Shown piece by piece: positions 1-37,836 of a DNA stretch of 37,836 nt (its first letter is position 1; each line of letters begins with the position of its first letter). Source of the DNA: Bacteroidales bacterium (GTDB taxonomy: Bacteria; Bacteroidota; Bacteroidia; Bacteroidales; UBA7960). Below the pieces are notes generated by a model. It searched no databases. It was not told where the DNA came from and saw only the letters and a list, made by a program, of their open reading frames with translations. The stretch is taken from positions 1 to 37,836 of the forward strand of contig SLCY01000050.1 of NCBI GenBank assembly GCA_007125585.1, read 5' to 3'. A program made the position numbers and the translations under genes.

Positions 1-1166
1 AATCTATGGCCGCTTTGTATGCCGCCAGTCCCTTGATGAGAAACGAAGTGCACAGCCTGAATCAATACAATGACTATGACCAGGAATGGAGTGAAAAGGC
101 GGCACAATACGCACATGATGTGATTGAATATATTGAAACCCAATTGCCAAGCAGACAACTGGTAGGAGAAGGGGCGTCGGACAACCAGCGGGATTCACTG
201 TACAGGCATATCTTTTATCACCGCCCCCATTATGTGAGTGAGGAAGGACTCTGGTATTTCAACAACACGAACATAAACAGGGATGTACACATGTCCATCC
301 ATTTTCAGAACAGCAGGTGGTCTGACAGGCCCGGAAACTGGGGCTGGGCCGTCACCACTCCCTCTCAAAACCTTGTTGACATGCATGAGGTGATCAATCC
401 AGACGATGGCAACGCCTATCCCGTCGATCACCCCAATTCCGGTTATGATGATCAGGATCCTTATGCCAACAGGGACCCGCGGTTTTATAACAACATCCTT
501 CCGCCCGGATGGTCCTATGGCCTGGATGCCGCCGGCAACCCTATCTATCTCGAACCCTGGGAAGGCGGTCAGGACTGGGCGTCTGACTGGACAAGGGGGG
601 TACCCACCGGATACTTCTTTATCAAATTCGTGCCCCAGGAAGCCAAAGGCTGGAACAAGCCGGGTTATAACCTGTATAACTACAGCTGTATCTTCATCCG
701 TACAACCCAAATCTATCTTGACTATGCAGAGGCCATGAATGAAGCTTATGGCCCAACTTCAGATCCCCATAACTACGGAATGACCGCCCTTGATGCCGTC
801 AACAGGATTCGCGCACGGGTGGGTATGCCCCCCGTGCTGGCCGAGTTTTCCGGCTCAAAACAAGGCTTGAGGGAGCGTATCAGGAATGAAAGGGCTGTTG
901 AGCTTAGCTATGAGGCACACCGCTGGTTTGATGTACGCAGGTGGATGATCGCCGAGGAGCTCTTCGAAGACACCCACCCGATAAAAGGCATGCAAGTGAG
1001 GGACCTCACACCCGATCAGCCCGATGTGTCGCTCAAAGAGTTCGAATATGAAGTAGTACCCGTTCAAACTGAGGTAAGGGTCTTCAGCAGAAGACATTAC
1101 TGGTACCCGGTAGCCGCAGACCATACCGATCAGTTAGGAAATTTCAGACAAAACCCCGGATGGTAA
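1..1166 (+). CDS. SusD-like outer-membrane lipoprotein, type A, copy 1 (5' end outside window)
   Basis: This is the C-terminal two thirds of a RagB/SusD-family glycan-binding lipoprotein, the lid of a SusC importer. The reading frame is open from the left edge: the first bases read (K)-S-M-A, matching an internal site of the complete paralogue at 19638-21488, so the ATG at 6 is not the true start. Across the overlap the two are closely similar; the final 36 residues match at 33 positions, ending in QNPGW. Family features visible are the conserved RNERAVEL segment, the RWFD(V/L)RRWM motif and the NRIR(A/S)RVGMP helix. The next gene, a SusC, starts 24 bp downstream, so the order is SusD-A then SusC-B, as in the second copy. 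Its own SusC partner should lie just left of the window. The family call is firm; the ligand is unknown. Confidence 0.93.
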   Translation, partial: SMAALYAASPLMRNEVHSLNQYNDYDQEWSEKAAQYAHDVIEYIETQLPSRQLVGEGASDNQRDSLYRHIFYHRPHYVSEEGLWYFNNTNINRDVHMSIHFQNSRWSDRPGNWGWAVTTPSQNLVDMHEVINPDDGNAYPVDHPNSGYDDQDPYANRDPRFYNNILPPGWSYGLDAAGNPIYLEPWEGGQDWASDWTRGVPTGYFFIKFVPQEAKGWNKPGYNLYNYSCIFIRTTQIYLDYAEAMNEAYGPTSDPHNYGMTALDAVNRIRARVGMPPVLAEFSGSKQGLRERIRNERAVELSYEAHRWFDVRRWMIAEELFEDTHPIKGMQVRDLTPDQPDVSLKEFEYEVVPVQTEVRVFSRRHYWYPVAADHTDQLGNFRQNPGW

Positions 1167-1190
1167 CCCATCCCCATATTGCTTATCCCT

Positions 1191-4100
1191 ATGAAAATGA
1201 AACAATATTTCAGACAGTTAACCAATTTTTTACCGGTCCTGCTCACCTTTTGCATGTTCTTCAACCTGCCCTTAAGCGTGGCACAGCCCGGCACCGGTTC
1301 TGAGCCGGTTGAATTGCGTTTTGATCTCGAAGATCCGGAAGGGCGACCCATCAGCAATGCAGTGGTCATTGCCCCCAATGGCCGTTTCTATCCCGACAGA
1401 AACGGATCCGTCGAAGCAATCGTTGCGGAGAATGCCACCATGATCATCGAAGCGAAGGGATACACAAACATTGTATTCGACCTTGAAAACAAGACTATGC
1501 CGGAAACAATCACCTTGTATGATGAACTTCTGCAAACAGGGAAAGACGACATGGTAAACCTCCCGTTGCAGTTGACCTCACCCAAACGTTACGTTACCGG
1601 TGCGGTGAGCGATATTTCCGGTGACAAATTGGTTACATCGCCCGAACCTTTGCTTTCCAATACATTGCAAGGCCATGGTTTGGGCCTGGTAACCATCATG
1701 AATGCCGGGGGGATGTCAAACAATCCTGCATCCCTTTATATCAGAGGGCTTGGGAGGGATGACAACAATCAGCTGATCACCGTGGTCGATGGCATCGAAA
1801 GACCCATAGACCACCTGATGGCCGAAGAAATCGAATCGATCGAATTGCTTAAAGATGCGACAACAAAGATCCTGTATGGCCCGCGCGCCGCTAACGGGGT
1901 GTTGATGATCACCACCAGGAGAGGAGATCAGCATCGACGCATGATGAATGTGAATGTGGACTATGGCTTTGGCATGCCCACCGTTTATCCGGAATTCATC
2001 GATGCCTACAACTATGCCAACCTGTTTAATGAGGCCAGGATCAATGACGGCCTGACACCCACCTATACCGATGCCGATCTGGAAGGGTACAGAAACAGTA
2101 GCGGTGAAAGTGATATCAGGTACCCTAACGCAGATTATTATGACTATTTTCTGAGAAGTCATACAAACTATTCCAAAGTTACCAGCGAGTTCAGTGGCGG
2201 TGGTGATAACGCCATGTATTTCCTGATCCTCGGCTACACCGGTGCACGTGGATTGGAAAACGTAGGGACACGGCCACAGAACGACAGATTCAACATCAGG
2301 GGAAACCTGGACCTCTATGTCAGCGATATGATCTCTGCCCATATGGATATCGCCGGCAGGTTTGAAACCATGGAAAGAGGATCGATCCACCATGCACAAT
2401 TCTTTGGTGCACTGAGTTCGCACAGGCCCAATGAATACCCCTTTATCATAGACGCCGAATACCTGCCCCCCGATACCCTTGGAAACCCCGCCCTGGGCGC
2501 AAGCATGCACAGAAACAGCAACCTCTATGGGGACCTGGAATTCAGTGGTTTCTTCAAAAACCAGTATTTCAGCGGCCAGACAAACTTCGGCCTTGATTTT
2601 GATTTTGATCCATGGCTTGAAGGGCTTTCTGCAAAAACCTATGTTACTTTTGACAATTACTTCTTTGGCGCAGAAAATTTGAGCAATCAGCCTTCAATGT
2701 ATATCAGAAGATGGCTGACCGATCAGCAGGGTGCTGACAGCCTGGCATTCCAGATGGTACAAAGGGAAAACTACGACCCGCAGCTGCGGCTCAGTAATAA
2801 TGAAAACTTACGTAATACAGGGTTATCGGCCGGGTTAAATTACCAGAGAAGCTTTGGCGACCATTACGTGAATGCCGATATGGGTTTCCTGTATGCATTG
2901 AATGAACAGGCCGGACAATGGGTTACCCAGCACATTGAGTATTTCAATACCGTGTTCAGGTCTGTTTACGCCTACAAAGACAGGTACATCGGCGAGTTGA
3001 CACTGGCATATATGGGCAGCAACAAGTTTGTCAGGGAAAACCGCTTCAATGCTTTCCCCGCCGCCGGTGTTGCATGGATCGTTTCCGAAGAGCCCTTTTT
3101 TGACATGGAGCCGATAAACTACCTCAAACTGAAAGCCAGTGGCGGGGTTCTTGGCTATGACGGGGCAACTCCGCATTGGCTTTACCTCGACAGGTGGCAG
3201 AACTGGGGTAACGTAAGCTTTGGCGACCCTGCAGGGACAAACCAGGAACAGGTAATGTACAGCATGAGGGGAAATCCCGATCTGGAATGGGAAAAGTCGC
3301 GTGAAATAAACGTGGGACTTGAAGCCATCGCCTTTGATCACAGATTGTGGCTCGAGGTGAATTACTTCAATGACCATCGTTACGATATCATTCATTTCCT
3401 GAACTCACAGATCCCTGCGATGTATGGCTCTCGCTTCATGCACTTTAACTGGGGAGAGGTGAAAAACATGGGCATGGAAGTTGGATTGCAGTGGGCCGAC
3501 AGAAGCAACACCCTGAATTACTCCGTTGGCGCAAACTATATCTACTCTGAAAATGAAATTGTACGAACGAATGAGGTGCTATATCCCGATGATTACAGGC
3601 GTATGACAGGACTTCCCTCAGATGCGATGATGGGTTATGTGTCCGCAGGCCTGTTTGGCAGGGATGCAGACATGGATGGACACCCTCATCAAACCTTCGG
3701 GCCATACGGGACCGGGGATATCGCTTACGCCGACCTGAACAATGACGGGATCGTTGATGACAATGACAGGAAAATGATTGGGAACAGCTTTCCCCGACAT
3801 GTCATGGGTCTGGATATTCAGCTCGAATACAGGGGATGGGGACTCTATGTTTTGACCACCGCCAACCTGGGTGTCAACAGCTGGCTCAACAACTCCTACT
3901 ACTGGAACAGGCTCGACGACAAATATTCGGCGATCACCCTCGATCGATACCATCCGGAGAACAACCCTGCCGGGACCTATCCGAGACTGACCACTACCAG
4001 TGGAGAAAACAATTTCCGCGATTCCGATTTCTGGCTGGAGAATACCAGCTTCTTTAGGTTAAAAAATGTGGAGCTGAGCTATACCTTCAACAATGTCGCC

Positions 4101-4259
4101 ATCGATGCGGTGCCCCGCAGTCTCAAAGTGTATATGCGGGGAACCAATCTGTTGGTACTGTCCAAACTCAATGAGCTTGACCCGGAAGCACTGAATGCAG
4201 GCCTAACCAATTATCCCGTGTTGACCTTTATATCTGCAGGTGTATCGGTCTCCTTCTGA
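1191..4259 (+). CDS. SusC/RagA-like TonB-dependent receptor, type B, copy 1
   Basis: A 1022-residue outer-membrane beta-barrel importer for glycan fragments, working with the SusD encoded next. I place the start at the ATG at 1191, which gives a clean signal peptide (MKMKQYFRQL, hydrophobic stretch, then VAQ); an in-frame TTG at 1179 would put four residues in front of it. Residues about 35-115 form a degenerate carboxypeptidase-regulatory-like domain. The plug follows, with GHGLGLV, LYIRGLG, VVDGIERP and RAANGVLMITT. The usual TonB box of the family (DDVVVVGYG) is missing; at that place stands DMVNLPLQL, and the paralogue at 21591 has DMVPLPLQI. A DLNNDGIVDDND loop of the Ca-binding type sits near residue 850, and the barrel ends in an aromatic residue (SVSF). 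It is probably cotranscribed with its neighbours. Confidence 0.95.
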   Translation: MKMKQYFRQLTNFLPVLLTFCMFFNLPLSVAQPGTGSEPVELRFDLEDPEGRPISNAVVIAPNGRFYPDRNGSVEAIVAENATMIIEAKGYTNIVFDLENKTMPETITLYDELLQTGKDDMVNLPLQLTSPKRYVTGAVSDISGDKLVTSPEPLLSNTLQGHGLGLVTIMNAGGMSNNPASLYIRGLGRDDNNQLITVVDGIERPIDHLMAEEIESIELLKDATTKILYGPRAANGVLMITTRRGDQHRRMMNVNVDYGFGMPTVYPEFIDAYNYANLFNEARINDGLTPTYTDADLEGYRNSSGESDIRYPNADYYDYFLRSHTNYSKVTSEFSGGGDNAMYFLILGYTGARGLENVGTRPQNDRFNIRGNLDLYVSDMISAHMDIAGRFETMERGSIHHAQFFGALSSHRPNEYPFIIDAEYLPPDTLGNPALGASMHRNSNLYGDLEFSGFFKNQYFSGQTNFGLDFDFDPWLEGLSAKTYVTFDNYFFGAENLSNQPSMYIRRWLTDQQGADSLAFQMVQRENYDPQLRLSNNENLRNTGLSAGLNYQRSFGDHYVNADMGFLYALNEQAGQWVTQHIEYFNTVFRSVYAYKDRYIGELTLAYMGSNKFVRENRFNAFPAAGVAWIVSEEPFFDMEPINYLKLKASGGVLGYDGATPHWLYLDRWQNWGNVSFGDPAGTNQEQVMYSMRGNPDLEWEKSREINVGLEAIAFDHRLWLEVNYFNDHRYDIIHFLNSQIPAMYGSRFMHFNWGEVKNMGMEVGLQWADRSNTLNYSVGANYIYSENEIVRTNEVLYPDDYRRMTGLPSDAMMGYVSAGLFGRDADMDGHPHQTFGPYGTGDIAYADLNNDGIVDDNDRKMIGNSFPRHVMGLDIQLEYRGWGLYVLTTANLGVNSWLNNSYYWNRLDDKYSAITLDRYHPENNPAGTYPRLTTTSGENNFRDSDFWLENTSFFRLKNVELSYTFNNVAIDAVPRSLKVYMRGTNLLVLSKLNELDPEALNAGLTNYPVLTFISAGVSVSF

Positions 4260-4328
4260 CGATGTTGATGACAATATTCGGACACATGACCGATGAGAAC
4301 CAAAGAAAACCAAACAAATCATAATACC

Positions 4329-6113
4329 ATGAAATTAAATCAATTTATTCCGCTTCTGCTGATTGCGATTGTTTTTGTGTCCTGCGAAAAGTTTTTGGAC
4401 CCCAAGCCAGACAATCATTATGGAAACGAACATACCTGGAGGTTGCCCGGTAAGGCGGAGGGTGTTCTGATGAACGCATATGACAACATCATGACGCAAT
4501 GGGACCATTGGCCGGGGAACAATTTTCTGGATGTGGCGACCAGCGATGCCGTAACCAATGATTTCAACTCCGGGCTGTATGCTATGGGGTTTGGGGGCAT
4601 GGGCAACGAGGATTTTCCCATCGGAAACTGGAACAATGCATACGACCAATTCCTCAAAATTCACCTCTTTCTCGAAAACGGCCTGAGTGATGATATCCGG
4701 TACAACCTTTCTGACTCACTGCTTAATGAGCGTTACAGGCAACGGCTTAAGGGCGAGGCGTATTTTCTGAGGGCATGGTGGGGGATGGAGCTGCTGAGGA
4801 TTTACGGTGGCATAGCAGAAGATGGCCAGGCCCTCGGTTATGTCATCGTTACAGAAGCCCATCCCGGCAACACGTATGAGAACCTGGAGCTCCTTCCCAG
4901 GAACACTTATGAGGAATGTGTGCAACAGATTACAAGGGACCTGGATTCAGCCATCGTCTATTTGCCGTTCACCTACTCAGGCGGTGACGCTGTGACCGGC
5001 GCTTCCCAGTTTGGTCGTGCCACAAAAAGAGCTGCCTGGGCACTTAAATCAAGGGTGCATACCTATGCCGCCAGTCCTGCCTACCAACCACAGGACGGCT
5101 CCATTTCACCCGATTCCATAACCAGGAAATGGGAACGGGCTGCCATTACTTCCCATCTGGCCATCACCGAAGGAGACCTGGGCGACTATACACCGCTCAC
5201 GGAGGCCAACTTTAACCCTTCAAACACCCCCGGTGAATTTATTTTCAGGAAGCACTTCCAGAACAACCATATGGAAAGCCGGAATTATCCCCCTTATTTC
5301 TTCGGACAGGGCAGGGCGAACCCATCACAAAATCTTGTCGATGCCTTCCCTGACATCAACGGTTATCCAATAGACCATCCACAATCTGTATATGATCCCC
5401 AGGACCCCTATGCCAACCGGGACCCCCGCCTGGACCTGACTGTGTATTACAATGACAGGCATTTTGACACCAGACCCCTGGAGATCTATTATGATAAGGT
5501 GAATGAAAGATATGGACTTGATGCCCCCGGATACGATCACCGCAATACTCGAACAGGATACTATCTCAGGAAGTGGCTTTCTGACGTGCCGGACATGCTG
5601 AATCCCATTCAATCTGCCAATGACCGGCATATGCATGCGCTGCTGCGACGCAGTGAGGTCTACTACAACCTGGCAGAAGCCCTCAATGAGGCGGTTGGCC
5701 CCAGAAACATATTGCCCGGAGCAGGCAGCCGGTCATCATTGGACATCATAAGCAGCATCCGGTTGGCTACCATTGGCATGGACCCGGATATCTTTGCCAG
5801 TCTTGAATCTGCTGATAAAGGCAGGTTCAGAAAACTCATACAGAACGAAAGACGGATCGAGTTTGCCTTTGAGAACATGCGCTATTTTGACATGAGAAGA
5901 TGGCTGCTGCCCCTGGATGAGCCCGTCAGGGGATGCCTGGTGGAAAAGACCTTAGATGGGTTTGTTTACCACGGTACCGATCCCAACGGTGCGCCAATCA
6001 TCGTCGAGGAACGCAAACTCAACGATCCGAAATTCTACTATGCACCGCTCCCTTTAAACGAACTGATAAAAAACCCCAACCTGAGAGACAATAAAGGTTG
6101 GACAGGTCAATAA
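4329..6113 (+). CDS. SusD-like outer-membrane lipoprotein, type B, copy 1
   Basis: A 594-residue RagB/SusD-family surface lipoprotein, partner of the SusC-B encoded 69 bp upstream. The ATG at 4329 gives a short lipoprotein signal with lipobox FVSC (Cys19) followed by EKFLDPK; an acidic residue just after the cysteine fits surface-exposed Bacteroidota lipoproteins. An upstream in-frame start at 4293 would add 12 polar residues and is less likely. Family hallmarks are an N-terminal TPR-like region (AYFLRAWWGMELLRIYGG), NERRIEFAFENMRY-DMRRW, and the typical C-terminal DNKGWTGQ. It is clearly paralogous to the SusD at 24805-26604: both begin after the lipobox with CEK(F/I)LDPKPD and end identically. 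The next gene begins 8 bp after the stop, indicating an operon. Ligand unknown. Confidence 0.95.
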   Translation: MKLNQFIPLLLIAIVFVSCEKFLDPKPDNHYGNEHTWRLPGKAEGVLMNAYDNIMTQWDHWPGNNFLDVATSDAVTNDFNSGLYAMGFGGMGNEDFPIGNWNNAYDQFLKIHLFLENGLSDDIRYNLSDSLLNERYRQRLKGEAYFLRAWWGMELLRIYGGIAEDGQALGYVIVTEAHPGNTYENLELLPRNTYEECVQQITRDLDSAIVYLPFTYSGGDAVTGASQFGRATKRAAWALKSRVHTYAASPAYQPQDGSISPDSITRKWERAAITSHLAITEGDLGDYTPLTEANFNPSNTPGEFIFRKHFQNNHMESRNYPPYFFGQGRANPSQNLVDAFPDINGYPIDHPQSVYDPQDPYANRDPRLDLTVYYNDRHFDTRPLEIYYDKVNERYGLDAPGYDHRNTRTGYYLRKWLSDVPDMLNPIQSANDRHMHALLRRSEVYYNLAEALNEAVGPRNILPGAGSRSSLDIISSIRLATIGMDPDIFASLESADKGRFRKLIQNERRIEFAFENMRYFDMRRWLLPLDEPVRGCLVEKTLDGFVYHGTDPNGAPIIVEERKLNDPKFYYAPLPLNELIKNPNLRDNKGWTGQ

Positions 6114-6121
6114 TTTAAACA

Positions 6122-7057
6122 ATGCGCTATATGAAATGGATAAAAAAAATAAGCTTTGCAATGCTTGCCTTCTTCGTAATGTTTTCATGCGAAAAGTATG
6201 AAGACTATATATTTGACCATATCCCCACTGTGTACTTTGGGGCACAAAAGCCTTTGCGGACGGTCGTAGCCAGGGATGCCGACATGGAGTTTAAGCTGGG
6301 TGTGGTGCTGGCAGGCGTAAGGGAAAACACCGGCGAAGAATGGGCAAGGTACCGTTTTGAACCCGAACTCCTTGAAGATACTGCCATTGTCGGTGATAAC
6401 CAATTTACCCTGATGCCAGAAGCGTATTATACCCTGAGCCATGAGGATACATTTGTGGTGTATCCCGGCGATGTCATTGGAGAAGTGACAGTGACCCTGG
6501 ACCACGACCTGTTTACCGCCGACCCTGACGCCCTGATTAACACCTACGCTTTTCCCCTAAGGATTGTGGAAACGTCGGCAGAAAGGATCCTTGACGGTGA
6601 GGATGATACCCCGGCGAAGGATTATACCATCGTGGTGGTTAAGTATATCAGCCAGTATAGCGGATTCTTCTACCGGAGAGGAGTGCAATACGAAATGGAT
6701 GCAAGCGGCAATTATGCTGATACGCTCGTGTATACCAATCTGAGTCTGAACAAGAGCGATGTGTGGTACCTTGAAACACTGTCTGCCAGCAAGTTGGAAA
6801 CACATACCACGGCAAGCATTGAGGCCACCAGTCCGAGGAACTTCCTGGAAATACACATCGGGGACAACCATGAGGTTTCCATTTTGCCGGCGGATGAAAC
6901 TGTTACCATGTCTGAAGAAACGGCATCCTACGATGCTGAAAACAAGACATTCTACTTCGATTACACGTTTGAAAAGGATGGTGTAAGCTTTCATGTGCTG
7001 GATACCTTGATTCAGCGCCAGGATCCCGAGCTGGACCTTCGTTTTGAACAGTGGTGA
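6122..7057 (+). CDS. DUF1735/DUF4361-like surface glycan-binding lipoprotein
   Basis: A 311-residue lipoprotein: signal peptide with lipobox MFSC (Cys23) followed by EKYED. Residues about 30-150 resemble the DUF1735 (BT_3987-type) beta-sandwich, with PTVYFG near its start and the (L/M)PEAYY...V.YPGD pattern; the C-terminal half starting at SQYSGFFYRRG resembles DUF4361. Proteins of this build follow SusCD pairs in many PULs and are thought to be SusE/F-like surface glycan-binding proteins. That position holds here, 8 bp after the SusD stop. The second transporter block (16453-26604) has no counterpart, so the binding protein is specific to the left block or was lost from the right one. The domain names come from recognised patterns, not a profile search. 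An alternative in-frame ATG lies at 6131. Confidence 0.8.
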   Translation: MRYMKWIKKISFAMLAFFVMFSCEKYEDYIFDHIPTVYFGAQKPLRTVVARDADMEFKLGVVLAGVRENTGEEWARYRFEPELLEDTAIVGDNQFTLMPEAYYTLSHEDTFVVYPGDVIGEVTVTLDHDLFTADPDALINTYAFPLRIVETSAERILDGEDDTPAKDYTIVVVKYISQYSGFFYRRGVQYEMDASGNYADTLVYTNLSLNKSDVWYLETLSASKLETHTTASIEATSPRNFLEIHIGDNHEVSILPADETVTMSEETASYDAENKTFYFDYTFEKDGVSFHVLDTLIQRQDPELDLRFEQW

Positions 7058-7131
7058 TCCCTGTTGTTTTTGGGGGCAGTTGTGCTTTTTTTGCACCTGC
7101 CCTTTTTTAATCCATGTAATTGATAAGCGAT

Positions 7132-8604
7132 ATGATGATCTGCAATAAAGTTTCAGGCGGGGCGGTGGTATCCTCCCTAATATTCGCCGCAGGGTGCGGA
7201 ACCCCTGACGAACAAGTTATGATACCGGAGAAACCCAACATTATCTATATACTTGCCGATGACCTTGGGTATGGTGACCTGGGATTTACCGGCCAGGAAA
7301 AGTTTGAAACACCCAATATTGACAGGCTTTTTGAAGATGGCATGTTTTTCACCGATCATTATGCCGGAAGCACGGTAAGTGCACCTTCAAGGTCTTCCCT
7401 GATGACGGGTCAACACACAGGCAATACTCCCATCAGGGGAAACATCGAGATTTACCCAGAAGGGCAGCACCCCCTTCCGGACGACCAGCCCGGCCTGGCC
7501 AGGCTGCTCCAGGAGGCAGGTTACGCAACCGGGGCATTCGGGAAATGGGGCCTCGGGTTTATTGGCACCACCGGAGACCCCAACAACCAGGGCTTTGACA
7601 TATTCTATGGCTATAACTGCCAGAGGATTGCCCATAGGTATTACCCCCCCTATATCTGGCATAATGAGGAACAGGTGTTCCTGGAAGGAAACGACTGGAC
7701 CAACAAAGAAGTGTATGCCCAGGATGTAATCCAGGAAAAAACACTAGCGTTTATTGAAGAAAACAAGGATAACCCGTTTTTTCTCTTTGTCCCCAGCCTC
7801 ATCCCACATGCAGAGCTGATCGTACCCGATGATACCATATGGCAACGGTACAGGGATAAGTATCCCGAAACCCCCTGGATCAATCAGCGGGAAGGGGCTG
7901 AATATGGTCCCGACCTGGATCCCATCCTTTACGCATCCGTTGAGAAACCCCGTGCAACGTATGCTGCGATGGTTGCCCGATTGGATATGTATGTCGGACA
8001 GATCATGGATAAAATCGAAGCGCTTGGCCTGGAGGAAAACACCCTGATCATGTTTACCTCCGACAACGGGCCCCACCAGGAAGGGGGGAATGATCCGGAG
8101 TTTTTTAATAGCCGCGGCGATTTCCGGGGTTACAAACGCGACCTCTATGAAGGAGGCATCCGGGTACCCCTGGCAGCCTTCTGGCCCGGCGTGATCGCAG
8201 AAGGGAGCACTTCAAACCACGTTTCTGCCTTTTGGGACATGTTGCCCACCTTTTCTGAACTGGCAGGTGCCGAAATTCCAGGCAAGATTGACGGAATATC
8301 TTTTGTGCCTGCATTGCTGGGAAATAATGAAGCGCAGCAACAGCATGAATACCTATACTGGGAGTTCCATGAAAGGAACGGCCGCCAGGCATTAAGAAAA
8401 GGAGACTGGAAAGCCGTGCGCTACAATGTGTTTCAGGGCGATAACCCAACCGAACTGTACGACCTGCGCACCGACCCCTCCGAAAGCAACGACATAGCAA
8501 AGCAACACCCCGCGATCGTTCAGCGCATGGAAGAACTGATGATAGAAGCACGAACGGACTCGGAAATTTTCGACTTCCAGGCAACTACGGTCAGTGGCCA
8601 GTAA
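7132..8604 (+). CDS. Serine-type sulfatase (S1 family) lipoprotein
   Basis: A 490-residue type I sulfatase that hydrolyses sulfate esters on a glycan. The formylglycine signature is S83-A-P-S-R87 followed by SSLMTGQ, so the catalytic residue would come from serine and needs the radical-SAM maturase anSME, not encoded here. Metal-binding residues are visible as ADD (D43, D44) and TSDNG (D311, N312); K138 in GKWGLG and H226 in IPHAE fit the active-site lysine and histidine. The ATG at 7132 gives a lipoprotein signal with FAAGC (Cys22); the in-frame TTG at 7120 is less likely. The GYNCQR and PHAELIVPDD stretches suggest a GalNAc/Gal-sulfatase-like subfamily, but I cannot fix the subfamily or regiospecificity. 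It sits between the DUF1735 lipoprotein and the GH128-like gene in the same run, 74 and 46 bp away. Confidence 0.95.
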   Translation: MMICNKVSGGAVVSSLIFAAGCGTPDEQVMIPEKPNIIYILADDLGYGDLGFTGQEKFETPNIDRLFEDGMFFTDHYAGSTVSAPSRSSLMTGQHTGNTPIRGNIEIYPEGQHPLPDDQPGLARLLQEAGYATGAFGKWGLGFIGTTGDPNNQGFDIFYGYNCQRIAHRYYPPYIWHNEEQVFLEGNDWTNKEVYAQDVIQEKTLAFIEENKDNPFFLFVPSLIPHAELIVPDDTIWQRYRDKYPETPWINQREGAEYGPDLDPILYASVEKPRATYAAMVARLDMYVGQIMDKIEALGLEENTLIMFTSDNGPHQEGGNDPEFFNSRGDFRGYKRDLYEGGIRVPLAAFWPGVIAEGSTSNHVSAFWDMLPTFSELAGAEIPGKIDGISFVPALLGNNEAQQQHEYLYWEFHERNGRQALRKGDWKAVRYNVFQGDNPTELYDLRTDPSESNDIAKQHPAIVQRMEELMIEARTDSEIFDFQATTVSGQ

Positions 8605-8650
8605 ATGATCAGCCAGCTTTGTTGGCATGATGTTAGAAATAAATTACCCG

Positions 8651-11422
8651 ATGACACGGAAAACACTTTTTGTTATCCTTTCTTTTATAACGGGAGGAAC
8701 CCTGCTGGGCCAAAACGTACTGCACCTTGTGGATGAAACCGCAAGCTTCGACGAACTGATGGATTATGAAGTCACCATGGAAGGAAACTCCGAACTTCAT
8801 TTAACCGGTGAAATTGCTTCCGTGAGTGGCTCTACTTTCAATATTTTGTCGGACGATAGCTGGATCTTCTTTCACGAGATCTGGCCTTCGTATGTTAACA
8901 ATGATCTTGCAGACCAAATTTTTGTGAATGGTGAGCCTGCCATCCCGGAACAGAATGTCCGTTTTGAGCAGTATCGGCATGGGACAGCGGTTATTCCGCA
9001 TTCGCCAGATTTCCTGCCACTGATGGTGTATGGTGAGGCTGATTACGGGGGAGCATCAATCCAGATGGGACAGTATGTTTATTACAGAGAATCTGAACTA
9101 GGCGACATGAACAACCAGATCAGCTCCTTTACACTGAAAAGGGGCTATATGGCCACTTTTGCACAAGGTGCGATGGGTGATGGATATAGCAGGGTGTTTA
9201 TCGCGGAGGATGAGGACATCCATGTTCCTGAGATGCCGGAAGGGCTGGATAACAGTGTTTCTTTCGTCCGCGTTTTTCCCTGGAAATATGTAAGTAAAAA
9301 AGGCTGGGGCGGGGGCGAGACCTCGCAAAGTTGGAACCTGATGCAGTATACCTGGCAATATAACTGGAATGCCAATGGCAGCTCTGGTCTGAACTTTGAG
9401 TACGTGCCCATCCGCCACAATTACTATTGGCCAAACTTTGACCTCATCAACAACATTGAAAACTCCACCCATCTGCTTGGGTACAATGAACCGGAAAGGC
9501 CTGATCAGGCTGACATGACAGTAGAGCAGGCGCTGGAGCAATGGCCGCGGCTTATGGAGTCAGGGTTGAGACTCGGCTCCCCGGCTCCCTCGGATGCAGC
9601 CGTTGGGCGAAACTGGTTGTATGAGTTTTTAGATCGGGCCGATGAGCTGAACTACAGGGTCGACTATGTGGCAATGCATTGGTACCAGGGGGGACAAACA
9701 CCTACCCAGTTCTATAACAGGCTGAGACAGGTGCACGAACGCACCGGCCGTGCCATATGGGTCAAAGAGTTTAACAATGGGGCCAACTGGACAACTCATC
9801 CCGATCCAGAGGAAAGCGCCGATTGGTTTGCAGAGGCCTTGCACATGCTTGATACCGCCAGCTTTGTGGAACGCTATGCCGTGTTTCACTGGATGGCCGA
9901 TCCCTTTAAAATGTACATTAACAACGAGTTGACCCCCGCAGGCCAGGTATATAGTGATTTCAAGGCCGGCTTTGCATACAATCCCGGTAAGGAATATATC
10001 ATGGAGTATATTCCGGTACCCCGTCCGGGCCTGGTGCAGGCAGAAATCGTGTCTGCAGGCACGAAGATTACATGGATTGACAATGTCGCAGGCAGCATGG
10101 GGTTACAGGTTGAACGCTCTTTCGAAGGGGATGATTTTGTACAGATTGCCGACATCGAAGATGTTGAACAGAATATATTTATAGACACTGAGACACTTGT
10201 CGGGGAAACGATGTACCGGTTGAGGCTGTACACCGGTGGGGAATATTCAGAATGGTCGGATACGGTGAGTGTGTTTAAGGCAAACCAGGATGTGCCTTAC
10301 GCCATAGATCACCGTTCCTCAGGCAACCGGCTCACCTATTCGGAGCCTGCCGGCACGGCGGTGCTTGAGAACGCCGACGGGGAAACGTATACACAAAAAT
10401 GGCGACTGGCACATGCCACAGAAGGGCAACACTATATTGAAAATGTTGCTGGCAACGTCCGTCTGATGCACCATCCGGATGAGGGCATCAAGATGGTGCC
10501 ACGGTCCAACACCACGCTGAATGCACGATGGGAGGTTGAAAGCCTGGAAGCCGGATCAGGGTGGCGGTTCCTTGTGAACAGTGGAACCGGAAGAAAATTG
10601 CATGCACGGCATCAGGACAATTATCATGTGGGGACTACTGACCCGCAGTGGACAGGACCAAACGTGCAGTGGAAACTGACCCCCCTCGACCCGTTGCCCC
10701 CGGGCATCATCGTGGATGCACGGCCAAACAACCCCGATCATGGCAGCGTCACAGGCGGAGGCTACTTTGAACATGACACCGAAGTGAGCCTGACAGCGAC
10801 CCCGAATCATGGCTATCGCTTCCTCTATTGGAAAGAAGGACAGGACACCATTTCCACAGATGCGACATTGGAATTCATTGCTGGAGAAGAAGACCGCACC
10901 ATCATTGCCCACTTTGAGCGCAACCTGTTTACGGTTACTTTCCTGGTCCAGGATGAAAACGAAGAACCGATACCGGATGCCATAGCTGTTCTTGGTTCAA
11001 CGCAAAATGACACCGGCGATTATGTCTTTGAAAATATCGAGCCCGGTGAATACAGTTATACCATTGTCCATACAGACTATCCCCTTGCCGGAGGCGATAT
11101 CGAACTGGTGGATGAGGATATTTCGGTGACCGTGATCATGAAAGAGGATGACACCAGCCTGAAAGATATAACACTGCCCGCAATACAAGCCCATCCCAAC
11201 CCTGTCCGCGATGTGCTCTTTGTAACATTTGAAAACCACAGCGAACGGCCGGTAAACGTTCTACTGTTAAACATGCATGGACAATCTATTGCATCAAAGA
11301 CAATTACAGAAAAAGGGCCTCAGGAATTGCAGTTTTCCATTGAGGGACTGGCACGGGGACTGTATTTGCTGCGCATTGATTACGAAGGGATCCCGCTCCC
11401 GAAGAAGATCATGGTGCACTAG
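8651..11422 (+). CDS. T9SS-exported GH128-like glycoside hydrolase with betagamma-crystallin-like, trefoil-like and InlB-repeat modules
   Basis: A 923-residue secreted multidomain enzyme. Numbering uses the ATG at 8651, which gives a compact signal peptide; ATGs at 8627/8630 are alternatives. In order: an N-terminal beta-rich region (to about 120); a betagamma-crystallin-like module (about 122-209) with NNQISS (154-159) and a weaker DNSVSF (200-205) matching the family's N/D-N/D-x-x-S/T-S calcium motif; a GH128-like catalytic core (about 227-447) with probable acid/base E280 in GYNEPE, AMHWY, and probable nucleophile E373 in WVKEF; an FN3-like segment; a ricin-trefoil-like segment (about 548-680); an InlB-type repeat (HGSVTGGG...AHFE); a small carboxypeptidase-regulatory-like domain; and a T9SS sorting domain (from HPNPVRD to the C-terminal KKIMVH). 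GH128 enzymes act on beta-1,3-glucans; the substrate here is unproven. Last intact gene of the left operon. Confidence 0.85.
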   Translation: MTRKTLFVILSFITGGTLLGQNVLHLVDETASFDELMDYEVTMEGNSELHLTGEIASVSGSTFNILSDDSWIFFHEIWPSYVNNDLADQIFVNGEPAIPEQNVRFEQYRHGTAVIPHSPDFLPLMVYGEADYGGASIQMGQYVYYRESELGDMNNQISSFTLKRGYMATFAQGAMGDGYSRVFIAEDEDIHVPEMPEGLDNSVSFVRVFPWKYVSKKGWGGGETSQSWNLMQYTWQYNWNANGSSGLNFEYVPIRHNYYWPNFDLINNIENSTHLLGYNEPERPDQADMTVEQALEQWPRLMESGLRLGSPAPSDAAVGRNWLYEFLDRADELNYRVDYVAMHWYQGGQTPTQFYNRLRQVHERTGRAIWVKEFNNGANWTTHPDPEESADWFAEALHMLDTASFVERYAVFHWMADPFKMYINNELTPAGQVYSDFKAGFAYNPGKEYIMEYIPVPRPGLVQAEIVSAGTKITWIDNVAGSMGLQVERSFEGDDFVQIADIEDVEQNIFIDTETLVGETMYRLRLYTGGEYSEWSDTVSVFKANQDVPYAIDHRSSGNRLTYSEPAGTAVLENADGETYTQKWRLAHATEGQHYIENVAGNVRLMHHPDEGIKMVPRSNTTLNARWEVESLEAGSGWRFLVNSGTGRKLHARHQDNYHVGTTDPQWTGPNVQWKLTPLDPLPPGIIVDARPNNPDHGSVTGGGYFEHDTEVSLTATPNHGYRFLYWKEGQDTISTDATLEFIAGEEDRTIIAHFERNLFTVTFLVQDENEEPIPDAIAVLGSTQNDTGDYVFENIEPGEYSYTIVHTDYPLAGGDIELVDEDISVTVIMKEDDTSLKDITLPAIQAHPNPVRDVLFVTFENHSERPVNVLLLNMHGQSIASKTITEKGPQELQFSIEGLARGLYLLRIDYEGIPLPKKIMVH

Positions 11423-11478
11423 TGTCGTGTCAAATGAACAAAACACTGATATTCAAACAGAAGTGATATTATAAACAC

Positions 11479-11775
11479 ATGAACATTAAAAAAACAGTTT
11501 TTCCCTTTATCGGTGGCACTGGGTAACGCCACGTTGATGTCGTGCGCAGGTGTTGTAAATGATCACGATCAAAGACGGATGAGCTATATCAAATGCTCAC
11601 CCGCTGGCGGGAAAGAACCAATGCACCCGTGCCAACCGTAAGAAATCCGGAATACGATGCGGAATTTGAAAAAGAGCAGATTGAGAGGCTTACCAGCCGA
11701 AAAATTAACCATCACAACAAGGATGTGGATGAATTCCGGGAAATGCTGGCCAATATGAGCGAGCGGACACAGTGA
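11479..11775 (+). pseudogene. Remnant of a second sulfatase lipoprotein gene
   Basis: Two ends of one gene appear joined with the middle gone. The 5' part starts with ATG at 11479, reads MNIKK, and hits a stop after 15 codons; ignoring one A of the A7 run at 11488-11494 opens a second frame giving a textbook lipoprotein signal (FFPLSVALGNATLMSC-AG, Cys codon near 11537). About 35 bp after that cysteine, in another frame, comes a sulfatase-type C-terminal tail: DELYQMLTRWRERTNAPVP, then NPEYD, ending with TGA at 11773-11775. The roughly 450-residue catalytic region expected between them is absent. The tail does not resemble the end of the intact sulfatase at 7132, so this was a different one. 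The signal-peptide and tail assignments are pattern recognition; the pseudogene reading follows from them. The flanks (11423-11478, 11776-11932) hold no other gene. Confidence 0.55.
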
Positions 11776-11837
11776 TTGTCTTGTTGAAAACCAGGGAAAT
11801 ATATTAAAAAACCGATAGTGAAAGATTTTTCCCAACA

Positions 11838-11868
11838 TTTGAGAAGTAACTGCGAATGAATATAATGA
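11838..11868 (+). promoter_or_regulatory. Possible promoter for the LamG-protein gene
   Basis: TTTG at 11838-11841 is followed after 19 bp by TATAATGA (11861-11868). The spacing suits a Bacteroidota -33/-7 pair, but the -7 element only partly fits TAnnTTTG. It lies about 65 bp before the ATG of the T9SS gene at 11933, in A/T-rich sequence. Confidence 0.25.
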
Positions 11869-11932
11869 TTAAGGTGGAAATTTGAATACAGTCCAGTCAA
11901 TTTAACAACTTTTAAACCAAAAAAAAACAGCT

Positions 11933-13339
11933 ATGAAAAAAAGATTTACAAAAAAAGTGATTGTTGTAACTGCATTATTATTTGCTGCAGTTTGGGTCTC
12001 TGCACAGCAGGCGCCCGATGCTCGCGCTGAAGCAGCTGCCAGCAAAGACACCCCGGTAAATATAGGTAAGGCTTTCTGGAACTTTGAAGCTGAAGGCGAT
12101 GAAGCCTTTTCATCGTTTACGGTGGCAGAGCCCGAGATCCTTGAATATCATGTGCCGACCCATATCGGACAGGGCTTTACAACTGTAGAAGATGAGGAGC
12201 GAGGCCGTGTCCTTGAAATGCCAGGCGGCAGTGTAAGTGCTCATCCTGATTCAACGATTATCTTCGGAAACTCTATTCCCTATACCGGGAATGCCCCCAG
12301 GACACTTATGTTCTGGGTGAAACAAGGCAAGGCCGATGAAGAGCCGGAAAGCGATTCCTGGATCAATAATGGGGTGATCACCAGTTGGGGCATCAACGAA
12401 AATGGCGAACGCTTTACACTACGGTTCAGTAACCAGGGAATGATCAGGATTGAGATACAGGGAAATTTTATACAGACAGTTGCTGATGATCTCGTCGAAT
12501 TACACACTTGGCATCATATCATTGTACAGGTGCCTGATATGGAAGACGCCAGTACCGGAGATATGAAGATCTGGGTTGACGGCGAGTTGTATGATGATGT
12601 TACCACCGGTAACCAGGATGTTTTGATCAATACCGCTGAAAGTGGCTTTGCATTCGGACATAACCAGATTATTCATCCGACACTTTTTGGCTATATCGAC
12701 GAATTCCTGATGCTTGATGAGGCCCCAAGCGAAGACAAGATCTTCGGAAGGGAGGCTACCACCATCGGGCAAGACCTGGGGATCGACCTGGTTTACCCCG
12801 GACTGGATACCGAAGAATGGGTGTATGTGGAGGAAATCATCCTTAGCGCTGATGCCGATGAGGTGGAGGTAGGAGAAGACCTGCAGATCAATGCTGAGGT
12901 ATTGCCTCCGGATGCTGACGACCCATCCGTTACCTGGAGTGTGGATGCCGGTACGGGTTTTGCCATTATCGACCAGACAGGGCTGCTTACCGGGATCGAA
13001 GCAGGCACTGTCATTGCCAAAGCTACCGCCGATGATGGCTCAGAGGTGTATGGCACACTGGACATAACGGTTGTCGAAGATGATACCAGCGTGAATGAAA
13101 TAAGCCTCGAAGATGCCAGTGTATTTCCAAACCCTTCAACAGGTGTGTTTGAAATACAATTGCCATGCAATGTTCCGCATGCTGATTACCAAGTGTATAA
13201 TGCCTTGGGCAGCGTTGTAAAAACCGGACAATTCAATGGGAGTTCACATATCCTGGATTTGTCAGGAATGAATGGTTTGTTCTTGCTGCGGATGCAAACA
13301 GCAAAACAAAACCATGTGGTCAGGTTGATCATACAATAG
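11933..13339 (+). CDS. LamG-like/Ig-like (Big_2) secreted binding protein with T9SS sorting domain
   Basis: A 468-residue extracellular protein with no recognisable catalytic domain. It has a signal peptide (cleavage near VSAQQ, about residue 25); a LamG/concanavalin-A-like beta-sandwich (about 90-275) with RTLMFWVK, a WHHIIVQV strand and MKIWVDGELYDD, all typical of the fold; a bacterial Ig-like Big_2 domain (about 298-380) with the pattern VEVGEDLQINAEVLPPDA...VTWSV; and a T9SS C-terminal sorting domain starting at VFPNPSTGVFEIQL (from about 397). A role in holding polysaccharide at the surface or in the medium is inferred from the LamG fold and the PUL setting. It is separated by 157 bp from the sulfatase remnant and by 414 bp from the next gene, so it may be its own transcription unit. 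Confidence 0.85.
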   Translation: MKKRFTKKVIVVTALLFAAVWVSAQQAPDARAEAAASKDTPVNIGKAFWNFEAEGDEAFSSFTVAEPEILEYHVPTHIGQGFTTVEDEERGRVLEMPGGSVSAHPDSTIIFGNSIPYTGNAPRTLMFWVKQGKADEEPESDSWINNGVITSWGINENGERFTLRFSNQGMIRIEIQGNFIQTVADDLVELHTWHHIIVQVPDMEDASTGDMKIWVDGELYDDVTTGNQDVLINTAESGFAFGHNQIIHPTLFGYIDEFLMLDEAPSEDKIFGREATTIGQDLGIDLVYPGLDTEEWVYVEEIILSADADEVEVGEDLQINAEVLPPDADDPSVTWSVDAGTGFAIIDQTGLLTGIEAGTVIAKATADDGSEVYGTLDITVVEDDTSVNEISLEDASVFPNPSTGVFEIQLPCNVPHADYQVYNALGSVVKTGQFNGSSHILDLSGMNGLFLLRMQTAKQNHVVRLIIQ

Positions 13340-13753
13340 CGCGGTTAATCCAATGAACTAAATGAATGATTGGTTTTTTGAGAGTTGACTAAAAAGGGTA
13401 GGTTTTATCTTGAATAATGGTTTTTGGTTTGGTAACCAATCGTTCCAGTGCACAGTGAACCCGGGAGGTTACAATGGTGACCCCCCGGCCTTCACTGGTG
13501 TCTGATTGAACCCCTCCTGTCGATGACATTTTCCGGAGCCAGATCAACCAATCATTGAATGACTTCATCCACCGGATGTCCACTTTGTCCGAAAAGGAAA
13601 TTGTACGACAAACAGTGCCGGATAAGATCATCGCATTTTTTCCTAAGTCTTTATCATCACACTATACCAAAATGCTTTGCATGGCAAAGGCGAATGTTTA
13701 AAAATCATATATAAACAAAAACATACATATATTAATATAAATAATGTTTCGTT
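13340..13753. other. 414-bp gene-free spacer with strong secondary structure
   Basis: No convincing gene lies here. Besides the hairpin listed separately, it contains an 11-bp inverted repeat AATGATTGGTT (13365-13375) / AACCAATCATT (13546-13556), a palindrome TTGGTAACCAA (13429-13439) that shares the AACCAAT core, and a small stem CTTTGC-ATG-GCAAAG (13675-13689). The last 60 bp are very A/T-rich, as is common before Bacteroidota start codons. The pattern could be a decayed mobile element, an untranslated regulatory RNA or a termination region. Confidence 0.4.
13453..13497. other. Long imperfect hairpin in the spacer
   Basis: The arms pair as CAGTGAA (13453-13459) with TTCACTG (13491-13497), CCGGG (13461-13465) with CCCGG (13484-13488), and GGTTAC (13467-13472) with GTGACC (13477-13482, one G-U pair), around a four-base loop AATG. 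That is 18 pairs in 45 nt with small internal loops. No T-run follows on the + strand, so it does not look like a standard terminator for the upstream gene. Confidence 0.6.
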
Positions 13754-16372
13754 ATGTCTCACCTAAGGGTTGTTTTTTCTTTCTTACTGTTGTCTGTACT
13801 CATATCTCCATCACTGACTGCCCAACAGCAGACAGGCAGACAGCCGGGTGTAATACATATCAATACTGATAAAGGGAATCCGCTGAAAGAGGGTGTCAGT
13901 GGATTTAACGTTCGTATTGCAGATAAGGTTTGGAATTATACCCACCCCGATTTCAGGGATGCCGTTCATCGTCTGCATCCGGGATGGTTGCGTTTTTTTT
14001 CCGGGACCATGGGCAGTGCATTCAATGCAGCCACCGGTCTGTATGACAAAGACTATGCATGGATGCACGACCACCAGCAACAATATTTCAGGGGCTATGT
14101 TTTTACTGATGTGAAAGGGCCTCACAGGATATCGGATTTGTATGCATTACTGGGAGAAATTGGCGGGAAACTGGTTGTTACCATCAATGGCTTTACTGAA
14201 ACACCGGAAATAACGCGTGAGCTGGCCCGTTTTTGCAAGAATAACAATATAGAAGTAGAGGTATGGCAGTTCTGCAATGAACCCTATTTCTATGTGCCCC
14301 ATCGCGACAGGTATTGGTTCAATGACGGATACGATTATGCAGTGAAGATGAAACCTCATGCTGAAGCCATTTTGGATATTTTTCCTGATGCTCGGCTGGC
14401 TGTAAATGCTTCGTGGGATGGCGTATGGGCTTTTTTTGCATCTCTGTACAATTACCAACAGAAACACGGCGCCTATTGGGATGTGTTTTCCAAGCATTCT
14501 TATGCGCCCCATTTTGGGGGTGATGAGCCTTTCGATAATGCCATGCGAAGGGCAAATTCTGCTTTGATCGATGTAACCGGACCTGAAGCCATGCAGGAAA
14601 TAGAAAATTATTCATGGGAGGGTGTACCATTGTTAATTACCGAATTTGGTGTGTGGAACAGGCCGTTGATTGGCTTGTTCTCTGCCATCTATGTAGCAGA
14701 ATATACCCTTCGGCAGCTTCAGCATCCTAACGCATTTCTGATTGGCTCACATGAAGTCAGCAACAAAGGGATTCCTGCCATTGATCTCAACGATGTAATA
14801 TGGGATGCCTATGAACAGAAGCAACCCATTGACACAGATTCTCTTCGAACCGGAGTGTATATTAGAGCCGAAGGCAGAGCCTTGAAGATTGTTCACAAGG
14901 CAACCAGTTATGCTGATTTCAGCTGGCATACCACAATAGAAGGAGGTAAAATGGTTGACGGGTTGCATGGGGAGGACCTGGATGGCTTATATGCCATGGC
15001 TTTCAAGGGTACAAACAGCCATGATCACCTGTTGATCACCAACCGGTCGGGATATTATCACGATTTTGACATATGGCTGGATGATAAATTGCTGGATGAG
15101 AAGGTAAAACGGACCTTTATGTATTCAGAAAACCCCAAGGAGGATAATGCAGACATTTTAGAAGACACGGTAAGCACCAGTCCGCTTAACATCCCTCCTT
15201 ACAGTGTTGTGCTCATACAGTGGGAGAAGGATGTGAAGCGTCCCCCAACAAGATCAAGGATTTACCGGGCGGAAGTGATTAACGAAGGGGTAAAGCTTGA
15301 CTGGTGGGAAAGAGAGACAGCTGATCATTACACAATTGTCTATGGAGAAGATCCCGACCATATGAATGACTCCATTATTATTAACGGCGGCGATCAGACC
15401 AGTTACATTGTTTCAAATCTTGCTGCTGAAAAAACATATTGGTTTGCTGTAAAAGCAACAAACAGTGCCGGCAGCAGTCCCTTGTCTGCAGCTGTAAAAT
15501 TAAGCACACAGGCACCACCGGCACCTGAGATTTTCAATACCACCCGGCGAGATACCACCATTACCGTTTTCTGGCGCAGTGTGCCTGGTGCCAAAGGTTA
15601 TAAAGTCAGTATAAAAAGCAAATCGGGAAAGTATACAAACAGCTTTGATGCCCAAAATGTGTTTGGGTATCGTATCGACGGACTTGACTATGATGTTCCG
15701 TATCTGATTACCGTCGCTGCTTACAATGGTCTGGGAGAAAGCAACCATTCCAGTCCGGTGGAGGTGACGTGCAAAAAAGGTATACCAGTGCCTCCAAGAA
15801 ATATTTCGGCAAGAATGACAAACGAGGGAAGCGTTTTTCTTAACTGGATAAACCAGGACACCATCAACAGCGACATACGGTTCAAGGTGTTGCGCGGCAA
15901 AGAATTATACCAGTTTCAGGAGCTTGCCAGCGACATCGCAGATGATCATTTCATTGACACAACCAATGATGGTCAATCTGACTATTACTATACGGTTATG
16001 GCTTATACGGCAGACGGTGAATCCAACTTTCATCCGAATATCGCCACCGTACTTTCCATCGATGAGGGGATCGACATCGACATTGTTGAGGTGAATAAAA
16101 CAGATGATGCACTGCTTGTCAGGGTCTCATTCGACAACATCCCAGATGTTGCTGATTTGCGCTTTGGGGTGTCGTTAAGCGATATCTCCTATCTGACGGT
16201 AGAAGAGACATTGTTTGATGCAAAAGAAGTTGGTGCGCAAGATTATATGGTCGAAATACCTTTCGATGAACTCACAGAAGGACGCACCTATTCGGTAAAA
16301 GCTTTTATCAGGCTCGACTTTAGCTTTATCTATAGTCTGCCTCCCCATCATAATGTTACCATTAATCCATAA
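13754..16372 (+). CDS. Clan GH-A-like glycoside hydrolase with FN3 repeats
   Basis: An 872-residue enzyme secreted by a type I signal peptide (hydrophobic core LLLSVLISPSL, cleavage near TAQQQ). The N-terminal half has the layout of a (beta/alpha)8 clan GH-A hydrolase: LRFFSGTMGSAF near residue 79, then QFCNEPYFY with probable acid/base E176, KHSYAPHF near 247, and LLITEFGVW with probable nucleophile E297. This recalls GH39/GH51/GH79-type enzymes, but I cannot assign a CAZy family. A beta-sandwich segment follows, then about three fibronectin III repeats (about 505-775) and a C-terminal beta-rich domain. There is no T9SS sorting domain, so a periplasmic location is likely. The SusC gene begins 80 bp downstream, so this gene probably leads the second transporter operon. 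The sequence looks more A/T-rich than the left block by eye. Confidence 0.75.
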   Translation: MSHLRVVFSFLLLSVLISPSLTAQQQTGRQPGVIHINTDKGNPLKEGVSGFNVRIADKVWNYTHPDFRDAVHRLHPGWLRFFSGTMGSAFNAATGLYDKDYAWMHDHQQQYFRGYVFTDVKGPHRISDLYALLGEIGGKLVVTINGFTETPEITRELARFCKNNNIEVEVWQFCNEPYFYVPHRDRYWFNDGYDYAVKMKPHAEAILDIFPDARLAVNASWDGVWAFFASLYNYQQKHGAYWDVFSKHSYAPHFGGDEPFDNAMRRANSALIDVTGPEAMQEIENYSWEGVPLLITEFGVWNRPLIGLFSAIYVAEYTLRQLQHPNAFLIGSHEVSNKGIPAIDLNDVIWDAYEQKQPIDTDSLRTGVYIRAEGRALKIVHKATSYADFSWHTTIEGGKMVDGLHGEDLDGLYAMAFKGTNSHDHLLITNRSGYYHDFDIWLDDKLLDEKVKRTFMYSENPKEDNADILEDTVSTSPLNIPPYSVVLIQWEKDVKRPPTRSRIYRAEVINEGVKLDWWERETADHYTIVYGEDPDHMNDSIIINGGDQTSYIVSNLAAEKTYWFAVKATNSAGSSPLSAAVKLSTQAPPAPEIFNTTRRDTTITVFWRSVPGAKGYKVSIKSKSGKYTNSFDAQNVFGYRIDGLDYDVPYLITVAAYNGLGESNHSSPVEVTCKKGIPVPPRNISARMTNEGSVFLNWINQDTINSDIRFKVLRGKELYQFQELASDIADDHFIDTTNDGQSDYYYTVMAYTADGESNFHPNIATVLSIDEGIDIDIVEVNKTDDALLVRVSFDNIPDVADLRFGVSLSDISYLTVEETLFDAKEVGAQDYMVEIPFDELTEGRTYSVKAFIRLDFSFIYSLPPHHNVTINP

Positions 16373-16452
16373 ATCTGATGTTTTGTGCTGCTATGATGCC
16401 ATGTGATGCATGCCATTGGATACTTGCAAGCGCAATGTAAACACCAAAACAT

Positions 16453-19400
16453 ATGCAAAGAAAGTTATTGTTATTGTTGTCCTGTATGTTGATGTTCTCA
16501 TTGCCGGTTTTGGCAGACAACCATACAGTTACCGGAACCATTGTTGATGAGGACAGGTTGCCGCTACCCGGCGTTACCGTGATTATTAAAGGAACAACGA
16601 TAGGAACCACGAGTAATATTGACGGACAGTATTTGTTGAATGTTGGTCCGCAGGACACACTTCGTTTTACGTTTATCGGTTTTCAACCGTTGGATGTTTA
16701 TGTGGATGGACGGTCACTGATCAATGTCACCATGCAAACATCTGCTATTATTCTGGATGATGTGGTTGTGGTTGGTTATGGTATACAAACAAAGGCATCT
16801 GTTGTAGCCTCCATCGCGCAGACTTCAGGAGATGATCTTTTGAAGGCAGGTGGAGTAACCAATGTGTCCCAGGCTTTGCAGGGCATGCTGCCTGGCATCA
16901 CAAGTGTCAGTTCTACCGGGAAACCGGGAGCAGATGTGGCTGACCTGTTCATTCGCGGAAGGGCGTCCTGGCAGGAGTCGGCACCACTGGTCCTGGTGGA
17001 TGGTATTGAACGCGATATGAACAATGTGGACCCCAATGATATAGAGACCGTGTCTGTGCTGAAAGATGCCTCAGCAACGGCAGTATTTGGTGTAAAAGGG
17101 GCCAATGGGGTGATACTGATTACAACAAAAAGGGGCACCAAGTCCCCGCCAGAAATAAATTTCTCAAGCAGTATAGGTGCAAAGAGACCCACGGCCGACA
17201 TGGCTTTTGCAGATTATGTCACAGCCATGGAGATGCGCAATGAAGCCCTTGCGAACGACCAGCGCTGGAACGACCAGGTACCTGATGCGGTTATAGAACT
17301 GTGGCGGCAAAACATCCACCAGGCAGGACCATATAATGATTATTTCCCGCAGGTCGATTGGTGGGATATGCTGGTTAAAGATTATGGCATGCAGCACAAC
17401 CATAACATTAACGTGCGGGGTGGCACAGATTTTCTGAGGTATTTTGCATCGTTTAGCTATCTCAACGACGGAGATATTTTTCAGACTACCCCGACAGAAT
17501 TGTATAACCCATCGTTCTTCTATCAGCGCTATAATTTGCGATCCAATTTTGATTTTTCTATCAGTCCCTCGACAGAAGTGTCTGTCGACCTCTCAGGAAT
17601 CGTCGGTTATCGAAACCAACCAGGCTATCGGGGCACAACGGGGTTTTTCAGGGTTTTTCACCGGGCCGGACAAAATGAGTTTCCTGTAAAATATTCTGAT
17701 GGTGAATGGGCTACAGGACCAGCCGGAGAAGGGAACATGGTGGCTGATTTTGACATGGGTCACAGGGTCTTTCGCAGTTACCAGGGATATGCTGATGCGA
17801 AAGTTGATCAGGATCTCTATTTTATCACCGAAGGCTTGAGTTTTAATGCAAGCATTTCTTTCAATTCTTTGTCTCTTCATCAGTCGAGGGTGCAGCGATA
17901 CAACTTCGACAATTTTGGTGAGCACTTCCCCGTATCGTATTACCGTCGTTTTGACCTGCTTGCTCCGCAGGAAGATGGTACATACCCAGTGATCAATGAA
18001 ATGCGTTGGCCCCATGTGGAAGCGCAAAATCCTCCTCCCATCGCCTATTACGACGAAATGATGAATGGTGGCCATAGCAGGTACCTTTATTATGAAATGG
18101 CATTCAATTACAACAGGAGCTTTGGCAACCACCATGTCACTGCATTAGGTCTTTTCAGCCGAAGCATCGACGAAGGACTGGAGGCAAATGAAAGTGTGCT
18201 GATCAAGATCCCCGAGCGAAGAGAGGATTGGGTGGCCCGTGTCACCTACAATTGGTATGAACGATATCTTTTCGAATTCAATGCAGCATATAACGGTTCA
18301 GAAAAGTTTGCACCCGGACTTCGTTATGGATTTTTTCCATCGGTTTCGATTGGCTGGCGTATTTCTGAAGAGCCTTTTGTTAAAGATATCGCCGGCGATG
18401 TCCTGAATAACCTTCGCATCAGGGCTTCGTACGGAACTGCAGGAGTCGACAGAGGCGCCAGACGTTTTACTTATATCCAACAGTTTGTCATCGGCCAACA
18501 TCGGCAGTTTGGTGCCATAACCCCCACAGCATATGGTCCGCAATATTATGAGGGGCCGGCAGCCAACCCCAACGCCACCTGGGAAACATCCGAAAAAGAG
18601 AATATTGGCGTCAACATTGGCCTGTTTAATAAGCTGGATATTGAGCTCGACTTTTTCAGGGAACAACGTACAGGCATTTTGATGGAAGTGTGGTCTCCCA
18701 TCTGGATGGGTATTGATGATCCTTCAGGCAATGTTGGAGAGACAAAAAACAGGGGTGCGGAGATCGTGATCAACTGGCGGGATCTTGTCGGTCCGAATTT
18801 CAGATACCATATCTCAACAGGTCTGGCATTCAATGATAACAGGATCGTATATATGGGTGATGGCATAAATATGGAAGCATACCGTGCCAATGAAGGCAAA
18901 CCCATCGACTGGCAGGCAAGGCACCTGGTGCACGGATATTACTCCAGCCTTTGCGACATCTTCAATTATGCCACACCTGAAAATACCTCCACGCAGTCAT
19001 CACTTGTGCCAGGCGATTTTATGTTTATCGATTATAATGCCGATGGAGTCATCGATGCACAGGATGGGGCTGCCATGAATAATGTAGATTACCCCCTAAA
19101 CACCTATAGCCTGACGCTGGGATTCGGATATAAGAATTTTGACATCAATGTGATGTTCTACGCTGTGTCGAACCTGTCGAAAGATATCGATGAATATATT
19201 TTGTGGGACTTTCACCGCGGTGATTTTGGGATCTATAAAGCCGGACCTGACGTTTTGGAGAGGTGGACATTCGATAATGCAGCTCAGGCCATCAAGCCTG
19301 CTTTGCATGCCAGCAGCGATGTGAGTAATTACAGCCAGCGTCCCAGTTCTTTTGTTTACCAGGATGCTTCCTATATCAGGCTGAAGCTTGTAGAACTTAG

Positions 19401-19575
19401 TTATACCCTGAGTAATCCAGGCCGGTTGGGCCTGAAAAGGCTGCAGATCTATGCCAATGGAAACAATTTACTCACCTGGACTGGTCTTGACAGCAGAATG
19501 GACCCCGAAACAAGGGGGGCCATGGTCTACCCGATGATACAACGGTTTAACCTGGGGGTCAGGGCAACGTATTGA
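16453..19575 (+). CDS. SusC/RagA-like TonB-dependent receptor, type A, copy 2
   Basis: A 1040-residue classical SusC importer. In order: a signal peptide (residues 1 to about 21, ending VLADN); a carboxypeptidase-regulatory-like domain (about 25-98, VTGTIVDEDRLPLPGVTV); a canonical TonB box LDDVVVVGYG (101-110); the plug (about 115-230) with ALQGMLPGI, LFIRGRAS, VLVDGIER and GANGVILITTKRG; then the 22-strand barrel ending in NLGVRATY. A DYNADGVIDAQD loop of the Ca-binding type lies near residue 860. It is followed 62 bp later by its SusD. The equivalent receptor of the left block should lie just outside the window, since the SusD partner at 1-1166 closely matches the one here. Substrate presumed to be a glycan fragment. 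Confidence 0.96.
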   Translation: MQRKLLLLLSCMLMFSLPVLADNHTVTGTIVDEDRLPLPGVTVIIKGTTIGTTSNIDGQYLLNVGPQDTLRFTFIGFQPLDVYVDGRSLINVTMQTSAIILDDVVVVGYGIQTKASVVASIAQTSGDDLLKAGGVTNVSQALQGMLPGITSVSSTGKPGADVADLFIRGRASWQESAPLVLVDGIERDMNNVDPNDIETVSVLKDASATAVFGVKGANGVILITTKRGTKSPPEINFSSSIGAKRPTADMAFADYVTAMEMRNEALANDQRWNDQVPDAVIELWRQNIHQAGPYNDYFPQVDWWDMLVKDYGMQHNHNINVRGGTDFLRYFASFSYLNDGDIFQTTPTELYNPSFFYQRYNLRSNFDFSISPSTEVSVDLSGIVGYRNQPGYRGTTGFFRVFHRAGQNEFPVKYSDGEWATGPAGEGNMVADFDMGHRVFRSYQGYADAKVDQDLYFITEGLSFNASISFNSLSLHQSRVQRYNFDNFGEHFPVSYYRRFDLLAPQEDGTYPVINEMRWPHVEAQNPPPIAYYDEMMNGGHSRYLYYEMAFNYNRSFGNHHVTALGLFSRSIDEGLEANESVLIKIPERREDWVARVTYNWYERYLFEFNAAYNGSEKFAPGLRYGFFPSVSIGWRISEEPFVKDIAGDVLNNLRIRASYGTAGVDRGARRFTYIQQFVIGQHRQFGAITPTAYGPQYYEGPAANPNATWETSEKENIGVNIGLFNKLDIELDFFREQRTGILMEVWSPIWMGIDDPSGNVGETKNRGAEIVINWRDLVGPNFRYHISTGLAFNDNRIVYMGDGINMEAYRANEGKPIDWQARHLVHGYYSSLCDIFNYATPENTSTQSSLVPGDFMFIDYNADGVIDAQDGAAMNNVDYPLNTYSLTLGFGYKNFDINVMFYAVSNLSKDIDEYILWDFHRGDFGIYKAGPDVLERWTFDNAAQAIKPALHASSDVSNYSQRPSSFVYQDASYIRLKLVELSYTLSNPGRLGLKRLQIYANGNNLLTWTGLDSRMDPETRGAMVYPMIQRFNLGVRATY

Positions 19576-19637
19576 TCTTTCTGTCTTGCATTATTCACAA
19601 TGTATAGAAAAGCAATAATGAACGAAAATATAAATCA

Positions 19638-21488
19638 ATGAAAAATTTGCGTGTATTTGTATGCCTCTGGCTTATGTTCTCTGTATCATGTGAAAATTTT
19701 CTGGACCTTGCTCCTGAGTTGGGTATCACAGAGAGGGTGGTGTTTGACGATTATGAATCGGTAAGGGGATACCTCGACCGTTGTTTTGACCTGGTGGTTG
19801 ATTATACTCATTGGAACTACCAGGACTCCCAACGTGCACATCCGGCAACCCTTTCAGATGAGGCGGCTCATACCTATGATATTGGCTGGATAAAAACCGT
19901 TATCAACCCTGGCGACTGGCTACGACAACCAAATGCTATGGAGGTGGGCTATTCGACAGAGTATGTCGGACACTTCAGGGGAAAAGTGATTCCCAGTGCC
20001 TTCAGAGGTATACGAATCAGCAATACAATCCTTGAAAGGGTTCCTGACTCAAATATTTCGCAGGCAGAAAAAGACAAGTTGATGGGACAGGCATACTTCT
20101 TCCGGTCCTGGTTTTATTTTGAGGTGATCAGGCGATGGGGGGGGATGCCGCTGATGAAAAAGACATTTACCCCTGATTCAGAGCAGGACCTGGAACGGCT
20201 GCACTATCATGAATCAACCGAATGGCTCATTGAGGGTCTTGACCACGCCATCGGACTGCTTCCAGATGTTTGGCCTGCCTCAAAAAAAGGCCGCCCCACA
20301 AAAGTTGCCGCTATGGCTGTTAAATCAATGGCTACATTGTATGCAGCCAGTCCGTTGATGCGAAACGACATCTATAGCACAAACCAGTATACAGATTATG
20401 ACCAGGAATGGAGCGAACGGGCTGCCCGTTATGCCCATGACGTGATCCATTATATAGAGACAGAGCATACGGCACGTAGGCTTGAAGGTGAAGGAGCCAG
20501 CGGCGCGGAGAGGGATTCGCTTTACCGGCATATCTTTTACCACCGGCCGAATTATGTCAGCAATGAAGGCCTTTGGTATATCAATAACACCGACAGAGAC
20601 CACGACCACCATCTGGCCATTCATTATCAGAACAGCCGTTGGTCGAGCAGACCTGGTAACTGGGGCTGGGGGCTGACCACCCCTTCTCAAAACCTGGTCG
20701 ACATGTATGAGATTATTAATCCGGCCGATGGGAAAGCCTACCCCATAGACCACCCCTCTTCGGGATATGATCCGCAAAACCCATATGCACATCGCGACCC
20801 CAGGTTTTATAACAACATCCTTCCACCAGGCCATGCCTATGGCATCGATGCTGCCGGTGACCCTTGTTATTTGGAACCATGGGAAGGAGGAGCAGACTAT
20901 GCTACAGACTGGACCCGTTCAGTCCCTACAGGTTACTTCTGCATCAAGTTTATCCCGCCTGAAGCCAAGGGATGGAATAAAGCAGGTTACAATATGTACA
21001 ACTTCAGCTGCAACCTCATCCGGACAACCCAGATATACCTCGATTATGCGGAAGCGATGAACGAAGCTTACGGCCCCAATAACGACCCCCTGGGATATGG
21101 GATGACTGCCGCAGAGGCCATCAACAGGATACGCAGCAGGGTGGGAATGCCCCCGGTGCTTAGCCAGTATACCGCTGATAAGGTTTCTTTCAGGCACCAG
21201 ATACGCAATGAACGGGCTGTAGAACTGATGTTTGAGTTTCACCGGTGGTTTGATCTGAGGAGATGGATGATCGCAGAAGATGTCTTCAGCGACCCCTATC
21301 CCATTAGGGGAATGCAAGTGAGGGATCTCACCCCTGAGCAGTCCGACGTAAGTCAGAAAGAATTTTTTTACGAGGTGGTGCCTGTCCAGACAGAGATCAG
21401 GGTTTTTCACCGAAGGCATTACTGGTATCCGGTGGCTGCTGACCATACCGACCAGCTGGGGGCATTTAGACAAAATCCGGGGTGGTAA
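19638..21488 (+). CDS. SusD-like outer-membrane lipoprotein, type A, copy 2
   Basis: A complete 616-residue RagB/SusD protein. The lipobox SVSC (Cys18) is followed by ENFLDLAPE. Further family signatures are the N-terminal helices (GQAYFFRSWFYFEVIRRWGG), NRIRSRVGMPPV, RNERAVELMFEFHRWFDLRRWM and the closing RQNPGW. It is the close paralogue of the truncated gene at 1-1166, with nearly identical C-termini. Sequence just after the NWGWG(L)TTPSQNLVDMYE stretch is very well conserved between the two, which suggests similar ligands, while the segment around residues 300-320 (NNTDRDHDHHLA here) differs. The SusC-B gene follows after a 102-bp spacer, longer than the 24 bp in the left block. Confidence 0.96.
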   Translation: MKNLRVFVCLWLMFSVSCENFLDLAPELGITERVVFDDYESVRGYLDRCFDLVVDYTHWNYQDSQRAHPATLSDEAAHTYDIGWIKTVINPGDWLRQPNAMEVGYSTEYVGHFRGKVIPSAFRGIRISNTILERVPDSNISQAEKDKLMGQAYFFRSWFYFEVIRRWGGMPLMKKTFTPDSEQDLERLHYHESTEWLIEGLDHAIGLLPDVWPASKKGRPTKVAAMAVKSMATLYAASPLMRNDIYSTNQYTDYDQEWSERAARYAHDVIHYIETEHTARRLEGEGASGAERDSLYRHIFYHRPNYVSNEGLWYINNTDRDHDHHLAIHYQNSRWSSRPGNWGWGLTTPSQNLVDMYEIINPADGKAYPIDHPSSGYDPQNPYAHRDPRFYNNILPPGHAYGIDAAGDPCYLEPWEGGADYATDWTRSVPTGYFCIKFIPPEAKGWNKAGYNMYNFSCNLIRTTQIYLDYAEAMNEAYGPNNDPLGYGMTAAEAINRIRSRVGMPPVLSQYTADKVSFRHQIRNERAVELMFEFHRWFDLRRWMIAEDVFSDPYPIRGMQVRDLTPEQSDVSQKEFFYEVVPVQTEIRVFHRRHYWYPVAADHTDQLGAFRQNPGW

Positions 21489-21540
21489 ACCATGTATTTC
21501 GAGTCAGCTAGCGCATTTGTCAGTTTATTCCGGAAAGCTG

Positions 21541-21556
21541 TCAGCCGGCTGGCTGA
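21541..21556 (+). other. Small hairpin between SusD-A2 and SusC-B2
   Basis: TCAGCC (21541-21546), loop GGCT, GGCTGA (21551-21556): a perfect 6-bp stem in the 102-bp spacer, 34 bp before the ATG at 21591. There is no T-run. It could be an mRNA-processing or stability element that sets the ratio of the two transporter pairs; the left block lacks it. Confidence 0.35.
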
Positions 21557-21590
21557 TGATTGCATAACAGGTAATAAAAATGATAAACAC

Positions 21591-24500
21591 ATGAAAAAAA
21601 ATGTTATACACTTTGGCTATCCAAGGTGGATCATGTTATTGGTTGCGCTGATGGCATTCTGTCCTGCACTGGCAAATGTTGATTCGCCTTCGCAGACAGC
21701 AGAACTGGAAGTGAAGATCCGCTTGGTCGACCCGCTGGGAAATCCTGTTCACCATGCGGTAGCTGTGGCACCCAACGGCAGGTTTTCCCCTTCAAAGGAG
21801 GGAGAACTGGTTGCCATGGTAGCCCGGGATGCCCTTCTGATTATCGAAGCCGTTGGTTACCGTGATTTGTATATCGATCTTGCCGGCACTGAACCGCCGG
21901 AACAGGTCATACTTTATCCCATCCCACTGCAGACCGGAACGCGCGATATGGTTCCCCTGCCTCTGCAGATCCAAGAAAAGAGTCGTTACCTCACGGCTGC
22001 TGACGGCATGTTTGAAGGGAGTAATCTGGAGACCTCCCCGGAACCTATGCTGTCAAATGCTTTACAGGGCCATGGACTTGGTCTGGTGGTGAGAATGACC
22101 CCCGGAGGCATGGCCAACAATCCGGCAGACCTGTATGTCAGGGGACTGAGCAGGATCGACAATAATCAGGTTATCACTGTGGTAGACGGAATAGAACGAC
22201 CCATAGAGCATATACTGCCCAACGAAATAGCTTCTGTCAGCCTTTTGAAAGACCCCACCATGAAAATACTTTATGGTGCCCGGGCTGCCAATGGCGTGCT
22301 GATGATCACCACCAAACGGGGCGACCGGAACCAGCGTCACATAAATGTAAGCGGCGGCTATGGAGTGGGTATGCCTTTGAGATATCCTGACTTCCTGGAT
22401 GCATCACAGTATGCTAGCCTTTACAATGAAGCCCGGATCAATGATGGCTTAACACCAATATACTCAGAAAAGGATATCCTTGGATATATGGGTAGCAATG
22501 GCGTCAATGATGTGACATACCCAAACGTCGACTACTATGATTACTTTCTCAGGCCATACAATAACTACTCCAGGGTTACTGCTGATTTTTCGGGTGGAAG
22601 CGACAACGCCGCCTATTTTCTAATGTATGGATATACCGGGGCAACCGGACTGGAAGATATCGGAAGGTCGCCGCGGAATGACCGCTTTAACCTGAGAGGA
22701 AACCTCGATATCGATATCAGCGATATGGTGTCAGCACACCTGGATGTGGCCGTCCGTCATGAAAAAATGGAGAGAAGTGCGCTCAACCACGCAGAGGTGT
22801 TCGAAGCGCTGAGCAGACACCGGCCCAATGAATATCCACTGACCATCGAAGAACTGCCCCTCGATAGCGTAGGAAATCCCGCCCTGGGCGGTAGTTGGGA
22901 CCATTATAATAATTTGTACGGCGGACTGAAATACAGTGGGTATTTTACAGAACAATATTTTAGCGGACAGTCAAATATGGGACTCGATTTTGATTTCAGT
23001 GATTATGTCGAAGGGCTTTCGGCAAAAGCTTATATGACTTTTGATAATTACTTTTTTGGAATCGAATCATTGAACAACCAACCTTCGGTTTTTGTCCGGC
23101 AATGGGTTACGGCGGCAAATGGAAATGATTCGCTAGTTTTCCGTAACGTGCAACGTACCAGCTATGATCCCCAATTGCGACTGTCGGATAGTGAAAACCT
23201 TCGTAATACAGGTTTTTCCGGCTCGGCAAATTACCTGAATACCTTAGGTGACCACAGGGTAAGCGCAGCATTGTCACACTTGTACCATATTAATGAGCAG
23301 GCCGGGTATGCCCAGGATATCGAAAACATGAATACCATTCTCCGAACATCCTATGTTTACAAACAACGATATATTGCCGAGTTTGTCATGGCATACATGG
23401 GGAGCAACAGGTTTACAGGCGATAAACGTCACCAATTGTTCCCTGCCGGAGGACTTGCATGGATTCTTAGCGATGAACAATTCCTCAACCGGCATTCTGC
23501 AGTCAATTATCTGAAGCTTCGGGTCAATGCAGGGATTATAGGTTATGATGCGTTTACCCCGCAGTTCCTGTATCAAAACCGCTGGCAGGACTTCGGTAAT
23601 GTAAGCTTTGGAGATCCGTCCGGCACCAATCAGCCCAGAGTAATCTCCTCCATCATGGCAAACCCTAACCTTGGATGGGAAAAATCACGTGAATTCAGCG
23701 GTGGTATGGAAGGCATCGCTTTTGACCACCGTCTGTTTTTTGAGTTGAACTATTTCAATGAATATCGTTACGATATCATTCAGTTTGTACATGCCGCATT
23801 TCCTGCACTGCTTGGAGGGATCTTCCCCTGGCTTAACTGGGGTGAAGTGAAAAACCAGGGCTTTGAAGTCTCGCTGAACTGGAACGACAAGTTGGGGGAT
23901 GTGTTGGTCGGTGTCGGTTCAAACTATATATATTCACAAAATAAAGTGCTTCGGCATGATGAGGTTCCCTATGCCGAGTTGTACCGTATGATAACCGGAC
24001 AACCTTCCGATGCCATGATGGGCTATTCATCACTTGGACTTTTTGGCAGGGATGTGGCACTAGACGGACATCCTCACCAAACATTCGGCCCTTATGGTGA
24101 AGGAGATATCGCCTACAGCGACTTAAACGGTGACGGGGTGATCGACGACAGGGACCAAAAAATGCTGGGAAACAGTTTTCCAAGACATTCACTGGGTATC
24201 GATATCAGGTTGAATTACAAAAACTGGGAATTGTTTGCACTTGGCGTTGCTCAACTTGGCTTTGATGCGTGGCTGAGTAATGCATACTACTGGAACAGGG
24301 GGGAAGACAAATACTCGGTAATGAGCGCTGACAGGTATCATCATGAAAATAACCCCACAGGGAGCTATCCGCGACTGACCACCACGGAAGGAACCAACAA
24401 TTTTATATACAGTAACTTTTGGATGGAAAATGCCGGGTTTTTCCGTTTAAAAAACATGGAACTGAGCTATACGATAAGCAACAAGGAGGTTGTCGCCATA

Positions 24501-24647
24501 CCCAGGACAATGAGGTTTTACCTGAGAGGAAGCAACCTGTTTGTGTTATCGGCCATCAAAGACCTTGACCCTGAAGTGCCTGATGGTGGATTGACAAATT
24601 ATCCCGTGCTCAGGTCTGTTTCGCTGGGTGTGTTGGTGTCTTTTTGA
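21591..24647 (+). CDS. SusC/RagA-like TonB-dependent receptor, type B, copy 2
   Basis: A 1018-residue receptor, clearly paralogous to the one at 1191-4259. The ATG at 21591 gives a signal peptide (MKKNVIHFGYPRWIMLLVAL, then ALANV); the open frame extends to 21492, but that would put 33 mostly polar residues in front. A degenerate regulatory-like domain (about 35-115) precedes DMVPLPLQI, which occupies the place of the TonB box, and the plug carries GHGLGLV, LYVRGLS, VVDGIERP and RAANGVLMITTKRG. DLNGDGVIDDRD matches the Ca-type loop of copy 1, and the GHPHQTFGPYG and GNSFPRH stretches are identical in both. The protein ends in LVSF. It is separated from its SusD by 157 bp. Confidence 0.95.
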   Translation: MKKNVIHFGYPRWIMLLVALMAFCPALANVDSPSQTAELEVKIRLVDPLGNPVHHAVAVAPNGRFSPSKEGELVAMVARDALLIIEAVGYRDLYIDLAGTEPPEQVILYPIPLQTGTRDMVPLPLQIQEKSRYLTAADGMFEGSNLETSPEPMLSNALQGHGLGLVVRMTPGGMANNPADLYVRGLSRIDNNQVITVVDGIERPIEHILPNEIASVSLLKDPTMKILYGARAANGVLMITTKRGDRNQRHINVSGGYGVGMPLRYPDFLDASQYASLYNEARINDGLTPIYSEKDILGYMGSNGVNDVTYPNVDYYDYFLRPYNNYSRVTADFSGGSDNAAYFLMYGYTGATGLEDIGRSPRNDRFNLRGNLDIDISDMVSAHLDVAVRHEKMERSALNHAEVFEALSRHRPNEYPLTIEELPLDSVGNPALGGSWDHYNNLYGGLKYSGYFTEQYFSGQSNMGLDFDFSDYVEGLSAKAYMTFDNYFFGIESLNNQPSVFVRQWVTAANGNDSLVFRNVQRTSYDPQLRLSDSENLRNTGFSGSANYLNTLGDHRVSAALSHLYHINEQAGYAQDIENMNTILRTSYVYKQRYIAEFVMAYMGSNRFTGDKRHQLFPAGGLAWILSDEQFLNRHSAVNYLKLRVNAGIIGYDAFTPQFLYQNRWQDFGNVSFGDPSGTNQPRVISSIMANPNLGWEKSREFSGGMEGIAFDHRLFFELNYFNEYRYDIIQFVHAAFPALLGGIFPWLNWGEVKNQGFEVSLNWNDKLGDVLVGVGSNYIYSQNKVLRHDEVPYAELYRMITGQPSDAMMGYSSLGLFGRDVALDGHPHQTFGPYGEGDIAYSDLNGDGVIDDRDQKMLGNSFPRHSLGIDIRLNYKNWELFALGVAQLGFDAWLSNAYYWNRGEDKYSVMSADRYHHENNPTGSYPRLTTTEGTNNFIYSNFWMENAGFFRLKNMELSYTISNKEVVAIPRTMRFYLRGSNLFVLSAIKDLDPEVPDGGLTNYPVLRSVSLGVLVSF

Positions 24648-24683
24648 CACAGAAAGCCCGTAACTGGTGGCCTGGAAAACACC

Positions 24684-24729
24684 CATGTCATCCTGTGACC
24701 TGTCTCCGCTTGACGGAACATCTGACATG
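24684..24729 (+). other. Nested hairpin between SusC-B2 and SusD-B2
   Basis: CATGTCA (24684-24690) pairs perfectly with TGACATG (24723-24729), and inside lies TCCG-CTTGA-CGGA (24705-24717). It occupies the 157-bp SusC/SusD spacer; the matching spacer of the left block is 69 bp. No T-run follows, so a processing or stability role is more likely than termination. Confidence 0.35.
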
Positions 24730-24804
24730 AGCAGGGTCAGTGTAGCTATTCCGAGGCGAAAGGGTTAGTAATATGATTACAAAATAACTATAAATCAACT
24801 AGAT

Positions 24805-26604
24805 ATGAGCCGATTGACATTGTTTACAACAGGGACTTTTTTAGCGTTCTTATGGTTTTTCTCATCTTGTGAAAAAATTCTGGATCCCAAGCCGGATGAT
24901 CAGTTTACAGATGAGTTTGCCTGGGGGTTGCCTGAAAAGGCCGAAGGGGTTTTGATGAATGCATATGCCAATATCATGACCCAATGGGACCATTACGATG
25001 GTGATAACTTTTTGGATGTGGCTACCGACAATGCGGTGACCAACGATTTTGGATCGGGACTTTACCGCCTTGTTTATGGCGGAATTTGTAATCAGACCTA
25101 TCCGCTTGCAAACTGGGATCTGGCCTACGAACAGTTTCGATACATCCACCTCTTCATGGAAAACGGTCTGGGTGACAATGTGATTTATAGTGTGGTGGAT
25201 GATGATGTGGATGCAACGCATCGTCGGCGCCTTTTAGGGGAGGCCTATTTTTTGCGTGCCTGGTGGGGCATGGAATTGCTGAGAACCTATGGAGGTGTTG
25301 CCGAAGACGGACAGGCACTCGGATACATTATCATCACTGAAAACATAGAATCCGGACAGGCAGATGCATTGAGGACAATGCCAAGAAATACCTATGAGGA
25401 ATGCGTGCAGCAGATCACACAGGACGCCGATTCAGCCATTAAATATTTGCCATTGGTTTATCAGGGGCCAAGTCGTGTAACAGGTTCGGCCCAGTATGGA
25501 CGAGCTACGAAAAAGGCTGCGTGGGCCCTTAGGTCGCGCCTACATACCCTGGCCGCCAGTCCGGCGTATCAGCCACAAGGAGCATATGCCATCTCTGCCG
25601 ACTCATTGGGCAGAAAGTGGGAGAGGGCTGCCGTTACCTCTTACCGTGCCATTACAGAGGGAGAGTTAGGCAACTACCAACCCTTGCAGGAACATCATTT
25701 GACTGCACCTACCACCCCAAGTGAATTTATTTTCAGAATGCATTTCAGTAACAATCATATGGAGTTAAGGAATTTTCCACCCGCATTTTTCGGTCAGGGG
25801 AAAACAAACCCTTCCCAGAACCTTGTTGATGCCTTTCCTGACAGTAATGGGTACCCTATCGATCATCCCCAGTCGGTCTATGACCCGCAAAACCCATATG
25901 TTAACAGGGATCCTCGTCTGGACCTTACTGTCTATTACAACGGACGGACATTCGATGATCGTCCGTTGGAGATCTATTACGATAAGCTGAACGGTCGTTA
26001 TGGGCAGGATGCCGCCGGATACCATCACCGAAACACCCGTACAGGCTATTATCTGAGAAAGTGGCTGGCCACCGAACATGATATGCTGAATCCTGTACAG
26101 CCGACGAATGCCAGACATATGCATGCGTTGTTGCGTCGCAGTGAGGTTTACTTTAACCTGGCAGAGGCACTAAACGAGGCAGCAGGTGTGTTTGGATTCG
26201 TGGAGGGTGCAGGTCCGAATCCGTCTTATAATATATTGTCGTCCATCAGAAGCCAAAACCTGGACATCCCCTCTGACCCCTACGCCTTGTCCGTAGCCCT
26301 GAGCGGGGAAGAGCAATTCAGGGACCTGATATTGAATGAAAGGCGTATCGAATTTGCCTTTGAAAATATGCGGTATTATGATATGCGACGGTGGCTGATG
26401 CCGCTTGACGAAGCCATCAGGGGTTGTGAAGTGGTAAAAGATGATAACAGTGTTATCTATCACGGGACCGACTCCGGAGGACTGGAAGTTACAATAGAAA
26501 AGAGGGCGCTGAGCGACCCCAGGTTTTACTACGCGCCGTTGCCACTGGAAGAACTGCTCAAGAATCCTTTATTGAAAGATAACAAAGGCTGGACCGGACA
26601 ATAA
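24805..26604 (+). CDS. SusD-like outer-membrane lipoprotein, type B, copy 2
   Basis: A 599-residue RagB/SusD lipoprotein: lipobox FSSC (Cys22) followed by EKILDPKPDDQ. It is paralogous to 4329-6113 along its length: GLPEKAEGVLMNAYANIMTQ against RLPGKAEGVLMNAYDNIMTQ near the N-terminus, the same AYFLRAWWGMELLR helix, NERRIEFAFENMRY-DMRRW, and the same closing DNKGWTGQ. It is the last gene of the right transporter block and is followed at once by a strong terminator. No DUF1735-type lipoprotein follows, unlike in the left block. The ligand is unknown; it is presumably a variant of that bound by copy 1. Confidence 0.95.
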   Translation: MSRLTLFTTGTFLAFLWFFSSCEKILDPKPDDQFTDEFAWGLPEKAEGVLMNAYANIMTQWDHYDGDNFLDVATDNAVTNDFGSGLYRLVYGGICNQTYPLANWDLAYEQFRYIHLFMENGLGDNVIYSVVDDDVDATHRRRLLGEAYFLRAWWGMELLRTYGGVAEDGQALGYIIITENIESGQADALRTMPRNTYEECVQQITQDADSAIKYLPLVYQGPSRVTGSAQYGRATKKAAWALRSRLHTLAASPAYQPQGAYAISADSLGRKWERAAVTSYRAITEGELGNYQPLQEHHLTAPTTPSEFIFRMHFSNNHMELRNFPPAFFGQGKTNPSQNLVDAFPDSNGYPIDHPQSVYDPQNPYVNRDPRLDLTVYYNGRTFDDRPLEIYYDKLNGRYGQDAAGYHHRNTRTGYYLRKWLATEHDMLNPVQPTNARHMHALLRRSEVYFNLAEALNEAAGVFGFVEGAGPNPSYNILSSIRSQNLDIPSDPYALSVALSGEEQFRDLILNERRIEFAFENMRYYDMRRWLMPLDEAIRGCEVVKDDNSVIYHGTDSGGLEVTIEKRALSDPRFYYAPLPLEELLKNPLLKDNKGWTGQ

Positions 26605-26610
26605 ACAAAC

Positions 26611-26660
26611 AGTGCTTGCAGGAGACAACACTGACCCTGCAAGCACTCGGTTCTTTATTT
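26611..26660 (+). terminator. Intrinsic terminator closing the second SusCD block
   Basis: A perfect 12-bp stem AGTGCTTGCAGG (26611-26622) / CCTGCAAGCACT (26636-26647) with a 13-nt loop is followed by CGGTTCTTTATTTT. It starts 7 bp after the SusD stop and lies between convergent genes, so the hairpin may also serve the GH2 gene from the other strand. Confidence 0.85.
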
Positions 26661-26712
26661 TAACTGGCAAAGGAGATATGGTCAACCAGCACTTTGGTAT
26701 TTTTCCGGCTCT

Positions 26713-29127
26713 CTATTCTGTAACGATATTCACAACAGCTTCTTCAAGCCAGGGGGATGTAAAACTTACCGTAGCATTACCCGGCTCACCCGTGGCCTCC
26801 ACATAGGCAGCCATTCTGCCATGATGGACCCTTAACCTGTTGTTTGTGTAATCGCCCATGTCGCGTGGGTTGCTTGCCTCCAGGCCAAGCAGCTTCACCG
26901 GGCCGGCCGTTGTGCAGGTAATCTCATTGTCGGCAAAAAAAACAGGGTTACCGTCCTGGTCAACAATTTGTATCTCAATCTGTGACACCCCTCTGTTTGA
27001 TGAAATATTCTGTTCATAAACTGTTGCAGTGATGGCATGTGGACGTTTGCTCGTTGCAATGCTGTATCGCGCCGCTTCTTGTCCGTCGTTATAACCCTTG
27101 ACTTCGAGTTTGCCTGAACGGTATGGGATGTCCCAATAAATGACCCCTATGTCATCATCATCTTTTTTTCGCTCTCCTATCTTTTCTCCATTGAGTAAGA
27201 GTTGTGCCTCTTCGCAATTGGTATAACTCACCACCCTGATCATATCCCCTTCTGCATAATTCCAGACCGGGTTGGCATTGATGCCCGGTCTTCTTTCGTT
27301 TGGCCTGGTGGGATAGGTGCCGATATATATCATGGGGACATCTGACCATATGCTTTGTCTGAAATACCCTCTTGGTTTAACAAAACCGGCAAGGTCAATC
27401 AGTCCGGTGGTAAACCCACGGGAAGGCCACCGGTGCGATTCTCCCAGGTAGTCGATGCCCGTCCATAGGAACTGGCCAAAAATATAATCATTGTCACGAA
27501 CCGCTTTCCATGCGTCCATGTCGTGCCGGTTTTCGCTGCCATACAATACCCTGTCAGGATAGGTTGCATGGTCCCGGGCATATCTTCGCTCGGTGTAATT
27601 GTATCCCACCACGTCCAGTGCATCGGGATAGGTGGTTTCGTTCGACATCACCGGCCCTGCCAGGCCTGCTGTTACCGGCCTGGAAGGGTCAAGCTCCCTG
27701 ACGATATCTGCCAGCCGGTGAGCAATGGCGCCCAGGCGTTCTGCATTGGGCTGATCGGGTTGATAACCCCAGGTATGTTGCTGGTCTATCCCTTCCTCAT
27801 CGAGCGCGGGGTGGGAGTAAGGATCGTTGGGATAATCCACTTCGTTACCAATGCTCCACATGAACACAGAGGGGTGGTTTCTGTCGCGCAGGATCATGTC
27901 GCGCAGATCCTGCTCCCCCCATTCCTCAAAAAATTCAGAATGGCCTTGGAAACCGGGCGTGCCAACATTCCACCCCTCCAGCCATTTCTTCTTTGGAAAC
28001 TCCCATTCATCAAAAGCTTCGTTGATAACCAAAATCCCCAACTCATCGCACAATTCATACAAATCAGGTGCCTGGGGATTATGGCTTGTCCTGATGGCGT
28101 TGGTGCCCAACTCCTTCAGGATATGTAACCTCCTTTCCCAGACCTCGCGGGGAACAGCAGCCCCAAGGCTTCCTGCGTCATGATGCAGGCAAACACCTTT
28201 TACCTTCATATTCTTCCCGTTAAAGTAAAAACCGGTATCTGGGTTGAAATCAATGGTCCGGATACCCATACGGGTCTGCGTATGATCGATCATTTCATCC
28301 ATGTGGTAAAGGCGTGTATGAAGATGATACAGATAGGGGTTGTCCAAAGACCAAAAAACCGGACTTTCCAAAACCATCGTTTGTGCGAGCTCTCCCGTCT
28401 GGCCAGCAGGGACGTCTATCTGTCCCGATGATCCTGCAAGTACCCTGTCACGGCTGTCATGTATCTCCTGTACAACTGTAATGGCAGCAGGTTCGATGGT
28501 GTTATTGATAACGGCAGTCTGCACCGCCACACTTGCTTCCCGTTCTGTTACAAAGGGCGTGGTGTAGTAAACACCCCATTGGTCAATATGAATGGGGTTT
28601 GCATATACCAGGTAAACATTGCGGTAAATACCCGATCCGGTGTACCATCGCGAGTCTGCATACTGGCTGTGGTCTACGCGCACAGAAATGATGTTCTCTT
28701 CACCATGACGAATATACGGCGTCAACTCATACATCGTCGATATATAACCGTTTGGCCGCATGCCAAGGGAATGGCCGTTGATAAACACCTCCCCGTCGCG
28801 GTATATCCCCTCAAAATAGATGTATACTTGCTTGTTTTCCTTTTCCGCCGGGACCTTCAGGCTTTTTCTGTACCACGCAATGCCGCCTGGAAGATATCCG
28901 GTGCAACTCGCAAGGTCAGGACTGTATGGCCCTTCCACGCTCCAGTCGTGCGGCAGATGCAACCGTCGCCATTCAGAATCATCATAATCCGGATTGGATG
29001 CGGCGGGATGGTCTCCCTTGTGAAAAGACCAGTCGTCATTGATCAGATGGGCGTCGCCAAAGGATACCTGGCCCGCGACGATGCTGACCGACAAGAAAAA
29101 GAACAGAAGGGTGGCTGATGTTTTCAT
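26713..29127 (-). CDS. GH2 family beta-galactosidase-like glycoside hydrolase
   Basis: An 804-residue GH2 enzyme with a type I signal peptide (cleavage near VAGQV, residue 20). In order: the N-terminal jelly-roll (about 25-180, with LPHDWSVEGPY and GGIAWYRKSL); an Ig-like domain (about 185-290); the TIM barrel (about 295-600), with RTSHNP, acid/base E429 in SIGNEVDY and nucleophile E532 in YGSENRHD; a DUF4982-like domain (about 620-680); and a C-terminal Ig-like domain with ITCTTAGPVKLLGLE. All catalytic signatures are present. GH2 proteins with this tail are commonly beta-galactosidases, but beta-glucuronidase or other activities are possible. No T9SS domain, so probably periplasmic. It is transcribed towards the SusCD block and away from the CotH gene. 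Confidence 0.92.
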   Translation of the reverse strand: MKTSATLLFFFLSVSIVAGQVSFGDAHLINDDWSFHKGDHPAASNPDYDDSEWRRLHLPHDWSVEGPYSPDLASCTGYLPGGIAWYRKSLKVPAEKENKQVYIYFEGIYRDGEVFINGHSLGMRPNGYISTMYELTPYIRHGEENIISVRVDHSQYADSRWYTGSGIYRNVYLVYANPIHIDQWGVYYTTPFVTEREASVAVQTAVINNTIEPAAITVVQEIHDSRDRVLAGSSGQIDVPAGQTGELAQTMVLESPVFWSLDNPYLYHLHTRLYHMDEMIDHTQTRMGIRTIDFNPDTGFYFNGKNMKVKGVCLHHDAGSLGAAVPREVWERRLHILKELGTNAIRTSHNPQAPDLYELCDELGILVINEAFDEWEFPKKKWLEGWNVGTPGFQGHSEFFEEWGEQDLRDMILRDRNHPSVFMWSIGNEVDYPNDPYSHPALDEEGIDQQHTWGYQPDQPNAERLGAIAHRLADIVRELDPSRPVTAGLAGPVMSNETTYPDALDVVGYNYTERRYARDHATYPDRVLYGSENRHDMDAWKAVRDNDYIFGQFLWTGIDYLGESHRWPSRGFTTGLIDLAGFVKPRGYFRQSIWSDVPMIYIGTYPTRPNERRPGINANPVWNYAEGDMIRVVSYTNCEEAQLLLNGEKIGERKKDDDDIGVIYWDIPYRSGKLEVKGYNDGQEAARYSIATSKRPHAITATVYEQNISSNRGVSQIEIQIVDQDGNPVFFADNEITCTTAGPVKLLGLEASNPRDMGDYTNNRLRVHHGRMAAYVEATGEPGNATVSFTSPWLEEAVVNIVTE

Positions 29128-29380
29128 AATTTGTTTTTTTACCGTTTGTTGATCCTGCCAAACAGGTTCGAATGCTTCTCATTGTTTGTGCGGGACATGA
29201 AAAGATTAATTTGTGTAAAATTAAGCGCTCCAATTGATACAATGTGCAATATATCTGTCAAAATATGGTAAATATGGTGCTGGTGCATTTAAATGAGACA
29301 CAGCTGACGGGCTGGTCCTGGCATATTTTTTTTCAGATGCCAACGTTGCGCCCCGCAGAAAAACCTCTCCGGATTTTAAT

Positions 29381-29388
29381 TATCTTTG
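29381..29388 (+). promoter_or_regulatory. -7 promoter box of the CotH-like gene
   Basis: TATCTTTG fits the Bacteroidota TAnnTTTG consensus exactly and is followed by G/A-rich sequence. A matching -33 TTTG at the usual spacing is not clear. Transcription from here would give a leader of about 125 nt before the ATG at 29520. Confidence 0.45.
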
Positions 29389-29405
29389 TAAGGCAGAAAC
29401 ATTTT

Positions 29406-29439
29406 CTTTCCGCACACGGTACCGGAAAGCTTTCTTTTT
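29406..29439 (+). terminator. Terminator-like hairpin in the CotH leader (possible attenuator)
   Basis: CTTTCCG (29406-29412) pairs with CGGAAAG (29423-29429), and CTTTCTTTTT follows at once. The shape is that of a weak intrinsic terminator, but it sits downstream of the -7 box and upstream of the gene, so it could attenuate the transcript or protect its 5' end. Confidence 0.4.
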
Positions 29440-29519
29440 ACTGTGAACCGTTCTGAATCCCTTCTCACCGGACAGTGGAAGGCGTTCATGGTGATTTGTT
29501 AATCAGATATTAAACACTT

Positions 29520-32500
29520 ATGGTTGTAAAGAGAAAACATAAGTCATTTTGCTGCTTCTTTTTTTCCCTATTGCTGCTCTCTACTGCTGGTTTTTCCCAG
29601 CAGGTTGCCATCAATGAGATCATGTCGTCCAATGCGGAAACCATTTCAGACATATATGGCGATTATGAAGATTGGATTGAGCTTTATAATTATGGGAATG
29701 TCCCTGTTGACCTTAAGGGCTATGGGCTTTCTGATGATTATGATAACCCTTTCCGGTGGGTTTTTCCATCGGTGGTGATAGCACCGGGCGAATATCTCCT
29801 GGTGTGGGCGTCGGGCAAGGGAGTCATGGCTGACGACGGATGGGTCAACGGTGTGATGCGGGAAGTGTATACAGGGATCCCCGGCCACAACATAAGCCAT
29901 CTTGTCAACCATCCCGACTATCCCGGTAATCCCTCAAAAAGACATCTCGTGACCAGCGGTTTTGATGCACCGGTAAATGTGGATGATCATTACGGGCAGC
30001 GCATGCATGCCTACCTGGAGGCTCCCGAAACAGGGGCCTATGTTTTCTGGATAGCCAGCGACGATAACGGCCTCCTGTACCTGAGCACGGACGATGATCC
30101 TGCAAACATTTCAGCCATAGCCAGTGTCCCGGGATGGACCCATCACATGGAATGGGACAAATACCCTGAGCAACAGTCCGATCCGGTCTGGCTTGAACAA
30201 GGCAACCGCTATTACATCAAAGCACTTATGAAGGAGCATGAAGGGGGCGACAACCTCAGCGTGCGGTGGCAACTCCCGTCCGGTAACATCCAGGAACCCA
30301 TACCCAATGACCGTTTGTTCTGGGATGAGCCGGAGCTGCATACCAACTTCAGCATTGCCAGTGATGGCGAAGAAGTGTTATTAAGCCGTCCCGATGGCAG
30401 CCTGGTAGACGTGCATCCGCCCACCTTTATTCCCACCGACATTTCCTATGGCAGGCAACCCGATGGTACGGGCGACTGGTATTTTTTCATGGAGCCAACC
30501 CCTGGTAAAAGCAATGAATCAGAAACATTTTCAGGGGTTTTGACCCCCCCCTTTTTTTCATCCCCCGGGGGGGTCTACCGGGAGGCCTTTGGCCTTTCGA
30601 TCCATCACCGGGAAGAAGACGTTGCATTAGTTTATACACTCGACGGGTCAGAACCCTCAGACACTAACCTGGATGGAAGCACATACCATTATAAGAAGCA
30701 TTACCGTAAATACCAGGCACAACAAGATGGCGGACTGGAAGAGCGCGAATATATAAGCCAGGTTTATTCGGGGACAATACCTGTTGAAGACAAAACCGGT
30801 CGGGAAGAAACCCAGACAGTGGTCAACACGGTGTGGGAACAACATCCCGTTTCCCCCTATGAAGATCCGCTGACGGGAACAGTGGTCAGGGCAAGGGCTT
30901 ATAAAGACGGTTATATACCAAGTGAAGTGGTTTCCAGCACATATATCATCCGCCACGACCCCTATCCTTTGCCAGTGGTATCACTGGCGTTACCTGAAAA
31001 ATCGGTTTTTTGCTATTATGAGGGGATCTATGTCCCGGGTTTACGCTTTGATGAGTGGCGATCGGCAAACTGGCATGCATATGTGAGTGGCGGTTCCCCG
31101 GCCAATTTCCATAACAGGGGCATAGACTGGGAAAGGGAAACCAGCTTTGAGTTTTTTGATGCCTCCGGGGTAAATGCCCTTAACCACAGGGCCGGAGTAA
31201 GAATTCACGGGGGATATAGCCGTAGCTTTCCGCAAAAATCGTTGAGATTATATGCCCGGGGCAGGTACGGGACCACCGAATTTATGCACCAGCTGTTTCC
31301 TTCCAAAGACACGGAAAGATTCAAAAGGTTTATCATGAGGGCTTCGGGTAACGACCATAATCTAACCTTTTTTCGTGATGCACTGATACAGCAGATGGTC
31401 CTTGACAGGCCGGTTGATGTGCAACACTGGCAACCAGTAATGACCTTTATCAACGGTGAATTCTGGGGAATCCTGAATGTGCGGGACAGGTACGACAAAT
31501 ATTATTTGTACTATAAGTATGGCATTGACCCTGACAATGTGGACATCCTTGAAGGAGATGCCAGGGTGAAAGAGGGAAGCAGCCAACATTACAACAATAT
31601 GATGGATTATGTTGTGGGGAACGACATGGGCGATCCTTACCATTATGATCATGTGAACACCATGATGGATATTGACAATTTTGCAGAGTATTATGCCATC
31701 CAGATTTATGTAAACAACAAGGACTGGCCCGGGAACAACATTGATTTCTGGCGGCTTAGAACAGATGCCTATGAACCTGATGCACCCAATGGCCATGATG
31801 GCAGATGGCGGTGGATGCTGTATGATACAGATTTTGGATTTGGCATTTGGGGGTCCGGTCCGTGGGAAAACATGCTCGAGTTTGCAGCCGAAGAACATGG
31901 GCCCGGCTGGCCCAATCCTCCCTGGTCGACCCGGCTTTACAGGAACTTGCTTGACAACCAGGGCTTCAGGGATAAAATGGTCAACCGCCTGGCAGACCTC
32001 ATGAACTGCTCTTTTCATCCGGATTCAGTATTGATGAAAATAGACGAAATGAAGGAAAAGTATGAACCCGTGATGGCCGGGCATATTGACAGGTGGACAG
32101 TGATCGGTTCGATGAATAACTGGAATAACCAGATCAATGTGATGCGGAGTTTTGCCGAACAAAGGCCGGGGTATATGAAACAACATATAGAGGATTTTTT
32201 TGATCTGAGCGGTCATTATGATTTAACCGTCCATGTGGGGTCAGGAAGGGGAAGCATCAGGATCAACACGGTCGAAATCAAAGATCCCGACAACTGGAAG
32301 GGGACCTATTTTAACGGTGTCCCCATTGAGGTTGAAGCCATCCCCGAAGCCGGTTATAGCTTCAGCCACTGGGAAGGTGCATCAGACGCCGGGTGCAGCA
32401 GCATTGGCCTGACGGGCCATGAAGACATGTTCCTGGAAGCGCATTTTGAACCCTCGGGAGACCCCCGCCTGATCACTTTTTGGGTCTTTGATGGATCAAT

Positions 32501-34259
32501 GCCCAATGATACACCCCTTGAAACCATTGAAGACTCTTTCCATGCCATTCGTCCGGCAAAAATTTCTTTTCATTCCGCTTTGGACGGTTACCCATTCTAT
32601 CCCGGGCACGCAAACTGGAGAAAGGCCTCCATGGAAAGACGCAACCGGCCTACAGACATCAATTACCGCCCGGAGGGAAACAATGGGGTTGAGTACGGGG
32701 CTTCCGATATGCGGGGATTGCAGGTGAGGCAGCCTTTCACAGGCAACAATGGCGAAAACACGCTGGTCTTCCATCTGCCTACCTGTGGTTTTAAGGATAT
32801 TGTTTTCCGTTTTGCAGCCAAAGATGAAGGTGCTGCTGACTTCCTGCTTGTTGACTACTCTCTGGAAAACAATGACGCCCAATGGCTTACAGCGGGACTG
32901 GAGACCGACACCCTGGAACTTTCGACAAACTATAAGCTCTTCGAGATCGATTTTTCAGAAATAGATGGGGTTGAAAACAATCCTGATTTTAAAATACGTA
33001 TTAGATTTGGCGGGGATGATATGGCGGCAGACGATGGCGACAGGTCCACCTTCAACAATATCAGCCTTGACGGGGTGTCGCTTGATGAGATAGGCCAGCC
33101 CCCGGAGATTGCATCCCCACTGTCATTGAAAAAGGGCATCGAGGAAGGGGAGGTCATAACCATTGATCTGAACAAAGTTTTCAAAGCCCCTGGGGAGGGT
33201 TCACTTGATTTTTCTGTAAGCAGCTCGCAGCCGGAACTTGTCAGTGCACAGGTTTACGGAGATATGCTTGAGCTGACCCCCCTAAAAAGGGGAGGCGCCC
33301 ATATTGCCATCTCAGCGGGTTATAACGACAATCCGGCTGCAGAGCACAGCTTCCGGGTCCTGGTCTATCCCAAGGCCCACCCGATGACCCAAGGCGAGTT
33401 TGGATTCTCCGAGTGGTACGCAAACCACCCGGAATTCACCTATCCTGAAAACATGTTGTTCCTTCAGTCCGATATTGATGATCCGGGACTGGCATATCCG
33501 TTATTAGCCCCTTACCACATTGAACACGACGATTACCATCAGAATGATCAGGGAAGCATCGGTTTTCCATACAACAACACGGGTCGTTCACGTATCAACG
33601 GACTGGGGGGCGATGGGATCTCTTTTATCAATACCGGCAGGCGGAGGGATCTGGGTGGCGCATTGGTTACGATCAATACAACAGGTGTGGAAAATGTCGG
33701 GATTCAATGGACCGGGGGCACACTCATCCAAAACGACAGGATTTATGCCATCCGTTTACAATACAGGGTCGGTACAGAAGGAAGGTTTCATGATGTTGTG
33801 CATAATGGGCGGATATCGCAGTACATAGTGGGCAATGCGGGCCACACGGAAACATTGCCGGCGATAAAACTTCCTGAAGCGGCCATGGGTGAGGAATATG
33901 TGCAATTGCTATGGCAGTATTACCATATTGCCGGTGATAGCGGGCCCCGACCGCAGCTCCGCCTGGATGATATCGTGGTGGGCGACCTGGAATACGACGA
34001 CCTGGGGGCCGATGAGAGACAAAACCTGCAAAATACCAGGGTGTTCCCAAATCCGGCGGTCAACATTGTGAACATTGCCTCCAGCAGCCGTATAAAAAGT
34101 GTGAATGTATACAATATATCAGGTGACCTGGTTTATACACACATCCAGGAAGGATATGAGAACAGCCTCCCTGTGGGGCATTTGAACACCGGGATCTATT
34201 TCTTCCGCATCGTCACCGCCAAAGGGGTGGAGGTGCACAAAGTCATGGTACAACATTGA
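29520..34259 (+). CDS. Giant T9SS-exported CotH-kinase-like protein with lamin-tail and PA14 modules
   Basis: A 1579-residue extracellular protein. After a signal peptide (to about residue 27), a lamin-tail domain begins (29-102: INEIMSSN, DWIELYNYG, FPSVVIAPGEYLLVWASGKG). It is interrupted by a PA14-like module (about 108-262: YVFWIASDDNG, GNRYYIKALMKEHEGGDNLSV) and completed at 272-333 (HTNFSIASDGEEVLLSRPDG...PTPGKSN). Next come a chitobiase-C-like domain (about 342-478, YTLDGSEPSD) and a CotH-like kinase domain (about 484-885) with GGYSRSFPQKSLRLYAR, MRASGNDHN, FRDALIQQ, NNKDWPGNN and MLYDTDFGFG (D769/D771). An InlB-type repeat, two jelly-roll-like modules around an Ig/cadherin-like segment, and a T9SS sorting domain (from VFPNPAVN to the C-terminus) follow. 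Known CotH proteins phosphorylate protein in spore coats; a role here is not known. Confidence 0.85.
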   Translation: MVVKRKHKSFCCFFFSLLLLSTAGFSQQVAINEIMSSNAETISDIYGDYEDWIELYNYGNVPVDLKGYGLSDDYDNPFRWVFPSVVIAPGEYLLVWASGKGVMADDGWVNGVMREVYTGIPGHNISHLVNHPDYPGNPSKRHLVTSGFDAPVNVDDHYGQRMHAYLEAPETGAYVFWIASDDNGLLYLSTDDDPANISAIASVPGWTHHMEWDKYPEQQSDPVWLEQGNRYYIKALMKEHEGGDNLSVRWQLPSGNIQEPIPNDRLFWDEPELHTNFSIASDGEEVLLSRPDGSLVDVHPPTFIPTDISYGRQPDGTGDWYFFMEPTPGKSNESETFSGVLTPPFFSSPGGVYREAFGLSIHHREEDVALVYTLDGSEPSDTNLDGSTYHYKKHYRKYQAQQDGGLEEREYISQVYSGTIPVEDKTGREETQTVVNTVWEQHPVSPYEDPLTGTVVRARAYKDGYIPSEVVSSTYIIRHDPYPLPVVSLALPEKSVFCYYEGIYVPGLRFDEWRSANWHAYVSGGSPANFHNRGIDWERETSFEFFDASGVNALNHRAGVRIHGGYSRSFPQKSLRLYARGRYGTTEFMHQLFPSKDTERFKRFIMRASGNDHNLTFFRDALIQQMVLDRPVDVQHWQPVMTFINGEFWGILNVRDRYDKYYLYYKYGIDPDNVDILEGDARVKEGSSQHYNNMMDYVVGNDMGDPYHYDHVNTMMDIDNFAEYYAIQIYVNNKDWPGNNIDFWRLRTDAYEPDAPNGHDGRWRWMLYDTDFGFGIWGSGPWENMLEFAAEEHGPGWPNPPWSTRLYRNLLDNQGFRDKMVNRLADLMNCSFHPDSVLMKIDEMKEKYEPVMAGHIDRWTVIGSMNNWNNQINVMRSFAEQRPGYMKQHIEDFFDLSGHYDLTVHVGSGRGSIRINTVEIKDPDNWKGTYFNGVPIEVEAIPEAGYSFSHWEGASDAGCSSIGLTGHEDMFLEAHFEPSGDPRLITFWVFDGSMPNDTPLETIEDSFHAIRPAKISFHSALDGYPFYPGHANWRKASMERRNRPTDINYRPEGNNGVEYGASDMRGLQVRQPFTGNNGENTLVFHLPTCGFKDIVFRFAAKDEGAADFLLVDYSLENNDAQWLTAGLETDTLELSTNYKLFEIDFSEIDGVENNPDFKIRIRFGGDDMAADDGDRSTFNNISLDGVSLDEIGQPPEIASPLSLKKGIEEGEVITIDLNKVFKAPGEGSLDFSVSSSQPELVSAQVYGDMLELTPLKRGGAHIAISAGYNDNPAAEHSFRVLVYPKAHPMTQGEFGFSEWYANHPEFTYPENMLFLQSDIDDPGLAYPLLAPYHIEHDDYHQNDQGSIGFPYNNTGRSRINGLGGDGISFINTGRRRDLGGALVTINTTGVENVGIQWTGGTLIQNDRIYAIRLQYRVGTEGRFHDVVHNGRISQYIVGNAGHTETLPAIKLPEAAMGEEYVQLLWQYYHIAGDSGPRPQLRLDDIVVGDLEYDDLGADERQNLQNTRVFPNPAVNIVNIASSSRIKSVNVYNISGDLVYTHIQEGYENSLPVGHLNTGIYFFRIVTAKGVEVHKVMVQH

Positions 34260-34297
34260 CCCCGGCTTGGTGGACTTCACCTGACGGGCCATGGCTG

Positions 34298-35461
34298 TCA
34301 GTCTTGCACCGAGAAGCGGTATACAGTACTCGACTCATACTTTTCGCCCGGGCGAAGCAGGGTAGAAGGAAAAGCCGGCTGGTTGGGAGAATCCGGGAAA
34401 TGCTGTGTTTCCAGACAGAAAGAGGTACGGTGACCATATGGCTCGCCACGCTTGCCCGTATCCTCACCGGTCAAAAAGTTTCCGCCATAAAACTGCATGC
34501 CCGGCTCAGTCGTTAACACCTCCATCCTTCTTCCGGTCGCCGGATCATACACACTGGCGGCAAGCCGGGGCCCCAGAACATCAGGGACCTTGTTTAATAC
34601 AAAATTGTGGTCGTAGCCCCGGCCATAAACCAATTGCGGATGATCCAAACCCAACCTTTCCCCGATGGCTGTATACCCGGAAAAATCGAACGGCGTATCT
34701 GCCACCGGCTCAATGGCACCCGTAGGGATCAGGGTCTCATCAACAGGCGTATAATGATCGGCGAAGATCTTTAACCTATGGTCATTGATGGTGCGATTGC
34801 CCTCTCCGCCCAGATTAAAAAAGGCATGACTGGTAAGGTTGACAACGGTTTTTTTATCGGTAGTGGCCAGGTAATCAATGTGCAACTCGTTGTCGTCATT
34901 CAATGTGTATTGAACGGTGACATCCAGGTTTCCGGGATACCCCTCTTCCATGTCAGGCGACAGGTAACGCAGTTTCAACGTCTGCCCGTCAAGCTGATCA
35001 CCTTCCCAGACAACATGATGAAATCCGCCCGGACCTCCATGCAGATGATTGGGCGGATTGTTGATGGCCAACGTGTACTCCTTCCCATCAATACTGAACT
35101 TTCCGCGGGCAATGCGGTTCCCGAACCGGCCAATCAACGCACCAAAATATATTTCACCGGAGGCAAGGTATTCATCTATGGAATGGTAACCGGTGACAAT
35201 GTCATCAAACACACCCTCTTTGTCAGGGACAATAAGGGTTACGATGCGACCCCCATAGTTGGTGATGTCTACCCTGAGCCCATGCTTGTTGGTCAGGGTG
35301 TATAGCTTGACGTCTTTGCCATCAAGAATTGTTGAGAAATTTTCCGGGTCAGGGAAAACCAACCCCTCGGCAAATTGTTTGTCGGTCGGACTGCAATGTG
35401 TCATGGTTATCACGATAAAAATGAGCAATACGTTTTTGAACAGACGAGGTGTTTTTTTCAT
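34298..35461 (-). CDS. galM: Aldose 1-epimerase (galactose mutarotase-like) lipoprotein
   Basis: A 387-residue GalM-family enzyme that interconverts alpha and beta anomers of aldoses such as galactose or glucose. The family signatures are present: GRFGNRIARGKF, NHLHGG, LTSHAFFNLGG with the catalytic histidine H212, GYDHNFVL, and LETQHFPDSPN with the catalytic glutamate E351. A lipoprotein signal (hydrophobic VLLIFIVITM then THC, Cys23) sends it to the envelope, unlike the cytoplasmic enzymes of enterobacteria; such envelope versions are common in Bacteroidota PULs. It converges on the CotH-like gene with only 38 bp between stops and diverges from htpG. A glucose-6-phosphate epimerase is less likely given the motifs. 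The sugar used is inferred. Confidence 0.93.
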   Translation of the reverse strand: MKKTPRLFKNVLLIFIVITMTHCSPTDKQFAEGLVFPDPENFSTILDGKDVKLYTLTNKHGLRVDITNYGGRIVTLIVPDKEGVFDDIVTGYHSIDEYLASGEIYFGALIGRFGNRIARGKFSIDGKEYTLAINNPPNHLHGGPGGFHHVVWEGDQLDGQTLKLRYLSPDMEEGYPGNLDVTVQYTLNDDNELHIDYLATTDKKTVVNLTSHAFFNLGGEGNRTINDHRLKIFADHYTPVDETLIPTGAIEPVADTPFDFSGYTAIGERLGLDHPQLVYGRGYDHNFVLNKVPDVLGPRLAASVYDPATGRRMEVLTTEPGMQFYGGNFLTGEDTGKRGEPYGHRTSFCLETQHFPDSPNQPAFPSTLLRPGEKYESSTVYRFSVQD

Positions 35462-35529
35462 GGTGCCGGGTATTCATTTTGTTTGGACGAAGGTCGCAAT
35501 TTTTTTGTAATAATACGCATCTTTTTTCA

Positions 35530-35573
35530 GCATGGTGGCATGCAGGGCGTTTGTTGGCGCACCATGCACCCTG
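35530..35573. other. Potential H-type pseudoknot in the galM-htpG divergent spacer
   Basis: GCATGGTG (35530-35537) pairs with CACCATGC (35560-35567), and CAGGG inside that loop (35543-35547) can pair with CCCTG (35569-35573) just outside. Whether it is transcribed is unknown. The rest of this 278-bp spacer shows no supported gene and no clear -7 box on either strand. Confidence 0.3.
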
Positions 35574-35739
35574 ACAGAGAAAAACAACATGTTGTCCGGA
35601 TAGCCACACCCGCATGCTTCCTCAGAGATGGTTATAAAACAAACCCGACAATTTGGCAGAACCCCCTTCATGGCACGCGCTTTGATTTGAAGGGGACAGT
35701 AAAATAGAACAATCAATTGTCATTAAATCTCCAAATCAT

Positions 35740-37617
35740 ATGCAAAAAGGCAAGATCAACGTTCAAACGGAAAATATTTTTCCGATCATCAAGAAGTTTC
35801 TGTATTCTGATCACGAGATCTTTCTGCGTGAGTTGATATCCAATGCGGTAGATGCCACCCAAAAGCTGAAAACCATGGCTTCCAAGGGTGACTTCAAAGG
35901 GGAACTGGGCGATCTTCGCATTGAAGTGATGGCGGATAAAAAAGCCAAAACCATCACGGTGAGCGACCGGGGCATTGGCATGACAGCGGAAGAGGTGGAT
36001 CGATTCATCAACCAGATCGCTTTCTCCAGTGCGGAAGAATGGATCAGCAAATACAAGAGCGAGTCTGATACAAGCCCCATCATCGGACATTTTGGCCTGG
36101 GCTTTTATTCTTCTTTCATGGTGGCGTCGAGGGTGGAGCTTCATACCAAATCACACAAGAAAAACAGCAAAGGGGTGAAGTGGGCCTGTGAAGGCACCCC
36201 GGAGTTCACCCTGGAAGAGAAGCCCAGGAAAAGCCGGGGCACCGATGTGGTACTCCATATTGCCGATGATTCGGCAGAGTTTCTGGAAGAACCCAAGATC
36301 CTTGAGTTGCTGAAGAAATATTGTAAGTTCCTGCCAGTGGAAATCGTTTTTGGTACAGAAAAGGAAACCAGGAAAGAGAAGGATGATCAAGAGAAAGAAA
36401 AAGAGGTGACCGTTGAAAAGCCACGGGTGATCAACAACACCAGTCCCGCCTGGACACAAAAGCCGAGTGAGCTGACCGAAGAAGATTACAAAAGCTTTTA
36501 CCGTGAATTGTATCCTGCGACCTTTGAGGAACCGCTGTTCAATATACACCTCAATGTGGATTATCCTTTTACCCTTACGGGGATATTGTATTTCCCGAAA
36601 GTGAAACAAAATTTTGAGATACAGCGCGACAAGATTCAGCTTTACTGCAACCAGGTGTTTGTAACCGACTCGGTAGAGGGCATTGTGCCCGACTTTTTAA
36701 CCTTGTTGCATGGCGTGATCGATTCGCCCGACATCCCGCTGAACGTGTCACGGAGCTTCCTGCAAAGCGATGCCAGCGTAAAAAAGATCAGCGGACACAT
36801 CACCAAGAAGGTGGCCGGCAAACTGGAAGATATCTTTAAGAACAACAGGGAGGACTTTGAGTCTAAATGGGACGACATTAAAATATTCATTGAATACGGA
36901 ATGATCTCCGATGACAAGTTCAGGGAACGGGCCAAAAAGTTCTGTTTGCTGAAAAATACAGACGGCAAGTATTTCACACTGGATGAATATCGTGACCACA
37001 TCAAAACCCAACAGACCGATAAGGATAAAAAGGTGGTGCATGTGTACGCCACAAATCAGGAAGAACAGCATTCTTTTGTGGAAGCTGCCAAGGAAAAGGG
37101 ATATGATGTGCTTATTCTGGATACACCCATCGACAGCCACTTTGTAAACATGCTGGAAACGGAGCTGGAAAATGTCTCTTTCACACGTGTGGATGCTGAG
37201 GTGGCTGATAAACTGATCAGGAAAGAGGATGAGATGCCGTCGAAGCTGGACGAGGCACAGAAAGACAAGCTGAAGCCATTGGTTGAGAAACACCTGGATG
37301 AGAAGAACTTTCAGGTGGTCTTTGAGAGCCTCAGTGAGTCGGAGCCCCCCATGGTGATAACCCAGCCTGAGTTTATGCGCCGCATGAAAGACATGTCGGC
37401 CGTGGGCGGAATGAACTATATGGGCGCTTTACCCGACAGCTTTATGCTGGTGGTCAACAGCAACCATCCACTCGTCGGAAAGATGCTCGACGAAAAGGAT
37501 GAGGCATTGCGCGATAAACAGATCAAGCAACTGATCGACCTGGCCATGCTGGCAAAAAACCTGCTCAAAGGAGAAAAACTGACAAGGTTTGTACAGCGAA
37601 GTGTGGATCTTTTTTAA
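35740..37617 (+). CDS. htpG: Molecular chaperone HtpG (Hsp90)
   Basis: A complete 625-residue cytoplasmic Hsp90 chaperone, an ATP-dependent homodimer that assists folding of client proteins. The GHKL ATPase domain occupies the N-terminal third: FLRELISNAVDA (E31, N35, D38), SDRGIGM, and the lid glycine motif GHFGLGFYSSFMV. The middle domain has PLNVSRSFLQ with the conserved catalytic arginine, and a charged linker lies near residues 205-225 (KETRKEKDDQEKEKE). The C-terminal dimerisation domain ends in VQRSVDLF. Length and features are normal for Bacteroidota. The ATG at 35740 gives the usual start (MQKGKINVQTENIF). It is a core gene unrelated to the PUL and marks its right boundary. An 8-bp repeat begins at its stop codon. 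Confidence 0.98.
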   Translation: MQKGKINVQTENIFPIIKKFLYSDHEIFLRELISNAVDATQKLKTMASKGDFKGELGDLRIEVMADKKAKTITVSDRGIGMTAEEVDRFINQIAFSSAEEWISKYKSESDTSPIIGHFGLGFYSSFMVASRVELHTKSHKKNSKGVKWACEGTPEFTLEEKPRKSRGTDVVLHIADDSAEFLEEPKILELLKKYCKFLPVEIVFGTEKETRKEKDDQEKEKEVTVEKPRVINNTSPAWTQKPSELTEEDYKSFYRELYPATFEEPLFNIHLNVDYPFTLTGILYFPKVKQNFEIQRDKIQLYCNQVFVTDSVEGIVPDFLTLLHGVIDSPDIPLNVSRSFLQSDASVKKISGHITKKVAGKLEDIFKNNREDFESKWDDIKIFIEYGMISDDKFRERAKKFCLLKNTDGKYFTLDEYRDHIKTQQTDKDKKVVHVYATNQEEQHSFVEAAKEKGYDVLILDTPIDSHFVNMLETELENVSFTRVDAEVADKLIRKEDEMPSKLDEAQKDKLKPLVEKHLDEKNFQVVFESLSESEPPMVITQPEFMRRMKDMSAVGGMNYMGALPDSFMLVVNSNHPLVGKMLDEKDEALRDKQIKQLIDLAMLAKNLLKGEKLTRFVQRSVDLF

Positions 37618-37728
37618 TCAGCACATCAGCACTTTTTTCAATTAGCCAATTAGCCAATTAGCCAATTAGCACATCAGCACATTAGCACATTCTTCAATTA
37701 GCACATTAGCACATCAGCTAATTAGCAC
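37617..37728. repeat. In-register 8-bp tandem repeat, 14 units
   Basis: Cut into steps of eight from 37617, the sequence gives ATCAGCAC x2, TTTTTTCA, ATTAGCCA x3, ATTAGCAC, ATCAGCAC, ATTAGCAC, ATTCTTCA, ATTAGCAC x2, ATCAGCTA, ATTAGCAC: 112 bp with no slip in register. The first base is the last A of the htpG stop codon. The consensus is ATTAGCAC. Eight is not a multiple of three and no frame is open through it. Similar simple repeats occur after genes in some Bacteroidota, as I recall. Confidence 0.9.
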
Positions 37729-37745
37729 ATTATTTTAAATTTTTG

Positions 37746-37775
37746 TTTGGATACGAAAAAAATATATTATCTTTG
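37746..37775 (+). promoter_or_regulatory. Promoter reading out of the right edge
   Basis: TTTG (37746-37749), 18 bp, then TATCTTTG (37768-37775): a good match to the Bacteroidota -33/-7 consensus. The A/T-rich spacer and the CACTCCCC that follows resemble promoters of strongly expressed genes. The gene it serves begins beyond the window. Confidence 0.65.
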
Positions 37776-37836
37776 CACTCCCCATTTGGCATATTTTTAA
37801 TGCGATGGTTTTTTAGTGGGGGTTAAGATCTTTGAG

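Follow-up and report, generated by a model that had tools for sequence, protein, structure and literature searches.

The closest described relatives of the protein reported here are of two kinds. Flavollin (3HZB), the betagamma-crystallin domain of a "carbohydrate binding protein" from Flavobacterium johnsoniae, has two Greek keys, and both of its calcium motifs are canonical (NDDISS and NDKVSS). Clostrillin (3I9H) and its mutants, Protein S (1NPS), and spherulin 3a (1HDF) have the same fold; they are canonical calcium binders and are not fused to GH128 enzymes. Microbial members of this superfamily that carry such motifs bind calcium and gain stability from it (PMC3551895, PMC8639718), and the main chain at position X1 of the motif coordinates the calcium (PMC8639718). 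On the enzyme side, AmGH128_I (6UAQ series) is an endo-beta-1,3-glucanase of subgroup I, and the construct that was solved comprises only the barrel and carries no crystallin module. In CBM6E from Saccharophagus degradans (8J3X), a GH128 barrel that is nearer to subgroup II is packed as one block with a beta-sandwich module, but this module is a CBM6 and is C-terminal.

The protein that we describe joins a crystallin module to a GH128 barrel. It is encoded in a contig from a Bacteroidales genome (SLCY01000050.1), and we refer to the whole stretch that was analysed (37,836 nucleotides) as the window. The gene and the parts of its protein are:

8627..11422, + strand: whole gene (931 codons), encoding a secreted multidomain protein of 931 amino acids
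8714..9007, + strand: unnamed N-terminal all-beta domain (residues 30-127), mainly short strands in the model
9008..9292, + strand: betagamma-crystallin module of two Greek keys (residues 128-222), from profile, PDB search, AlphaFold2, and Foldseek
9029..9052, + strand: signature of Greek key 1, Y135-x4-Y140-x-G142 (YGEADYGGASIQMG)
9110..9127, + strand: motif 1, NNQISS (residues 162-167), canonical N/D-N/D-x-x-S/T-S
9248..9265, + strand: motif 2, DNSVSF (residues 208-213), without the final Ser
9293..9964, + strand: GH128 catalytic (alpha/beta) barrel (residues 223-446), from PF11790 and Foldseek
9488..9490, + strand: E288, predicted catalytic acid/base in the NEP motif, invariant
9767..9769, + strand: E381, predicted nucleophile, invariant, aligned with E199 of AmGH128_I
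10295..10696, + strand: probable ricin-type beta-trefoil region (residues 557-690), PF14200 with E = 0.01, below the Pfam cut-off
10733..10924, + strand: InlB B-repeat-like domain (residues 703-766), PF18998 with E = 1.4e-14
11195..11416, + strand: T9SS type A sorting domain (residues 857-930), PF18962 with E = 6.2e-9

A preliminary description of this DNA had the feature start at 8999, which is not the start of the gene (8627) but corresponds to residue 125, close to where the module begins. It placed the module at residues 122-209; the limits 128-222 describe it better. The three motifs that it quoted are all present: YGEADYGGASIQMG at residue 135 (position 9029), NNQISS at residue 162 (9110), and DNSVSF at residue 208 (9248). 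Its main observation, a betagamma-crystallin module on a GH128-like enzyme with a T9SS tail, is confirmed. Its interpretation fared less evenly: the fold, the enzyme, and the tail are supported, a paired calcium-binding function has weak support, and the rarity of the pairing and the marine setting are not supported, as described below.

If translation starts at Met9, then the signal peptide spans about residues 9-29. At the other end, the T9SS sorting domain is also matched by TIGR04183 (27 bits, compared to a cut-off of 23). The N-terminal domain (residues 30-127) had zero matches in Pfam, NCBIfam, PHROGs, or the PDB sequence search. It is common to most but not all of the proteins that combine the module with GH128, with 16-57% identity outside the genus; L019_823 and L026 keep the module and have no N-terminal domain. 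Some GH64 proteins seemed to resemble its C-terminal part, which we rejected as alignment spill-over from the crystallin module. The ricin-type region, where the PF14200 match consists of two weak stretches, is probably an unannotated carbohydrate-binding module.

Residues 128-222 form a betagamma-crystallin domain of two Greek keys: the sequence profile, the fold prediction, and the conservation agree. Neither Pfam nor NCBIfam has anything over this region in the window protein, with zero matches to PF00030 (Crystall) even at E ≤ 10. The present assignment corrects the domain annotation of these glucanases. Just one of 16 homologous modules matches PF00030 (E = 0.0016). The PF00030 threshold is a library cut-off and not a defining trait, and divergent members escape it. 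In a single-sequence search of the PDB, the module's best match was flavollin (E = 0.0033). We then took homologues from genomes of the same order, aligned them, and built a profile from 16 homologous modules. This profile matched flavollin across both Greek keys (E = 1.8e-7) and Protein S (E = 2.3e-5), as well as hahellin, clostrillin, and spherulin 3a at weaker E-values. An AlphaFold2 model of the module from the 16-homologue alignment has a pLDDT of 93.2 and a pTM of 0.84. When this model was compared to the PDB with Foldseek, betagamma-crystallins took the top 23 places (TM by query of about 0.68-0.80, and about 0.75-0.80 for clostrillin and its mutants, Protein S, and spherulin 3a). Next in rank were fungal GH29 fucosidases with a domain that matches the module, such as the alpha-L-fucosidase of Fusarium graminearum (4NI3, E = 1e-4), a glycoside hydrolase of another family and another kingdom. 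These searches pointed to neither another fold nor another family.

The module is 24-29% identical to flavollin, and both show GY following motif 1 and RV in the final strand. (The close flavollin-like sequences L037 and L052 sit after a GH64 domain, according to Pfam, and not before GH128.) Greek key 1 has the signature (Y/F/W)xxxx(Y/F)xG, from Y135 to G142; in Greek key 2, the corresponding stretch (F178 to G186) deviates from it by a one-residue insertion. A chance match to the motifs is rejected by the profile, by the fold search, and by shuffling: among 10,000 shuffles of the protein, 0.13% had (Y/F/W)x4(Y/F)xG and, 15-40 residues further on, (N/D)(N/D)xx(S/T)S. Across 35 distinct modules, G142, S167, G173, and S188 never vary and F168 and L207 hardly do, although constancy of fold residues is expected whatever the domain's function.

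The assignment to GH128 is also confirmed. PF11790 matches residues 234-442 with E = 9.9e-34 (117 bits, compared to a cut-off of 21), and the closest solved GH128 by sequence is AmGH128_I, so the protein is nearest to subgroup I. Foldseek with a 426-residue model gave the same enzyme as the best match (6uas, E = 9.4e-16, 30% identity), with both catalytic glutamates aligned. N287, E288, H351, Y353, and E381 are invariant in an alignment of 18 homologues. Judged by motif order and not by superposition, they are equivalent to N167, E168, H245, Y247, and E272 of CBM6E, which line its catalytic site (PMC10956234); E288 also corresponds to E102 of AmGH128_I. With these residues conserved, the protein is likely to be an active retaining beta-1,3-glucanase.

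The preliminary description knew of no common pairing of such a module with GH128, but the pairing recurs systematically in the sampled order. We scanned 344 genomes from the order and found 55 matches to PF11790 and 29 to the module. Every one of the 28 strong module matches sits immediately N-terminal of a GH128 core, on the same strand and in the same frame, with a gap of 0-23 residues (60 in one case), and 28 of the 55 GH128 genes carry a module. Thus, a domain that is best known from eye lenses and from calcium-binding stress proteins is a constant component of roughly half of the GH128 genes found in the sampled order. A scan of 395 genomes from the phylum gave strong matches, beyond the window, to five GH128 proteins, which come from three further families of the class; two of the five were domain-scanned. 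A rare or accidental fusion is therefore rejected. The weaker matches in the phylum are flavollin-like modules, and the eight such proteins that were domain-scanned have GH64, GH18, GH76, polysaccharide-lyase-like, or M12-like metalloprotease domains or consist of crystallin repeats only.

When 48 GH128 cores were placed in a tree, one branch parted those with the module from those without it (88/79 support; present in 90% of bootstrap trees), a pattern consistent with a single gain or a single loss of the module. We found no description of the pairing of crystallin and GH128 in the searched literature, which misses most subscription papers. As far as that literature shows, a dedicated and mostly calcium-degenerate crystallin-GH128 clade is new, while the fold and the enzyme are of known kinds. 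We also note that one genome has four tandem GH128 genes (G141:C105 109899-117432; L006, L019, L024, and L026), all with the crystallin module; one of these genes is cut by the end of the contig. The 29th module match in the order (L074, G607:C10:525471-525677) is weak (E = 7e-5), contains an in-frame TGA, and has no adjoining GH128.

We propose that the module is a rigid structural part of a secreted GH128 beta-1,3-glucanase and that its calcium binding is optional, and we consider this proposal, taken as a whole, reasonably probable. The fold, the pairing, and the residue losses behind it are shown by the analysis; the rigid packing, the stabilising role, and the substrate are deduced from them and from the models. 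The protein would be secreted by the T9SS, probably to the cell surface, and would act within a SusCD polysaccharide-utilisation locus. Its divergent betagamma-crystallin domain, from a GH128-dedicated clade, would sit directly N-terminal of the barrel, with the module's last strand continuing without a break into the first segment of the barrel (VRVFPWKYVSKKGW). Almost no linker separates the two: the second Greek key finishes its last strand near residue 217, and the first segment of the barrel (KKGW) starts at residue 224. A model of the three domains (426 residues) has a pLDDT of 91.6 and a pTM of 0.91, and such values are high for a flexible string of domains. From the pTM and the short linker, we infer that the N-terminal beta domain, the module, and the barrel form one block in which the module braces and stabilises the barrel; it may also shape one side of the substrate groove. 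Candidate interface residues are F168, A179, A193, F213, and W219, which are fully or almost fully conserved across the GH128 clade and are not shared by flavollin. Some observations count against the proposal. The window's branch retains a canonical motif 1, so a role for calcium in this genus is possible, and a neighbouring sulfatase would be unexpected if the substrate were a plain beta-1,3-glucan.

On the reading of the preliminary description, calcium at one or both of the Greek-key sites would rigidify the module and the enzyme with it. The window module does not have two canonical N/D-N/D-X-X-S/T-S motifs: motif 1 (NNQISS) is canonical and motif 2 (DNSVSF) is not, as it ends in F, although it retains the N/D-N/D pair and the Ser at position 5. 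The missing final Ser had been correctly reported and had been taken as the sign of a possibly weak site. In lens crystallins, however, that Ser is structural and is not known to be a calcium ligand, so its loss alone would not weaken a site. Motif 1 is canonical in the window protein, yet in only 9 of 35 homologues, and motif 2 is canonical in none of the 35, with Phe at its position 6 in 30 of them. Position 5 of motif 1, which we take to be a calcium-ligand position, is Ser in 9 of the 35 distinct modules, Arg in 15, and Lys in 4 (Arg or Lys in 19). Arg at this position would abolish calcium binding. The calcium-rich marine setting that had been suggested is also not supported: the nearest named relative (MAG CSSed10_193) belongs to the same genus, its protein is 95% identical over the query, and it is from the sediment series CSSed10. 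PMC6146748 counts this series among its soda-lake sediments of moderate salinity and describes soda lakes as poor in calcium. The motifs as they stand in the window protein, and the stabilisation of microbial betagamma-crystallins with such motifs by calcium, are in favour of a calcium-dependent stabiliser, but given the losses across the homologues and the soda-lake relative, we consider it unlikely. The best reading of the aligned motifs is that calcium binding is optional in the module family and mostly lost in the relatives. In the window's genus, one calcium site is plausible, since motif 1 of the window protein is canonical and its motif 2 is close to canonical.

Another explanation is that the module binds carbohydrate and would grip the glucan or loosen it beside the active site, as the CBM6 of CBM6E does. 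GH128 and CBM6 fold as one block in that enzyme (PMC10956234), and related crystallin modules occur on GH64 beta-1,3-glucanases, on GH18 and GH76 proteins, and on a lyase. But the GH64, GH18, and GH76 proteins have separate CBM6 or ricin-type modules, the window protein has its own ricin-like region, and similar modules are also found on M12-like metalloproteases. Sugar binding by a betagamma-crystallin domain was not found in the searched literature, and we think that this explanation is quite unlikely. It is very improbable that the module is instead a protease-inhibitor-like domain (I36/SMPI type) that protects the secreted enzyme: PF03995 (Inhibitor_I36) matches 3 of the 16 modules (best E = 0.0038), but the known crystallin modules of flavollin type match it just as weakly, I36 inhibitors and betagamma-crystallins have a common fold, and both the profile and the fold searches rank crystallins first.

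Returning to the module as a structural part of the enzyme, we suggest more tentatively how it may have arisen. A previously undescribed, GH128-dedicated clade of crystallins may have given up calcium binding, via Arg or Lys at the ligand position, independently of the vertebrate lens crystallins, and become a lasting structural component of a beta-1,3-glucanase and possibly of its substrate groove. The natural series from canonical motifs to Arg or Lys within one enzyme family could be used to test whether calcium binding is traded for intrinsic stability. This question has been raised for lens crystallins, and PMC8639718 cites work on their loss of calcium binding.

Upstream of the GH128 gene are genes for SusC, SusD (4293-6113, assigned by sequence and position), a BT_3987-like surface lipoprotein, and a sulfatase. 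The soda-lake relative keeps these genes in the same order (73-93% identity). The sulfatase (7120-8604) lies directly before the GH128 gene, and it has the same place in the relative. The presence of a sulfatase hints that the substrate is a sulfated polysaccharide or is mixed. In other genomes, the genes around the homologues did not indicate any single substrate. Downstream are a protein with Big_2 and T9SS domains and a weak polysaccharide-lyase-like match, and then a protein with three fn3 domains (according to Pfam). The latter (13754-16372, 872 amino acids) has an N-terminal half with no Pfam match that looks by eye like a glycosidase barrel (CNEPYF, TEFG). Farther along the window, an open reading frame of 1051 amino acids (21492-24647) lies between two SusD genes; it has no Pfam match at E ≤ 0.001 and, from its position, is probably a divergent SusC. 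Finally, 29520-34259 encodes a CotH kinase protein of 1579 amino acids with lamin-tail, PA14, and T9SS domains.
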